From Agromyces soli (lineage in GTDB: Bacteria; Actinomycetota; Actinomycetes; Actinomycetales; Microbacteriaceae): a stretch of DNA of 64,000 bases. The stretch covers positions 3,286,001-3,350,000 of the forward strand of contig NZ_CP094533.1 in the NCBI RefSeq assembly GCF_022811605.1, written 5' to 3'. The notes beneath the pieces are model-generated. The model worked only from the letters and a program-made list of their open reading frames with translations. It searched no databases and was not told where the DNA came from. Below, piece by piece: positions 1 through 64,000 of the stretch. The position numbers and the translations under genes were made by a program. Each line of letters starts with the position of its first letter. Positions within the stretch are counted from its first letter, which is position 1.

Positions 1-3000
1 CTCCCCCGGCGGGTCCGGCCACGGCAGCGCGGCGCCGTAGGCGTTCGCCGGATCGGTGGCCGCGAGCGCGACGGGCCGGGGCACCGAAGCGGATGGCTCG
101 CGACCGCCCGCGCCCCCGGCGTCCGACGTTCGGCGCGCCGGCGGGCGCTCCGTGCCGGACTCGCGGTCGCCCGCGGGCTCGGTGAAGCCGCGGAGCCGGT
201 CGACGGCGCCCGGCGCGGCGAACTGCGCGGCGCCGAGGCGCTCGACGTAGTACCCGCGCCGGGAACGGCCCGAGTCCTCGAAGCCGCGCAGGGTCTTGTA
301 GGCGAGCGCGAAGCCGCCGAGCACGCCCTCCGCGACGACGCTGCCGCGGGTGACCACGCCGTAACGATCGAGCAGCGTCTCGCCGAGCGCGTGCGCGCGC
401 CGGGTGGCGTCCTCGTCGGCGACGGGCAGCACCGACCAGCGGCCCGCGACGGACGGCGGCCCGCTGCGGCTCGGCATCGTGGCCCGGGGCAGCGCACGGC
501 CTCGGAGCATCCTCGCCCGTGGCGCCGGGCGCGAAGACTTGTGCGCGCTGCGCCCCGCACCGACCAGCGCGCGCACGGGCGCGAAGGTGTCGCCCGTGAC
601 GAGCCCCGACCAGGCCAGCCCCCACAGCCCCTCGACCAGTGCCGCGTCGTCGGGCGCGTGCTCGAGCTCGCCGAAGGCGCCCACCGCATCGGCCAGCTGC
701 CGGAAGAAGAACGCGCCCCCCGAGCCGAGCGCGACGAGGAGCTCGCGTTGCACCGGGTCGAGCTCGAGCGGCGCCGGAGCGGGCAGGGTGAGCGGAGCGG
801 TCTCGGCCAGGTGCAGGGTGACCCAGCCGTCGTCGCCGGCCAGTGCACCGGAGCCGGCCCAGAGCACCTCGCCGGCCGCCATCAGCTCGTCGAGCATCGC
901 CGGCGAGTAGTCGGCCACCCGGGCCGGCAGCACGAGCGACTCCCAGGCCGAGGCGGGCAGCCGCGCACCCTCGAGCTGTTCGATGACGGCGACCACGCCG
1001 TCGAGGCCCCGCAGCGTGCCGCCCACGTGCTGCCAGGCCGGGAGGAAGCGCGCGAGCGCCTCCTGCGGCACCGGCTCGATCTCGTGCCGGAGGGCCGCGA
1101 GCGAGCGACGCCGGAGCCGGCGCAGCACCTCCGCGTCGCACCACTCGGTCGCGGTGCCGTGCGGGCGGAACTCCCCCTCGACGACCCGGCGCTCGTCGGC
1201 GAGCCGGCGCAGTGCCGCGCGGGCGACCGCGACGCCGATGCCGAAGCGCTCGGCGGCCTCTTCGACTGCGAAAGGCCCGTGGGTGCGTGCGTACCGTCCG
1301 ACGAGGTCGCCGAGCGGATCCGCGACCCCCTCGCCGAACGCCGCGGCGACCCCCGGCGGCACGGGCACGCCGAGCGCGTCGCGCAGCCGGCCGACGTCTT
1401 CGACCGCCGCGGCGAACTCGGCGCCGGCGAACGAGACCCGCACCGCCCGCCGCTCCGCGACGAGCTCGGCCAGGGCGGCCGCGGCGTCAGTGCCCGCGTT
1501 GACCCGGGCCGCGAGCTCGTCGTCGCGGAGGGGACCGAGCACGCGTAGGAGATCGGCGACGCCCTCGACGCCCTTGGCCCGGCGATCCGGGGCGAGCCGC
1601 TGCAGTTCGGCCTCGGTCTCGTCGATGACGCCGGGGTCGAGGAGCTCGCGCAGCTCGACGCGGCCGAGCAGTTCGCCGAGCAGCGACTGGTCGATCGCGA
1701 GCGCCGCGGCGCGACGCTCGGCGAGCGGCGAGTCGCCCTCGTACATGAACGCGCCGACGTAGCCGAACAGCAGGGCGCTCGCGAAGGGGCTCGGCGTGTC
1801 GGTGGTGACCTCGACGAGCCGCACCCGCCGCGCCGCGATGTCGGCGGCGATCTCGACGAGCCCGGGCACGTCGTAGACGTCTTGCAGCACCTCGCGCACC
1901 GTCTCGAGGATGATCGGGAACGTGGGGTACGCGCTCGCGACCTCGAGGAGCTGGGCGGCTTTCTGCCGCTGCTGCCAGAGCGGTGAGCGGCGGCCGGGCT
2001 GGTACTGCGGCAGCAGCAGCGCCCGCGCCGCGCACTCCCGGAAGCGGCTCGCGAACAGCGCGGATCCGCCGACCTCGTCGGCGACGAGCTGCTCGAGCTC
2101 GCCCGTCTCGAAGACGAAGAGCTCTGCCCCGGGCGGGTCGACCCCGGTGTCGGGCACCCGCACGATGATGCCGTCGTCGGACGCCACGGCCGAGCCGTCG
2201 ACACCCAGCCGCTCGCGCACCCGGGCCGCGACGGCGAGCGCCCACGGCGCGTGCACGGGCATGCCGAACGGGGAGTGCAGGATGACGCGCCAGTCGCCGA
2301 GCTCGTCGCGGGTGCGTTCGACGACGAGCGTGCGGTCGCTCGGCACCTGTCCGGTGGCGCGCGCCTGGTCGGCGAGGAAGGCGACGAGATTGCGTGCGGC
2401 GTTGTCGTCGAGCCCGGCGGCGCGGAGCCGGGCGAGCGCCGGCGACTCCTCGGCGGCCCCGAGCTCGCGCATGAACGCCCCGAGCGCCCGGCCGAGCTCC
2501 GCTGGACGGCCGAGCGCATCGCCCTTCCAGAAGGGCACACGGCCGGGCTGACCGAAGGCGGGCACGACGTTCACTCGGTCGAAGGTGATCTCCTGGATGC
2601 GCCAGCTCGTCGCCCCGAGCGCGAACACGTCGCCGACCCGGGACTCGTACACCATCTCTTCGTCGAGCTCGCCGACGCGGCGCGCCGCGCCTTCGTCGGC
2701 GCCCACGAGGAACACGCCGAACATGCCGCGATCGGGAATGGTGCCGCCGTTCGTCACCGCGAGCCGCTGCGCGCCGGGTCGGCCGGTGAGGACGCCCTGC
2801 TCGCGGTGCCAGACCAGGCGCGGGCGCAGCTCGCCGAAGCGGTCGGACGGGTAGCGCCCCGCCAGGAGGTCGAGGGTCGCCTCGTACGCCGAGCGGGGCA
2901 GCGCGGAGAACGGCGCCGAACGGCGGAGCGTCGCGAACCAGCCCTCGACGTCGAGCTCGTCGACGGCCGCCGCGGCGATGGTCTGCTGAGCGAGGATGTC

Positions 3001-4317
3001 GAGCGGGTTCGCGGGGACTCGGAGCGTCTCGATCGCGCCGGCGAGCATGCGCTCGGAGGCGACGGCGGTGTGCACCAGATCGGCCCGATTCTTGGGGAAC
3101 ATCACCCCGCGGGAGACCTCGCCGACCTGGTGACCGGCCCGACCGAGGCGCTGCAGGCCGCTCGCCACCGAGGGCGGCGCCTCGACCTGCACGACCAGGT
3201 CGACCGCCCCCATGTCGATGCCGAGCTCGAGGCTCGAGGTGGCGACGACGCAACGGAGGCGGCCGGACTTCAGGTCGTCCTCGATCTCGGCCCGCTGCTC
3301 CTTGCTGACCGAGCCGTGGTGCGCCCGGGCGATGACGGGCGGGGCGCCGTTCGTCTGCCCCGACTGCGCCATGACCTGCGCCGGCGGCCCGCCGGCGGCG
3401 GCCGCGACGGCCAGCTCCTCGCGCTCGACCTCTTCGAGCTGCAGCTCGTTGAGCCTGGCCGTCAGCCGCTCGGCGAGGCGGCGGGAGTTCGCGAAGACGA
3501 TCGACGAGCGGTTCGCGAGCACCTGATCGAGGATCGCCTGTTCGACGTGCGGCCAGATCGAGCCCGTGGCGTCGTCGCTCGCGGGCAGCTGCGCCATGTC
3601 TTCGACGGGCACCACGACGCGCAGCTCGAAACGCTTGTCGGCCGGGGGCGCGACGATCTCGACGGGAGCGCTCGCGCAGAGGAAGCGCGCCACCTCTTCG
3701 ACGGGACGCACCGTGGCCGAGAGCCCGATGCGCTGCGCCGGACGTTCCAGCAGTGCGTCGAGGCGCTCGAGGGTCACGGCGAGGTGCGCGCCCCGCTTCG
3801 TGCCGGCGACCGCGTGGATCTCGTCGACGATGACCGTCTCGACGGAGCGGAGCGTCTCACGCGCCTGCGAGGTCAGCATGAGGAAGAGCGACTCGGGCGT
3901 CGTGATGAGGATGTCGGGCGGGTGCCGCTGCAGCGCGCGTCGCTCGTCGGCCGGGGTGTCGCCCGACCGCACGCCGACCGTGATCGGCGGCGGGGTCTCG
4001 TCGAGCCGCTCGGCCACCCGGGCGATACCCGTGAGCGGCGCGCGCAGATTGCGCTCGACGTCGACGCCGAGCGCCTTCAGCGGCGAGAGGTACACCACCC
4101 GCGTGCCCGGCTCACGGGCGGGCTCGCGATGCAGCCGGTCGATGGCCGAGAGGAAGGCCGAGAGCGTCTTGCCCGAGCCGGTGGGGGCGACGACGAGGGC
4201 GTGCGACCCCCGCCCGATCGCCGACCAGGCCCCGGCCTGCACGGGCGTCGGCGCGCGGAACGCCTCGGTGAACCACGTGCGCGTGGCCGCCGAGAACGCC
4301 GTGAGCGCATCCGTCAT
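1..4317 (-). CDS. lhr: Lhr-family ATP-dependent DNA/RNA helicase (3' end cut by window edge)
   Basis: Superfamily 2 large helicase-related protein, a 3'-5' single-strand DNA translocase that unwinds RNA:DNA hybrids and is linked to DNA repair in Mycobacterium. The frame is open from the ATG at 4317 to base 1 (1439 codons visible), close to the usual 1500-1600 residues, so only the C-terminus is missing. Walker A APTGSGKT lies at residues 44-51, the DEIH box near 165, a SATVRP-type motif III follows, and an RLGRAGHQ-like motif VI appears near 380. Helicase domains are followed by the long Lhr winged-helix and C-terminal region. It is the last visible gene of the run that starts at hisC, about 38 bp after the SseB-like gene. 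The C-terminus outside the window was not seen. Confidence 0.93.
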   Translation of the reverse strand, partial: MTDALTAFSAATRTWFTEAFRAPTPVQAGAWSAIGRGSHALVVAPTGSGKTLSAFLSAIDRLHREPAREPGTRVVYLSPLKALGVDVERNLRAPLTGIARVAERLDETPPPITVGVRSGDTPADERRALQRHPPDILITTPESLFLMLTSQARETLRSVETVIVDEIHAVAGTKRGAHLAVTLERLDALLERPAQRIGLSATVRPVEEVARFLCASAPVEIVAPPADKRFELRVVVPVEDMAQLPASDDATGSIWPHVEQAILDQVLANRSSIVFANSRRLAERLTARLNELQLEEVEREELAVAAAAGGPPAQVMAQSGQTNGAPPVIARAHHGSVSKEQRAEIEDDLKSGRLRCVVATSSLELGIDMGAVDLVVQVEAPPSVASGLQRLGRAGHQVGEVSRGVMFPKNRADLVHTAVASERMLAGAIETLRVPANPLDILAQQTIAAAAVDELDVEGWFATLRRSAPFSALPRSAYEATLDLLAGRYPSDRFGELRPRLVWHREQGVLTGRPGAQRLAVTNGGTIPDRGMFGVFLVGADEGAARRVGELDEEMVYESRVGDVFALGATSWRIQEITFDRVNVVPAFGQPGRVPFWKGDALGRPAELGRALGAFMRELGAAEESPALARLRAAGLDDNAARNLVAFLADQARATGQVPSDRTLVVERTRDELGDWRVILHSPFGMPVHAPWALAVAARVRERLGVDGSAVASDDGIIVRVPDTGVDPPGAELFVFETGELEQLVADEVGGSALFASRFRECAARALLLPQYQPGRRSPLWQQRQKAAQLLEVASAYPTFPIILETVREVLQDVYDVPGLVEIAADIAARRVRLVEVTTDTPSPFASALLFGYVGAFMYEGDSPLAERRAAALAIDQSLLGELLGRVELRELLDPGVIDETEAELQRLAPDRRAKGVEGVADLLRVLGPLRDDELAARVNAGTDAAAALAELVAERRAVRVSFAGAEFAAAVEDVGRLRDALGVPVPPGVAAAFGEGVADPLGDLVGRYARTHGPFAVEEAAERFGIGVAVARAALRRLADERRVVEGEFRPHGTATEWCDAEVLRRLRRRSLAALRHEIEPVPQEALARFLPAWQHVGGTLRGLDGVVAVIEQLEGARLPASAWESLVLPARVADYSPAMLDELMAAGEVLWAGSGALAGDDGWVTLHLAETAPLTLPAPAPLELDPVQRELLVALGSGGAFFFRQLADAVGAFGELEHAPDDAALVEGLWGLAWSGLVTGDTFAPVRALVGAGRSAHKSSRPAPRARMLRGRALPRATMPSRSGPPSVAGRWSVLPVADEDATRRAHALGETLLDRYGVVTRGSVVAEGVLGGFALAYKTLRGFEDSGRSRRGYYVERLGAAQFAAPGAVDRLRGFTEPAGDRESGTERPPARRTSDAGGAGGREPSASVPRPVALAATDPANAYGAALPWPDPPGE

Positions 4318-4355
4318 GCACCCATTCAAGCGGATGCCGCCGACACGCCGGCGGT

Positions 4356-5204
4356 TCAGGCCGCGCGGCCGCCGACGAGACGGACCGCGAGCGAGTCGAC
4401 GCCGGTCGCGATGGCGTCGTCCTCCGCCCAGCGGCGGGCGAGCCGGCTGGTCGTGGCGTCGAGCTCCTCGCGGGTGAGCCCCTCCACGAGGTGCAGCACG
4501 ACGACGAGCTCGGGCCCGGCGAGCTGCGAGAGCGGATCGCCCGCGGCGAGGTCGATGCCGAGCACCGCGAGCTCGCTGCCGATCGAGCGCTCGAACGCGA
4601 GCCGCACCGGTACGGACTCGAACGGCGGCAGCCAGCCGTGCGACTGGGCGACCGCCCAGACCGCGGGCCGGCGCAGCACGAACTCGTTCCCCGAGCCGGG
4701 GTCGAGCACCACGAGCTCCGTGCCGTCGTCGGCGGCCGCGAGGCACACCCGCACGCCGTCGGCGGGAACCGGCCGCGCCTCCGGGTTCCAGGTGCGCATC
4801 GCCTCGACGGAGGAGAACACGGGCAGCACGCGCCGACCGTCCGGCGCCTTCACCGTGACGATCGAGAGCTCCTGGCTCTTGTCGACGGCGTGGCCGTGCG
4901 GGCCGATCTCGGCACCGCCGGACTCCCCCGAGCCGGCCGACGGGTCGCCGAGCTCCGCGAGGAGCGGGATCAGCAGCCGCGCACGGCCGAACGCGTCGAC
5001 CACCGCCGCCTGCGAGCCGTCGCCGTCGCGGAACCGGGCGAGCGCGGCGCCGAGCTCCGGCGGCGTCGAGCCGTCGTCGCCCGCGTGCGGGTTCGCCTCG
5101 AAGGCGCGACCGGCCCACGGGACGCCCGCCGAGTCGGCCAGGTGCGCGGGAAGCTCCCGTGCGCCATCCTGGCCGTCGGTGCCGGCCGCCTCGGCGTCGT
5201 TCAT
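4356..5204 (-). CDS. SseB-family protein
   Basis: 282-residue protein matching the actinobacterial SseB-type (SseB N-terminal domain) family. The N-terminus is hydrophilic. The body has the family pattern of a variable polar first half, a segment with RLLIPLLAE near residue 80, and a second half with LELVVVLDPGS-like strands. The biochemical role in Actinobacteria is unknown; the Salmonella namesake is a type III chaperone, but that function does not apply here. It begins 10 bp after priA in the same direction. This placement beside the histidine/translation genes is typical of the class. The ATG at 5204 has only a weak ribosome binding site, so translation may depend on coupling with priA. 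Confidence 0.75.
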   Translation of the reverse strand: MNDAEAAGTDGQDGARELPAHLADSAGVPWAGRAFEANPHAGDDGSTPPELGAALARFRDGDGSQAAVVDAFGRARLLIPLLAELGDPSAGSGESGGAEIGPHGHAVDKSQELSIVTVKAPDGRRVLPVFSSVEAMRTWNPEARPVPADGVRVCLAAADDGTELVVLDPGSGNEFVLRRPAVWAVAQSHGWLPPFESVPVRLAFERSIGSELAVLGIDLAAGDPLSQLAGPELVVVLHLVEGLTREELDATTSRLARRWAEDDAIATGVDSLAVRLVGGRAA

Positions 5205-5214
5205 CGCCGGGCCG

Positions 5215-5961
5215 TCAGTAGCCGGCGACGTCGAGCGCCTCGGCGAGCGTGAACGCGCCCGCGTAGAGCGCCTTGCCGACGATCGAGCCTTCGAGGCCCA
5301 GCGGCACGAGCTCGCGGAGCGCCGCGATGTCGTCGAGGTTCGAGACGCCGCCGGAGGCGACGACCGGGCGGTGCGTGCGCTCCATGACCTGGCGGAGCAG
5401 CTCGAGGTTCGGTCCCTGCAGCGTGCCGTCCTTGGTCACGTCCGTGACGACGTAGCGGGCGGCCCCGGCCTCCTCGAGGCGGTCCATGACCTGCCAGAGG
5501 TCGCCGCCGTCCTTCGTCCAGCCGCGCGCGGCCAGCGTCGTGCCGCGCACGTCGAGGCCGATCGCGATGGCCTCGCCGTACTGGGCGATGACCGAGGCGG
5601 CCCACTCGGGGTTCTCGAGCGCCGCGGTGCCGAGGTTGATGCGCTTCGCGCCGATCTCGAGCGCGTTCTCGAGCGAGGCGTCGTCGCGGATGCCGCCGGA
5701 GAGCTCGACGTTCACGCCGCGCACCTGGCGGATGACCTTCTTCAGGATGCCCGCGTTCGAGCCGCGGCCGAAGGCGGCGTCGAGGTCGACGAGGTGGATC
5801 CAGTCGGCGCCCTGATCGGCCCACTCGGCCGCGGCGTCGACGGGGTCGCCGTAGTTGGTCTCGGTGCCCGCCTCCCCCTTGGTCAGGCGGACGGCCTTGC
5901 CGCCGGCGACGTCGACGGCCGGCAGGAGCACCAGGCGGGGGGTGTGGTTGAACTCGCTCAT
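5215..5961 (-). CDS. priA: Bifunctional phosphoribosyl isomerase A (HisA/TrpF)
   Basis: Actinobacterial (beta-alpha)8-barrel isomerase acting on both ProFAR (histidine) and phosphoribosyl anthranilate (tryptophan). 248 residues from the ATG at 5961, chosen over an upstream in-frame ATG at 6009 because GAGGAC sits 5-6 bases before it and the protein then starts as family members do. Catalytic aspartates are expected at D17 (LLPAVDV) and about D137 (IGLDVRG). Phosphate-binding loops LSGGIRDD and VASGGVSN are present. It lies between hisH and the SseB-like gene. A TAGGAT -10-like hexamer at 6014-6019 suggests an extra promoter after hisH. Confidence 0.95.
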
Positions 5962-6013
5962 CACTGTCCTCGGAGAGAAGGCCGCTGTGCGGCACTCGGG
6001 CACAGTCACAGCA

Positions 6014-6038
6014 TCCTAGTCGCGGCCGGTGGCCGCGA
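6014..6038 (-). promoter_or_regulatory. Hairpin and -10-like element between hisH and priA
   Basis: On the minus strand an 8-bp perfect stem (TCGCGGCC/GGCCGCGA, 6020-6038, 3-base loop) is followed at once by TAGGAT (6014-6019), about 50 bases upstream of the priA start. It could be a partial terminator after hisH combined with an internal promoter for priA. Only the hairpin and hexamer are directly visible. Confidence 0.35.
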
Positions 6039-6083
6039 TTGACACGTGACGATCAGGGTCGGGACGCCGGGGCGTCGCGCCGG

Positions 6084-6722
6084 TCAGGAAAGGGTGCCGA
6101 TCCAGTTGGAGAGCAGGCGGATGCCGGCATCCGCGGACTTCTCCGGGTGGAACTGCGTGGCCGAGAGCGGGCCGTTCTCGACCGCGGCCAGGAAGCGGCC
6201 GCCGTGCTCGGCCCAGGTGAGCGAGGGCTGCGGGAACGGCGGGATCACATCGAGGCTCCACCGCTGGGCGGCGAAGGAGTGCACGAAGTAGAAGCGCTCG
6301 TCCTCGATGCCGTCGAAGAGCGCGCTGCCGGCGTCGGGCGTCACCGTGTTCCAGCCCATGTGCGGCAGCACCTCGGCCGGCAGCTCGGTGACCTCGCCCG
6401 GCCACTCGCCGAGCCCCTCGGTGTCGGTGCCGCGCTCGACGCCGCGCTCGAACATGACCTGCATGCCGACGCAGATGCCGAGCACGGGGCGCCCGCCCGC
6501 GAGTCGCCGATCGATGAGCTCGTCGCCGCGCACGGCGCGGAGCTGCTCCATCACGGCGCGAAAGGCGCCGACGCCGGGCACGACGAGCCCGTCGGCCTCC
6601 ATCACCGCCGCGCGGGCCGCGGTGACCTCGACGTCGGCCCCCGCCCGCTCGAGCGCCTTCGCCGCCGAGTGGACGTTGCCGGAGCCGTAGTCGAGGACGA
6701 CGACGCGCCGGGTGCGGCTCAC
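6084..6722 (-). CDS. hisH: Imidazole glycerol phosphate synthase, glutaminase subunit
   Basis: Class I glutamine amidotransferase of 212 residues that supplies ammonia to HisF for IGP/AICAR formation in histidine synthesis. The nucleophile is C84 in LGICVGMQ, with the His-Glu partners in FHPEKS near residues 192-194. The oxyanion-strand segment PGVGAF is at 49-54. It starts with GTG at 6722 in a GTGA overlap with the hisB stop, so the two are translationally coupled. HisF is not in the window. Confidence 0.96.
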
Positions 6723-7333
6723 AGCGCGCCCTTCGTGGACGGGATGCCGACGACGAGCGGGTCGAGCGCCTTGGCCTGCCGGAACGCCCGCGCGAAGGCC
6801 TTGAACTCGGCCTCGGCGATGTGGTGCGGGTCGCGTCCGCCGAGCACGCGGACGTGCACGGTGAGGCCGGCGTTGAACGTGATGGCCTCGAAGACGTGGC
6901 GCACCATCGACCCCGTGAAGTGGCCGCCGATGAGGTGGAACTCGAAGCCCTCGGGCTCGCCCGTGTGCACGAGGTACGGCCGACCCGAGATGTCGACGAC
7001 GGCCTGCGCGAGCGCCTCGTCGAGCGGGACGAGTGCGTCGCCGTAGCGCGAGATGCCGCGCTTGTCGCCGAGCGCCTGGCGGATGGCCTGGCCGAGCACG
7101 ATGCCGGTGTCCTCGACGGTGTGGTGCACGTCGATGTGCACGTCGCCGCTGGCGCGCACGGTGAGATCGCTCAGCGAGTGCTTGGCGAAGGCGGTGAGCA
7201 GGTGGTCGTAGAACGGGACGCCCGTCTCGATGTCGCTCGTGCCGGTGCCGTCGAGATCGATGGAGAGGTCGATGCTCGACTCGCTCGTCTCGCGCTGGAC
7301 GCGGGCCGTGCGGTGCTGGTTCGCCATGGTCAT
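6719..7333 (-). CDS. hisB: Imidazoleglycerol-phosphate dehydratase
   Basis: 204 residues, the monofunctional actinobacterial HisB. The metal-binding signature HHTVEDTG is at 70-77 and a second histidine pair occurs in [13 protein letters not shown] near the C-terminus. It catalyses the Mn-dependent dehydration of imidazole glycerol phosphate. The ATG at 7333 overlaps the hisC stop (ATGA). A second ATG two codons downstream is possible. No phosphatase domain is fused, as is usual in this phylum. Confidence 0.96.
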
Positions 7334-8430
7334 GCTCCGATCCTATTCGCGGCGCTCGGCGCGAACAGCGCGATCGCCTCGAGGAACGCGGTCGTCTCCG
7401 CCTCGGTGCCCGCGCTCACCCGGAGGCTGCCGGGCAGGCCGATGTCGCGGATCAGGACGCCCCGCTCGAGGAGCGCCTGCCAGAGCGCCGCCGGTTCCTC
7501 GACGCCGCCGAACAGCACGAAGTTCGACCCGCTCCGGTACGGGCGGAAGCCGAGGCCGCCGAGCTCGCGCACGATGCGCTCGCGCTGTCCGCGGATCTCG
7601 TCGACCATCGCGAGCATCTCGTCGCTGTGCGCGAGGGCGGCCAGGGCCGCGGCCTGGGTGAGGGCGGAGAGGTGGTACGGGAGCCGCACGAGACGGAGGG
7701 CGTCGATCACCGCCGGATCGGCGGCGAGGTAGCCGACCCGCGCACCCGCGAAGGCGAAGGCCTTGCTCATCGTGCGCGAGACGACGAGGCGCGGCCGGCC
7801 CTCGAGGAGCTCGAGCGCGCTCGGCGTGCCGGGGTCCGCGAACTCGAAGTAGGCCTCGTCGACGATCACGATGCCGCGCGCGGCATCGGCGACGGCGCGG
7901 ATGGTGTCGAGCGACACCGGGGTACCGGTGGGGTTGTTCGGCGCGCAGAGGAAGACGACGTCGGGATCGTGCTGCTCGATGGCCGCGACGGCCGTCTCGG
8001 CGCTCAACTCGTAGTCGGCGTCGCGCGGGGCGTCGATCCACTCCGTGCCGGTGCCGGAGGCGAGCAGCGAGTACATCGAGTAGGTGGGCGAGAAGCCGAG
8101 CGCCCGGCGCCCGGGGCCGCCGAACGCCTGCAGCAGGTGCTGCAGCACCTCGTTCGAGCCGTTGGCCGCCCAGATCTGCTCGGGCGCGAGACCGTGTCCG
8201 AGGTAGCGGGCGAACGCCTCGCGCAGTGCGGTGAACTCCCGATCGGGGTACCGGTTCAGCTGGAGGATGGCCGCCGCCACTCGCGCGACGATGTCGTGCG
8301 CCACATCTTCGGGAATCGGGTGCGTGTTCTCGTTCACGTTGAGCGCGACCGGAACGATCTTCTGCGGCGCTCCGTAGGGCGAGCGCCCCCTGAGGTCATC
8401 GCGGATGGGCAGATCTTCGAAGCTCGTCAC
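7330..8430 (-). CDS. hisC: Histidinol-phosphate aminotransferase
   Basis: Fold-type I PLP enzyme of about 366 residues converting imidazole acetol phosphate to histidinol phosphate. Substrate/PLP landmarks are [35 protein letters not shown] and the Schiff-base lysine in SRTMSKAF near residue 223. There are two adjacent GTG codons at 8433 and 8430. TAGCAT at 8437-8442 lies six bases before 8430, which fits a leaderless message starting at the second GTG, so that start is given. It heads the run hisC-hisB-hisH-priA-sseB-lhr. Confidence 0.95.
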
Positions 8431-8436
8431 CACTTC

Positions 8437-8442
8437 ATGCTA
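8437..8442 (-). promoter_or_regulatory. -10 element of hisC (leaderless)
   Basis: TAGCAT on the minus strand, 6 bases before GTG 8430. No ribosome binding site is found at that start, which supports leaderless initiation. No convincing -35 was seen. Confidence 0.4.
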
Positions 8443-8461
8443 GTGATGCGCGGCACCCTGT

Positions 8462-8483
8462 GACGCCGCGATCACGCGGCGTC
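8462..8483 (-). terminator. Hairpin terminator after the LysM gene
   Basis: GACGCCGCG (8462-8470) pairs perfectly with CGCGGCGTC (8475-8483) across a 4-base loop, just past the LysM stop at 8491 and before the hisC promoter. There is no U-tract, as is common for terminators at this GC content. Confidence 0.6.
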
Positions 8484-8490
8484 GGAGCGC

Positions 8491-8859
8491 TCAGTTCGCG
8501 GCGGGAAGCGCCAGGCGCTGGCCCGGCTCGACCACCGAGGAGTCGAGCCCGTTCAGTCGGATGATGTCGTCGATGACCACCCGCGGATCGGCCCCGGGGT
8601 CGGTCGCCTCGGCGATCTCCCACAGGGTGTCGCCGGCGCCGACCGTGACGTACTCGAAGCTCGCGCCCGGGCCGCCGACCGCGTCGTCGGCCGCCGCGAC
8701 TCCGGCGCCGAGCACGCTCAGTGCCGCCCAGATGACGAGCGGGAGCGCCCCGAGGGTCGTGAAGACGACCCGACCGCGTCGGGTCAGTCGAAGCCGCGTG
8801 CGGGCACCTGCGAAGCCGTTCGCGGTGAACTCGGCACCGCTTGCTACCACTGCGCTCAT
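8491..8859 (-). CDS. LysM-domain membrane protein divergent from lexA (ChiZ/DivS-position protein)
   Basis: 122 residues: a polar N-terminus, one transmembrane helix at about 37-60 ([10 protein letters not shown]...), then a single C-terminal LysM repeat (GDTLWEIAE ... PGQRLALP) placed outside the membrane to bind peptidoglycan. The ATG at 8859 has a strong GGAGGTG six bases upstream. The position is that of the SOS-induced cell-division regulators Rv2719c (ChiZ) in Mycobacterium and divS in Corynebacterium, so I infer division arrest during DNA damage. The minus-strand promoter TTGCAG-17 bp-TAGATT (8927-8955) overlaps an SOS-box-like sequence, supporting LexA control. No catalytic hydrolase domain is visible. 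Confidence 0.85.
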
Positions 8860-8923
8860 CTCAACACCTCCAGGAGAATCGCACCCGGCCCTCGGCCGGG
8901 AGGGCCGGATGCGAAGCTGTGTT

Positions 8924-8955
8924 CCGAATCTATCTTCGATTGTTCGAATCTGCAA
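8924..8955 (-). promoter_or_regulatory. LysM-gene promoter with overlapping SOS-box-like site
   Basis: Minus-strand -35 TTGCAG (8950-8955), 17-base spacer, -10 TAGATT (8927-8932). Positions 8924-8939 read TCGAAG-N4-ATTCGG on the minus strand, 9 of 12 matches to the actinobacterial LexA box TCGAAC-N4-GTTCGA, directly over the -10. LexA repression is inferred. Confidence 0.5.
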
Positions 8956-8997
8956 GCCGTTCTTCGAACATTGCGCCACGTCGGATTCGCGACACAC

Positions 8998-9038
8998 TCG
9001 AAGGAATGTTTGCCGCACCCGCGTTGCGCGGATACAGT
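8998..9038 (+). promoter_or_regulatory. lexA promoter with SOS-box-like site
   Basis: The -10 TACAGT (9033-9038) is followed after five bases by an ATG at 9044, so the message is probably leaderless. TCGAAG-N4-GTTTGC at 8998-9013 matches the LexA box at 9 of 12 positions and covers the expected -35 zone, fitting autorepression. Several other TCGAA half-sites occur in the 8920-9045 stretch. Confidence 0.5.
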
Positions 9039-9043
9039 TTCGA

Positions 9044-9118
9044 ATGTCAGAACAGAGTCCATCAGGGACCACCGACATTCCGGTCGCAAGACCGCCGACG
9101 AGGGGCGTCAGCACGTGA
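9044..9118 (+). CDS. Short leader ORF (24 codons) overlapping the lexA start
   Basis: ATG at 9044 opens a frame of 24 codons (begins MSEQSPSG) ending in TGA at 9116-9118. The stop shares GTGA with the lexA GTG at 9115. The ATG sits at the predicted transcription start, five bases after TACAGT, so it should be translated as a leaderless ORF and could deliver ribosomes to lexA by termination-reinitiation. The peptide has no recognisable motif. Coding status is an inference from the promoter geometry and overlap only. Confidence 0.4.
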
Positions 9119-9804
9119 GCACCGAGACCGAGGGCAGCAAACCGGCCGCACGTGCGCGCCGCCGCAAGAGCCTCAGCGCGAAGCAGATCTCGATCCTCGA
9201 GGTCATCCAGCGCTCCGTTGCGACGCGGGGCTATCCGCCGAGCATGCGCGAGATCGGCGACGCCGTGGGCCTGTCCTCGCTGTCGAGCGTCACGCACCAG
9301 CTGAACCAGCTCGAGCTGGCCGGCTACCTGCGCCGCGACCCGAACCGTCCCCGCGCGCTCGAGGTGCTGATCGAGCTCCCAGGCAGCGACGAGCGCCAGC
9401 CGAGCGAGGGCGAGCCGATCCCCGTCGGCGACGCGGCGATGGTGCCGCTCGTCGGCCGCATCGCCGCCGGCATCCCGATCACCGCCGAGCAGCAGATCGA
9501 CGAGGTCTTCCCCCTCCCCCGCCAGCTCGTGGGCAAGGGCGAGCTGTTCATGCTGAAAGTGGTCGGCGATTCCATGGTCGACGCGGCCATCTGCGACGGC
9601 GACTGGGTCGTCGTGCGATCGCAGCGCACCGCGGAGAACGGCGAGATCGTCGCGGCCATGCTCGACGAGGAGGCGACCGTGAAGGTCTTCCGGCAGCGCG
9701 ACGGCCACACCTGGCTGCTCCCCCGCAACAGCGCCTTCGAGCCCATCCTGGGCGACGACGCCGAGGTGCTCGGCAAGGTCGTCGCGGTGCTCCGCGCGGT
9801 CTGA
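9115..9804 (+). CDS. lexA: LexA repressor, SOS regulator
   Basis: 229 residues from GTG 9115, the usual length for actinobacterial LexA. N-terminal winged helix about 20-85 ([23 protein letters not shown]). Self-cleavage site A118-G119 in GRIAAGIP, with the Ser-Lys dyad S153 (GDSMVDA) and K190 (TVKVF). RecA-stimulated autocleavage relieves repression of SOS genes; recA lies about 13 kb away in the same window. An in-frame ATG at 8971 would add 48 atypical residues and precedes the predicted promoter, so it was rejected. The purine-rich GAGGGG lies nine bases before the GTG. Confidence 0.96.
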
Positions 9805-9819
9805 CGCCGCCAGACGCCA

Positions 9820-9856
9820 GGAACGGCCCGGGATGCCTCGCATCCCGGGCCGTTCC
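9820..9856. terminator. Bidirectional terminator between lexA and metE
   Basis: Perfect 17-bp stem: 9820-9836 (GGAACGGCCCGGGATGC) pairs with 9840-9856 across a 3-base loop, located between the convergent lexA and metE ends. Confidence 0.8.
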
Positions 9857-9885
9857 GCGTCCGCAGCCGCGGCGGGTCACGCCGC

Positions 9886-12219
9886 TCAGGCGCGGGCGAG
9901 CGACTCCCGCACCGAACGCGCCGCGCCGACGAGGTGGGCGAGCGAGGCGACGGTCTCGGCGTAGCCGCGCGTCTTCAGCCCGCAGTCCGGGTTCACCCAG
10001 AGCCGCGAGGCCGGCACCTCCGCGACCGCGCGCTCCAACAGCTCGCGCACCTCGTCCTCGCCGGGCACCCGGGGCGAGTGGATGTCGTACACGCCCGGAC
10101 CCACCCCGTGGTCGAAGCCGCTGCGGCCGAGGTCCTCGACCACCTCCATGCGGCTGCGCGCGGCCTCGATGCTCGTGACGTCGGCATCCAGCCCCCGGAT
10201 GGCGTCGATGACGACGCCGAACTCGGAGTAGCAGAGGTGCGTGTGCACCTGCGTCGCCGGTGCGGCCCCGCCCGTCGCGAGCCGGAACGCGCCGACCGAC
10301 CAGTCGAGGTACGCGGGCTGGTCCGCACGGCGGAGCGGCAGCAGCTCACGGAGCGCGGGCTCGTCGACCTGGATGATCCGGATGCCGGCGGCCTCCAGGT
10401 CCGCGATCTCGTCGCGGAGGGCGAGGCCCACCTGACGCGCGGTGTCGCCGAGCGGCTGATCGTCGCGCACGAACGACCAGGCCAGGATCGTCACCGGCCC
10501 CGTCAGCATCCCCTTCAGGTGCCGCTCGGTGAGCGACTGGGCGTAGGCCGACCAGCCCACGGTCATCGGCGCGGGGCGGGAGACGTCGCCCCAGAGGATC
10601 GACGGACGCGTGCAGCGCGAACCGTAGGACTGCACCCAGCCGTGCTCGGTCACCGCGAAGCCGTCGAGCAGCTCGGCGAAGTACTGCACCATGTCGTTGC
10701 GCTCCGGCTCGCCGTGCACGAGCACGTCGAGGCCGAGCTCCTCCTGCAGCCGCACGACCCGCTCGATCTCCTGCTCGATGAGCGCGCGGTAGCCGGCCTC
10801 GTCGAGCTCGCCGCCCGCGAGCGCGGCCCGCGCCCGACGGAGCTCGCCCGTCTGCGGGAAGGAGCCGATCGTCGTCGTCGGCAGCTCGGGCAGCCCGAGG
10901 TCGAGCTGGGCCTCGACGCGCGCGTCGTAGGCGACGCGCGCGAAGTCCGCGTCCGAGAGGGCGGCGAGCCGCTCGCGGACCGCCGGCACCCGCACCCCGG
11001 GCGCGCCGGCGCGGTCGACGAGGGCGGCCGAGGCATCCGCGAGCTCCGACTCGATCGTGCGCCGGCCGTCCGCGAGCCCGCGCGCGAGCGTCGCGACCTG
11101 GGCGACCTTCTGGTCGGCGAAGGCGAGCCAGCTGGCGAGCCGCGGGTCGAGCCGCTGCTCGTCCGCGAGGTCGTGCGGCACGTGCTGGAGCGAGGTGGAG
11201 GTCGCGATCGCGAGCGACCCGGCGAGCCCGTCGAGCGCCGCGGCGCGATCGAAGGCCGCCGCGAGGTCGCCCCGCCAGATGTTCCGCCCGTCGACGACGC
11301 CCGCGACGAGCGTCTTGCCCGCCAGGCCGGCGCGGGTGGTGTCGTCGAGTCCGCTCGGGAGCTCGCCGCGCACGAGGTCGAGGCCGATCGCCTCGACGGG
11401 CGCCGCCGCGAGCACGTCCAGCCCCTCGCCGATGCCGCCGTACGGGGTGGCGATGAAGAGGGCCGGGCGCCGCGCGGCGGTCCCGAGCACGGCATAGGCT
11501 CGCGCCGCCGCCTCGCGGAGGCGGGCCGGGCTCTCGTCGAGGCTCTCGCTCGCGAGGGCCGGCTCGTCGAGCTGCACCCACGCGGCGCCCGCCTCGGCGA
11601 GACGTGCCAGAAGCTCGGCGTACACGGGGAGCAGCCGCTCCAGCGCGTCGAGCGGTCGGAAGCCCTCAGGCGCCTCCGCGGCCGGTTTCGCGAGCGCGAG
11701 GAGCGTCACCGGTCCGACGAGCACCGGGCGGGTCAGCACGCCCTCCCCGAGCGCCTCCGCGAAGCGCGTCACGAGCCGCTCAGGATGGGCGCCGAACGCC
11801 GTCTCCGGGCCGATCTCGGGCACGAGGTAGTGGTAGTTCGTGTCGAACCACTTCGTCATCTCGAGCGGCGGCTGCCCCGCCTCGCCGCGGGCGAGCGCGA
11901 ACTCGCCGTCGACGTCGACGGAGCCGTCGGCCGTGCGGAGGTGCGCGAAGCGCTCGGGCACCGCGCCGACCGCGAGGGCGGTGTCGAGCACCTGATCGTA
12001 CGCGGCGAAGGAGTCGGGGAGGGCCGAGTCGTCGCGGCCGAGCCCGAGCTCGATGAGCCGGGCGCGGGTCGCCGACCGCAGCTCGGCGGTCCGCCGCTCG
12101 AGCTCGGCGCGGTCGATGCGTCCGGCCCAGTAGGCCTCCACGGCGCGCTTCAGCTCGCGGCGGCGGCCGATCCGCGGGTAGCCGAGGATCGTGCCCGCGG
12201 GGAAGGCGGGTGCGGTCAT
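9886..12219 (-). CDS. metE: Cobalamin-independent methionine synthase
   Basis: 5-methyltetrahydropteroyltriglutamate-homocysteine methyltransferase, 777 residues, full length. The N-terminal barrel begins with the typical [13 protein letters not shown] motif. The C-terminal catalytic barrel carries the zinc ligands in HTHLCYSEF and [10 protein letters not shown]. It transfers the methyl group made by MetF directly to homocysteine without B12. metF lies 106 bp upstream in the same direction. No cobalamin or SAM riboswitch could be recognised before metE or metF, although B12 control of metE is common elsewhere in Actinobacteria. Confidence 0.97.
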
Positions 12220-12325
12220 GTGCTGGGTCCTTTCGTCGTGCTGCGGGGTCGACGAGGCACCGCGGGATCGCGGGTCGCCGGGGAGACCCGGGGCGGGATG
12301 CCTCGGGCCGGGTCTTCGTTCGGGC

Positions 12326-13279
12326 TCAGCCGTGCGTCGTGGCCGAGTGGATGCCGATCCGTTCGAGCACCGAGCGCACCGTCTCGTGCCGGTTGTAGGT
12401 GTAGAGGTGGAGGCCGGGCGCCCCGCCGGCGAGCACCGCGGCCGCGAGCGCCGCCGCGTGCGCCTCGCCGATCTCCGCGCGGCCCGCGGCGTCCGGTTCG
12501 ATCTCGAGCGCGATCGCGAGCTCCGCGGGCGGTTCGACGCCCGTCAGCTCGGTGAGCCGGGCGAGGCGGGCCGGCGTCGTCACGGGCATGAGGCCGGGCA
12601 GGATCGGGATCGAGACCCCGGCCGCGCGCGCCCGCTCCACGAAGCCGAGGTAGTCCTCGGCGTGCCAGAACAGCTGGGTGATCGCGAGCGTCGCCCCGGC
12701 GACCTCCTTGGCGAGGAGGGCGTCGACGTCCTGGGCGAGGCCGCGCGAGCGCGGATGCCCCGTCGGGAAGGCGGCGACGGCGACGCGCTCGGGGCGCGGG
12801 CGGGCGCGGATCCGCCGGGCGCCGGGGGCGCCGGGCACTCCGGCCTGGCCGAAGGGCTCGCGCTCCTCCTGCACCCGGTGGATGAGCTGCACGAGTTCGG
12901 CGGCCGAGCCCAGGTCGCCGAGACCGGCGTCCGCGTCGCCGTCCTCCGGGGGGTCGCCGCGGAGCGCGAGGAAGCTCGTGATCCCCGCGTCGAGGAACTC
13001 CCGCACGATGCGGTTCGCCTCGGCGTGGGAGGAACCGACGCAGGTGAGGTGCGCCATCGGCTCGACGTGCGTCTGCTCGAGGATGTATCGGAGCACCGTG
13101 AGGGAGCGTCCGCGCGAGGAACCGCCGGCGCCGAACGTCACGGAGATGAACGCGGGGTCGACCTCGGCCAGCCGATCGATCGTGCGCCCGAGCGCGATCG
13201 CCGCGGCGTCGCTGCGCGGCGGGTACAGCTCGAAGGAGATCGGCGGACGGCCGGGACAGTCGCCTGCGGCTCCGGTCAT
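12326..13279 (-). CDS. metF: 5,10-methylenetetrahydrofolate reductase
   Basis: 317-residue TIM-barrel flavoprotein that reduces methylene-THF to methyl-THF for MetE. Family segments are [10 protein letters not shown] near the N-terminus, [28 protein letters not shown] and [11 protein letters not shown]. The start is the ATG at 13279, with GAGGAG five bases upstream; an upstream in-frame ATG at 13402 would add 41 arginine-rich residues that are not part of the family. A roughly 30-residue Arg/Pro-rich insertion ([12 protein letters not shown]) sits in mid-protein. Confidence 0.93.
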
Positions 13280-13477
13280 GCTGGCTCCTCGACGGGATGC
13301 CGCATGGGCGGTGGCACGGCTTGCCGCGGCCACCGCCGCCGTGCGGCGGGTGGGTCTCGCGGGCGGGTGCCGGGCTCGGCGGTCGCTCCTGGCGGCGGGC
13401 ATCCGGCCCGTCGCCGACGATCATGAGCGACGATACGCCGACGGCGCCGGGCGCGCAGGAGTATGACCGAGGATGAC

Positions 13478-13512
13478 GCCGCGGGACGCCGGATGACCCG
13501 GCCTCCCGCGGC
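13478..13512 (-). terminator. Terminator after hflX
   Basis: Nested hairpin downstream of the hflX stop: GCCGCGGGA (13478-13486) pairs with TCCCGCGGC (13504-13512), enclosing a GCCGG/CCGGC inner stem. Confidence 0.6.
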
Positions 13513-13526
13513 GGTGCGGCTCGGTT

Positions 13527-15053
13527 CTAGGCCGCGACCGGCGCCCGGAACTCGGCGAGCTGGCCCGCGAGTTCGGGCGAGACGAGCGCGCGCACCCGGG
13601 TGCCCTCCTCGACGTAGTCGAGCTCGAGCACGCGGGAGGTCTCGTGCAGCGCGGAGACGATGTCGCCGCGTTCGTAGGGCACGAGCAGCTCGACCTCGAC
13701 GGCCGGGTCGGGCAGCATGCGCCCGATCGCCTCGAGCACGGCCTCGACGCCCTCGCCGGTGCGCGCGGACACGAACACGGCATCGGGCTCAAGGCCCTGC
13801 AGCACGAGGCGGTCCTCGGCGGTGACGAGATCGGCCTTGTTGAACACGACGAGCTCGGGCACGTCGCGTGCGCCGACCTCGCCGATGACGTCGCGCACGG
13901 TGGCGATCTGCCCGGCCGGGTCGGGGTGCGCTGCGTCGACGACGTGCACGATGAGGTCGGCGTCGCCGACCTCCTCGAGCGTCGAGCGGAACGCCTCGAC
14001 GAGCTGGTGCGGCAGGTTGCGCACGAAGCCGACCGTGTCGGCGATCGTGTACACGCGGCCGTCGGCCGTCGTGTTGCGCCGCACGGTCGCGTCGAGCGTC
14101 GCGAAGAGCGCGTTCTCCACGAGCACGCCCGCGCCGGTGATGCGGTTCAAGAGGCTCGACTTGCCGGCGTTCGTGTAGCCCGCGATCGCAACGGACGGCA
14201 CCGCGTTGCGCTTGCGGTTGGCCCGCTTCGCCTCGCGGGCCGGCTTCATGCCGACGATCTGCTTGCGGAGCTTCGCCATGCGGGAGTGGATGCGCCGCCG
14301 GTCGAGTTCGAGCTTCGTCTCACCGGGGCCGCGGCTGCCCATGCCGGCGCCGGCGCCGCCGACCTGGCCACCGGCCTGGCGCGACATCGACTCGCCCCAG
14401 CCGCGGAGCCGGGGAAGCAGGTACTCGAGCTGCGCGAGCTCGACCTGGGCCTTGCCCTCCCGGCTCTTCGCGTGCTGGCTGAAGATGTCGAGGATGACGG
14501 CCGTGCGGTCGATCACCTTGACCTTCACCGCGTCCTCCAGCGCGCGGCGCTGGCTCGGTGCGAGCTCGGTGTCGGCGATGACGGTGTCGGCGCCGAGGGA
14601 GGCGACGATGTGGCGCAGCTCCTCGACCTTGCCGCGGCCGAGGTAGGTGGCGGGGTCGGGGTGCGGGCGGCGCTGCAGTACGCCGTCGAGCACCCGGGCT
14701 CCCGCGGTCTCGGCGAGGGCGGAGAGTTCGCGCAGCGAGGTCTCCGCGTCGTCGAGCGAGCCCTGCGAGTAGACGCCGATGAGCACGACGTTCTCGAGTC
14801 GGAGCTGGCGGTACTCGACCTCGGTGACGTCTTCGAGCTCGGTCGATAGCCCGCTCACGCGGCGGAGCGCTGCACGCTCCTCGCGGTCGAGCTGTTCGCC
14901 GTCGCTGGACTGCCACGGCGAGGCATCCGCGCCGTCCTTCTGGATGGCTGCGGCGGCCTCGGCACCGAACCGGGCGATGCCGGCGCGCGTGTCGGCCGAG
15001 CGCAGCACGCGCTCGACGGCGTCGTCGGGGTGCTGTTCTGGGGCTTCGTTCAT
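13527..15053 (-). CDS. hflX: HflX ribosome-associated GTPase
   Basis: 508 residues. The N-terminal HflX domain occupies about 85-270, including the glycine-rich QAGGQVGGAGAG loop and GPGETKLELDRR. The GTPase domain follows, with G1 GYTNAGKS at 292-299, DTVGF as G3 and FNKADLV as G4. HflX proteins split stalled or heat-damaged 70S ribosomes; in mycobacteria the role is linked to hypoxia and macrolide response. Start ATG 15053. The promoter is divergent from the methyltransferase gene, with 42 bp between the two starts. An acidic/Ala-rich extension of about 80 residues precedes the HflX domain. Confidence 0.95.
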   Translation of the reverse strand: MNEAPEQHPDDAVERVLRSADTRAGIARFGAEAAAAIQKDGADASPWQSSDGEQLDREERAALRRVSGLSTELEDVTEVEYRQLRLENVVLIGVYSQGSLDDAETSLRELSALAETAGARVLDGVLQRRPHPDPATYLGRGKVEELRHIVASLGADTVIADTELAPSQRRALEDAVKVKVIDRTAVILDIFSQHAKSREGKAQVELAQLEYLLPRLRGWGESMSRQAGGQVGGAGAGMGSRGPGETKLELDRRRIHSRMAKLRKQIVGMKPAREAKRANRKRNAVPSVAIAGYTNAGKSSLLNRITGAGVLVENALFATLDATVRRNTTADGRVYTIADTVGFVRNLPHQLVEAFRSTLEEVGDADLIVHVVDAAHPDPAGQIATVRDVIGEVGARDVPELVVFNKADLVTAEDRLVLQGLEPDAVFVSARTGEGVEAVLEAIGRMLPDPAVEVELLVPYERGDIVSALHETSRVLELDYVEEGTRVRALVSPELAGQLAEFRAPVAA

Positions 15054-15095
15054 CGTGTCCAGCCTACTTCTCCCTCGTGCGATAGGTTCCCCTGT

Positions 15096-15710
15096 ATGTC
15101 TCAGGAGCACTACTTCTCGTCCAAGCCCGCGTCGGAGGACGCGCTGCGCACCGTCCGGGTGCGCCTGGCGGGGCGTGAACTCGAGCTGCTCACCGCCGCC
15201 GGGGTGTTCAGCCCCGAGCACGTCGACCACGGCACCCGTGTGCTGCTCGACCACGCCCCCGAGCCGCCCGCCGACGGGCAGCTGCTCGACCTCGGCTGCG
15301 GTTGGGGGCCGATGGCGCTGACGCTCGCGCTGCGCTCCCCCGATGCGACGGTCTGGGCCGTCGACGTGAACGAACGGGCACTCGACCTCGTGCGACGCAA
15401 CGCCGCGCGGCTCGGGCTCACGAATGTCAACGCCGTGCTGCCCGAGGATGTTCCCGGCGACCTGGCGTTCCGCGCGATCTGGTCCAACCCGCCGATCCGC
15501 ATCGGCAAGCCGCAGCTGCACGAACTGCTCACGACGTGGCTGCCCCGCCTCGAGGCCGACCGCTCGGCCTGGCTCGTCGTGCAGAAGAATCTCGGCGCCG
15601 ACTCGCTGCAGCGCTGGCTCGGCGAGACGCTGCCGAGCGGCACGGCGGTCGAGCGGCACGCCACCGACAAGGGCTTCCGCCTCATCGAGGTGCGCTCGCC
15701 CGACGCGTGA
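15096..15710 (+). CDS. RsmC-like class I SAM-dependent methyltransferase
   Basis: 204 residues with the MTS (methyltransferase small) fold: FSSKPAS at the N-terminus, motif I LDLGCGWGP near 66-74, motif II VWAVDVNERAL, and the N-P-P-I catalytic motif (SNPPIRIGK). The NPPI motif is typical of RsmC/RlmG enzymes that methylate guanine N2 in rRNA, so an rRNA target is likely though the exact base is not known. Start ATG 15096; TAGGTT at 15083-15088 lies seven bases before it, so the message looks leaderless. Confidence 0.85.
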   Translation: MSQEHYFSSKPASEDALRTVRVRLAGRELELLTAAGVFSPEHVDHGTRVLLDHAPEPPADGQLLDLGCGWGPMALTLALRSPDATVWAVDVNERALDLVRRNAARLGLTNVNAVLPEDVPGDLAFRAIWSNPPIRIGKPQLHELLTTWLPRLEADRSAWLVVQKNLGADSLQRWLGETLPSGTAVERHATDKGFRLIEVRSPDA

Positions 15711-15753
15711 CGCGTACGCGGCGCGCGCCGCGCTCGGCGCACGGCGCTCGCGA

Positions 15754-17013
15754 TCAGTCCGCCGCGCCCGTGCGCGCCGCACGGATCGCCGCCGTGCTCG
15801 TGAGCACGAGGAATCCGCTCGTCGCGACCAGCACCGCGAGCAGCGGCGCGGTCCACGCGCCGGTCGACTCGTGCAGGGCGCCGAGCACGGGCGGCGCGGT
15901 CGCGGCGAGCAGGTAGCCGCCGGCCTGCACGAGCGCGGACATCTGCGTCGTCTCCCGGTCGGTGCGCGTGAACCGCACGACCGAGGCGATGATGACGACG
16001 AAGCCGCCGCCCTGCGCGACGCCGCCGGTGACGGTCCAGAGCAGGTACGCGTCCGGCGCGAGCAGCAGCCCGAGCGGCAGGCTCATCCAGAGCACGCCGA
16101 CGATCGCGGGCTGCAGCCAGACGGGGCGCGCGCGGCCGAGGAACGGCACGCCGAGCGCGCCCACGACGGCGGCCAGCTGGAACAGCGAGGAGACGTTGCC
16201 CGCGGCGATCGCGTCGAGGCCGTGCTCGTCGCCGTACAGGCTCGGCAGCCAGGCGCTCAGGCCGTAGTACGAGAACGACTGCGTGGCGAAGGCCGCGGCG
16301 AGCAGCCAGGTCATGCTGTTGCGCCACGCGGATCGCTCCCCCGGGATCACGCCGGTCGGTCCGGTGACCGCCTGCATCGAGCCGGTGACCGCGAGCGCCT
16401 CCGCCGCCCTCGCCTCCCGGCTCTCCGCGACCGTGCGGCGCAGGTGCACGCCCCACACCGCGAGCGCGACGAGGATGAGCACGCCCCAGACGGCGGTGGC
16501 CCACTGCCAGCCGATCTGCTCGGCGAGCGGCGCGGTGGCGGCGATGGTGAGCATCGAGCCGACGTTCATCATGGCCGAGTACACGCCGGTGACGAGCTGC
16601 GCCCGCGCCGGTGGCACGTCGCGCCGGATGACGACTGGCACGACGACGTTGCCGATCGCGATGGCGATGCCGATCACGATGGTGCCGACGAAGGCGGCCG
16701 TCGTCGTACCGCCGGACCGGATGATCGTGCCGATCAACGTGCCGATGAGCGCGATCGCGACGGCGCGCTCGGCACCGGTCAGCCGGATCGTCCAGGCGGC
16801 GACGGGCGTGCCGAGCGCGAAGCAGAGCACCGGCAGGCTGGTCAGCAGCCCCGCGGTGGTCGGCGTGATGCCGAGGCTCTGCTCGATATCCCCGATGACC
16901 GGCGAGATCGTGACGAGCGGCCCGCGGAAGTTCAGCGCGACGAGCGAAATGCCGACGAGCAGCAGCCAGGGGAAGGCGGAGCGCGCGGACTCTCGGCGGT
17001 CGGCCCCGCTCAT
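15754..17013 (-). CDS. MFS transporter, CynX/NimT-like family
   Basis: 419-residue major facilitator protein with about 12 hydrophobic segments, starting [18 protein letters not shown]. The N-terminal [13 protein letters not shown] segment is characteristic of CynX/NimT-type permeases (cyanate, 2-nitroimidazole and similar organic anions). The substrate here cannot be assigned. Its ATG overlaps the dapF stop (ATGA), so it is co-translated with dapF, but no functional link to lysine or peptidoglycan synthesis is evident. Confidence 0.88.
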
Positions 17014-17891
17014 GCGAGCGCGAGCACGCCGTCGTAGACGAGCTCGGCCGGGCCGGAGAGCGAGACGTGCTCGCCGTCGGGGGCGTTCACCATGCGGACG
17101 CCGAGCACCCCGCCGGGCACCTGGACGCGCCAGGCGTCAGGCGCGCCCGCGCCCGCCCAGTGCCGCACGGCGAGCGCCGAGGCGACCGCGCCCGTGCCGC
17201 AGGACAGAGTCTCGCCCGAGCCGCGCTCGTGCACGCGCATGCGGATGCGGCCGACGCCGTCCTCGACGAGCGGGTCGGCCGGCACCACGAACTCGACGTT
17301 CGCACCGGCCTCGGGCTCCGGGTCGAGCACGGGCAGGTAGCCGAGGTCGAGGCCCTCGAGCTCGGCCTCGTCGGCGAGGGCGACGACGACGTGCGGGTTG
17401 CCGACGTCGATGCCGAGGCCGGGCCGCGCGACGGGCAGGTTCTTCGCGCGCACGAGCGGCTCGCCGCCGGCGAGCCGCCACACGCCGAGGTCGGCCTGGT
17501 AGCCGCTGCCGGCCCGGCGCACGTGCCGCACGCCGGCGCGGGTGCCGATGACGAGCTCGCCGCCGTCGGGCAGCTCGGCGAGGCCCTGGTCGAGCAGGTA
17601 CGCGGCGTAGACGCGGATGCCGTTGCCGCACATCTCCGAGACGGAGCCGTCGGCGTTCCAGTAGTCCATGAACCAGACGGCCGCGGCGTCCTCGGCGAGG
17701 GCATCGGCCCCGGCCGCGAGGTTGCTGCTGCGGACCGCGCGGATGACGCCGTCGGCGCCGACGCCGAAGCGCCGGTCGCAGACCGCGCGGATCTGTTCGG
17801 GGGTCAGTTCGAGGTCGCCCTCGGGATCCGCGAAGAGCACGAAATCGTTGCCGGTGCCCTGCCCCTTGGTGAACCTGAGATCGAACGACAT
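17010..17891 (-). CDS. dapF: Diaminopimelate epimerase
   Basis: 293 residues. Interconverts LL- and meso-diaminopimelate for lysine and, where DAP is used, peptidoglycan. The catalytic cysteine pair is C88 (SEMCGNGIR) and C231 (LSCGTGA). The N-terminus [13 protein letters not shown] is diagnostic. Start ATG 17891; a longer in-frame extension to 18257 lies inside miaA and was rejected. It is separated from the miaA stop by 5 bp. dapA and dapB are elsewhere in the window. Confidence 0.96.
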
Positions 17892-17896
17892 GCGCT

Positions 17897-18817
17897 TCAG
17901 TCTAGGGCGGCGAGCCGGTCGAGCTCCGCGGCGCGGGCGTCGTCGTCGAGGGGGTCGAGCACGACCGCTTCGCGGTACCGCTTGAACCAGCCCACCTGGC
18001 GTCTCGCGTACACCCGGGTGAGCTGCTGGGTCTCGACGATCGCCTCGGCCCGCGGCATCCGGCCCTGCAGCTCGGCCAGGGCCTGCGCGTAGCCGATCGC
18101 CTTGCGCGCGGTCACCCCGCGCTCCAGTCCCAGCGGCAGGAGACCCGCCACCTCGTCGACGAGCCCGTCGCGCCACATCTGCTCGACCCGCTCGTCGAGC
18201 CGAGCGACGAGCGCGGCCCGGTCGCTGCGGAGGTGCACGATGCGGTGCGGGCGCCACGGCACCGGCTCCTCGGGAAGGCGCGCCGCCTTGGGTTCGCCGG
18301 TCACCTCGATGACCTCGAGCGCTCGCACGATGCGCCGGCCGTTCTGCGCGTCGACGCCTGCGGCGGTCTCGGCGTCGATCTCGCGCAGTCGCGCGTGCAG
18401 GAGTCCAGGCCCCCGCTCGGAGAGCTCGGCCTCGAGTCGCGCGCGCACCGCCGGGTCGGTGCCGGGGAAGCGGAAGTCGTGGATGACGCTCGAGACGTAC
18501 AGGCCGGAGCCGCCGACGAGCACCGCGACACCCCCGTCGGCGGTGATCCGCTCGACGGCGGCGCGCGCATCGCGCTGGTACGCGGCGACGGAGGCCTCCG
18601 CGGTCACCTCGAGCACGTCGAGGAGGTGGTGCGGGATGCCTCGGCGCGCCGCGACGGGCAGCTTCGCCGTGCCGATGTCCATGCCGCGGTAGAGCTGCAT
18701 GGCGTCGGCGTTCACGATCTCGGCCTGCCGGCCGGTGCGCGCGACCGCCTCGGCGAGGTCGAGCGCGAAGTCCGACTTGCCGGTGCCGGTGGCACCGACG
18801 ACCGCGACGAGGGTCAC
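17897..18817 (-). CDS. miaA: tRNA dimethylallyltransferase
   Basis: 306 residues. Adds the isopentenyl group to A37 of tRNAs reading UNN codons, the substrate for MiaB next to it. P-loop GATGTGKS at 8-15, [17 protein letters not shown] near 38-54 and GGSGLYV follow the family. The start is GTG 18817, preceded closely by the miaB stop TGA (18819-18821). There is no independent ribosome binding site beyond GAGG, so it is probably coupled to miaB. Confidence 0.96.
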
Positions 18818-18818
18818 C

Positions 18819-20420
18819 TCAGCGCTGACCGTCGGTGGGATCGTAGATCGGCATGGTGCCGACGCCCGGCGAGACGAGCGGCTCGCGCGCCACGCGGACC
18901 GACGGCAGTCCGAGCGAGACCGGACCTGGCGCTCCGGCGGCGCCGCCGTCGGCCGGCACGCCGCAGCTCTCGGCCTGCGCGCGGTCCCAGGCGTCGCCGG
19001 CGCGGGTGCGACGGACCGCGAGCGGCGCCCCGTCGGGCGAGTCGGCGATGAGGTGGAACGGCGCCGCCTGCGAGATGACGACGGTGACGACGTCGCCCGG
19101 CCGCGGGATCTCGGAGCCCTCCGGCACCTCGAAGTGCACGAGCCGGCTGTCTTCGGCACGGCCCGAGAGCCGATGCGTCTCGGCGTCCTTCTTGCCCTCG
19201 CCGGTCGCGACGAGCACCTCGGCGGTGCGGCCGATGAGTCGCTGGTTCTCTTCCCAGGAGATGCGCTCCTGGAGGGCGATGAGCCGCTCGTAGCGCTCCT
19301 GCACGACCTCCTTCGGCACCTGCTCCTCCATCGTGGCGGCGGGGGTGCCCGGGCGGATGGAGTACTGGAAGGTGAAGGCGGAGGCGAAGCGGGCGGCTTC
19401 GACGACGCGAAGGGTCTCCTGGAAGTCCTCCTCGGTCTCGCCCGGGAAGCCGACGATGATGTCGGTGGAGATCGCCGCGTTCGGGATCTTGGCGCGCACC
19501 CGGTCGAGGATGCCGAGGAAGCGTTCGGAGCGGTAGGAGCGCCGCATGGCCTTGAGGATGCGGTCGGAGCCCGACTGCAACGGCATGTGCAGCTGCGGCA
19601 TGACGTTCGGTGTCTCGGCCATGGCGTCGATGACGTCGTCGGTGAAGGCGGCGGGATGCGGGCTCGTGAAGCGGATGCGCTCGAGCCCGTCGATCTTGCC
19701 TGCGGCGCGGAGGAGCTTGCCGAACGCCTGCCGGTCGCCGAACTCGACGCCGTAGGAGTTGACGTTCTGCCCGAGCAGCGTGACCTCGATGGCGCCGTCG
19801 TCGACGAGCGCCTGCACCTCGGCGAGGATCTCGCCCGGCCGGCGATCCTTCTCCTTGCCGCGGAGCGCGGGCACGATGCAGAAGGTGCAGGTGTTGTTGC
19901 AGCCGACCGAGATGGACACCCAGCCGCTGTAGGTCGAGTCGCGCTTCGTCGGCAGCGTCGAGGGGAAGACCTCGAGCGCGTCGAGGATCTCGAGCTGCGC
20001 CTCGTCGTTGTGACGGGCCCGTTCGAGCAGGCTCGGCAGGGCGCCCATGTTGTGCGTGCCGAAGACGACGTCGACCCACGGCGCCTTCTCGAGGATGACG
20101 TTCTTGTCCTTCTGCGCGAGGCAGCCGCCCACGGCGATCTGCATGCCCTCGTGGCGGCGCTTCACGCCGGCGAGGTGCCCGAGGTTGCCGTAGAGCTTGT
20201 TGTCGGCGTTCTCTCGCACCGCGCAGGTGTTGATGACGACCACGTCGGCCTCGGCGCCGTTGGCGGGGACGTAGCCGGCGGCCTCGAGAGAGCCCGACAG
20301 CCGCTCGGAGTCGTGCACGTTCATCTGACAGCCGAAGGTGCGCACCTCGTAGGTGCGCGGGGCGGACTCTGCCTGGGCGGGGACGGCCTCGCCCGGCGAG
20401 ACCTCGTGAAGCGTGCTCAT
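18819..20420 (-). CDS. miaB: tRNA-2-methylthio-N6-dimethylallyladenosine synthase
   Basis: Radical SAM methylthiotransferase of 533 residues that completes ms2i6A37. N-terminal MTTase domain with C31, C66 and C100 for one Fe-S cluster; radical SAM cluster C174-x3-C178-x2-C181 (CNNTCTFC); C-terminal TRAM domain around 400-475. The C-terminal 60 residues after TRAM are polar and poorly conserved. It follows recX with 12 bp between them and precedes miaA. Confidence 0.96.
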
Positions 20421-20432
20421 GATCGCACCAGT

Positions 20433-21338
20433 CTACGAGCGTTCGCGAGGCAGCGCCGTCGCCACCGCCTCCCGCACGACGTCGCCCGGATACCCCCGCC
20501 TGGCGAGGAATGCCGAGAGCCGGCGCTCGGCGACCGCACGGTCGAGCCCGCCGAGCTGCCGTGCCCGACGTTCGGCGACCGCGATGGCGTTCGTGAGCTC
20601 GACCTCGGGGTCGAGCTCACCGACGGCCTCTCGGGCGACGCCGACGTCGACGCCGCGCCGTCCGAGCTCCGCGAGGATCGCCCCGCTCCCCCGGCCGCGG
20701 CGTTCACCGTGACTGTGCACGAGCTGCTCGGCGAGCCGGGCGTCGTCGAGGTAACCGAGCCGCTCGTAGCGCTCGATCCAGTCTTCGACCTCGATGTCGT
20801 CGAGGCCGTGCTCGACCAGCACGGCCCGGACCTCGGCGACCGACAACGCCGAACGCCGGAGCCGGCCGACCACGATTCGATCGATGCGCTCGTCGCGTTC
20901 GGGACCCGGCTCGTCGACCTCGACGGGCTCGTCGGCCCGAGGCCGGTGCCCGCCCCTGGATCGCGATCGGTCGGCCCGCGGCCCACCGCGCCGACCGGCG
21001 GCATCCTCACCGCTGGCGGCTCCGGCGAACGTCGCCTCGTCGGCGGGCTCGGACGTCACCGCGATGAGGTGCGACCACTCGCTGCCCCGAGGCGGTCGCG
21101 CCTCGGAGTCACGCGAGCGGGAGCGGCTCGATCGCGAGGCCGACGTGCGCGACGCGCTCGGTGGCGATGCTGCCGGCCGTGCCGAGGTCGACCCCGACTC
21201 GCCCTGGCGCGGGCTCGGCTCGACACCGGGCACCGCCCACGGCAGATACGCGACGGGCGCGAGCCGCTCGGACTCGGCCGGCTGACCGACCTCGTCCGAG
21301 CGCTCGCGCCCACCACCCGGCTCGTGCCGACGGACCAT
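20433..21338 (-). CDS. recX: RecX regulatory protein with long N-terminal extension
   Basis: Modulator that caps or inhibits RecA filaments. 301 residues from ATG 21338, six bases after the recA stop. The conserved RecX three-helix repeats occupy the last about 160 residues ([39 protein letters not shown]). The first about 125 residues are Pro/Ser/Arg/Glu-rich and probably disordered, making the protein clearly longer than the 150-200 residues of most RecX proteins. Later starts cannot be excluded, but the recA-recX spacing favours this one. Confidence 0.88.
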
Positions 21339-21343
21339 GGGAC

Positions 21344-22408
<1,065 letters not shown>

Positions 22409-22460
22409 GAGGTGGGCTCCTTCTGAGTCGGTCGGCTGCCTCTAGGCTGTCGCGCCTCGA

Positions 22461-22516
22461 GCGGGGCCGTGACCCCGCCCGCCTTGCGACAAGGCGGGTT
22501 CGGATCGGAAGATCCG
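22461..22516 (-). promoter_or_regulatory. Triple hairpin in the recA leader
   Basis: Read on the minus strand, three stems follow one another: CGGATC/GATCCG with a 4-base loop (22501-22516), CCCGCCTTG/CAAGGCGGG with a 3-base loop (22478-22498), and GCGGGG/CCCCGC with a 6-base loop (22461-22478). The second and third share one base. They end about 50 bases before the recA ATG and may act as attenuator or mRNA-stability elements. Confidence 0.5.
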
Positions 22517-22604
22517 ACGCCTCCGACGCTAGCCACCACCACCGACACCGGGTGCCGGAAGCGGTGAACCGTGGACGGATCCTGGATCACCTCACCTGTT
22601 GAGG

Positions 22605-22634
22605 ACAGTACCGCAGCACCGAACGCATGTTCGA
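22605..22634 (-). promoter_or_regulatory. recA promoter with LexA (SOS) box
   Basis: On the minus strand TCGAAC-ATGC-GTTCGG (22619-22634) matches the actinobacterial SOS box TCGAAC-N4-GTTCGA at 11 of 12 positions. The -10 TACTGT lies at 22605-22610, so the box covers the -35 region. This is the best LexA site in the window and directly supports SOS control of recA. Confidence 0.82.
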
Positions 22635-22671
22635 ACCCGCCGCGGCGTGTCGAACAGATCTTCGGCGCGGT

Positions 22672-22902
22672 TCAGCTCGTGGCGCGCGGCTCGCGGATCG
22701 CCGGCCCGTGGCGCCGCGCCAACGGGACGTCGGTCGCCTCGCAGAGCGCCGCCCAGACCTCGCGGGCCGGAACGCCGTCGGCGAGCGCCTCCTTCGCCGT
22801 GCGCCCGCCGAACGCGGCGAGCGCCAGATCGGCGACCACGACCCCGCCGTAGCCCTCGCCGAACTCCTCGGCGACGGCGAGCTGGAACTCGCTGAGCTTC
22901 AC
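22672..22902 (-). CDS. DUF3046 small protein
   Basis: 76-residue acidic protein matching the actinobacterial DUF3046 family, nearly always found just upstream of recA. Typical start MKLSEFQLAVAEEFG and mid-segment DLALAAFGGRTAKEAL. Function unknown; the fixed position suggests a link to RecA or to clgR expression. ATG 22902 has an AGGAGGT-type site just upstream. It lies between clgR and recA in the same direction. Confidence 0.9.
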   Translation of the reverse strand: MKLSEFQLAVAEEFGEGYGGVVVADLALAAFGGRTAKEALADGVPAREVWAALCEATDVPLARRHGPAIREPRATS

Positions 22903-22936
22903 GTCGACCTCCTGCCGGCCGCACGGCCGGGAACAG

Positions 22937-22967
22937 CCGAACGGCCGGTCGAGGACCGGCCGTTCGG
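22937..22967 (-). terminator. Terminator after clgR
   Basis: Perfect 14-bp stem CCGAACGGCCGGTC (22937-22950)/GACCGGCCGTTCGG (22954-22967) with a 3-base loop, between the clgR stop and the DUF3046 start. Confidence 0.7.
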
Positions 22968-22994
22968 GGAATCGGGGAGCACTGAACTCGAGGC

Positions 22995-23303
22995 TCAGCG
23001 CACCATCATGTCTGCGTCGAACTCGGCGACGAGCTCGTCGGGCAGGCTGTCGGGCACCGCGGTGAGGCCCTCGAGCACGGCGATGCGATCGCCGACCTCG
23101 TGCATGATCACCGAGATGGGAGTGTCGAGCGCCTCGGCGACGGACGCGAGGATCTCGCTCGACGCCTCCTTCTGCCCGCGCTCGACCTCACTGAGGTAGC
23201 CGAGAGCGACGGAGGCCTTGGACGCCACCTGGCGAAGGGTGCGCCCCTTCTGCAGCCGGAAGTCCCTCAGCACATCGCCGATCTCCTGACGAACCAGAAC
23301 CAT
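22995..23303 (-). CDS. clgR: ClgR-type XRE-family transcriptional regulator
   Basis: 102 residues with a lambda-repressor-type helix-turn-helix at about 8-62 (LRDFRLQKGRTLRQVASKA...ALGYLSEVERGQKEASSE), a match to the ClgR/PopR group that controls clp protease genes and, in mycobacteria, membrane-stress genes. The C-terminal tail is short and acidic. The location upstream of DUF3046-recA is the conserved one. ATG 23303 has AAGGAGG upstream. A palindrome overlaps its promoter and could be its own operator or that of another regulator. Target genes are not visible here. Confidence 0.88.
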   Translation of the reverse strand: MVLVRQEIGDVLRDFRLQKGRTLRQVASKASVALGYLSEVERGQKEASSEILASVAEALDTPISVIMHEVGDRIAVLEGLTAVPDSLPDELVAEFDADMMVR

Positions 23304-23385
23304 CGGAACCTCCTTCTCTTCTGCCTCTCGGCCCGGTTGGACCGGAACGGGAGGGTCAGTCTAACCGACGTCTCCCGTGAGTCAG

Positions 23386-23417
23386 ACTCTAGCCTTGCAC
23401 ACTGGAATTCCCGTGTG
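23386..23417 (-). promoter_or_regulatory. clgR promoter with 20-bp palindrome
   Basis: TAGAGT (minus strand, 23386-23391) is the likely -10. A second -10-like TAGACT lies at 23358-23363. The palindrome CACAC-T-GGAATTCC-C-GTGTG at 23398-23417 has a single mismatched pair and covers the -35 zone, so it is an operator candidate. It does not resemble the published ClgR box with CGC-N5-GCG. Confidence 0.5.
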
Positions 23418-23455
23418 AACTCGTCACATGTAACGGCTCGGAGTCGGCGGGTATT

Positions 23456-23503
23456 CCGCGGGGCCCCGCGGCGATCCCGGGTGATCACCACGGGGCCCCG
23501 CGG
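23456..23503 (-). terminator. Terminator after tctA
   Basis: CCGCGGGGCCCCG (23456-23468) and CGGGGCCCCGCGG (23491-23503) form a 13-bp perfect stem with a 22-base loop, just downstream of the tctA stop. Each arm is itself partly palindromic, so alternative folds exist. Confidence 0.65.
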
Positions 23504-23516
23504 CCCGAAGCTGCGA

Positions 23517-25076
23517 CTACTTCGTCGCTTCGTCGATCGCCTGGATCGCGGACGTCGGCACGAGCTTCGGCGCCGCCTCGAGCCGCGCTCTGCGTCGCTT
23601 CAGCCAGATGCCGCCGAGCACGATGACGGCCATCGTCGTGTAGGCGATGATCGCGAACGGACTGTGCACGAGGTAGAGCAGATCGCCCTGGCTGATCGCC
23701 ATCGCCTTGCGGAGCTGCTCCTCGGCCATCGGCCCCAGGATGCCGCCGACGACCATCGGGGCGACCGGGTAGCCGTAGCGGCGCATGAGGAAGCCGGCGA
23801 CGCCGACGACGAGCAGCGTGAGGGTGTCGAAGACGTTGAAGTGCAGCGCGTACGCTCCGAGGCCGGCGAAGGCGAGGATGCCGGCGTAGAGGTACGGCCG
23901 CGGGATGCGCAGCACCTTCACCCACATGCCGACCAGCGGCAGGTTGAGCACGAGCAGCAGCACGTTGCCGATGTAGAGGCTCGCGATGAGCGCCCAGACG
24001 AGGCCCGACTGGTTCTCGAAGAGCAGCGGCCCCGGGCGGATGCCGTACGACTGGAACGCGGAGATGATGATGGCCGCGGTCGCCGTGGTCGGCAGGCCGA
24101 GCGTCAGCAGCGGCACCAGCACGCCGGCCGCCGCTGCGTTGTTCGCGGCCTCCGGGCCCGCGACGCCCTCGATCGCGCCGCGCCCGAACTGCTCGCGGGC
24201 GCGGCCCTTCGCGAGCTTGCGCTCGCTCGCGTAGGAGAGGAACGTCGCGACGTCGGCGCCGCCGGCCGGGATCGTGCCGATCGGGAAGCCGATCGCCGTG
24301 CCGCGCAACCACGGCTTCCACGAGCGGCGCCAGTCGCTGCGGGTCATCCAGCTGCGCCATCCGCGCGTGACCGGGATGAGCTGCACCGCGCCGTGCCGGA
24401 GCCGCGACGCGACGTAGAGCGTCTCGCCGAGCGCGAAGAGGCCGACCGCGATGAGCACGACGTCGATGCCGTCGGCGAGGCTCGGCACCCCGAAGGTGTA
24501 GCGCTGCTGCCCGGAGAGCACCTCGGTACCCACGAGCCCGAGCATGAGGCCGAGCCCGAGCGAGACGAGCCCACGCGGCACGCTCGAGCCGAGCAGGGCC
24601 CCGACCGTGAGGAACGCCACGACCATCAGGGCGAAGTAGTCCGCCGGTCCGAGCTGCACCGCGAGCTTGGCGATGCCGGGGGCGAGGAAGGTGAGCAGCA
24701 CGGTGGCGATCGTGCCCGCGACGAAGGAGCCGATGGCGGCCGTGGCGAGGGCGGCCGCGCCGCGGCCGGCCTTCGCCATCCGATTGCCCTCGAGCGCGGT
24801 GACGATCGATGCGGACTCCCCCGGCGTGTTCAGCAGGATCGAGGTGGTCGAGCCGCCGTACATGCCGCCGTAGTAGATGCCGGCGAAGAGGATCAGGGCG
24901 CCCGTGGGATCGAGCGAGTAGGTGAGCGGCAGCAGGAGGGCGACGGTCATCGCCGGGCCGATGCCCGGCAGCACGCCGACCGCGGTGCCGACGAAGACGC
25001 CGAACAGCGCGTAGAGGAGGTACTGCGGCTGCAGGGCCGTGGCGAAGCCCTCGAGGAGGGCGGCGAGACTATCCAT
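23517..25076 (-). CDS. tctA: Tripartite tricarboxylate transporter, large membrane subunit TctA
   Basis: 519 residues with about 12 transmembrane helices. Conserved family segments are [19 protein letters not shown] near 28-46, [14 protein letters not shown], and GLPTTATAA in the second half. It forms the ion-coupled permease for tricarboxylates or related carboxylates, working with TctB and the binding protein TctC. It overlaps tctB by 8 bases; the order is tctC-tctB-tctA in one transcript. The substrate (citrate, tartrate, glutarate, terephthalate) cannot be read from the sequence. Confidence 0.95.
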
Positions 25077-25623
25077 TGAAGATCGGGATCCAGTCGAGCA
25101 GGGGGCCGGCGGGGAGCGAGAGCCCCAGCCAGGTCCCGAAGAGCAGTTGCGTGGCGAGCCCGAGTCCGAGCCCGACGAGCACCGCGATCCACCAGCGCTT
25201 CGCGCCGAGGGTGAGGGCCGCGCCGGCGAAGACCACGGCGATCGCGATCGGCCAGCCGACGAACTCGATGAGCACGAGCTGCGAGCAGAACACGACGACG
25301 AGCAGCACGACCGCCCGCCAGTCGGTCTTCGCGTTCGGGTCGACGTCCTCGCCCTCGTCGGGCTGTCCGCGGTGCCCCGTCGCGATCGCGACGACGACGG
25401 CGACCGCGGCGGCGAGCAGCAGCGCGCCGACGAAGTACGGGAAGACGCGCGGGCCGAGCACGCTCGCCGAGCCCGGCGGGACGCGAATGGCCCCGGCGCC
25501 GACGATGACGCCGACGCCGAGCAGCGCGCAGACGACCGCGAACGCGAGCTCGCCGATCGGCCGCCGGGGTCCGGCCCCCGCCGGGCGGGGGCCGCCGGCG
25601 GGGTCCGGAGTCTCGGTGGTCAC
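25069..25623 (-). CDS. tctB: Tripartite tricarboxylate transporter, small membrane subunit TctB
   Basis: 184 residues with four predicted transmembrane helices ([17 protein letters not shown]..., [17 protein letters not shown]..., [17 protein letters not shown]..., and the last about 145-170), matching the TctB family. Start GTG 25623 in a GTGA overlap with the tctC stop. An upstream in-frame ATG at 25752 lies in the tctC coding region and was rejected. The N-terminus is Pro/Gly-rich. Confidence 0.9.
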
Positions 25624-26678
25624 TTCGCGACCAGGCCGATCGTCTGCAGCGTCTCGGCGACCTCGGCGATGTTCCCGTCGAGGAACGCCTGGAACTCGTC
25701 GCCGACGAGGAACGCGTCGCTCCAGCCCTTGTCGGCCAGGGTCGTCGTCCACGCGTCGGAGGCGTGCAGCTCGGTCACGAGCTCGACCAGTGCTTCACGG
25801 TCGGCGTCGTCGATGCCGGGAGGGGCGAGGAGCCCACGCCAGTTGGTGAGTTCGATGTCGTAGCCCTCGTCGGCCAGCGTCGGCACCTCGGGCAGCAGCT
25901 CGCTCGGCTCGCCTGACGAGACCGCCAGCGCGCGGAGCTCGCCCGCCTCGACCTGCTCGGCGAACTCGCCGACGCCCGAGATGCCGGCCTGCACGGTGCC
26001 GCCGAGCAGCATCGTGACCGCTTCGCCGCCGCCCGAGTTCGGGATGTAGTTCAGCGTCGACGGGACGTCGGCGGGGTCGACGCCGGCCTCGGTGACGAGC
26101 ATGCCGGCCAGGATGTGGTCGGCGCCTCCCGCGGAACCGCCGGTGACCGAGATCGCCGCGCCCTCCTTCACAATCGCGTCGACGAGGTCGCCGACCGACT
26201 TGTAGGGCGACGACGAGGGCACGACCACGACGAGCGGCTCCTCGGTGAGCCGGGCGATCGGGGTGACGTCCTCGATGCGCGACTGCGAAGCGTTCGTCTC
26301 GACGGCGCCGACCATCACGAGGCCGGTCACCATGAGGGTGGCCGGATCCTTCTCGTTGGCGAGCGCCGCGAGGCCGACGGTGCCGCCCGCGCCGCCGATG
26401 TTCTCGACGGGCGCCTTGCCGACGAGGCCTTCACCGGTGAGCACCTCGCCGAGCGCACGAGCGGTCTGGTCCCAGCCGCCGCCGGGGTCCGCCGGGGCGA
26501 TGAGCTGGACGGCGTCGAGCGACACCGCCTCCGAGTCGCCTCCGCCGGAGGGCTGCGCCCCGGTGCCGGAACAGGCCGCGAGGCCGAGTCCGGTCGCGAG
26601 CGCGAGAGCGACGACGCCGTAGCGCCGCGCCGTGGGTCGGGAAAGGACCGCGGACCGCGGTCCGGATGCTGATCGCAA
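25620..26678 (-). CDS. tctC: Tripartite tricarboxylate transporter substrate-binding lipoprotein TctC
   Basis: 352 residues, periplasmic-binding (Bug/TctC) type. The lipoprotein signal has lipobox LAAC with the lipidated cysteine at C36. The mature part has PADPGGGWDQTAR, ENIGGAGGTVG and NSGGGEAVTMLLGG, all TctC hallmarks of carboxylate binding. The start is TTG at 26678, supported by AAGGAGGAG just upstream and by the correct signal-peptide length; the open frame continues far upstream without a better start. It faces the sensor kinase gene, so the pair share a control region. Confidence 0.9.
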   Translation of the reverse strand: MRSASGPRSAVLSRPTARRYGVVALALATGLGLAACSGTGAQPSGGGDSEAVSLDAVQLIAPADPGGGWDQTARALGEVLTGEGLVGKAPVENIGGAGGTVGLAALANEKDPATLMVTGLVMVGAVETNASQSRIEDVTPIARLTEEPLVVVVPSSSPYKSVGDLVDAIVKEGAAISVTGGSAGGADHILAGMLVTEAGVDPADVPSTLNYIPNSGGGEAVTMLLGGTVQAGISGVGEFAEQVEAGELRALAVSSGEPSELLPEVPTLADEGYDIELTNWRGLLAPPGIDDADREALVELVTELHASDAWTTTLADKGWSDAFLVGDEFQAFLDGNIAEVAETLQTIGLVAK

Positions 26679-26728
26679 GACTCCTCCTTGAGCGCCGGCC
26701 ACCCTGGCCGGTCGATCGGTACGGCACG

Positions 26729-26758
26729 AAGCTAGAGCCCGGCTTCCGTCAGGCGGAA
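26729..26758 (-). promoter_or_regulatory. tctC promoter candidate with inverted repeat
   Basis: Minus-strand TAGCTT (26729-26734) is a -10 candidate about 50 bases before the tctC TTG. TTCCG-N5-CGGAA (26744-26758) is an inverted repeat over the -35 zone, where no good -35 hexamer is found, which fits activator dependence. Confidence 0.35.
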
Positions 26759-26764
26759 TGCTGC

Positions 26765-26809
26765 GGTCGTAAGCGTCGTAAGGGTCGTTGCGGTCGTTTC
26801 GGTCGTAGT
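26765..26809. repeat. Five-copy 9-bp direct repeat in the tctC / sensor-kinase control region
   Basis: Five consecutive 9-base units begin GGTCGT, CGTCGT, GGTCGT, GGTCGT and GGTCGT, at 26765, 26774, 26783, 26792 and 26801, with no gaps. The array lies 53-97 bases before the predicted kinase transcription start and about 90-130 bases before the tctC start. This is a natural place for binding of the neighbouring response regulator. Confidence 0.7.
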
Positions 26810-26861
26810 GTTCACGGCTCCGGATGCCTGGAGGCGCCGCCGCGTGCGGCACACTGTTCCA

Positions 26862-28463
26862 GTGGGCCGGTCGATGTCGCTGCGCATGCAGCTCCTGCTG
26901 CTGCAGGTGACGATCGTGCTCGCCACCGTCGTCGGCACCGGACTCGTCGCCGCCCTGCTGCAGGAGCGGCAGCTCCGCGAGTCGTACGAGGACCGCATGG
27001 TCGCCGTCGCCCAGTCCGTCGCCTCGCTGCCCGTGATCATCGACGCCTTCGACGACCGCGCGCCGTCGCGCACGATCCAGCCGATCGCCGAGGTGATCCG
27101 CGAGGCCTCCGACGTGACGTACGTCGTCGTCGCGAACGACGAGGGCATCCGCTACTCGCACCCCGATCCCGAGCGGATCGGCGAGCGGGTCTCCACCGAC
27201 CCGTCCGTGCCGCTCTCCGGACGGATCTACGTCGGCACGCAGACCGGCACGCTCGGCGAGTCCTGGCGGGTCAAGGTGCCGATCTTCGCCGCGGACGGCA
27301 CGACCGTGCTCGGTCAGGTCTCGGTCGGCATCCTCGAGTCCGAGCTCCGCGAAGACTTCCTCGGCGGCCTCTGGGCGCTCTTCGCGGCGCTCGTCGGGGC
27401 GACCCTCGTGGGCGTGCTCGGCTCCGCCTGGATCGGCGGGCTCATCCGGCGCCGCATCTACGGACTCGAGCCCGACGAGATCCGTGCCCTGCTGGAGACA
27501 CGAGAGGCCATGCTGCACGGCATCCGCGAGGGCCTCGTCGCCCTCGACGGCGACCGGCGCATCGTGCTCGTGAACGACGCGGCCGCCCGCCTCCTCGGCG
27601 TGGACGCCGAGGCCGTGCTCGGCCGCACGGTCGACGAGGCGCTCGACGGCGAGCTCGCCCGCTTCATCGTGGCCGACGAGCCCGCCGAGACCCCCGTGCT
27701 CTCCGGCGAACGCGTGCTGCTCGTGCACGCCGACCGCATCCGCGTCGACGGCCGCGAGGTGGGCTGGATCGCGATCCTCCGCGATCGCACCGAGCTCGAG
27801 ACCATGCTGCGCGAGCTGCAGGGCGCGCAGAGCCTCGCCGACGACCTCCGCGCCCAGTCGCACGAGTTCTCGAACACCCTGCACGTGCTCGGCGGGCTCA
27901 TCGAGCTCGGCCAGTTGGAGGCGGCAACGGCCTTCATCGAGCGCGTCGGTGCCGGCGGCGCGCTGAGCTCGCTGCACGACCACGGCGGCATCGCCGATCC
28001 CGAGACGGCGGCGCTCGTGCTCGCCAAGCGCTCCCGCGCCCACGAGCTCGGCATCGGGCTCGAGGTCGACCCCGCCTCGCATCTCGGCAGTGGGCACCCC
28101 GCGGCCGACGACATCCGCACCGTCGTGGCGAACCTCCTCGACAACGCCGTCGAAGCGTGCGTCCTCGGCGGCGGCGTCCACCTCCTCGTGCGCGACGACC
28201 TCGAGCCCGATGTCGTCCTGGTGCAGGTCGACGACGACGGACCGGGCGTCCCGGCCGAGCGCCGCGCCGCGATCTTCCAGCCCGACGTCAGCGACAAACC
28301 CCCCGCACCCGGCAAGGCGCGCCGCGGCATCGGGCTCACCATCGTCCAGCGGATCGCCCTCCGGCTCGGGGGCACCGCCGAGGCCGTGCCCTCCCCCGCC
28401 GGCGGCGCGCGCTTCACCGTCCGGCTGCCCTCCGCCAGAGACCGGGCGGAGGCGGACGCATGA
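26862..28463 (+). CDS. DcuS/CitA-like sensor histidine kinase for tricarboxylates
   Basis: 533 residues from GTG 26862 (ATG 26874 is an alternative). First transmembrane helix about 9-32, extracytoplasmic single-Cache-like domain 35-170, second helix about 171-195, PAS domain about 205-310, then the phosphoacceptor H334 in SHEFSNTLH and a C-terminal ATPase domain with NLLDNAVEA (N box), DDDGPGVP and RRGIGLTIV. This is the CitA/DcuS architecture that senses C4-C6 carboxylates, consistent with the adjacent tct genes. CACACT at about 26850, six bases before the GTG, suggests a leaderless message. Confidence 0.9.
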   Translation: MGRSMSLRMQLLLLQVTIVLATVVGTGLVAALLQERQLRESYEDRMVAVAQSVASLPVIIDAFDDRAPSRTIQPIAEVIREASDVTYVVVANDEGIRYSHPDPERIGERVSTDPSVPLSGRIYVGTQTGTLGESWRVKVPIFAADGTTVLGQVSVGILESELREDFLGGLWALFAALVGATLVGVLGSAWIGGLIRRRIYGLEPDEIRALLETREAMLHGIREGLVALDGDRRIVLVNDAAARLLGVDAEAVLGRTVDEALDGELARFIVADEPAETPVLSGERVLLVHADRIRVDGREVGWIAILRDRTELETMLRELQGAQSLADDLRAQSHEFSNTLHVLGGLIELGQLEAATAFIERVGAGGALSSLHDHGGIADPETAALVLAKRSRAHELGIGLEVDPASHLGSGHPAADDIRTVVANLLDNAVEACVLGGGVHLLVRDDLEPDVVLVQVDDDGPGVPAERRAAIFQPDVSDKPPAPGKARRGIGLTIVQRIALRLGGTAEAVPSPAGGARFTVRLPSARDRAEADA

Positions 28464-29146
28464 GCGACGTCCGCGTCGTCATCGTCGACGACGACTTCGC
28501 CGTCGCCCAGGTCAACCGGGCCTTCGTCGACGCCCGGCCCGGCTTCGTCGTCGTCGCCGAGGCGCACACCGGCGCCGCCGCGCTCGCGGCCATCGAGCAG
28601 CACCGCCCGGAGCTCGTCCTGCTCGACGTGTACCTGCCCGACCTCGGCGGCCTCGAAGTACTCCGCCGACTGCGCGCCTCGGGCGACGAGATCGAAGTCA
28701 TCGCCGTGACCGCGGCCCGCGACCTCGACACCGTGCGGAGGGCGCGACTGCTCGGCGTGCGCCAGTACCTCGTGAAGCCGTTCACCGGAGCGACCCTCGG
28801 CGAACGGCTCGAGGAGGTGCGGCGCGAGCTCCGCCGGGAGCGTCGCCCCGACGCGCTCGACCAGCAGGAAGTCGACCGCCTGCTCGGCACTGCGGCGGCG
28901 GCGACCGGCCCGCTGACGGTGCCGAAGGGGCTGTCGGGGGTCAGTCTCGGCCGGGTCACCGCCGAGCTCGCGAACGCGGCACCAGATGCCTCGGCCGCCG
29001 AGATCGCCCAATCGCTCGGCATGAGCCGGGTGAGCGCCCGGCGCTACCTCGAGCACCTCGTCGCGACCGGCGCGGCCGAGGTCGCCCCGCGGTACGGTGC
29101 GGCGGGCCGCCCGGAGCACCGCTACCGGCGGCGGGAGTCGCGCTAG
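28460..29146 (+). CDS. CitB/DcuR-like response regulator
   Basis: 228 residues: receiver domain 1-120 with acidic pocket D10-D12, phosphoacceptor D56 (LLDVYLP), T84 and K106 (LVKPF); C-terminal winged-helix-type DNA-binding region (ASAAEIAQSLGMSRVSARRYLEHL). It starts in an ATGA overlap with the kinase, so the two are coupled. Expected to activate tctCBA, possibly through the 9-bp repeat array. The 3' end converges on cinA with a 4-base overlap. Confidence 0.92.
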   Translation: MSDVRVVIVDDDFAVAQVNRAFVDARPGFVVVAEAHTGAAALAAIEQHRPELVLLDVYLPDLGGLEVLRRLRASGDEIEVIAVTAARDLDTVRRARLLGVRQYLVKPFTGATLGERLEEVRRELRRERRPDALDQQEVDRLLGTAAAATGPLTVPKGLSGVSLGRVTAELANAAPDASAAEIAQSLGMSRVSARRYLEHLVATGAAEVAPRYGAAGRPEHRYRRRESR

Positions 29147-29682
29147 AGCCCGGCGCGCAGCTCGGCGATGGCCCGGCGCACCGTCTCGGCTCGGATCTGC
29201 GCCCGATCGCCCGTCAGCCGGAGCTCGACCGCACGCTCCCCCGCCGGGCCGCTGACTCCCAGGTAGACGGTGCCGGGTGCTCGGCCGTCCTGCGGATCCG
29301 GGCCGGCGACCCCGGTCGTGGCGATGCCGAGCTCCGCGTCGCGGCCGTCGACGGCGAGCGCCGAGCGGGCGCCGCGGGCCATCTGCCTGGCGACCTCCGG
29401 GTGCACGGCGCCTTCGGCGGCCAGCAGCTCGGCGTCCACGCCGAGGAGCCGGTGCTTCAGCGGGGTGGCGTACGCGACGATCCCGCCGTTCACGACGGCC
29501 GAGGCGCCGGGGATGCGGATGAGTTCGGCGGCCAGGAGGCCGCCGGTGAGCGACTCGGCGACCGCGAGACGCCAGCCGCGACGGCCGAGCTCCGCGACGA
29601 GCGCGGCCGTCTCGTCGTGCCGGGATGCGGCGCCGGAGCCCCGAGAGGCCGGCCCGAGCGAGGCATCCGCGCCGTGCGTCAT
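29143..29682 (-). CDS. cinA: CinA C-terminal family nicotinamide-nucleotide amidohydrolase
   Basis: 179 residues containing only the PncC/CinA C-terminal domain: LAVAESLTGGLLAAEL, the VNGGIVAYATPLKH segment and GIATTGVAGPDPQDG, which includes the conserved TGxAGP loop. It deamidates NMN to NaMN in NAD recycling; many actinobacteria carry this short form. The ATG overlaps the pgsA stop (ATGA). It is usually next to clgR; here the tct block lies in between. Confidence 0.9.
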   Translation of the reverse strand: MTHGADASLGPASRGSGAASRHDETAALVAELGRRGWRLAVAESLTGGLLAAELIRIPGASAVVNGGIVAYATPLKHRLLGVDAELLAAEGAVHPEVARQMARGARSALAVDGRDAELGIATTGVAGPDPQDGRAPGTVYLGVSGPAGERAVELRLTGDRAQIRAETVRRAIAELRAGL

Positions 29683-30284
29683 GCGCGCCCCGCGCGCCCC
29701 TCACGGGCGAGCCGGACCGCGTCCCGCACGTACAGCAGACCGGACCAGACGGTGAGCACGAGCGCCGCCGCGATGAGCACCGCGTTCACCCACGCCATCC
29801 ACTCGCCCAGCAGCACGGGCAGCGGCGCGAGGGCGACCGAGATCGCGACCGCCTGCACGACGGTCTTGAGCTTGCCGCCCGAGGACGCCGGTACGACGTT
29901 GCCGCGGCCGAGCTCGACGAAGCGCCACACGGTGATGCCGACCTCGCGCAGCACGATCAGCCCGGTCACCCACCACGGCACCTCGGCGAGGATCGAGAGG
30001 CAGACGAGCGCTCCGCTCGTGAGCAGCTTGTCGGCGATGGGGTCGAGGATCTTGCCGAGGTCGGTGACGAGCCCGCGGCTGCGCGCGATGTGCCCGTCGA
30101 TGCCGTCGGTCGCGATCGCGACGACGAACAGCGCGGTCGCCGCCCAGCGCAGCGCGCCGCCCTCGCCGCCATCGGCCAGCAGCAGCCAGAAGAAGATCGG
30201 CGCGAGCAGGATGCGCACGATCGTGATCGCGTTCGGCAGGTTCCAGTTCGCCGATCGAGCACGCCCTTCGGCGGAGGAGGTCAT
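29679..30284 (-). CDS. pgsA: CDP-diacylglycerol-glycerol-3-phosphate 3-phosphatidyltransferase
   Basis: 201-residue membrane enzyme of phosphatidylglycerol synthesis with about five to six helices. The CDP-alcohol phosphotransferase motif D-G-x2-(G)-x2-A-R-x8-G-x3-D-x3-D is present as TDGIDGHIARSRG...LGKILDPIADK near residues 60-85. The N-terminus NLPNAITIVRILLAPIFF is typical. It precedes cinA in an ATGA overlap and follows ftsK by 18 bp. Confidence 0.94.
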   Translation of the reverse strand: MTSSAEGRARSANWNLPNAITIVRILLAPIFFWLLLADGGEGGALRWAATALFVVAIATDGIDGHIARSRGLVTDLGKILDPIADKLLTSGALVCLSILAEVPWWVTGLIVLREVGITVWRFVELGRGNVVPASSGGKLKTVVQAVAISVALAPLPVLLGEWMAWVNAVLIAAALVLTVWSGLLYVRDAVRLAREGRAGRA

Positions 30285-30302
30285 AGGGCCAAGGCTACCC
30301 GG

Positions 30303-33146
30303 TCAGTCGCGACCGGTGAGGCCCCAGGCATCCTCGTCGTCCTCCGCCTCGACCTCTTCGAGGCCCTCGGGGATGCGGCCGACCGGATCGTCGTAGCGGT
30401 CGTCCACCTGCGGCGCGGCCTGCGGCGGCGCAGCCGCGGCGGCGGGCGCGGCAGCCGGTGCCGCGGCGGGCGCCGGCCCCGACGGCTCGCCGCGGAGCTT
30501 GGCGAGCACGCCGGGCAGCTGCTCGGCGGTCACGAGCACGTCGCGCGCCTTCGAGCCCTCGGACGGACCGACGATCTCGCGGGACTCGAGGAGGTCCATG
30601 AGCCGCCCGGCCTTCGCGAAGCCGACGCGGAGCTTGCGCTGCAGCATCGAGGTCGAGCCGAACTGCGTCGACACCACCAGCTCGGCCGCCGCGAGCAGCA
30701 GCTCGAGGTCGTCGCCGATATCGGAGTCGATCTCCTTGCGCTCGACCGCGGCCTGCACGTCCTGACGGTAGTCGGGTCGCGCCTGCCGCGTGACGTGCGA
30801 GACGACGCGCTCGATCTCGGCCTCGCTCACCCACGCGCCCTGCACGCGGAGCGCCTTCGACGCCCCCATCGGCAGGAACAGGCCGTCGCCCTGACCGATG
30901 AGCTTGTCGGCGCCCGGCTGATCGAGGATGACGCGCGAGTCGGTGACGCTCGTCACCGCGAACGCGAGCCGCGACGGGACGTTCGCCTTGATGAGGCCGG
31001 TCACGACGTCGACCGAGGGGCGCTGGGTCGCCAGCACCAGGTGGATGCCCGAGGCGCGGGCGAGCTGCGTGATGCGGACGATCGAGTCCTCGACGTCGCG
31101 CGGGGCGACCATCATGAGGTCGGCGAGCTCGTCGACGACGACGAGGAGGTACGGGTACGGCTTCAGCACCCGCTCGCTGCCCGCCGGCAGCACGATCTCG
31201 TCGTTGACGACGGCCTTGTTGAAGTCGTCGATGTGGCGGAACCCGAACGACGCGAGGTCGTCGTACCGCATGTCCATCTCCTTGACGACCCACTGCAGCG
31301 CCTCGGCCGCTTTCTTCGGGTTCGTGATGATGGGCGTGATGAGGTGCGGGACGCCCGCGTAGGGGGCGAGCTCGACGCGCTTCGGGTCGATGAGCACCAT
31401 GCGCACGTCGCTCGGCTTCGCCCGCATCAGGAGGCTCGTGATCATGGAGTTCACGAAGCTCGACTTGCCCGAGCCGGTGGAGCCGGCGACGAGGAGGTGC
31501 GGCATCTTCGCGAGGTTCGCGACGACGTAGCCGCCGCCGACGTCCTTGCCGACGCCGATCGTCATCGGGTGCTTCGCGTTCGCCGCGGCCGGCGCCCGCA
31601 GCACGTCGCCGAGGGTCACGATCTCACGGTCGGCGTTCGGGATCTCGACGCCGATCGCGCTCTTGCCGGGGATCGGCGAGAGGATGCGCACCTCGTTCGA
31701 CGCGACCGCGTAGGACAGGTTCTTCGACAGCGCGGTGACCCGTTCGACCTTGACGCCGGGCCCGAGTTCGATCTCGTACTGGGTCACGGTCGGGCCGCGC
31801 GAGAAGCCGGTGACCTTCGCATCGACCGAGAACTGCTCGAGCACGCCCGTGATCGCGCGGACCACGTCGTCGTTGGCCTGGGACCGCGTCTTCGCCGGGG
31901 CACCCGCCGCGAGCGTCGAGGAGGCGGGCAGGTGGTAGGGGCGGTCGGGCTGCGGCTCGGCGGCCTCGTCGGGCACGAGCCCGGGCACCGCGTCGGCCCC
32001 AGGCTCGTCGTCGAGGCCGGGAAGCGGCTCCAGCACGGCGGTCGCGCCCGCGTCGTCGCCCCGGAGCCCCGTGCCGCCGTGCGGCACCTCGCCCGTGAAA
32101 CGAGCCACCGCGGACTCGGCGCGCTCGAGCTCGCCGATCACCTCGGCGTCGTAGCCGTCGCCCTCGATGGCCGACTCGAAGCTGCCGTCGGCCGAGCCGG
32201 GCCCGAACACCTCGGTCAGGCCGTCGACGCCGGGAGCCTCGAAGCTCGGGTCCTCTTCGCGGTTCGAGCTGTTGCGCCGCCACCAGGGGACGAGGCCGCT
32301 CGCACTCGATTCCTCGTCGTCGTCGAGTCCGTCGAGCTCGACCGGCTCGCTGCGCTCCTTCTTGCGGCGGCTCGGCTTCGCCTCGGGCGCCGCCTCGACG
32401 GGGTCGGCCTCCGGTGCGCCGAAGAGCCAGACGTAGAGCTCGCGGACGCGCGCGCCGATGCGGTTCGGCGGGGTCTTCGTCATGATGAGCAGGGCCAGCA
32501 TGAGCAGCAGGATCACGACGGCGGTCGCGCCGATCGGCGTGATCAGGAAGATCAGGGGCTGCGCGAGCGTCCAGCCGAGGACGCCGCCGGCCTTCGCGAG
32601 CGCCATGATGCCCTCGCTCGGATCGGGCTGCCCGCCGAAGATGTGGCAGAGCGCCGCCACGGTGACGAGGAGCAGCGCCAGGCCGATGCCGATGCGGGTG
32701 TTGTCGTGCACCGAGCTCGGGTGGCGGAACAGCCAGACCGCGAACAGCAGCATGATGATCGGCAGCGCGAAGGCGACCCGGCCGAACAGGGCGCCGAAGC
32801 TCCACGCATCGAGCGTCTGCGCCACGGGGTCGTTGATGAGGAACCACTCGATCACGGCGCCCGCGATGGCGAGGAGCACCAGGAAGAAGGGCAGCCCGTC
32901 GCGGCGCTCCTCTTTCTGCAGCGTCTCCGGACCCAGCGCGCGAGCGGCCCCGCCGGCCACGTGGGCGAGCCCCATCCACGCCCGCACGAGCAGGTTCGGA
33001 CCCTCGGGCTGCGCGGCCTTCGCCTGCGCGGCCTTGCTCTGCTTGGCCGTCGCGGCGGGCAGCTTCTTCGTCGGGGCAGTGCGCGCGGCGGCGCCGCGGG
33101 TCGAGGTACCCGAGGCACGGCCCGTCGACTTCGTGCTCGTTGCCAT
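30303..33146 (-). CDS. ftsK: DNA translocase FtsK/SpoIIIE
   Basis: 947 residues. Basic Ala/Lys-rich N-terminus, four transmembrane helices within about 90-235, a low-complexity linker to about 410, then alpha/beta motor domains with Walker A GSTGSGKS near 554-561 and Walker [11 protein letters not shown]. The gamma winged helix ([23 protein letters not shown]) near the end reads KOPS-like sequences. A Pro/Ala-rich tail ([10 protein letters not shown]) follows. It moves chromosome ends through the septum. Start ATG 33146; an in-frame ATG 30 bases upstream is less likely. TAGCCT seven bases before ATG 33146 suggests a leaderless promoter. Confidence 0.96.
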
Positions 33147-33221
33147 GCCCACCAGGCTACGGCCGCCCGCCGTCACCGGCCGGCAGCTGCGCGGGAATGT
33201 TCCGGATCCGCGTGCGCACGC

Positions 33222-34459
33222 TCAGAACCGGATCGCGTCGATGACCCGCACGCGGATGGCCGCGAAGGCCGGCAGGAGGCCGGCGAGCGCTCCGACGAGC
33301 ACTGCGGAGCCGAGCCCGATCACCGCGGCCTCGATCGGGAAGCCGGGGAGGTCTTCGAGCTCCCCGCCGCCGAGCAGCATGCTCATCAGCGGGCTGCGCA
33401 CGATCAGGATCGCGACGCCGACGCCGACGACGCCGGCCACGAAGGTGCCGACCACGCTCTCCATCATCACGGCGAAGAACACTCGGCCGGCGGTCGCGCC
33501 GAAGGTGCGCCGGATGCCGATCTCGCGGATGCGGGTGCGCACCGTCACGAGGGCGATGTTCACGAGCCCGAGCGCGCCGAGCAGAAGGATGATCACCGCG
33601 ACCCCGATGACGAGCAGCTTGACGAAGAGCAGCGGGTCCTCGCCGAAGGCGGCGTAGTCGGTGCGGAACCCGTCGACCTGGACCCCGTCGCCGAGCGCGG
33701 CCGCGAAGTCGCGGCGGATCGCCTCGATGATCGGGTCGGCCTGGTTCTGGTCGATCCACGCCTCGAAGCTCGGCAGCAGGCTGCCCATCATCGACGAGCC
33801 CGTTCCGCCCGGCACCGGCAACGACGCGTATGCGTCGGCGAGGATGAACGCGCTCGGCTCGGTGTCCCACTCGCCGTTGCGCGGCGTGACCCCGACGACG
33901 ACCGCAGTGCGGCCGCCCTCGCCGAGGAGTTCCACCGTCGGGTGCGTCGCGAGCGGCGGTCGCCCGAGCCGGTCCCAGAAGGCTTCGCTGATCACGACGG
34001 CGGGGGCGAGCCGTTCCGCGTCGGTCTCGTCGAACCAGGCGCCCTCGCTCACGCGCACCCGGTGGATGATGCCGTACGCCGGATCGACGGCCTGCACGGG
34101 GACGGTCACGGCGCCGTCGGTGAACTGCACGAGCATCTCGCCGTAGCTGAGCCGCGTGCCGTACGCGACGCCGTAGCGTTCGAGGACCTCGTTCCAGGCC
34201 GTGCCGACCTGCACCGGATCGGGCGGCGTCGCCGCATTGACGTTGAAGGTCGCCGTCGCGGCGCGACCGCCCCCGCGCTCGGAGGACTCGCGGACGCCCT
34301 GCTCGGCGACCGCGCCGGCCCCGACGACGGTCGCCAGGGCGCACACGGCCACCGCGACGCCCACGAGCGACAGCAGCACGCGCCCCCGGTGGATGCGCAG
34401 CTCCTCCATCGCCTCGACGACGGCGCTGACGAAGCCCGTGCCGAGCCGCGCGAGCGCGT

Positions 34460-34463
<4 letters not shown>
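33222..34463 (-). CDS. MacB/FtsX-type ABC transporter permease
   Basis: 413 residues with the MacB topology: one N-terminal helix (LLSLVGVAVAVCALATVVGAG), a periplasmic-type core domain about 50-275, and three C-terminal helices with the FtsX signature (IREIGIRRTFGATAGRVFFAVMMESVV). It belongs with the adaptor and ATPase genes upstream, overlapping the ATPase stop. Such Gram-positive MacAB-like systems export peptides, antibiotics or lipoproteins mechanically rather than transport across the membrane. The substrate is unknown. Confidence 0.9.
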
Positions 34464-35166
<703 letters not shown>

Positions 35167-35170
<4 letters not shown>

Positions 35171-36204
35171 CCGAGGCACACCTGGCTGCCGTCGGGCAGG
35201 AGCTCGCAGCCCTCCATGCCCGGCACGACGGCCGGAGCACCCGGGACGAACTCGAGGATCGTGTCGCCCTCGGCGAGGCCCTCGGCGACCGCCACCTGGC
35301 TGCCGTCGCTGAGACCGAGCTTCACGTTCTGCTCGGTCTGCGCGCCCTCGGCGTCGACGAGCCACACGACGCCGGTCTCCGCCCCGCCCTTCACGGCGGT
35401 CGTGGGGATGATGAGCACGTTCTCGGCCGAGCCGGCCTGGATCGTCACCTCGGCGGCGAGGCCCGGGAAGACGCGCACGTCGCCGGGGACCGCGCAGCGC
35501 ACCGTCGCCGCCGTCGCGGTGCCCTCGCCCTGACCGCCGCTCTCCTCGCCGCCGTCGCCGCCGCCGGTCTGCGGCGTGCCGATGGTGAGGCCGGTGCAGA
35601 CGAACGGCGCAGGGCCGCCGGTGATCGCCACCGTCGCCTCGCTCGGCTGCTGCGTGAGCCGGTACTGCTGCTCCGGGCTCAGCGTCGCCGTCACGTTGAA
35701 GGACGGCGGGGCGACCTTGCCCGCCGCGGCCCCGGTCGTGACGGGCTGGCCCTCGATGACGTCGAGCGAGCTGAGCACGCCGTTCGCCGGCGCGAAGACC
35801 TTCTCGAAGTGGAACGTCGGTTCCGCGGGCACCTGCATCGGCTGCCCGTCGGGCCCCGGCTCCTCGACCATCGCGGGCGGGTCCTCGACCTTGATGTCGA
35901 AGATCTTGTCGCCCTTGGTCACGGTGCTGCCCGCGCCGATGAAGATCTCGTCGACCGTGCCTGTGCCGGTGGCCTTGACGGTGACGGCGGCGTCGGCGTT
36001 CACCGTGCCGCTCAGCACGAGATCGTTCGTGATTGTGCCGGTCGAGACGACGACCTGGGGCTGGGTGAGGCTGCCGCCCGGCTGCAGCGCCGCGTCATCC
36101 TCCGCCCGGTCCGGGAAGAAGGCCAGCTTCACGAGCGCCACTGCGACGACCGCGACGAGCACCACCCGGATGATCGGAAAGATCCACTTGCGCCAGACGC
36201 CCAC
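35167..36204 (-). CDS. HlyD/MacA-like efflux adaptor protein
   Basis: 345 residues from GTG 36204, which follows GGGG. One N-terminal membrane helix (IIRVVLVAVVAVALVKLAFF) is followed by the membrane-fusion fold: beta-barrel/lipoyl segments with VSTGTITNDLVLSGTV, GTGTVDEIFIGAGSTV, and a C-terminal half with AVPGDVRVFPGLAAEVTIQ. The acidic Gly-rich loop at about 215-225 is low complexity. Four cysteines occur, in the FVCTGL, VRCAV, GCELL and QVCLG segments; they could pair outside the membrane. It is first in the adaptor-ATPase-permease operon. A -10-like TAAGGT lies at about 36249. Confidence 0.85.
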
Positions 36205-36375
36205 GACACCCCAATCCTTCGGCCCGTCCCCCGGGCACTGGACCACCTTATGGGGTGAATCGGCTCCGCTTCGTACCTCTCGGGGATGAATCCGGGAAAA
36301 CCCCGAGCGGGTGTCGCGATCCCGCCACCGCGCTGTCGCGGAGGCGCCGCCCGCACTGCCGGGCTCGCCGAAACG

Positions 36376-36414
36376 GCTCGCACCGCCCGGGCCGGAGCCA
36401 CGGGCGGTGCGAGC
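36376..36414 (-). terminator. Terminator after RNase J
   Basis: GCTCGCACCGCCCG (36376-36389) pairs perfectly over 14 bp with CGGGCGGTGCGAGC (36401-36414) across an 11-base loop, 20 bases past the rnj stop. Confidence 0.75.
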
Positions 36415-36433
36415 GGAGCGGGACGGCGGCGGG

Positions 36434-38107
36434 CTACGCCTCGATCACGAGCGGCACGAGCATCGGGCGCCGGCGCAGCCGCCGGTTCACCCAGGTGCCG
36501 AGCGTGCGGCGCACGATCTGCTGCAGCCCGTACGCATCGCGCACGCCGTTCTGCGCGGCATCCGCGAGGGCGCCGACGATCTTCGGCTTCACGTCCTCGA
36601 AGACCGCGTCGTCCTCGGCGAAGCCGCGGGCGTGGATCTCCGGCCCGGAGATGACCCGTCCGGTCGCGGCGTCGACGACGACGATGACCGAGATGAAGCC
36701 CTCCTCGCCGAGGATGCGGCGGTCCTTGAGGTCGGCGTCGGTGATCTCGCCCACCGTGGAGCCGTCGACGTAGACGAAGCCGAGATCGAGCTGGCCCGCG
36801 ACGCGCACCTCGCCGTCCTTCAGGTCGAAGACGGTGCCGTTCTCGCCGATGAAGGTGTTGCGCTCCGGGATGCCCGTGTCGCGCGCGAGCTTCGCGTTCG
36901 CGACGAGGTGCCGGTACTCGCCGTGGATCGGCAGCACGTTGCGCGGCTTCAGGATGTTGTAGCAGTACAGCAGCTCGCCGGCCGCGGCGTGGCCCGAGAC
37001 GTGGACCCGGGCGTTGCCCTTGTGCACGACGTTCGCGCCGAGCTTCGTGAGCCCGTCGATGACGCGGTAGACGGCGTTCTCGTTGCCGGGGATGAGGCTC
37101 GAGGCGAGGATGACGGTGTCGCCCTGCTCGATCTCGATCTGGTGGTCGCGGTTCGCCATGCGGCTGAGCACGGCCATCGGCTCGCCCTGCGAGCCGGTCG
37201 ACATGTAGACGATCCGCTCGTCGGGGATGTCGCCGGCCTTCTTGTAGTCGACGAGCACGCCGTCCGGCACCTTCAGGTAGCCGAGCTCGGCGGCGATGGT
37301 CATGTTGCGCACCATGCTGCGGCCGAGGAGCGCGACCCGGCGGCCGTTCGCGTGCGCCGCGTCGAGCACCTGCTGCACACGGTGCACGTGGCTCGAGAAG
37401 CTCGCCACGACGACCTTCTTCGTGGCCCGCGAGATCACCTGGTCGAGGACCGGGCCGATCTCGCGCTCGAGCGGCGTGAAGCCCGGGACATCCGCGTTCG
37501 TCGAGTCGACCATGAACAGGTCGATGCCCTCCTCGCCGAGGCGAGCGAAGTCGCGCAGATCGGTGAGGCGGCCGTCGAGCGGCAGCTGGTCCATCTTGAA
37601 GTCGCCGGTGGCCAGCACGCTGCCCGCCCGGGTCTTGATCGCGACGGCGAGCGCGTCGGGGATCGAGTGGTTCACCGCGACGAACTCGAGGTCGAAGGGG
37701 CCGAGCGTCTCGCGCTGCCCCTCGCGCACGGTGAGGCTGTACGGCTGGATGCGGTGCTCCTTGAGCTTCGCCTCGACGAGCGCGAGGGTCAGCGTCGAGC
37801 CGATCAGCGGGATGTCCGCGCGGCGCTTCAGGAGGTAGGGCACGGCGCCGATGTGGTCCTCGTGGCCGTGCGTCAGCACGACCCCGACGATGTCGCCGAG
37901 GCGGTCCTCGAGGAAGCCGAAATCGGGCAGGATGAGGTCGACGCCGGGCTGGTGCTCCTCCGGGAAGAGCACGCCGCAGTCGACGATCAGGATCTTGCCG
38001 TCGATCTCGAAGCTCGTCATGTTGCGGCCGACCTCGCCGAGGCCGCCGATCGGGATCACGCGGAGCGTGCCCGCCTCGAGCGTGGCGGGTGCAAAGACGT
38101 CGGGCAT
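36434..38107 (-). CDS. rnj: Ribonuclease J
   Basis: 557-residue metallo-beta-lactamase/beta-CASP ribonuclease with 5'-3' exo- and endonuclease activity in mRNA turnover and rRNA maturation. The zinc motif HGHEDH is at 80-85, the beta-CASP region lies in the middle (SFSSHVHRVQQVLDAA, STGSQGEPMAVLSRMA) and the C-terminal domain follows VSGHAAAGEL. It follows dapA by 72 bp, the standard actinobacterial arrangement. The product may form a degradosome-like partnership with PNPase, whose gene is also in the window. Confidence 0.97.
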   Translation of the reverse strand: MPDVFAPATLEAGTLRVIPIGGLGEVGRNMTSFEIDGKILIVDCGVLFPEEHQPGVDLILPDFGFLEDRLGDIVGVVLTHGHEDHIGAVPYLLKRRADIPLIGSTLTLALVEAKLKEHRIQPYSLTVREGQRETLGPFDLEFVAVNHSIPDALAVAIKTRAGSVLATGDFKMDQLPLDGRLTDLRDFARLGEEGIDLFMVDSTNADVPGFTPLEREIGPVLDQVISRATKKVVVASFSSHVHRVQQVLDAAHANGRRVALLGRSMVRNMTIAAELGYLKVPDGVLVDYKKAGDIPDERIVYMSTGSQGEPMAVLSRMANRDHQIEIEQGDTVILASSLIPGNENAVYRVIDGLTKLGANVVHKGNARVHVSGHAAAGELLYCYNILKPRNVLPIHGEYRHLVANAKLARDTGIPERNTFIGENGTVFDLKDGEVRVAGQLDLGFVYVDGSTVGEITDADLKDRRILGEEGFISVIVVVDAATGRVISGPEIHARGFAEDDAVFEDVKPKIVGALADAAQNGVRDAYGLQQIVRRTLGTWVNRRLRRRPMLVPLVIEA

Positions 38108-38179
38108 AGGCCCTCCTTCGTGTTGATGTTCAGTTGACGGTGCGGGCCGCGCGGCCCAGCGGATGTCTCGGTGCGCCGT

Positions 38180-39154
38180 TCAGCGCGTGGTGCCCGCGAT
38201 CTTCGGCAGGGCGCCGCCGGCGGCGGCGTTGCGATCGGGGCGGAAGTTGTGGAAGTCGGCGCCGGGCACGCCCTGGACGAGCGCGATCTCGTCCTCGATG
38301 AGGGCGGCCTCCCACTCCTCGGGCCCGACGAGCGGCAGGCGCACGCGCGGGCTGCCGATGCGGCCGAGGCCGTGCAGGATGTACTTGGCCGCCACGGTGC
38401 CCGGCACGTGCGTCATCGTCGCACGAACGAGCGGCTCGAGGCGCTGGTGCTCGGCCGTCGCCGCGGCGAGGTCGCCCCGGTTCACGGCGTCGACGATGGC
38501 CCGGTAGGGCGCCGGCGCGATGTTCGCGGTGACGCCGATGAGGCCGGTCGCCCCGATCGCGAGGTGCGGGAGCACATTCGCGTCGTCGCCGGAGAAGTAC
38601 ATGAGATCGGTCTGGTTCAGCACCCGGCTGACCTCGCTGAAGTCGCCCTTCGCGTCCTTCACGGCGAGGATGTTCGGGTGCTTCGCGAGCCGCAGGATCG
38701 TCTCGTAGGTGATCGGCACGCCCGTGCGACCGGGGATGTCGTAGAGGATGACCGGAAGGTCGGTGGCGTCGGCGACCATGCGGAAGTGCGTGAGGATGCC
38801 GGCCTGGGTCGGCTTGTTGTAGTACGGCGTGACGATCATGATGCCGTCGGCGCCGGCCTTCTCGCTGTGCTGGTACAGCTCGATGGCGTGCGCGGTCTCG
38901 TTCGAGCCGCCGCCGGTGATGATCTTCGCGCGGCCCGCCGCGACGTCCTTGCCGACCTCGACGAGCCGCAGCTTCTCGGGGTCGGTCAGCGTCGAGGTCT
39001 CGCCCGTGGTGCCCGTGACGACGATGCCGTCGGCACCGTTCGAGATGACGTCGTCGATGTGCTTCTCGACCCCGGGCCAATCGACTTCGCCGTCCGCCGT
39101 CATCGGCGTGACGAGCGCGACGAGCACTTGTCCGAAGGGGTTTTCCTGAGTCAC
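38180..39154 (-). CDS. dapA: 4-hydroxy-tetrahydrodipicolinate synthase
   Basis: 324 residues, aldolase-type barrel joining pyruvate and aspartate semialdehyde in the lysine/DAP route. Schiff-base lysine K166 in ILAVKDAKGD, Y138 in ILYDIPGRT, and GTTGET at 48-53. The start is GTG 39154 with GGAGGG just before it; upstream in-frame codons encode an Arg-rich non-family stretch. dapB and dapF lie elsewhere in the window. The last 15 residues (AAAGGALPKIAGTTR) are a variable tail. Confidence 0.96.
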   Translation of the reverse strand: MTQENPFGQVLVALVTPMTADGEVDWPGVEKHIDDVISNGADGIVVTGTTGETSTLTDPEKLRLVEVGKDVAAGRAKIITGGGSNETAHAIELYQHSEKAGADGIMIVTPYYNKPTQAGILTHFRMVADATDLPVILYDIPGRTGVPITYETILRLAKHPNILAVKDAKGDFSEVSRVLNQTDLMYFSGDDANVLPHLAIGATGLIGVTANIAPAPYRAIVDAVNRGDLAAATAEHQRLEPLVRATMTHVPGTVAAKYILHGLGRIGSPRVRLPLVGPEEWEAALIEDEIALVQGVPGADFHNFRPDRNAAAGGALPKIAGTTR

Positions 39155-39286
39155 GCCCTCCAGGCTATCGGTTCCGCGCGCCGCGCGACGTTCCGTTGCG
39201 CTTCGCGGCCGTCGCCGCCGATCCGTTGCGGGGCGCACGGGCGGGCCTGGGGGCACGGGCGGAGCTGGGCGCGCAGCCGGGCGGGC

Positions 39287-39868
39287 TCAGCGCTCGAAGG
39301 CGAGGAAGCGGTAGCGGATGCCGGAGCGGGAGGAGTGCCAGCCCGCCTCGGATCCGTTCCCCGCTTCGTCGGGCTCGACGGCCGTGAGCCGCCACTCGGC
39401 GCCGTGCTCGGGAGCGAAGGCGTCGCCCGCGACCTCGAGGTCGAGCTCGGTGACCTCCAGTCGATCGGCGCGCGGCAGCGCCTGCCGGAAGAGCTCACCG
39501 CCGCCGATGACCCAGACGCGGACGGCCTCGGCCGAGGCATCCGCGTCGGCCGCCGTGCCCTCCGCGGCGAGCGCGAGCGCCTCGTCGAGCGAGCCGGCCC
39601 GCTGCGCGCCGTCGGCCGACCACTCGGCCTGCCGCGTCACGACGACGTTCGCCCGGCCGGGCAGCGGCCGGAAGCGCTCGGGCAGCGAGTCCCAGGTCTT
39701 GCGCCCCATGACGACCGGCGCGCCGAGCGTCACCGCCTTGAAGTGCGCCAGGTCCTCCGGCACGTGCCAGGGCATGCCGCCGCCGGCGCCGATCACGCCG
39801 CCGTGGGCCTCGGCCCAGACGAGCCCGATGCGCACACCGGCCGCCGACGCGGCGGAGGCGTCGCTCAT
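39287..39868 (-). CDS. folA: Dihydrofolate reductase
   Basis: 193 residues. NADPH-dependent regeneration of tetrahydrofolate from the dihydrofolate made by ThyA, with which it overlaps (ATGA). Family segments: [31 protein letters not shown] near the N-terminus, [13 protein letters not shown], and [15 protein letters not shown] roughly 15-residue Ala/Asp/Glu-rich loop ([15 protein letters not shown]) makes it longer than the usual 160 residues. The dihydrofolate-binding acidic residue is the D of HVPEDLAHF. Confidence 0.95.
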
Positions 39869-40674
39869 ACCGCGACCGCGCCGCGGATGGCCGGGTGGTG
39901 CTCGTAGCCCTCGACCACGAAGTCGTCGTACTCGTAGTCGAGGATCGACTCGGGCGTGCGCGCGAAGCGCAGCGTCGGAGCGGGGTACGGCTCGCGTTCG
40001 AGCTGGGTGCGCACCTGCTCGAGGTGGTTGTCGTAGATGTGGCAGTCGCCGCCCGTCCAGACGAAGTCGCCGGGCTCGAGCCCCGTCTGCTGGGCGACCA
40101 TGAGCGTGAGCAGGGCGTAGGACGCGATGTTGAACGGCACGCCGAGGAAGAGGTCGGCGCTGCGCTGGTACAGCTGGCACGACAGCTTGCCGTCGGCGAC
40201 GTAGAACTGGAACATCGCGTGGCACGGCGCGAGCGCCATGTCGGGGATGTCGGCCGGGTTCCATGCTGAGACGATGAGCCGGCGCGAGTCGGGCGTCTGG
40301 CGGATCTGTTCGATCACCTGGGCGATCTGGTCGATGTGCTCGCCGCCGGGCGTCGGCCAGGAGCGCCACTGCACGCCGTAGACGGGACCGAGCTCGCCCT
40401 CGGCGTCGGCCCATTCGTCCCAGATGGTGACGCCGTGCTCCTGCAGCCAGCGCACGTTCGAGTCGCCGCGGAGGAACCAGAGCAGCTCGTACGCGATCGA
40501 CTTGAAGTGCACGCGCTTCGTGGTGATCAGCGGGAATCCCTGCGCGAGGTCGAAGCGGATCTGCCGGCCGAACACGCTGGTCGTGCCCGTGCCGGTGCGA
40601 TCGGATTTGTGCGTGCCGTGCTCGAGCGCGTCGCGGAGCAGGTCTTCGTACGGGGTCGGGATCGCGGCTGCCAC
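39865..40674 (-). CDS. thyA: Thymidylate synthase ThyA
   Basis: 269 residues. Methylates dUMP to dTMP with methylene-THF, producing dihydrofolate that FolA recycles. Catalytic cysteine C151 in [16 protein letters not shown] near 26-31, DRTG phosphate contact and CHIYDNH are present. GTG start at 40674. This is the classical ThyA-FolA pair at the locus where many other actinobacteria carry the flavin-dependent ThyX before dapA. Confidence 0.97.
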
Positions 40675-40796
40675 CCCTCGATGCTAGCCCCGGAACCGGG
40701 GGTCGCGGGCGTGCCGCGCTGAGCCGCCGGACGTCACGCTGCGTCACCCGGCGCAACATGCTCGCGGGCCGGTTCCTGCGCGCCTAGCATCGCCGC

Positions 40797-41249
40797 ATGA
40801 ACTGGACCGCGGCGCTCCTCGTGGCCCTCGCGCTGCTCGGCGCGGCGACGGCGCTCGGCTTCGTGCTGCGCGCCCGCAGCGGCCGGGTGGTCGTCGCCTC
40901 CGGCGGCACGGATGCCTCGACGGCGGCCGCTGCGCTCGGCGTGGAGGCCGCCGCCTTCGGCGAGCGGGCGACCCTCGTGCAGTTCTCCACCGCGCTCTGC
41001 AGCCGCTGCCCCGGCACCGCCAGGCAGCTCGGGGCCCTCGCCGCGGAGACCGAGGGCGTGCGGCACCTCGAGATCGATCTCACCGACGAACCGGAGCTCG
41101 CGGCGCGCTTCGCCGTGCTGCAGACGCCGACCACGCTCGTGTACGACGGCGCCGGCCGGCAGCGCGCCCGCATCGGCGGGCCGCCTCGCATCGAGGAGCT
41201 CGCCCGGCTGCTCGACTCGCTCACCAGGAGGACCCGTGTCCAGCACTGA
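40797..41249 (+). CDS. Membrane-anchored thioredoxin-like protein
   Basis: 150 residues: one N-terminal membrane helix (AALLVALALLGAATALGFVL) and a thioredoxin domain with active site C68-S-R-C71 in STALCSRCPGTAR and the cis-proline segment in LQTPTTLVYDG. The orientation of the thioredoxin domain (cytoplasmic or external) cannot be settled, because the helix lacks a clear cleavage site. It overlaps the DUF4395 gene by 14 bases. It probably exchanges electrons with that protein. Confidence 0.88.
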   Translation: MNWTAALLVALALLGAATALGFVLRARSGRVVVASGGTDASTAAAALGVEAAAFGERATLVQFSTALCSRCPGTARQLGALAAETEGVRHLEIDLTDEPELAARFAVLQTPTTLVYDGAGRQRARIGGPPRIEELARLLDSLTRRTRVQH

Positions 41250-41718
41250 ACCCGCCGCCATCGATCCCCGCGGACCGCGCTTCAGCGCCGCGATCACCGC
41301 GGCGCTGCTCCTCGTCGACGTCGTGCTCGGCCTCGCCGGCGCCGAGCTCGCCGCATGGCTGCTGCTCGCGGCGCTCGCGCTGCTCTTCGCGTGGGGCGCC
41401 ATCGCCGGGGTCGCCCGGCATCCGTTCGGGGTGCTCTACCGGCGCCTCGTCCGCCCGCGGCTCGCGCCGCCCGCCGAGCTCGAGGACCCGCGCCCGCCGG
41501 CCTTCGCCCAGGGCGTCGGCCTCCTCGTCGCCGGCGCGGGCGTGGTGCTCGGCGCCGTCGGCCTCCCGCTCGCGGTCCCGATCGCGGCGGCCGCCGCGTT
41601 CCTCGCCGCGTTCCTGAACGCCGCGTTCGGATTCTGCCTCGGCTGCCAGCTGTATCTGCTGCTGATCCGGGCCCGGGTGATCCGCCCGGCCCGTCCGCTC
41701 GCCGGCTCGCTTCGCTAG
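41236..41718 (+). CDS. DUF4395 membrane protein with CxxC motif
   Basis: 160 residues with about four hydrophobic segments (AAITAALLLVDVVLGLAG, WLLLAALALLFAWGAIAG, LLVAGAGVVLGAVGLPLAV, AAAAFLAAFLNAAFGF) matching DUF4395. C134 and C137 (FCLGC) lie at the end of the last helix, a redox-pair arrangement. It starts at GTG 41236 after AGGAGG and overlaps the thioredoxin gene, so the two are co-translated. This family is repeatedly found beside thioredoxins, so a transmembrane thiol-disulfide relay is a reasonable but untested guess. Confidence 0.85.
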   Translation: MSSTEPAAIDPRGPRFSAAITAALLLVDVVLGLAGAELAAWLLLAALALLFAWGAIAGVARHPFGVLYRRLVRPRLAPPAELEDPRPPAFAQGVGLLVAGAGVVLGAVGLPLAVPIAAAAAFLAAFLNAAFGFCLGCQLYLLLIRARVIRPARPLAGSLR

Positions 41719-41858
41719 GCTGGGTGCCGGCTCGAAGACGAGCTCCGACGGGCGGCCGAACAGCGCGCCGGGCACCGGCCCCCGAGGCCGGAGCCCGCAT
41801 CGTGAGACGCCCGGCGCACCGAACGAACGCCGGATCCCGGCGCGAAGAGGAGGACCCC

Positions 41859-42284
41859 ATGGCCGTCACGAGCGAATCCACCACCGTCTGGAACGGGAGC
41901 CTCGTCGCCGGCTCCGGCAGCGTCCGCCTCGACTCCTCGAAGCTGGCCGAGTTCAACGTGAACTGGCGCGCCCGCTCGGAGGGCGCCGACGCCACGACGA
42001 CGCCCGAGGAACTGCTGGCCGCGGCGCACTCCTCGTGCTTCTCGATGGCCCTCTCGCACGCGCTCTCCGGCGCCGGCCACGAGCCCGAGAGCATCCAGAC
42101 CACCGCCGCCGTGACCTTCGAGGCCGGCAAGGGCGTGCTCGGCAGCCACCTGCTCGTGAGCGCGCGCGTCCCGGGCCTCAGCGAAGCCGAGTTCCAGACC
42201 TTCGCCGAGGACGCCAAGCAGAACTGCCCGATCTCGCAGGCGCTCGCCGGCATCCCCATCACCATCGAGGCCGAGCTGGCCTGA
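41859..42284 (+). CDS. OsmC-family peroxiredoxin
   Basis: 141 residues, OsmC/Ohr fold with peroxidatic C60 (AHSSCFSMALSH) and resolving C123 (KQNCPISQAL). Reduces organic or fatty-acid hydroperoxides with thiol reductants. Start ATG 41859 with GAGGAGG upstream. It follows the thioredoxin/DUF4395 pair by 140 bp in the same direction and ends 2 bp before the next gene, so it likely belongs to the same stress-related group. Confidence 0.92.
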   Translation: MAVTSESTTVWNGSLVAGSGSVRLDSSKLAEFNVNWRARSEGADATTTPEELLAAAHSSCFSMALSHALSGAGHEPESIQTTAAVTFEAGKGVLGSHLLVSARVPGLSEAEFQTFAEDAKQNCPISQALAGIPITIEAELA

Positions 42285-42286
42285 TC

Positions 42287-43180
42287 GTGCGCGTCCTCGT
42301 CGCCGGTGCGTCCGGCTTCCTCGGCACCGAGTTCGTGGCCCGCGCGCGGGCCTCGGGGCACGAGGTCGTCCGGCTGGTGCGCCGCCCGGCGTCCGCCGGC
42401 GACGAGTCCGCGTGGGCGCCGGAGCGCGGCGAGATCGACCTCGCGGAGATCGAGCGCGCCGACGCGGTCGTGAACCTCTCCGGTGCGTCGCTCGCGCGAC
42501 TGCCCTGGACCCGCGGCTACCGCGCCGAGATCGTCGCCTCGCGGGTCGCGGCCACGCGCACCCTCGTCGAGGCGATGCGCCGGGCGGCCTCACCGCCCGC
42601 GGCGCTGCTGAACGCCTCGGCCGTCGGCGCCTACGGCGATCGACCGGGCGAGACGCTTCCGGAGTCGGCCGAGCGCGGCGAGGGCTTCCTCGCCGAGGTG
42701 GTCGCCGTCTGGGAGGCCGAGGCCCTCCGCGCCCCCGCCGGCACGCGCACCGTGCTGCTGCGCTCCGGCATCGTCGTCGGTCGCGGCGGGGCGATGCGCC
42801 GGATCGCCGGACTCACCCGCTTCGGGCTGTCCGGCCGGCTCGGCGACGGACGTCAGCACTGGCCCTGGATCGCCCTCGACGACGAGATCGGCGCGATGCT
42901 GCACCTGCTCGATTCCGAGCTCGACGGCCCGGTGAACCTCGTCGGCCCCGCGCCGGCCACGGCCGATCATGTGCTCGCGGCGCTCGCCACGCGGATGCGG
43001 CGACCCTACGTGCTCGCCGTGCCTGCACCGTTCCTGCGGCTGGGTCTCGGCGTCGCCGCCGACGAGCTGCTGCTCGCCGACCAGGCCGCGGTGCCGGAGC
43101 GGCTGCTGGCGGACGGCTACCGCTTCGCCCGTCCCTCCGTCGAGACGGCGCTCGACGCGATGCTCGCCCCGACGCGCTGA
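42287..43180 (+). CDS. TIGR01777-family SDR epimerase (YfcH/SDR39U1-like)
   Basis: 297 residues. Rossmann motif GASGFLG at 8-14, the VVNLSGA segment, LLNASAVGAYGDRP (active-site region with Y), LRSGIVVGRGGAM, and a C-terminal DUF1731-like domain (LADGYRFARPSVETAL). NAD(P)-binding protein of unknown substrate; eukaryotic members are linked to cell division and bacterial members have no settled role. It starts with GTG 42287, two bases after the osmC stop, so it is probably coupled. Confidence 0.9.
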   Translation: MRVLVAGASGFLGTEFVARARASGHEVVRLVRRPASAGDESAWAPERGEIDLAEIERADAVVNLSGASLARLPWTRGYRAEIVASRVAATRTLVEAMRRAASPPAALLNASAVGAYGDRPGETLPESAERGEGFLAEVVAVWEAEALRAPAGTRTVLLRSGIVVGRGGAMRRIAGLTRFGLSGRLGDGRQHWPWIALDDEIGAMLHLLDSELDGPVNLVGPAPATADHVLAALATRMRRPYVLAVPAPFLRLGLGVAADELLLADQAAVPERLLADGYRFARPSVETALDAMLAPTR

Positions 43181-43220
43181 CGCGCGGCCGGAACCGGCCG
43201 GCTCGGCTCGCGCGGGCTGT

Positions 43221-43655
43221 TCAGGCCCGGGAGAGCTCGATGGCCCGGCGAACGGCCTGGCGGGCCCGCCGCCGGTCGCCCGCGGCGTCGTAGACGAGGC
43301 CGAGCCGCAGCCAGGCGCGCCAGGATTCGGGCTCGGCCTCGACCGCGAGCCGGAACTCGTCGAAGCGCTCGGTCGCGGCCTGCCGCTCCGGGCGACCGCT
43401 CGGCAGCGTCGGCAGCCCGAGCTCGGTACCGCCCTCCGCGGCGAGGGTCGTCATCAGGGTCTGCGAGCGGGCGCCGAAGAGGACCTCCCGCCAGAGCGCC
43501 CAGGCGCCGATCAGCGGCAGCACGAGCAGGGCCACGCCGATCGCGACGGCGATGGGCTCGCCGGTGCCGATGAACTGCACCGCCCGCCAGCCGACGAGCA
43601 CGAGGTACACGCCGAGCAGCACCGCCATGACGACGGCGCCGATGCGCACGCTCAT
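43221..43655 (-). CDS. Small membrane protein with TPR-like C-terminus
   Basis: 144 residues: two transmembrane helices (IGAVVMAVLLGVYLVLVGW and IAVAIGVALLVLPLIGAW) followed by a cytoplasmic region with one tetratricopeptide-type helix pair near 100-140 (ESWRAWLRLGLVYDAAGDRRRARQAVRRAIEL). It starts in an ATGA overlap with the dapB stop and so is co-translated with it. Similar dapB-linked proteins occur in Microbacteriaceae. Function unknown; a scaffold role for cell-wall enzymes is speculative. Confidence 0.75.
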   Translation of the reverse strand: MSVRIGAVVMAVLLGVYLVLVGWRAVQFIGTGEPIAVAIGVALLVLPLIGAWALWREVLFGARSQTLMTTLAAEGGTELGLPTLPSGRPERQAATERFDEFRLAVEAEPESWRAWLRLGLVYDAAGDRRRARQAVRRAIELSRA

Positions 43656-44404
43656 CGCGCGCCGATCCCGAGTTCGAGCAGGGCGTCGAGCCCGACGCTC
43701 ACGCCCTCCGCCCCGGGCGCGCGGCGCAGGGCGAGCAGGATGCCCGCCTCGTAGGAGCTCGAGGAGAGGGTCGAGTGCGTGATCTGCAGGGTCTCGCCGT
43801 CGCCGCCGAGGAGCACCCGCTGTTCGGCGAGGAGACCGGTCATGCGCAGGCTGTGCACGGGGATGCCGGCGACCAGCTGCCCGCGGGCCCGCTGGTCGAC
43901 GTGCGGCGCGGCGACCGGCGGTTCGCCGGCGGCGGCGCGGGCCTCGCCCATCAGCTCGGCCGTGCGCACCGCGGTGCCCGAGGGCGAGTCGACCTTGCCG
44001 GCGTGGTGCGCCTCGACGACCTCGATCGAGTCGAAGAACCGGGCGGCGAGCGCGGCGAAGGCGGTGCCGAGCACGCTGCCGATGGAGAAGTTCGGGACGA
44101 AGAGCACGGCCCGCGCGCCCTCGGTGTCGCGGACGAGCCGCTCGATGCCGACGATGCGATCGGCCGACCAGCCGGAGGTGCCGACGACGACGGGGATGCC
44201 GCCGCGGACCGCGTGCTCGACGATGCCCGCGCTCGCGGCGGGGTGGGTGACGTCGAGCACGACGTCGGCGCCGTCGAGCGCGCTCAGCGGAGCACGGGAG
44301 TCGAGCCCGGCGTGCAGTTCGAGGTCGTCGGCGGCCTCGATGAGCCTCGTCGCGAGCTGTCCCATCTTGCCGGTGGCCCCGGCCACCGCGACCCGTATCG
44401 TCAC
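43652..44404 (-). CDS. dapB: 4-hydroxy-tetrahydrodipicolinate reductase
   Basis: 250 residues. NAD(P)H-dependent step after DapA. Nucleotide-binding GATGKMG at 9-15, the substrate loop HHAGKVDSPSGTAVRT with the catalytic histidines and lysine near 130-147, and the C-terminal HSLRM and HST segments. It starts at ATG 44404 and is followed by the TPR-like gene in an ATGA overlap. The GNAT gene is divergent upstream. Confidence 0.96.
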   Translation of the reverse strand: MTIRVAVAGATGKMGQLATRLIEAADDLELHAGLDSRAPLSALDGADVVLDVTHPAASAGIVEHAVRGGIPVVVGTSGWSADRIVGIERLVRDTEGARAVLFVPNFSIGSVLGTAFAALAARFFDSIEVVEAHHAGKVDSPSGTAVRTAELMGEARAAAGEPPVAAPHVDQRARGQLVAGIPVHSLRMTGLLAEQRVLLGGDGETLQITHSTLSSSSYEAGILLALRRAPGAEGVSVGLDALLELGIGAR

Positions 44405-44473
44405 CCGACCAGCCTATCGCGGGCGGACCGGCGCCCGGCCTGGCGGTCGCCGTGCCGGCCGTAGGCTGGGCCC

Positions 44474-44959
44474 ATGCTGCAGCACCGAGAGGTCGACGTC
44501 GCCGACGCGGACGCGCAGGCCATGCTCACGGCGTACTTCGCCGAGCGGGCCGAGGGCTTCCCGCCCGAGCAGGGCGAGTACCGACCGACGTTTCCGGATC
44601 CGGCCCAGTTCGCCCCGCCGGCCGGCGCCTTCCTGCTCGTCGTCCGCGAGGACGGGCACGCGGTCGGCTGCGGCGGCGTGCGGCGCATCCAGCGCTCCCC
44701 CGAGCCCGATCAACTGATCCGCTTCGAGGTCAAGCACCTCTGGCTCGCCCCGGCGGCGCGTGGCGGCGGCGAGGGCCGGCGACTGCTCGACGCCCTCGAG
44801 CAGCGGGCTCGCGAACTCGGTGCGCAGGAGCTCGTGCTCGACACCAACCGGAGCCTCGAGGCGGCCGGCGGCCTCTACCGCGCGAGCGGCTTCACGCCGA
44901 TCGAGCCGTACAACGCGAACCCGAACGCGACGGACTGGTTCGGCAAGCGCCTCGGCTGA
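44474..44959 (+). CDS. GNAT-family N-acetyltransferase
   Basis: 161 residues, a single GNAT domain with the acetyl-CoA pyrophosphate-binding region LAPAARGGGEGRRLL near 95-110 and the later strand LVLDTNRSLEAAGGLYRASGFTPIEPYN, a common form in small-molecule or peptide acetyltransferases. Substrate unknown. TAGGCT followed by six bases before the ATG suggests a leaderless message. It is divergent from dapB. Confidence 0.85.
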   Translation: MLQHREVDVADADAQAMLTAYFAERAEGFPPEQGEYRPTFPDPAQFAPPAGAFLLVVREDGHAVGCGGVRRIQRSPEPDQLIRFEVKHLWLAPAARGGGEGRRLLDALEQRARELGAQELVLDTNRSLEAAGGLYRASGFTPIEPYNANPNATDWFGKRLG

Positions 44960-45004
44960 GGCATCCCGCCGGCCGACCCGCCGTCGCTCGCGCTCGGCGC
45001 CCGC

Positions 45005-45607
45005 TCAGAGCGCGTAGGGCTCGGGCAGGCCGGTGCGCAGCTCGGGCGGCAGGTGCGAGAGGTCGTTGTGCACGACGAGGCTCCACGGCCGGCCCGGCTT
45101 CTGCGTGAGCACCGTGAGGCCGCAGTTCGCCTGGTTGATCGACACCCAGCGCCAGTCCGGGGCGCCGAGGACCTCGCGGACGAACCACGCGATCACGAAG
45201 TTGTGCGTGATCAGCAGCTCGTGCCGGTCGTCGCGGTGCGAGCGGAGGAACTCCGCCACCGCGTCGGCCATCTGCGCGCTGCCGGCCTCGATCTCGGCGT
45301 CGGTGACGGCGCCGAAGAACGGCGCGTACGCCGAGGGGGTCTCGGGGGCGGGGCCCGAGGGGATGCAGTCGAAGAGCAGGGCCGAGGGCTCGGGCGTCAC
45401 CGCCGGGAGCTTCGCGGCGACGATCCCCGCCGTCTCCGCCGCACGCTGCAGGGGCGAGTGCCAGGCGGCGTCGAAGGGGATGCCGCCGAGCCGTTCGGCG
45501 AGCAGTTCCGCCTGCCGGCGGCCCCTCGGCGAGAGCGGTCCGTCCGGCATGCCGTGCTCGGCGTCGAGCTGCTCGCCATGGCGTACGAGGTAGAGGTGGT
45601 GTGCCAC
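45005..45607 (-). CDS. Histidine phosphatase family protein
   Basis: 200 residues with the phosphohistidine motif LVRHGEQ at 7-13, HSPLQRAAETA near 58, and the second catalytic histidine in LITHNFVIAWFV. Phosphoglycerate-mutase-like superfamily; such stand-alone actinobacterial members act on phosphosugars or other phosphoesters, and the substrate cannot be told. The start is GTG 45607, which places the RHG motif at the usual distance; an upstream extension to 46039 lies in the peptidase gene and was rejected. It follows the M16 gene by 37 bp. Confidence 0.88.
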   Translation of the reverse strand: MAHHLYLVRHGEQLDAEHGMPDGPLSPRGRRQAELLAERLGGIPFDAAWHSPLQRAAETAGIVAAKLPAVTPEPSALLFDCIPSGPAPETPSAYAPFFGAVTDAEIEAGSAQMADAVAEFLRSHRDDRHELLITHNFVIAWFVREVLGAPDWRWVSINQANCGLTVLTQKPGRPWSLVVHNDLSHLPPELRTGLPEPYAL

Positions 45608-45644
45608 GAGGTTTCGATTCCCTGTCGTCGATCGGATGCCGCGC

Positions 45645-47027
45645 TCAGGCGACGCTGGTCGCGGAAACGGCCTCGGCCGCTCCGCTGAGGGCGGCCTCGT
45701 CGGTCGCGCCAACGGCGACGACCGAGAAGGGCCGCGAGACGAGGTCTGCTGCGAGCGCCCGCACATCGTCGACGGTGACGAGTGCGATGCGCCGGAGCGC
45801 CTCATCGAGATCCTGGAACTCGCCGAGCGTGAGTTCGGCACGGCCGAGACGCGACATGCGCGTGTCGGAGTCTTCGAGGGCGAGCGCCGAGGCGCCGCCG
45901 AGCTGGCCCGCCGCCCGGGCGAGCTCCTCCGGGGTGACGCCGTGCTCGGCCAGCCGCTCGAGCTCGCTGCGGAGCAGCTCGACGACGGTGCCGGCCTTCT
46001 GCGGCGCGCAGCCGGCGTACATGCCGAAGAGCCCGGCATCGGAGTACGCGGGGGCGAAGGAGTACACGGAGTAGGCGAGCCCTCGGCGCTCGCGGACCTC
46101 CTGGAAGAGGCGGGAGCTCATGCCGGAGCCGAAGATCGCGTTCAGCACGCTCATCGCCGGGCGCCGTTCGTCGGAGGCGACGAGGCCGGGCACGCCGACG
46201 AGCAGGTTCACCTGCTCGATCGGGCGCTCGACGACGGCGAGTTCCGGGCCGCGCTCCAGCGGGGCCGGCACCGCCGTGCGACGCTCGACCGGGGTGCCCG
46301 GCTCGTCCATGCGCCAGCCGGCGCGGGCCAGTGCACCCTCGAGCAGCCGGACGAGCTCGTCGTGATCGACGGCGCCCGCGACGGTGACGACGAGGTCCTG
46401 CGGCCGGTAGTTCGCGCGGTAGTGCTCCCAGACGGCGTCGCGCGTCGCCGCGCGGATCGTCTCCGGCGTGCCGCCGATCGGGCGGCCGAGCGGGTGCTCG
46501 CCGAGCACCGCGGAGAAGAAGCGCTCGCCCGCGACGTCGGCCGGGTCGTCGCCGGCCATCGCGAGCTCCTCGAGGATGACGCCGCGTTCGGTCTCGAACT
46601 CGCCGGCGTCGAGCAGGGAGGAGGTGAACATGTCGGCGAGCACCTCGACCGCCATCGGCAGATCGCGGTCCTGCACCTTCGCGTAGTAGCAGGTGTGCTC
46701 CTTCGCCGTGAGCGCGTTGTGCTCGCCGCCGACCGCATCGAAGGAGACGGCGATGTCGAGCGCGCTGCGCCCGGCGGTGCCCTTGAAGAGCAGGTGCTCG
46801 AGGAAGTGCGTCGAGCCGTACGTGGCCGGATGCCCCGCCCCGGTGGGCTGCTCGTCGCGCGAGCCGACGGCGACCCAGAAGCCGATCGTGGCGCTACGGG
46901 CGCCCGGCACCTGCTCGCTCAGGACCCGCACGCCGGAGGGGAGGACGCTGCGCCGGACGAGCGACTCCCCGGCCGCCCGGAAGGAGAGCTCGGCCAGGCC
47001 GAGAGGGAGGTCGACAGCGCCGTTCAT
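45645..47027 (-). CDS. M16-family zinc metallopeptidase (pitrilysin/processing-peptidase type)
   Basis: 460 residues. Inverted zinc motif HFLEH at 74-78 with the downstream glutamate in the ETERGVILEE segment, then the second M16 domain with YSVYSFAPAYSDAG. This is the PepR-type peptidase that in most Actinobacteria lies directly after pnp. Here pnp is 14 kb away with a catabolic island between. It probably degrades short peptides in the cytoplasm. Confidence 0.94.
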   Translation of the reverse strand: MNGAVDLPLGLAELSFRAAGESLVRRSVLPSGVRVLSEQVPGARSATIGFWVAVGSRDEQPTGAGHPATYGSTHFLEHLLFKGTAGRSALDIAVSFDAVGGEHNALTAKEHTCYYAKVQDRDLPMAVEVLADMFTSSLLDAGEFETERGVILEELAMAGDDPADVAGERFFSAVLGEHPLGRPIGGTPETIRAATRDAVWEHYRANYRPQDLVVTVAGAVDHDELVRLLEGALARAGWRMDEPGTPVERRTAVPAPLERGPELAVVERPIEQVNLLVGVPGLVASDERRPAMSVLNAIFGSGMSSRLFQEVRERRGLAYSVYSFAPAYSDAGLFGMYAGCAPQKAGTVVELLRSELERLAEHGVTPEELARAAGQLGGASALALEDSDTRMSRLGRAELTLGEFQDLDEALRRIALVTVDDVRALAADLVSRPFSVVAVGATDEAALSGAAEAVSATSVA

Positions 47028-47060
47028 CCCGAACAGCCTAAGCCACGTCCCCCGGAGGTG

Positions 47061-47082
47061 GGTCGCCCCCGTCCGGGCGGCC
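47061..47082 (-). terminator. Possible terminator after the aldo/keto reductase gene
   Basis: GGTCGCCC (47061-47068) and GGGCGGCC (47075-47082) form an 8-bp stem with one G-U pair and a 6-base loop in the 60-bp gap before the M16 gene. Confidence 0.35.
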
Positions 47083-47087
47083 CCGGT

Positions 47088-48140
47088 TCAGGCCGAGGCG
47101 CGGTCGAGCTCGACGAGCTCGGAGCGCTGGAGCTGCACGGAGCCGGCCGCGAGGAGCGCGTCGACCTGCTCGGGGCGCGAGACGCCCGCGACCGGCGCGG
47201 CGACCGTCGGGCGCGACTGCAGCCAGGCGACGGCGATCGTCGCCGTGGTGACGCCGTGCTCCGCGGCGATGTCGTCGAGCACGGCGAGCACGCGCTGACC
47301 GCGGCGGCCGAGGTGGCGCGCCACGCGCGCGCCGCGCGCGTCGTGACGGAGCTCGGTGCGACGGCGCACCCCGCCGCCGAGGAAGCCGCCCGCGAGGGCG
47401 AAGTACGGCAGCACGGCGAGCCCTTGGGCGTGCGCGACGAGCTCGGGCGCCCCTTCGAAGCCGCGGCGGTCCATCAGGTTGTACGCCGTCGTGACGGTCT
47501 GGAACCTCGGCAGGCCGTTGGCCGCGAGCACCCGCGCCTCGATGAGCCGCTCCGGCGAGAAGTCGGAGGCGCCGATGGAGCGAACCTTGCCCGCCGCGAT
47601 CAGCCGGTCGACGGCGCCGAGGCTCTCCTCCAGCGGCACCTCGGCGTCCTCGCCGTGGAAGAAGAGCACGTCGATGCGCTCGACGCCGAGACGCTCGAGC
47701 GAGGCGTCGACGGCGCCCTGGAGCGATCGGGGCGAAAGCCCCCGGTGCTCGGGGTGTCGGCCGGCCTTGGTCATGACGGTCATGCGGTCGCGGAGCCCGC
47801 GGTCGGCGAGCCAGGCGCCGATGATCTGCTCGCTGCGTCCCGAGGCGTAGGCGTCGGCCGTGTCGATGAGCTCACCGCCGAGGCCGGCGAAGCGGTCGAG
47901 GACCGCGAAGGATGCCTCGTGCGAGAGCGTCCAGCCGAAGACGCTGCCGCCGAGGGCGAGCGGGTGCACCGCGATGCCGGTGTCGCCGAGGGCGGCTTTG
48001 CGCGGCACCCGGATGGGACCGGACACGGGGTTCGAGGGCACCAGGACGTCGGTGGGCTCGTCGATGACCTCGGCGTCGAACTCGAGCTCGACCGCCTCGC
48101 GCCCGCGCTGGGCGTCTCTCGTCATCGTGTGGCGTGCCAC
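47088..48140 (-). CDS. Aldo/keto reductase
   Basis: About 350 residues, NADPH-dependent aldo/keto reductase barrel preceded by an extension of about 45 residues. Catalytic tetrad candidates: the D of ELIDTADAYASG, the Y of DAYASG, the K of MTVMTKAGRH and the H of VLFFHGEDAEV. C-terminal cofactor segment PVAGVSRPEQVDALL. The start is placed at GTG 48140 because GGAGGA lies just before it; ATG 48125 is an alternative. It follows the citE-like gene by about 75 bp in the same direction; its substrate and any role in leucine catabolism are unknown. Confidence 0.85.
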   Translation of the reverse strand: MARHTMTRDAQRGREAVELEFDAEVIDEPTDVLVPSNPVSGPIRVPRKAALGDTGIAVHPLALGGSVFGWTLSHEASFAVLDRFAGLGGELIDTADAYASGRSEQIIGAWLADRGLRDRMTVMTKAGRHPEHRGLSPRSLQGAVDASLERLGVERIDVLFFHGEDAEVPLEESLGAVDRLIAAGKVRSIGASDFSPERLIEARVLAANGLPRFQTVTTAYNLMDRRGFEGAPELVAHAQGLAVLPYFALAGGFLGGGVRRRTELRHDARGARVARHLGRRGQRVLAVLDDIAAEHGVTTATIAVAWLQSRPTVAAPVAGVSRPEQVDALLAAGSVQLQRSELVELDRASA

Positions 48141-48214
48141 CGCTCCTCCTCCCCAGGATCGCTTTCGAGCGTACGGGGCGGGGATACCACTGGCCGTGAA
48201 TGGCGGCCGAAGCG

Positions 48215-49042
48215 TTACCGAATCGTTGGCGAACCGCCAGCGCGGCGGACCACCGCCTCGGCCTGTCTGAGCAGCGGCGCGTCGACCATGCGGCCCTCGT
48301 ACGCGAACACGCCGCGCTCCCCCGAGGCCGCGGCGAGGATGGTCCGCGCCTCGGCGAGGGCGTCCGGATGCGGTCGGTACGCCGCCCGCACGAGCTCCAC
48401 CTGGCGCGGGTGCACGCACGCGGTCGCCTCGAAGCCGAGCGCGACCGCGTCGTCGGCTTCGGCCCGCAGCCCGGCGTCGTCGTCGAGGTCGAGGTGGACC
48501 GCGTCGACCGCGGCGACGCCGTGCGCGGCCGCCGCGAGGCGCACCTGGGACCTGGCGTGCCTCGCGACGTCGCGATAGCGCCCGTCGGGGAAACGGCTGG
48601 AGGTGCCGCCGAGCGAGGCGACGAGGTCCTCCGCGCCCCACATCAGGGCGATCACGGGGGCGAGGGCCGCCAGCTCCCCGGCGGCGAGCACGCCTCGCGC
48701 CGTCTCGCACAGCGCGATCACCTCGAGGGCGCCGAGCTCGACGAGGTCGGCGGTGCCCTCGCACTTCGCGAGCATGACCGTGCGGTACCCGGTGCCGGCG
48801 AGCGCCTCGAGGTCGGCCTCGAGCTCCCCGCTGGCCGCCGGGTTCACCCGCACGATCACCCGCTCCGGATCGAGCGGGTGCTCGACGAGCGCCCGGCGCG
48901 CCGCCGGCTTCGCCTGGGCGGCGACCGCGTCCTCGAGGTCGAGGATCACCGCATCGGCGCGCGCGAGCGCCTTCTCGTAGCGGTCGGGTCGGTCCGCCGG
49001 GCAGAACAGCAGCGCGGGGCCGAAGCGGAATCCGCCGCTCAC
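48215..49042 (-). CDS. HpcH/HpaI (CitE-like) beta-hydroxyacyl-CoA lyase
   Basis: 275 residues, the CitE-like aldolase barrel. LLFCPADRPDRYEKAL near the N-terminus, ADAVILDLEDAVA with the metal ligands, IVRVNP with the CoA-contact Arg, and the second metal-binding Asp in MWGAEDLVASLGG. The neighbours match Mycobacterium Rv2498c-Rv2502c, where the lyase cleaves (R)-type 3-hydroxy-3-methylglutaryl-CoA and citramalyl-CoA in leucine and itaconate breakdown. The same reaction is inferred here, since no classical HMG-CoA lyase is present. It starts with GTG in a GTGA overlap with the MaoC gene. Confidence 0.88.
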   Translation of the reverse strand: MSGGFRFGPALLFCPADRPDRYEKALARADAVILDLEDAVAAQAKPAARRALVEHPLDPERVIVRVNPAASGELEADLEALAGTGYRTVMLAKCEGTADLVELGALEVIALCETARGVLAAGELAALAPVIALMWGAEDLVASLGGTSSRFPDGRYRDVARHARSQVRLAAAAHGVAAVDAVHLDLDDDAGLRAEADDAVALGFEATACVHPRQVELVRAAYRPHPDALAEARTILAAASGERGVFAYEGRMVDAPLLRQAEAVVRRAGGSPTIR

Positions 49043-49569
49043 GATCGCGCACCGCCGGCCGCGGCCCGCTCCCCCGCCTCGCGGGTCCAGACGAGCATGC
49101 TGCGCGTGCACCGCGCCACGACGACACCGTCCTGGTTGCGCGAGGTGTGCCGCAGCGTCACGACGCCCTCGCCCGGCCGCGACGACGAGAGCCGCTTGCC
49201 CTCGACCAGGCTCTCGCCGGAGAGCGTGTCGCCGACGAACACCGGAGCCGGGAACGCGATCTCGCCGAAGCCCAGGTTGGCGACGAGCGTGCCCAGTGTG
49301 AGCTGCGCCACCGACTGCCCCACGAGCGTGGACAGGGTGAACATCGAGTTGACGAGCACCCGGCCGAACGGTTGGGTCTCGGCGAAGGCCCGGTCGAGGT
49401 GCAGCGGCTGCGGGTTCATCGTCAGGGTCGTGAACAGCACGTTGTCGGCCTCGGTCACGGTGCGACCGGGCCGGTGCACGTAGCGCACGCCCTCCTCGAA
49501 CTCCTCGAACCAGAGGCCCCGCTGCACGATCTCGCGCAGCGCGGGCGTCTCGGCGCCGGCATCCGTCAT
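49039..49569 (-). CDS. MaoC-family (R)-enoyl-CoA hydratase
   Basis: 176 residues with a hot-dog fold and the MaoC pattern: EFEEGVRYVHRPGRTVTEADNVLFTTLTMNPQPLHLD (hydratase 2 motif with the catalytic D/N and H) then VNSMFTLSTLVGQSV and the substrate-binding strand. In Mycobacterium the orthologous position (Rv2499c) hydrates 3-methylglutaconyl-CoA to the substrate of the neighbouring lyase; the same is inferred. It starts 17 bp after the acyl-CoA dehydrogenase. Confidence 0.88.
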   Translation of the reverse strand: MTDAGAETPALREIVQRGLWFEEFEEGVRYVHRPGRTVTEADNVLFTTLTMNPQPLHLDRAFAETQPFGRVLVNSMFTLSTLVGQSVAQLTLGTLVANLGFGEIAFPAPVFVGDTLSGESLVEGKRLSSSRPGEGVVTLRHTSRNQDGVVVARCTRSMLVWTREAGERAAAGGARS

Positions 49570-49585
49570 GGCGACCTCCTCGCGC

Positions 49586-50752
49586 TCAGGCGACGAGCCC
49601 GAGCTCCCTCGTGATGATCATCAACTGCACCTCGGTGGTCCCCTCGCCGATCTCGAGGATCTTCGAGTCGCGGTAGTGGCGGGCGACGGGATTCTCGTTC
49701 ATGAAGCCGTAGCCCCCGAAGATCTGCGTCGCGTCCCTGGCATTGTCCATCGCCGCCTCCCCGCACACCATCTTCGCGATCGAGGCCTCCATCTTGAAGG
49801 GCAGCCCCGCGTCCATCTTGCGCGCGGCGTCGTGCCACGCCAGCCGCGCCTGGTGCACCCGGGCCTGCATCTTGGCGATCTTGAAGGCGATGTGCTGGTT
49901 GCGCCCGATCTCGTGGCCGAACACCACGCGGCTCTTCGCGTAGCGCAGCGCCTCTTCGAGGCATCCCTGCGCCGCGCCCGTGGCGAGCGCCGCGAAGGCG
50001 ATGCGTCCCTCGTCGAGCCGCTGCAGGAAGTTGGCGTAGCCCCGGCCCCGCTCGCCGAGCAGGTTCGCGGCCGGCACCCGCACGTCGCGGAGCGTCAGCG
50101 GGTGGGTGTCGCTCGTGTGCCAGCCGACCTTGTCGTAGCCCTCCTCGACGGTGAAGCCCGGCGTGCCGTTCGGCACGATGATGCAGCTGAGCTCCTTCTT
50201 CACGGTGCCGTCGGGGAGCTCGCGCTCTCCGGTGACCGCGGTGATCGTGACGAGCTTCGTGATCGGCGTGCCGGAGTTCGTGATGAACTGCTTCGAGCCG
50301 TTGATCACCCACTCGTCGCCGTCGAGCACCGCGGTCGTCTGCGTGGCGCCGGCGTCGGAGCCCGCACCCGCCTCGGTCAGGCCGAATCCGGCGAGCGCGC
50401 GACCGGCGATGAGGTCGGGCAGGAACTCGGCGTGCTGCTCGGGGGTGCCGTTGCGGTAGATCGGCATGACGCCGAGGCCGACGCCCGCCTCGAGGGTCAC
50501 GCCGATGGACTGGTCGACGCGGCCGAGGGCCTCCACCGCGAGGCAGAGTTGGAAGTAGGACTTTCCGAGCCCGCCGACCGACTCCGGGAACGGCAGCGCG
50601 AAGAGTCCGAGCTCGCCCATCTGGGCGATGATCTCGAGCGGCAGCCGGCGCTTCGTGTCGTACTCGTAGGCTGCGGGCGCGACGACGGTGTCGGCGAAGT
50701 CCTTCACGCGGTCGAAGAGCGCCTGCTCCTCGTCGCTCAGCTGGTAGTCCAC
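49586..50752 (-). CDS. Acyl-CoA dehydrogenase, isovaleryl-CoA type (FadE19-like)
   Basis: 388 residues of the flavin-dependent acyl-CoA dehydrogenase family: N-terminal helical domain, [12 protein letters not shown] near 127-138, ITNSGTP FAD/substrate segment, [28 protein letters not shown], and the C-terminal [21 protein letters not shown] followed by [10 protein letters not shown] carrying a candidate catalytic Glu. The context (carboxylase, hydratase, lyase) makes isovaleryl-CoA the likely substrate, giving 3-methylcrotonyl-CoA. The GTG at 50752 overlaps the carboxylase alpha gene by 16 bases, with AAGGAGC upstream. Confidence 0.9.
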
Positions 50753-52770
50753 TGCGGTGCTCCTTGCTCGTGGGTCGTGGCCTCGTGGGCCGATGGCTCG
50801 GCGGCGCCGGGGTCGGCGCGGCCGGGATCGGGGTGGGAGTCGGGTCCGGACGGCTCGACGGCGAGGAGCTGCTCGACGGTGGCGACGGCCTGCTCGCGGG
50901 AGACCTGCGCGCCGACCGCGACGGCGAGCCGCGCCACGCCCGCGAACGGCGCGACGACGCGGTGCTCCATCTTCATCGCCTCGATGGCGAGGATCGCGGC
51001 GCCCGTCTCGACGGCGTCGCCGTCGTGCACGAGCACGGCCGTGACGGTGCCCGGCATGGGCGCCCGGAGCACCGGGTCGGCCGCTCCCCCGCGCTCCGCG
51101 GCCGCGAGACGGCGTTCGAGCTCGGCCCGGCGGTCGACCGGGACGATGCGCTGGGCGCGGCCGTCGGCGTGCACCCAGATCGCCCTGTCGGGGGCGCGCA
51201 CGGCGACGGCGTCCGGCTGCGCACGGCTGGCGGGTGCCTCCTCGGCTCCGGGCCCCGAGGCTCGCCAGCCCCGCTCGCGCCGCCATGCGCGGGCGGCGGG
51301 CCCTGCGGCGGCGAGCGCCTCGGCCTCGACGAGCGCGGTCGCTGCGGCGAGCGCCGCGGCGGTCGGCTCCGCTCCCGCCGGTGCCGGGCGCTGGTCGATC
51401 AGGCCGGTGTGCAGCCGGGCGGCGCGCACCTCCGGGTCGTCGAGCAGCTCGCCGAGGTACTCGAGGTTCGTGTCGACCCCGAGCACGACGGTCTCGTCGA
51501 TCGCCGCCCGGAGCCGCTCGAGCGCGGTCGTGCGGTCGGGCCCCCAGGCGATGAGCTTCGCGAGCATCGGGTCGTAGTGGGCGGTGATCTCCTGCCCCGC
51601 CCGCAGGCCCGCGTCGATGCGGACGCCGTCGCCGCCCGCCGGGCGCCACACGAGCACCGGGCCGGTGGCGGGCAGGAAGCCGTCCGCGGGCCGCTCGGCG
51701 TAGAGCCTGGCCTCGATCGCGTGCCCGTCGAGGTGCAGCGCGTCCTGGGTGAGTGCGAGGTGCTCCCCCGCGGCGATGCGCAGCTGCTGCTCGACGAGGT
51801 CGACCCCGGTCACGAGTTCGGTGACGGGGTGCTCGACCTGCAGCCGTGTGTTCATCTCGATGAAGAAGAACTCGCCCGGCGCGGCATCCGAGACGAGGAA
51901 CTCGACCGTGCCGGCGCCGCGGTAGTCGACGCTCCTGGCGGCCTCGCAGGCCGCCAGGCCGATGCGCTCGCGAGTGGCCTCGTCGAGCAGCGCCGACGGC
52001 GCCTCCTCGATGACCTTCTGGTGCCGGCGCTGCAGGGAGCACTCGCGCTCGCCGAGGTGCACCACGGCGCCGTGCGCGTCGGCGAGCACCTGCACCTCGA
52101 TGTGCCGGGGCCGCTCGATGAAGCGCTCGAGCAGGAGCGTGTCGTCCCCGAAGGCGGCGGACGCGACGCGGCGCGCGGTCGGCAGCGCCTCGGCGAGCTC
52201 CTCGCGGTCGCGGGCGAGCTGCATGCCCTTGCCGCCGCCGCCGGCCGACGGCTTCACGAGGATCGGGTAGCCGACGGCCTCGGCGGCGTCGAGCAGGGCC
52301 GCGTCGTCGAGCGCGGGGTCGGCGACGCCCGGTACCACGGGGACGCCGCTCGCGGCGACGTGGCGCTTCGCCCGGATCTTGTCGCCCATGATCTCGAGTG
52401 CGCGCGCTCCGGGGCCGATGAAGACGAGCCCGGCGTCGGCGCAGGCGCGGGCGAAGCCGGCGTGCTCGGAGAGGAAGCCGTAGCCGGGGTGCACGGCCTC
52501 GGCGCCGCTCTCGACCGCGGCGCGCACGAGGCGCTCGGGATCGAGGTAGCTCTCGGCGGCCGGGGCCGGGCCGATGCGCACCGCGCGGTCGGCGAGGGCG
52601 ACGTGCGGGGCGTCCCGGTCGGCGTCGGAGTACACGGCCACGGCCTCGATGCCGAGCCGCTGCAGGGTGCGGATCACGCGCACGGCGATCTCGCCGCGAT
52701 TGGCGACGAGCACACGGTCGAAGGGCCGGGGGCCGGCGGAGCGGCGCAGCTGCTGATCGGTCATCGCCAT
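50737..52770 (-). CDS. Acyl-CoA carboxylase alpha subunit (biotin carboxylase plus biotin carrier)
   Basis: 677 residues. Biotin carboxylase core about 15-470 with [13 protein letters not shown], the ATP-grasp glycine loop [10 protein letters not shown] and [16 protein letters not shown], then a linker region and a C-terminal biotinyl domain with K600 in AIEAMKMEH. The organisation matches AccA1/MccA (methylcrotonyl-CoA carboxylase alpha). The last about 40 residues after the carrier domain are Pro/Asp/Gln-rich. The ATG shares one base with the beta-subunit stop (TGATG). Confidence 0.94.
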
Positions 52771-54377
52771 CACATCCTGAAGAGGCCGAAGCGCGGCTCG
52801 GGCAGCGGGGTGCGGCTCGCGAGCTCGAGGGCGAGCGCGAGCACGGTGCGGGTGTCGCCCGGCTCGATGATGCCGTCGTCCCAGAGCCGCGCGGTCGAGT
52901 GGTACGGGCTGCCCTGCTCCTCGTACTGCGCGCGGATCGGGGCGCGGAACGCCGCCTCGTCCGACTCCGGCCAGTCCTCGCCCCGCGCGGCGAGCTGGTC
53001 GCGCTTCACGGTGGCGAGCACCGACGAGGCCTGCTCCCCGCCCATCACCGAGATGCGGGCGTTGGGCCACATCCAGAGGAAGCGGGGCGAGTACGCCCGC
53101 CCGCACATCGAGTAGTTGCCCGCGCCGAAGGAGCCGCCGATGACGACGGTGAACTTGGGCACGCGCGTCGTCGCGACGGCGGTGACCATCTTCGCGCCGT
53201 CCTTGGCGATGCCGCCGGCCTCCGCGTCGCGGCCGACCATGAAGCCCGAGATGTTCTGCAGGAAGACGAGCGGGATGCCGCGCTGATCGCAGAGCTCGAC
53301 GAAGTGCGCGCCCTTCAGCGCCGATTCGCTGAACAGCACCCCGTTGTTCGCGACGACGCCGACGGGGTGGCCGTCGAGGTGGGCGAAGCCGGTGACGAGC
53401 GTGTCGCCGTACTCCGGCTTGAACTCGGCGAACTCGCTGGCGTCGACGAGGCGGGCGATGACCTCGCGCACGTCGTAGGGCTGCTGCACGTCGACCGGGA
53501 CGACGCTCGTGAGCCCCGCGGGGTCGACCGCCGGGGGTCGCGGCTCCCGAACGGCCCAGGCCCGCTCGGCGGGCGCCGGCAGCGTGGCGACCATGTCGCG
53601 GACGAGTTCGAGCGCGTGCTCGTCGTCTTCGGCGAGGTGGTCGACGACGCCGGAGGTGCGCGCGTGCAGCTCTCCGCCGCCGAGCTCTTCGGGGGTCACG
53701 ACCTCGCCGATGGCGGCCTTCACGAGCGGCGGGCCGCCGAGGAAGATGGTGCCCTGCCCGCGCACGATGACGGTCTCGTCGCTCATCGCGGGCACGTACG
53801 CGCCGCCCGCGGTGCAGGAGCCCAGCACGGCGGCGAGCTGCGGGATGCGCAGCGAGGACATCGTCGCCTGGTTGAAGAAGATGCGGCCGAAGTGCTCGCG
53901 GTCGGGGAACACCTCGTCCTGCATCGGCAGGAACGCCCCGCCGGAGTCCACGAGCGAGATGCACGGCAGCCGCTGCTCGAGCGCGACCTCCTGCGCCCGG
54001 AGGTGCTTCTTCACCGTCATCGGGTAGTAGGTGCCGCCCTTGACGGTGGCGTCGTTGCAGACGACCATGACGGGGCGCCCGTGCACGAGGCCGATGCCGG
54101 TGATGAGGCCGGCGCCGGGCGAGTCGCCGCCGTACAGCCCCTCGGCGGCGAGCGGCGCGAGCTCGAGGAACGGGCTGCCCTCGTCGAGCAGTCGCACCAC
54201 GCGGTCGCGCGGCAGCAGCTTGCCCCGGGCGACGTGGCGCGCGCGTGAGGCCTCGGGCCCGCCGAGGGCGGCGCGCGCCAGCCGCTCGCGGAGCTCGGCG
54301 GCGAGCTCGGCGTGAGCGGCGGCGTTCGCGATCGCGCGCTCGGATGCCGGGTCGACTGCTGACTGCAATGCGCCCAT
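52770..54377 (-). CDS. Acyl-CoA carboxylase beta subunit (carboxyltransferase)
   Basis: 535 residues, the length of MccB/AccD1. Crotonase-type carboxyltransferase halves with [17 protein letters not shown] near 118-134, [39 protein letters not shown], and in the second half [12 protein letters not shown] and [14 protein letters not shown]. It moves the carboxyl group from biotin to 3-methylcrotonyl-CoA (inferred from the leucine-pathway neighbours). Start ATG 54377 with GGAGAGG before it. It leads the five-gene run and faces the TetR gene across two operator-like palindromes. Confidence 0.93.
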
Positions 54378-54414
54378 GTCCGCCTCTCCGTCGTGGCGTT
54401 GGGCGGGCACTTCG

Positions 54415-54456
54415 GTTAATGCCCGCTAACTCGATTTGATGTTAGTGGCGACTAAC
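54415..54456. promoter_or_regulatory. Twin palindromic operators between the carboxylase and TetR genes
   Basis: GTTAAT-GCCC-GCTAAC at 54415-54430 and GTTAGT-GGCG-ACTAAC at 54441-54456 are two 16-bp palindromes (the second perfect outside its spacer) with starts 26 bp apart. They fit TetR-type operators for the neighbouring regulator acting on the leucine-catabolic operon. A further GTTAAC occurs at 54515-54520, before the tetR ATG. Confidence 0.7.
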
Positions 54457-54556
54457 CGAAACGGCAAGCAGTGCGCTCGCCTGCGCGCCAGGTTGACCGG
54501 TCGAGCACGACCCGGTTAACCTGCACTCACTGAATTCCCGACGACGCGGAGCACGG

Positions 54557-55168
54557 ATGACGAGCGGCACCGAGGTCGAGGCCCCCACGCAGCGGAGCCT
54601 CCGCAAGGCCGATCGGCGCGCCGCCATCCTCGACGCCGCCGCCGCGCTCTTCGCGGCGCGCGGCTACGCCGGCGTCACCCTCGACGAGCTCGGCGCGGCG
54701 GTCGGCGTCTCCGGTCCGGCCGTGTACCGGCACTTCCCCGGCAAGGGCGCCGTGCTCGCCGCCATCCTCGTCGACGCGAGCCGGGCGCTGCTCGACGGGG
54801 CCGAGCGCGTGCTCGCCGTCGATGCGACCCCGGAGGCGGCGCTGCGCGCCCTCATCCGCTTCCACGTCGAGTTCGCCGTCGGCGACGCCGACGTCATCGC
54901 CGTGCAGGAGCGCGAGGTCACCCAGCTCGACCCGGCCGCACGGCACGAGATGCGCACCCTCCAGCGCACGTACGTCGAACACTGGGTCGGCGTGCTCGAT
55001 CGACTCCGGCCGGATCTGGCCGAAGAGGAGCTCAGGGTCAGGGCACACGCCGCCTTCGGCCTCATGAACTCCACTCCGCACAGCGCCCGCACCCCTGGGC
55101 GCCGACCCGCCGCGACCACCATCCGCGGCATTCTGGAGGAAATGACATGGGCGAGCCTCATGTCGTGA
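54557..55168 (+). CDS. TetR-family regulator of the leucine-catabolic operon
   Basis: 203 residues. N-terminal TetR helix-turn-helix about 18-65 ([48 protein letters not shown]); C-terminal ligand domain of the SACE_7040-type (FHVEFAVGDADVIAVQEREV). Divergent to the carboxylase operon with the twin operators between them, and in the same position as the TetR regulator near Mycobacterium accD1-accA1. An acyl-CoA ligand is likely but not shown. The 3' end overlaps the next gene by 22 bases. Confidence 0.88.
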   Translation: MTSGTEVEAPTQRSLRKADRRAAILDAAAALFAARGYAGVTLDELGAAVGVSGPAVYRHFPGKGAVLAAILVDASRALLDGAERVLAVDATPEAALRALIRFHVEFAVGDADVIAVQEREVTQLDPAARHEMRTLQRTYVEHWVGVLDRLRPDLAEEELRVRAHAAFGLMNSTPHSARTPGRRPAATTIRGILEEMTWASLMS

Positions 55169-55626
55169 CGCTGCGCCCCACCCGCGCCGCCGATCTCGAC
55201 GCACTGTTCCGCTTCCACCACGACGAGATCGCCGTCCACCAGGCCGCGTTCGCGCCGGGCGACGACGACCGGCCCGCATTCGACGCCCGCTGGGCCGAGC
55301 GCCTCGCCGATCCCGAGCTCACCACCCGCACCGTGCGCGCCGACGGACGCATCGTCGGCGACGTGGAAGTGCGCCGCGAGCACGGCGTGGCCGTGCTCGA
55401 CTCCTGGATCGACCCGGACCACTGGGGCCTCGGGATCGCCACTCGCGCCCTCCGCCTCCTGCTCGACGGGCTCCCGGAGCGTCCCGTGCGCGCCCGGGTC
55501 GCGGCCGACAACCGGGGCTCGCGCGCGGTGCTCGCGAAGCTCGGCTTCGCGGAGGTCGCCCGCGAGCTCGTGTTCGCGCCCGCCCGCGGCGGCGAGACGG
55601 AGCGCCTCGTCTACGAGCTCGACTGA
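55147..55626 (+). CDS. GNAT-family N-acetyltransferase
   Basis: 159 residues with a GNAT domain: RPTRAADLDALFRFHHDEIA at the N-terminus, the WIDPDHWGLGIATRALRLLL acetyl-CoA site near 77-96 and VAADNRGSRAVLAKLGFAEVAREL near the end (RimJ/RimL-like). Substrate unknown. It overlaps the tetR 3' end by 22 bases in a different frame, so the two are probably co-expressed. It is not an obvious leucine-pathway enzyme. Confidence 0.82.
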   Translation: MGEPHVVTLRPTRAADLDALFRFHHDEIAVHQAAFAPGDDDRPAFDARWAERLADPELTTRTVRADGRIVGDVEVRREHGVAVLDSWIDPDHWGLGIATRALRLLLDGLPERPVRARVAADNRGSRAVLAKLGFAEVARELVFAPARGGETERLVYELD

Positions 55627-55657
55627 GCCCGACACCGCCGAGACCGAGTGCGAGTCG

Positions 55658-55948
55658 CTACTCGCTCGCGAGCGCGTGGATGCGCTGCGCGAGCTCGACG
55701 TCGCGCCGGGTCACCCCGCCGACGTCGTGCGAGCGCAGCTCGAAGGTGATCGAGCCCCAGCGCACGTGCACGTCCGGATGGTGCGCGAGCTCGTCGGCGA
55801 CCACCGCGACGCGGTCGAGCAAGCGCACCCCGGCCGAGAAGTCCCCCGTCTCGTAGCTCGCGACGAGGTGGTCCACGGCGTGTTCGAACGGCGTGCCGGC
55901 GAGCGCCGCGGCCGTGTCCTCCGCGAGCAGCAGTGTGCGGTCGTCCAT
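55658..55948 (-). CDS. Pterin-4a-carbinolamine dehydratase-like protein
   Basis: 96 residues. The family motif ADELAHHPDVHVRWGSITFEL with H56 and H57 is clear, and the C-terminal DVELAQRIHALA helix fits. Such proteins dehydrate 4a-hydroxytetrahydrobiopterin after aromatic hydroxylases. No phenylalanine hydroxylase gene is nearby, so here it may act on another pterin or have an independent role. A GGGGGGA stretch precedes the ATG. Confidence 0.88.
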   Translation of the reverse strand: MDDRTLLLAEDTAAALAGTPFEHAVDHLVASYETGDFSAGVRLLDRVAVVADELAHHPDVHVRWGSITFELRSHDVGGVTRRDVELAQRIHALASE

Positions 55949-55998
55949 CCCGTCGTCCCCCCGTCCCGGCCGCAGGTGCGGCCCTTCGGCGAGGCTAC

Positions 55999-56031
55999 GC
56001 CGCGGGGGACGGCGCCGCCATCCCCCGCGGC
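55999..56031 (-). terminator. Terminator after the bkd operon
   Basis: GCCGCGGGGGA (55999-56009) pairs perfectly with TCCCCCGCGGC (56021-56031) over 11 bp with an 11-base loop, just after the E2 stop. Confidence 0.7.
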
Positions 56032-56035
56032 CCGC

Positions 56036-57421
56036 TCACATCGTGAGGGCGAACCCGGGCTCCCGCAGCAGCCGGCCGACGTCGCCGAGGAAGCGCGAGC
56101 CCTGCTCGCCGTCCACGAGCCGGTGGTCGAAGGAGAGCGAGAGCGTCATCACCTCGCGCAGCGCGATCTCGCCGCGGTGCTCCCACGGCAGCCGGCGCAC
56201 CTGGCCGGTCGCGAGGATCGCGGCCTCCCCCGGGTTCAGGATCGGCGTGCCCGCGTCGATCCCGAAGACGCCGATGTTCGTGATCGACATCGTGCCGCCG
56301 GACAGCTCGGCCGGGCTCGTGCGGCCGGCACGGGCGGTCTCGGCGAGCGCCGCGATCGCGTCGGCCAGCTCGACGAGGGTCATCCGCTCGGCGCCGGGGA
56401 TCACGGGCACCACGAGCCCGCGATCCGTGGCCGCCGCGATGCCGAGGTTCACGCCGGCGAACTGCACGATCTCCTGCGCCTCCTCGTCCCAGCGCGCGTT
56501 GACCTCCGGGGTGCGCGCCGCGGCGAGGCAGACCGCTTTCGCGACGACGGCGAGCGGCGTGATCCGGTGCCCGGCGAAGGCGCGATCCTCGCGCAGGCCG
56601 CGAAGCAGCTCCATCGTCGCGGTCACGTCGACGGTGAGGAACTCGGTCACGTGCGGCGCGGTGAAGGCGCTGCGCACCATCGCGGCGGCCGTGTGCTTTC
56701 GGACGCCGCGGATGGGGATGCGGGTCTCGGCCGGGCGTTCGCCCGCCGCCGGGCGGGCCGCCGCCGCCGCGGACGGCTGGAGGGCGTTCGCCGTGCGTTC
56801 GACGTCGTCGCGCGTGATCAGCCCGCGCTCGCCCGTGCCGTCGACCGCGTCGAGGTCGACGCCGAGCTCGCGCGCGAGTCGGCGCACCGGCGGCGTCGAA
56901 CGAGGCCGGTCACCGCGCCGCGAGGGCCCGGAGGCGGGGCTCGCGACCGCGGTCGCGGGGCTCGCGGCGGATGCCTCGCCGCCGTCGCTGCCTGCTGCCG
57001 GCGTCGCCCCGCCGGGTGGCGGGACGCGCCGGCGACGGCGCGGCCCGCGATCGGCCGCGGCGCCGTAGCCGACGAGCGTCGGCTCGCGCTTCGGCTCGGG
57101 CTGCGCGTCTGCTTCGGGGCCTGCGCTGCCCGAGGCATCCGCGCCGCCATCGCCCGCGCCGCCGGCCGGCGCACCCTCGCCGGTCTCGCACGAGAACAGC
57201 GGCGCGCCGACCTCGACGGTCTGACCGGGCTCGGCGTGCAGGGCGGTGATCACCCCCGCGAAGGGCGACGGCAGCTCGACGACGGCCTTCGCCGTCTCGA
57301 CGTCGGCGACGATCTGGTTGAGCTCGATGCGGTCGCCGACCGACACGCGCCAGGCGACGAGCTCCGACTCCGTCAGGCCCTCGCCGAGGTCCGGCAGCGC
57401 GAACGCGCGCACGCCGCTCAC
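56036..57421 (-). CDS. bkdC: Branched-chain 2-oxoacid dehydrogenase E2 (dihydrolipoyl acyltransferase)
   Basis: 461 residues: lipoyl domain 1-80 with lipoyl-lysine K45 in DVETAKAVVEL, a Gly/Ala/Pro-rich linker, a peripheral-subunit-binding domain about 165-200 (TPPVRRLARELGVDLDAVDGTGERGLITRDDV) and a catalytic acyltransferase domain ending in the DHRLVDG motif. The E1 genes upstream and the leucine-pathway cluster make branched-chain oxoacids the likely substrates rather than pyruvate. It starts with GTG in a GTGA overlap with bkdB. The E3 lipoamide dehydrogenase gene is not in the window. Confidence 0.92.
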   Translation of the reverse strand: MSGVRAFALPDLGEGLTESELVAWRVSVGDRIELNQIVADVETAKAVVELPSPFAGVITALHAEPGQTVEVGAPLFSCETGEGAPAGGAGDGGADASGSAGPEADAQPEPKREPTLVGYGAAADRGPRRRRRVPPPGGATPAAGSDGGEASAASPATAVASPASGPSRRGDRPRSTPPVRRLARELGVDLDAVDGTGERGLITRDDVERTANALQPSAAAAARPAAGERPAETRIPIRGVRKHTAAAMVRSAFTAPHVTEFLTVDVTATMELLRGLREDRAFAGHRITPLAVVAKAVCLAAARTPEVNARWDEEAQEIVQFAGVNLGIAAATDRGLVVPVIPGAERMTLVELADAIAALAETARAGRTSPAELSGGTMSITNIGVFGIDAGTPILNPGEAAILATGQVRRLPWEHRGEIALREVMTLSLSFDHRLVDGEQGSRFLGDVGRLLREPGFALTM

Positions 57422-58428
57422 GCCTCGACCCCCGAGAGCGAGTTGGCGCGGCCGAGCACGCGGTCGACGCCGTCGAGGATCCGGTCGAGGTCCGGCAGGT
57501 GGTGCTGTTCGAGCTTCGCGGGCGGGTACGGGATGTCGTGGCCGGTGACCCGCACCGGCGCGTGCTCCAGGTAGTCGAAGCAGCGCTCGGTCAGGCTCGC
57601 GGCGATCTCCGCGCCGACCCCGCCCTGCTGCCCGGCCTCGTGCGCGATGACGAGCCGACCGGTGCGTCGCAGCGAGGCCTCGAGGGTCGGGTAGTCCACC
57701 GGCGCCAGCGACCGCAGGTCGATGACCTCGAGGGAGACGCCGTCCTCGGCGGCGGCGACCGCGGCGTCCTTGGCCGTCTGCACGAGCGCGCCGTAGGTGA
57801 CGAGCGTCACGTCGTCGCCCGGTGCGACCACCGTCGCGATGCCCATCGGCTTCGCGTCGGCGAGGCTCGCGGCCTCGTCGACCTCGCCCTTCACGTGGTA
57901 CCGCCGCTTGGGCTCGAAGAAGAGCACCGGATCGTCGCTCGCGATCGCCTGCTGGATCATCACGTGCGCGTCCGCCGGGTTCGAGCAGACCACGACGCGG
58001 AGGCCGGCGGTGTGCGCGAAGTACGCCTCGGGCGACTCGGAGTGGTGCTCGGCCGCCCCGATGCCGCCGCCGAACGGGACCCGGATCGTGATCGGCACCT
58101 TCACCGCCCCGCGGGAGCGGTAGTGCAGCTTCGCCACCTGCGCGACGATCTGATCGAAGCCGGGGTAGATGAAGCCGTCGAACTGGATCTCGACGACGGG
58201 GCGGAAGCCGCGGTAGGCGAGCCCGACCGCGGTGCCGATGAGGCCCGCCTCGGACAGCGGCGAGTCGACGACCCGCTCGCGGCCGAACTCGGCCTGCAGC
58301 CCATCGGTGATGCGGAACACGCCGCCGAGCGTGCCGATGTCCTCGCCCATGAGGACGACGCGGTCGTCGGCGGCGAGGGCGTTTCGGAGGCCCCGGTTCA
58401 GGGCCTTGCCGAGGGTGAGGGTGGTCAT
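57418..58428 (-). CDS. bkdB: Branched-chain 2-oxoacid dehydrogenase E1 beta
   Basis: 336 residues with the transketolase pyrimidine domain (LMGEDIGTLGGVFR, RVVDSPLSEAGLIGTAVGLA, EIQFDGFIYPGFDQIVAQVAK) and the C-terminal transketolase domain. It forms the alpha2beta2 TPP enzyme with BkdA. It starts in an ATGA overlap with bkdA. PDH E1 beta subunits are very similar, so the branched-chain assignment rests on context. Confidence 0.9.
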   Translation of the reverse strand: MTTLTLGKALNRGLRNALAADDRVVLMGEDIGTLGGVFRITDGLQAEFGRERVVDSPLSEAGLIGTAVGLAYRGFRPVVEIQFDGFIYPGFDQIVAQVAKLHYRSRGAVKVPITIRVPFGGGIGAAEHHSESPEAYFAHTAGLRVVVCSNPADAHVMIQQAIASDDPVLFFEPKRRYHVKGEVDEAASLADAKPMGIATVVAPGDDVTLVTYGALVQTAKDAAVAAAEDGVSLEVIDLRSLAPVDYPTLEASLRRTGRLVIAHEAGQQGGVGAEIAASLTERCFDYLEHAPVRVTGHDIPYPPAKLEQHHLPDLDRILDGVDRVLGRANSLSGVEA

Positions 58429-59564
58429 CGGCCGGCTCCGTTCTGGTCGGATGCCTCGTCGCCGAAGAGCGCGAGATACCGCTCGTAGTGCTCGCGCTGA
58501 CGGGCGACGTGGCTGTTCGGTTCCGCGTAGACGTGGTCGAAGACGCTGAGGGCGGGCGGGTCGACGAGGCCGAGGCAGGCGGCTCGGAGCTCGGCGGCGG
58601 CGCGGTCCGCCGCCTCGGCCGTCTCGCGCTCGAGCCCCGCGACGTCGACTCCGAGGCCCTCGAGGAGGGCGAGCAGGCGGGCGATCGGATCGCGCTCCCG
58701 CCAGGCGGCGAGCTCCGCGTCGTCGCGGTAGCGGCTCGGATCATCGGCCGTGGTGTGCGGACCCATGCGGTAGGTGACGGCCTCGATGAGGCTCGGGCCA
58801 TCGCCCCGCCGGGCGCGCTCGAGCGCCATGCGGGTGACGGCGAGCACGGCGAGGACGTCGTTGCCGTCGACCCGGATGCCGGGCATCGCGAAGCCGTCGG
58901 CGCGGCGGGCCAGCTCCTGCTTGGACTGCAGCCCGACCGGCTCCGAGATCGCCCACTGGTTGTTCTGGCAGAAGAAGACGACGGGCGCCTCGAAGCTCGA
59001 GGCGAAGACGAACGCCTCGTTGACGTCGCCCTCGCTCGTCGCGCCGTCGCCGAAGTAGGCGATGGCCGCGGCGTCGGAGTGGTCCCAGCGCAGCCCCATC
59101 GCGTAGCCGGTGGCGTGCAGCGCCTGCGCGCCGATGATGATCTGCGGCACGGCGACGCGGTGGGCGGCCGGGTCCCAGCCGGACGACGCGGTGCCGCGCC
59201 AGGTGGTCACGAGCCCCTCGGCGGCGACGCCGCGGGCCCAGGCGACGGCGAGCTCCCGGTAGCTCGTGAACGCGAAGTCGTCGTCGCGCAGGGCGCGCAC
59301 GGAGCCGATCTGCGCGGCCTCCTGCCCGGCGAGCGGCGGCCAGAGCCCGAGCTCGCCCTGGCGCTGCAGCGCGACCCCCTCGGCGTCGAGCCGGCGGACG
59401 ATGACCATGTCGCGGTAGAGCCGGCCGAGCGCGGCGGCGTCGACGTCGGCGACCCACGGGTCGAACTCGGCGTCGTGGCGCCGGGTGCCCGTCTCGTCGA
59501 CGAGCTGCACGAACGACTCGGGCCTCGTCAAGAGCCCGGTCGCATCACGGTCGGAAAGGGTCAT
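58425..59564 (-). CDS. bkdA: Branched-chain 2-oxoacid dehydrogenase E1 alpha
   Basis: 379 residues. TPP-binding motif GDGATSEGDVNEAFVFA near 171-187 ending in QNNQWAIS, the phosphorylation-loop-like YRMGPHTTADDPSRYR, and GRYRDMVIVRRLDAEGVALQRQGELGLW near the N-terminus. Start ATG 59564 with AGGAGG upstream; an in-frame extension to 59666 is Arg-rich and was rejected. It heads bkdA-bkdB-bkdC and is divergent from the AsnC gene. Confidence 0.92.
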   Translation of the reverse strand: MTLSDRDATGLLTRPESFVQLVDETGTRRHDAEFDPWVADVDAAALGRLYRDMVIVRRLDAEGVALQRQGELGLWPPLAGQEAAQIGSVRALRDDDFAFTSYRELAVAWARGVAAEGLVTTWRGTASSGWDPAAHRVAVPQIIIGAQALHATGYAMGLRWDHSDAAAIAYFGDGATSEGDVNEAFVFASSFEAPVVFFCQNNQWAISEPVGLQSKQELARRADGFAMPGIRVDGNDVLAVLAVTRMALERARRGDGPSLIEAVTYRMGPHTTADDPSRYRDDAELAAWRERDPIARLLALLEGLGVDVAGLERETAEAADRAAAELRAACLGLVDPPALSVFDHVYAEPNSHVARQREHYERYLALFGDEASDQNGAGR

Positions 59565-59660
59565 CGTCGATCCTCCTGGTTCGGCGGAGCGCTTCGTGGG
59601 CGCTCCGACTCGCCGGCCACGTCGCCGGATACGCCCGAGCGTACGTCGGGAGGTCACACA

Positions 59661-59687
59661 GCTCAAGCATCACCGGATCCATTGAGC
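59661..59687. promoter_or_regulatory. Inverted repeat in the bkdA/asnC control region
   Basis: GCTCAA (59661-59666) and TTGAGC (59682-59687) are separated by 15 bases, so their centres are 21 bp or two helical turns apart. It lies between the divergent bkdA and asnC starts and is a candidate binding site for the AsnC-type regulator. Confidence 0.4.
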
Positions 59688-59719
59688 ATGTTGCCAAGCA
59701 CGCGGCGCTGAATCCTCGC

Positions 59720-59725
59720 TACACT
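59720..59725 (+). promoter_or_regulatory. -10 element of the AsnC gene (leaderless)
   Basis: TACACT, seven bases before ATG 59733. No ribosome binding site precedes the ATG, so the message probably begins at or next to the start codon. Confidence 0.55.
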
Positions 59726-59732
59726 GCGCAGC

Positions 59733-60191
59733 ATGAGCACTCTCGACCAGCTCGACCGAGCCCTCCTCACCGCGCTCGCCGCCGACCACCGCGCGACCGT
59801 CGTCGCCCTCGCGGAGCGCCTCGGCCTCAGCCGCAACACGGTGCAGGCCAGGCTCGCCCGGCTCGAGGCATCCGGCGCCTTCGCCTCCTTCGAGCGGGCG
59901 ATCGACCCGGCGCCGCTCGGCTACCCGCTCGAGGCCTTCGTCGCGGTGCACGTGCGGCAGAAGCAGCTCGGCGAGGTCGTCGCCCGCATCGCGGAGATCC
60001 CCGAGGTGCTGCAGGCGCACGGGCTCTCCGGCTCGGTCGACCTGCTCGCCCGCGTCGTCTGCCGCGACGCGCACGACCTCTTCCGCATCGACGGCGAGAT
60101 CCTCGCGATCGACGGGGTCGAGCGCACCGAGACCTCCCTCTCGATGGGCGAGCTCATCCCCTATCGGATCGGGCCGCTGCTCGAGCGGTAG
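59733..60191 (+). CDS. Lrp/AsnC-family regulator (BkdR-like)
   Basis: 152 residues. N-terminal helix-turn-helix about 5-55 (LDQLDRALLTALAADHRATVVALAERLGLSRNTVQARLARLEASGAF) and a C-terminal RAM/AsnC effector domain. Amino-acid-binding regulators of this type commonly control bkd operons. The divergent position next to bkdA suggests response to branched-chain amino acids or oxoacids. Predicted leaderless from TACACT at 59720. Confidence 0.9.
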   Translation: MSTLDQLDRALLTALAADHRATVVALAERLGLSRNTVQARLARLEASGAFASFERAIDPAPLGYPLEAFVAVHVRQKQLGEVVARIAEIPEVLQAHGLSGSVDLLARVVCRDAHDLFRIDGEILAIDGVERTETSLSMGELIPYRIGPLLER

Positions 60192-60245
60192 CCGCGGCCG
60201 GCCGAACTCCGGGGCCCGCGTCGGTCCACGAGTGCCAAGAAACCG

Positions 60246-60307
60246 TTGCAAACGAATACTTGCAAACAAACGCTTGCAAAGCTTTCTTTGCAACGGTATC
60301 TTTGCAT
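60246..60307 (+). repeat. Five TTGCAA/T hexamers at exact 14-bp spacing over the ArsR-like promoter
   Basis: TTGCAA occurs at 60246, 60260, 60274 and 60288, and TTGCAT at 60302: five hexamers whose starts are exactly 14 bases apart, in a short AT-rich patch. TTGCAA is self-complementary. The last two units flank or overlap the predicted -10 TATCTT (60297-60302), seven bases before ATG 60310. The array is an operator candidate for the following regulator. Confidence 0.75.
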
Positions 60308-60309
60308 GC

Positions 60310-60966
60310 ATGAGCGAGACGACTCCGAGCCACATCGAGGCCCAGCCGAGCAGCACCCGGCATCCCGGCATCGACCACGTGCTGTCGGCGACGGCGCTGA
60401 AGTCGCTCGGGCACCCGCTGCGCATCCGCATCTACGACGAGCTGTCCTCCTACGGCCCGCTCACCGCGAGCGGGCTCGGCGAACGGCTGAGCGAGTCGAG
60501 CGGCTCCATGAGCTACCACCTCCGCCAGCTCGAGCGCGCCGGCCTCGTCCGCGAAGACACCAGCCGCGGCACCGGCCGCGAGCGGTGGTGGGAGCGCACG
60601 CCCGGCTCGGTCGCCGTGCCCGACCCGCAGGACCTGCCCCCGGGCAGCGCCGAGCGGCTCGCCGCGAAGCTCGTCGAGGACGAGTGGCTCACGATCCGCG
60701 ACCGCAACTATCGCGACTTCGTCTCGGACGGCCCGCACGTCTTCGGCAAGGAGTGGCTCGAGGTCGCCACCAGCGACACGATCAACCTCCGTCTCACCGT
60801 CGAACAGCTCGCCGAGCTCGTCGCCGAGATCGACGCGGTGTTCCTGAAGTTCGGCGATCGCTACAAGCGCACGCCCACGCCGGGCTCCATGCCCGTGCAG
60901 ATTCACCTCAACGCCTTCCCGCTCGTGCGCGGCGAGGCCACCCAGGACCACACTCGGAAGGAGTGA
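60310..60966 (+). CDS. ArsR-like winged-helix transcriptional regulator
   Basis: 218 residues. An ArsR-type winged helix lies at about 20-85 (LKSLGHPLRIRIYDELSSYGPLTASGLGERLSESSGSMSYHLRQLERAGLV, then the wing with RGRERWWERTPG), followed by a regulatory domain with LAELVAEIDAVFLKF. No Cys metal-site cluster is present. Start ATG 60310, predicted leaderless. The promoter holds the 14-bp TTGCAA array, which suggests autoregulation. The following small gene starts 2 bp after it. Confidence 0.88.
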   Translation: MSETTPSHIEAQPSSTRHPGIDHVLSATALKSLGHPLRIRIYDELSSYGPLTASGLGERLSESSGSMSYHLRQLERAGLVREDTSRGTGRERWWERTPGSVAVPDPQDLPPGSAERLAAKLVEDEWLTIRDRNYRDFVSDGPHVFGKEWLEVATSDTINLRLTVEQLAELVAEIDAVFLKFGDRYKRTPTPGSMPVQIHLNAFPLVRGEATQDHTRKE

Positions 60967-60968
60967 TC

Positions 60969-61181
60969 ATGACCACCGCCACCCTCTCCCCCGGCGCCGG
61001 CCGACTCGCCGGCCTCGCCGTCCGCAGCGGCCTCGGCCTCGCGAGCTGGGGCCTGCGCCGCGCCAGCCGACGCACCGACCGCGAGCAGCTGCTCGGCCGG
61101 GCCGAGGCCCGGGCCGCCGCCGAGCGCGCCCTCGCCGAGCGCGACGAGCTGTTCCGCAGCGCGGGCTACCTCCCGCTCTGA
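60969..61181 (+). CDS. Small uncharacterised protein coupled to the ArsR-like gene
   Basis: 70-residue protein (begins MTTATLSPGAG). An N-terminal hydrophobic-to-amphipathic segment (LAGLAVRSGLGLASWGLRR) is followed by an Arg/Ala/Glu-rich helix-forming tail (GRAEARAAAERALAERDELFRSAGYLPL). GGAAGGAG lies just before the ATG. It starts 2 bp after the regulator stop. I do not recognise the family; similar regulator-plus-small-protein pairs seem common in Microbacteriaceae. It could be membrane-associated or a partner of the regulator. Confidence 0.6.
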   Translation: MTTATLSPGAGRLAGLAVRSGLGLASWGLRRASRRTDREQLLGRAEARAAAERALAERDELFRSAGYLPL

Positions 61182-61225
61182 GCAACGGGCCGCGCTGCGC
61201 GTCGTCCGCAGCGGCCCGGAAACGA

Positions 61226-61262
61226 CGGATGCCCCGCCCGAACGAATCGGGCGGGGCATCCG
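61226..61262. terminator. Bidirectional terminator between the small gene and pnp
   Basis: Perfect 15-bp stem CGGATGCCCCGCCCG (61226-61240)/CGGGCGGGGCATCCG (61248-61262) with a 7-base loop between convergent genes. Confidence 0.8.
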
Positions 61263-61283
61263 CGTGTCAGGCGGGAACCGCGG

Positions 61284-63569
61284 TCACTCGACCTCGGAGC
61301 CCTCAGCCGGCGCGTCGGTGTGCTCGCCAGTGGCGGTACGACCCTCGACGTCGGCGTCCTCCTGCAGGACCGGGGCGAGCGAGAGCTTGCCGCGGTCGTC
61401 GATCTTGGTGATCTCGACGAGCAGCTTCTGCCCGACGCCCAGCACGTCCTCGACGTTCTCGACGCGCTTGCCGCCGGCGAGCTTGCGCACCTCGGAGATG
61501 TGCAGCAGGCCGTCCTTGCCCGGCAGCAGCGACACGAAGGCGCCGAACGTGGCGATCTTCACGACGGTGCCGAGGAACTGCTCGCCGACCTCCGGGTTGG
61601 TCGGGTTCGCGATCGCGTTCACCTGGGCGCGGGCCGCCTCGGCCGAGGGGCCGTCGGTGGCGCCGATGTAGACGGTGCCGTCCTCCTCGATGGAGATGTC
61701 GGCGCCGGTCTCGTCCTGGATCGCGTTGATCGTCTTGCCCTTCGGGCCGATCAGCTCGCCGATCTTGTCGACCGGGATCTGCACGCTGATGACGCGCGGA
61801 GCGGTCGGGGCCATCTCGTCCGGGCCGTCGATCGCCGCGTTGAGCACGGCGAGGATGGTGGTGCGGGCCTCCTTGGCCTGGGTCAGCGCGCCGGCGAGCA
61901 CCGAGGCGGGGATGCCGTCGAGCTTCGTGTCGAGCTGGATGGCCGTGACGAACTCGCTCGTGCCGGCGACCTTGAAGTCCATGTCGCCGAGCGCGTCCTC
62001 GGCACCGAGGATGTCGGTGAGGGCCGCGTAACGGGTCTCACCGTTCACGGTGTCGGAGATGAGGCCCATGGCGATGCCGGCGACCGGGGCGCGCAGCGGC
62101 ACACCGGCGTTCAGCAGCGACAGGGTCGAGGCGCAGACGGAGCCCATCGAGGTCGAGCCGTTGGAGCCGAGGGCCTCGGACACCTGACGGATCGCGTAGG
62201 GGAACTCCTCGCGCGTCGGCAGCACCGGCACGAGCGCGCGCTCGGCGAGTGCGCCGTGCCCGATCTCGCGACGCTTCGGCGACCCGACGCGACCGGTCTC
62301 ACCGGTCGAGTAGGGCGGGAAGTTGTAGTTGTGCATGTAGCGCTTCTTGGTGACCGGGCTCAGCGAGTCGATCTGCTGCTCGAGCTTCAGCATGTTCAGC
62401 GTGGTGACGCCCAGGATCTGGGTCTCGCCGCGCTGGAAGATGGCCGAGCCGTGCACGCGGGGCACGACCTGCACCTCGGCGTCGAGCGGGCGGATGTCGG
62501 CGAGGCCGCGGCCGTCGATGCGGACGCCCTCTTCGAGCACGCGCGTGCGCATGACCTTCTTGGTGACCGACTTGTAGGCCGCGGAGACCTCGGCGTTGGC
62601 CGACTCGGGCAGCTCGCCCGCCTCGACCTTGGCCGCGACGTGCTCCTTGACGCGCGCCTTGAGGGCGTCGTCGGCGTCCTGGCGCTCGACCTTGCCGGCG
62701 ATCTGGTAGACGTCCTTGAGCTCGGCGGCGGCGAAGGCCTCGACGGCCTCCTTGACCTCGGGCTGGTACGGCGGGAACGTCGGGTAGTCGGCGACGGGCT
62801 TCGCCGCGGTCTTCGCGACCGCGAGCTGCGCCTCGACGAGCTGCTTGATGAAGGGCTTCGAGGCCTCGATGCCCTGCGCGATGACGGTCTCGTCGGGCTT
62901 GACGGCGCCGCCCTGGATGAGGTTCCACGCGTTGTCGGTCGCCTCGGCCTCGATCATCATGATCGCGACGTCCTCGGAGCCGTCGGCCTCGGTCACGACG
63001 CGGCCCGCGACGACCATGCTGAACACGGCCTCCTCGAGCTGGCCGTGCTTCGGGAACGCGACCCACTGGCCGTCGATGAGCGCGACGCGGACGCCGGCGA
63101 CCGGACCGGAGAACGGCAGGCCGGACAGCTGCGTCGAGAGCGACGCGGCGTTGATGGCGAGCACGTCGTAGAGCTCGTCGGGCTCGATGGCGAGGACGGT
63201 CACGACGACCTGGACCTCGTTGCGCAGGCCCTCGACGAAGGAGGGGCGGAGCGGGCGGTCGATGAGGCGGCAGGTGAGGATCGCCTCGGTCGAGGGGCGG
63301 CCCTCGCGACGGAAGAACGAGCCGGGGATGCGACCCGCGGCGTACATGCGCTCCTCGACGTCGATCGTGAGGGGGAAGAAGTCGAAGTGATCCTTCGGCT
63401 GCTTCGAGACGCTCGTCGCCGAGAGCAGCATGGTCTCTTCGTCGATGTAGGCGACCGCGGAGCCCTGCGCCTGCTGGGCGAGGCGTCCGGTCTCGAAGCG
63501 GATGGTGCGGGTGCCGAACTTGCCGTTGTCGATGACGGTCTCGGCGAACGTGATTTCAGGACCTTCCAA
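61284..63569 (-). CDS. pnp: Polyribonucleotide nucleotidyltransferase
   Basis: 761 residues. PNPase phosphorolytic 3'-5' exoribonuclease/polymerase with two RNase PH domains, an alpha-helical domain between, a KH domain ([20 protein letters not shown]) near 590-640 and an S1 domain ([32 protein letters not shown]) near 665-735. [14 protein letters not shown] is diagnostic. The TTG at 63569 is used as the start: AAGGAGAG lies about seven bases upstream and the protein then begins MEGPEITF, the form common in this family. An acidic tail ([20 protein letters not shown]) follows S1. Confidence 0.97.
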
Positions 63570-63826
63570 GAGGTCTCTCTCCTTTGTTTCCCGTCGCACC
63601 CCGTGTGGGCACGACTGCATACGAAGGAGCAGGAACAGGCAATACGAATCGCATCAGGACGATGCGCTCACGCTGGCCACCAGTAGAAGTCCACCGAATC
63701 GAGTCGGTAAGCCACCACAGGGGACCAGCTTCCTGCCGGCCTGCTCCGAAGGTGCTCGGTGTTCAGTTGCGGTTCGCGGCCCGCTGCGAGGCAGAGCTGC
63801 GATGCGGCGACCACTCGGGCAACCGC
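63570..63826 (-). promoter_or_regulatory. Structured pnp leader, Actino-pnp-type RNA candidate
   Basis: About 255 transcribed, non-coding bases separate a predicted -10 (TAGAGT, minus strand, 63831-63836) from the pnp TTG. The leader folds into several stems: GCGGTT plus GCCCG against CGGGC plus AACCGC across 63769-63826, and ACCGA/TCGGT at 63693-63708. The position matches the Actino-pnp RNA motif known from actinobacterial pnp 5' UTRs; a covariance-model match was not made. It probably serves PNPase autoregulation or RNase processing. Confidence 0.55.
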
Positions 63827-64000
63827 TTCGACTCTAGCAGAGCGGCCCCGGTCGGAGCCGGAATCCGGAGTAGGGCGAGTTCCGGCCGCTTCGGCGAGCG
63901 GCCCTCCCCCGCGGTCCGTCCGCGCAGCCGCCGGACCACCCAGGGCAGCACGTGCACCGCCATCCAGGCGGGCCCCGAGACCCGCGTCCGGTGCGCGCCG
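63763..64000 (-). other. Stretch to window edge with a weak open frame
   Basis: The minus strand is open from the window edge to a stop at 63763, with ATG 63963 and the segment GPAWMAVHVLPWVVRRLRGR. It could be the C-terminus of an upstream gene, but its last 70 bases overlap the pnp promoter and leader. rpsO, the usual gene before pnp, is not recognisable. Otherwise I see nothing definite in 63840-64000. Confidence 0.2.
63831..63836 (-). promoter_or_regulatory. -10 element of pnp
   Basis: TAGAGT on the minus strand, upstream of the structured leader. No clear -35 was found. It lies inside the weak partial ORF that runs to the window edge, which suggests that the ORF is not translated at its 3' end or is only partly real. 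Confidence 0.5.

Follow-up and report, generated by a model that had tools for sequence, protein, structure and literature searches.

Ahead of the gene for an ArsR-like regulator in Agromyces soli lies a run of near-identical hexamers spaced with complete regularity. The question raised by this locus is what such an array is for, and whether it could be read by the regulator whose promoter it covers. We analysed it within a 64-kb stretch of the genome (64,000 nucleotides, the window), and across the relatives of the regulator.

The array and its promoter

A preliminary description of this DNA had reported five hexamers at an exact 14-bp step, and the sequence agrees: TTGCAA begins at 60246, 60260, 60274 and 60288, and TTGCAT at 60302. 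The patch was also described as AT-rich within GC-rich DNA, and indeed the GC content is 50% in 60250-60349 against mostly 65-85% farther away; the open reading frame at 60310-60966 is likewise as given. The hexamer had been called self-complementary, which is true of the four TTGCAA copies but not of TTGCAT, and the last copy was said to overlap the -10 element, an overlap that exists but involves a single base (TATCTT, 60297-60302). The features of the locus are as follows; positions such as -28 and +14 belong to the array coordinates used for promoters that could be anchored on a -10 element.

60232-60239, + strand: weak sixth box, degenerate (GTGCCAAG) but in register, 14 bp ahead of box 1
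60246-60251, + strand: box 1, TTGCAA, read as right-pointing (GCAAAC)
60260-60265, + strand: box 2, TTGCAA, read as right-pointing (GCAAAC); array position -28, filled in 111/115 anchored loci
60274-60279, + strand: box 3, TTGCAA, right-pointing (TTGCAAAG), doubling as the -35 element
60288-60293, - strand: box 4, TTGCAA, left-pointing (CTTTGCAA), within the promoter spacer
60297-60302, + strand: -10 element TATCTT, from geometry and conservation
60302-60307, - strand: box 5, TTGCAT, left-pointing (CTTTGCA), overlapping the end of the -10 element at the likely transcription start; array position +14
60310-60966, + strand: HTH_20/ArsR-like winged-helix regulator, 218 aa (PF12840, E=1.3e-14)
60969-61181, + strand: 70-aa open reading frame, second gene of the operon, with no Pfam or NCBIfam match
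61227-61261, no strand: GC-rich hairpin found by eye, between the 70-aa frame and a convergent gene

These five are the only TTGCAW sites in the window. Their number alone is at chance level (9 strand-matches against a shuffled mean of 6.04, a count reached in 19 of 100 shuffles). Chains at a 14-bp step in the shuffled 118-bp intergenic stretch grew to at most two boxes, and did so twice in 200,000 shuffles. Throughout the 3,810,275-bp genome the pattern TTGCAW-N7-9-TTGCAW is found only at this array, the reversed control pattern giving one forward and one reverse match. The intergenic shuffles and the genome-wide pattern search together rule out a chance origin. Boxes 3 and 4 form the dyad TTGCAAAG-N4-CTTTGCAA, which also appears in our scan as a terminator-like hairpin. 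A search of the genome allowing up to two mismatches returned no second exact GCAAAG-N4-CTTTGC; it gave 11 and 11 matches for the real pattern and 65 and 65 for the control, and since the control exceeds the real pattern, such weak matches carry no meaning. The sequence that follows the degenerate sixth box, AAGAAACCG, is present in the two closest orthologues (L006, L007) as well.

We assigned the -35/-10 pair from its geometry and its conservation, and no promoter at this array was listed by a generic sigma-70 scan. Box 3 (TTGCAA, 60274) lies 17 bp upstream of the -10 element, with the ATG at 60310. Anchoring succeeded at 61 of 62 loci tried (L065 and L088 were left out of the 62, and L028 of the 61), and in 60 of the 61 the -10 element starts 9 bp past the start of a box, a figure that is partly circular because the rule demands the TA and last T of the -10 element and tried an offset of 9 before turning, upon failure, to 8 or 10. 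With the -10 element nine bp past a box start, the preceding box would therefore serve as the -35 element with a 17-bp spacer. The commonest -10 sequence is TATCTT (31/61), and in 57/61 a distance of 6-7 nt separates the -10 element from the first ATG or GTG, as in leaderless genes. The regulator gene itself is probably leaderless.

Conservation of the array with the regulator family

Regulator matches at E <=0.001 were found in 47 of 60 genomes (own included). All of the 30 best loci, again including our own and reaching down to 46% identity, carry in-phase TGCA boxes at 14 bp; 29 have four to six boxes and L028 has three plus one degenerate, while L029 shows an extra TGCA 13 bp farther out. 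A set of 64 loci, which includes 29 retrieved with a DNA pattern whose gaps were left free plus more distant homologues, yielded 217 box spacings of up to 40 bp, of which 216 are 14 bp and one is 28 bp; shuffles of this set give about 0.1 spacings per distance.

The preliminary description had proposed a check on relatives for conservation of hexamers and spacing, and the 14-bp step proved to be kept in 142 of 172 unique homologue promoters. By the same motif rule, eight others have a 13-bp step, one a 12-bp step and 21 none. These loci were found by protein, so circularity is largely avoided, with the reservation that 10 of the 20 rows of the protein profile came from DNA-pattern loci. The sample holds 80 homologues kept of at least 558 candidates, together with 40 further matches picked by hand, and Agromyces is heavily represented in it. 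The 58 most similar homologues (model E <1e-70) have a 14-bp array without exception, and among the genera represented by the 172 homologues are Kribbella, Brevibacterium, Arthrobacter, Microbacterium, Cellulosimicrobium, Demequina and Jiangella. In all 218 unique loci taken together, the spacing is 14 bp 523 times, 13 bp 25 times and 12 bp four times but never 15 or 16 bp, and every other distance up to 30 bp occurs 0-5 times. A motif-free scan of the same promoters ranked lag 14 top in 175/218, against 13/218 after shuffling (one shuffle each). Among the 25 promoters lacking an array by the motif rule, the top lag was 14 in 11, 13 in one and scattered in 13. No array could be made out by eye either in L088, L196, L197 and L207; the last three (Promicromonospora, Myceligenerans) and L088 form a supported clade without an array in the stretch examined, in which the array has apparently been lost.

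The association also holds in the reverse direction. Each of the 33 same-family arrays with a 14-bp step that were fetched, our own among them, adjoins a homologue, a count that leaves out near-perfect tandem repeats of a 14-bp unit (G100, the first place in G135, and G248 C106). A class-wide pattern search of 345 genomes gave 24 loci (L105-L128), 12 with a homologue and 12 without, and the 12 homologue-free loci contain no even 14-step array. TTGCA triplets at a 13-bp step were seen with no regulator homologue in the fetched stretch at L119, L124 and L131 (G440:C61), and a 13-step triplet alone is therefore not specific.

The anatomy of the array could be followed in 115 protein-found loci anchored by a rule that demands the TA and T of the -10 element and boxes, weak ones included, at -14 and 0; anchoring failed for 27 of the 142 step-14 loci, which are absent from these counts. 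Boxes at -14 (111/115) and 0 (109/115) are thus partly built in, while those at the remaining positions are free of the rule: boxes occupy -28 in 111, -42 in 78 and -56 in 14 of the 115, and +14 in 63/114. Out-of-phase control positions held boxes in 0-7 of 575. The GCAAAG reading predominates up to -14 (103/115 at -14) and CTTTGC from 0 onward (101/115 at 0), and this switch of direction places the dyad of the array in the promoter spacer. Outside the hexamers conservation is mainly one-sided, AAAGAAA being kept on the right-hand side of upstream boxes and CT on the left-hand side of downstream ones.

The step length itself can be treated as a trait. Labelled 13 or 14, it changes four times on a tree of 180 rows. 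The 13-bp clade has ten members (SH-aLRT 97), eight of them by the motif rule; the other two, L252 and L280, were assigned by one lag setting, the other setting placing only one unlabelled locus at 13. Boxes in this clade are often TGTGCA-like. Support for the 13-bp step comes from motif counts, with 25 spacings where shuffles give 0.9, and from reading the promoters; the lag scan adds none, as lag 13 came top in 11/218 promoters, no more than in shuffles (12/218). Two 13-step loci outside the main clade, L128 and L279, were flagged as long branches by the tree program. L130 (G605) and L248 (G597) belong to one genus and are sister regulators; they share the GCAAAG half-site and have steps of 13 and 14, respectively. 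Distant paralogues with other motifs (ACAAG/CTTGT, TTCGCGAA) have a best lag of 14 in examples such as L083, L096, L104, L255 and L266, and others (L082, L095, L101) do not. L082, a paralogue in the A. soli genome itself (2146600-2152600), has a promoter with a different 32-bp palindrome, CCACAAGGACTG..CTCCTTGTGG, and a best lag of 11; its palindrome suggests that the specificities of the paralogues are insulated. The step thus seems to be more conserved than the letters, and a step that outlasts its letters would point to protein-protein contacts.

The regulator and its operon

The protein encoded at 60310-60966 belongs to the ArsR/HTH_20 winged-helix superfamily (PF12840, 54.4 bits with a cut-off of 27; PF01022, 27.7 with a cut-off of 22). 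It scores 43.9 bits with the NCBIfam metalloregulator model NF033788, below the cut-off of 55, and offers no cysteine ligands for metal or As(III), having no Cys among its 218 residues; sites made of His/Asp are possible. The homologue regions are Cys-free in 201/218. Its nearest named orthologues are from Agromyces species (68-72% identity). An AlphaFold model built with 20 aligned homologues (mean pLDDT 88.6) shows long C-terminal helices. The best Foldseek match is Kfla_6221 of Kribbella flavida (PDB 4g6q; E 4.7e-5, 16-20% identity), which also has the longest alignment among the VIA matches listed (168 residues, Z 10.8, rmsd 4.9); values up to Z 11.9 occur in that list for shorter winged-helix matches. 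The winged-helix part gives fold matches to CzrA, ArsR and SmtB. The 4g6q entry is titled 'functionally unknown protein', and we know of no operator for it.

Upstream, a gene of the Lrp/AsnC type on the same strand ends at 60191; the array therefore fronts only the regulator operon here. Beyond the 70-aa frame, the hairpin at 61227-61261 has no T run and was not listed by our T-tail terminator rule; it probably ends the operon as a terminator shared with the convergent gene, which we take from its translation to be pnp-like. The gene after the regulator in 72 named relatives is a small frame (<=130 aa) in 56, MFS-like in eight (called by sequence motif), something else in six and absent in two, and in 52 of the 72 the next gene begins inside the regulator frame, 4 nt short of its end. 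The transporter at L212 matches MFS_1 and MFS_3. The small proteins often show, by eye, a W and an R-R in a helix, and the two tested had no Pfam match. Control of an exporter may have been the ancestral role; in this genome only the small protein adjoins the regulator. Many relatives (L149, L151, L167, L177 and others) have divergent neighbours that start like M3-family peptidases; a Pfam search with a 45-aa piece of one gave no match.

How the array may be read

We consider it likely that the array is the autoregulatory operator of the adjacent HTH_20/ArsR-like regulator and that several dimers bind to it cooperatively. The half-site would be GCAAAG, and the core GCAAAG-N4-CTTTGC at 60276-60291, where facing half-sites span the -35 element and the promoter spacer. 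Winged-helix dimers need half-sites about one turn apart, as this arrangement provides. Outward of the core, half-sites would recur every 14 bp, or 1.33 turns, so that neighbours are rotated by about 120 degrees and three steps (42 bp) make four turns. Dimers could thus be packed side by side round the DNA, covering the -35 element, the -10 element and the start point; RNA polymerase would be shut out and the two-gene operon kept off until a ligand freed the regulator from its operator and turned the operon on. Binding of the regulator to the array, repression, cooperativity and the ligand are what we infer from the comparative data. The preliminary description had envisaged several copies of the regulator bound in register, and the comparative evidence strongly supports that part of it; the form that it implies, one dimer to each hexamer, is disfavoured by the one-sided flanks.

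How the dimers would be packed is a separate matter. The arrangement that fits slightly best, and to which we give about an even chance, places one dimer on each gap, so that neighbouring dimers would share each palindromic TTGCAA. The outer half of a box should then depend on whether a further box lies beyond it, and three comparisons, each resting on few independent pairs on the tree, run in that direction: the outer TT of the -28 box is present in 58/74 loci with a further box and 16/35 without (p=0.001), that of the -42 box in 10/13 and 21/63 (p=0.005), and the outer A of box 0 in 28/55 and 12/46 (p=0.014). The -56 box shows no difference in its outer TT (1/5 and 0/9), and the C/T flank expected of shared boxes was not tied to a further box (p 0.56, 0.67 and 1). 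That missing flank would suit a different arrangement, in which one subunit sits on each box head-to-tail, as in BldC, and a canonical dimer contact is made once, at the central dyad. Upstream boxes do read as direct repeats with only the last one or two inverted, and odd numbers of boxes are common (3, 5 or 7 exact boxes in 34/62 loci). Against this arrangement, terminal boxes are less conserved in their outer half than internal boxes, as sharing between dimers predicts (with the same few independent pairs), and distant arrays of three boxes, GCAAAG-N4-CTTTGCAAAG-N4-CTTTGC, have a middle box that can be read both ways (e.g. L259); we regard it as possible but rather unlikely. It is improbable that each dimer is instead centred on one palindromic TTGCAA, with five dimers for five hexamers. 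Four of the five copies are self-complementary, as this would require, but flank conservation is mainly one-sided, and a palindrome of 6 bp cannot accommodate two recognition helices spaced by one turn.

More distant explanations do without the regulator as the bound protein. Another conserved protein could occupy the array and the regulator be merely the gene under control, but array and regulator co-occur in both search directions, the pair stays together while its neighbours vary (AsnC-type, divergent genes, MFS or small frames), and distant regulator subfamilies have differing motifs as well, all of which makes this quite improbable. Least credible, and in our view hardly tenable, is that the array is no regulator site at all and represents a phased AT-rich promoter element, curved DNA or an expanded tandem repeat. 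The patch is AT-rich, and the dyad of boxes 3 and 4 was listed as a terminator-like hairpin; however, a 14-bp step does not keep phase with the helix, and 216 identical steps of 217 over many genera are not given by chance or repeat growth. Since boxes are kept while spacers vary among relatives, tandem-repeat expansion is rejected.

The preferred reading, a cooperative autoregulatory operator, has relatives among known systems. CmtR of Mycobacterium tuberculosis, to judge by the title of a report, reportedly combines cooperative multi-operator autorepression with cadmium sensing, so that the ArsR family would already provide a precedent for autorepression of this kind. Several candidate operator sites, identified by sequence, overlap the regulator's own promoter here too. 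CmtR senses through cysteine ligands, whereas the regulator at 60310-60966 has no cysteine. The ArsR-like Rv2034, in the part of its description available, represses its own gene via a palindrome of two inverted repeats 4 nt apart, with a footprint from -30 to +3 on the coding strand (PMC3338718). It shares the 4-nt spacer with GCAAAG-N4-CTTTGC but has a single palindrome and a different half-site, and that part of the paper describes no phased array (PMC3338718). BldC of Streptomyces, a small winged-helix-turn-helix (wHTH) protein, is described in the available part of its source as MerR-like and as binding cooperatively to a variable number of direct repeats, one protomer per 9-bp repeat, with protected tracts one helical turn apart (PMC5859096). 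In the present case the step is 14 (or 13) bp, the regulator has the HTH_20 fold and the array contains a dyad, and our locus thus shows neither 9-bp direct repeats nor the MerR-like wHTH without a dimerisation domain that defines the BldC family. No description of a fixed-step GCAAAG array was found in the open-access literature searched. What appears to be new is a putative operator array of rigid step across many actinobacterial genera, standing in 8/72 relatives before an MFS-like exporter.

More tentatively, and with somewhat less than even confidence, we propose that HTH_20 repressors across the class Actinomycetes use a ruler operator, with dimers that wind round their own promoter at a fixed step of 14 bp (13 in one clade), palindromic half-sites each shared by two neighbouring dimers, and a step that is set by protein contacts and outlives changes of motif. 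The operon is a widespread one and probably self-controlled; some lineages have an MFS-like exporter in it and most a small protein. At least 558 candidate relatives, of the 'ArsR-like' or 'winged helix' kind, may become regulators whose likely sites can be read from the genome. The rigid step makes both cooperativity and protein geometry directly testable, and the sisters L130 and L248, with 13- and 14-bp steps on identical half-sites, offer a natural experiment in the measurement of distance by a repressor.
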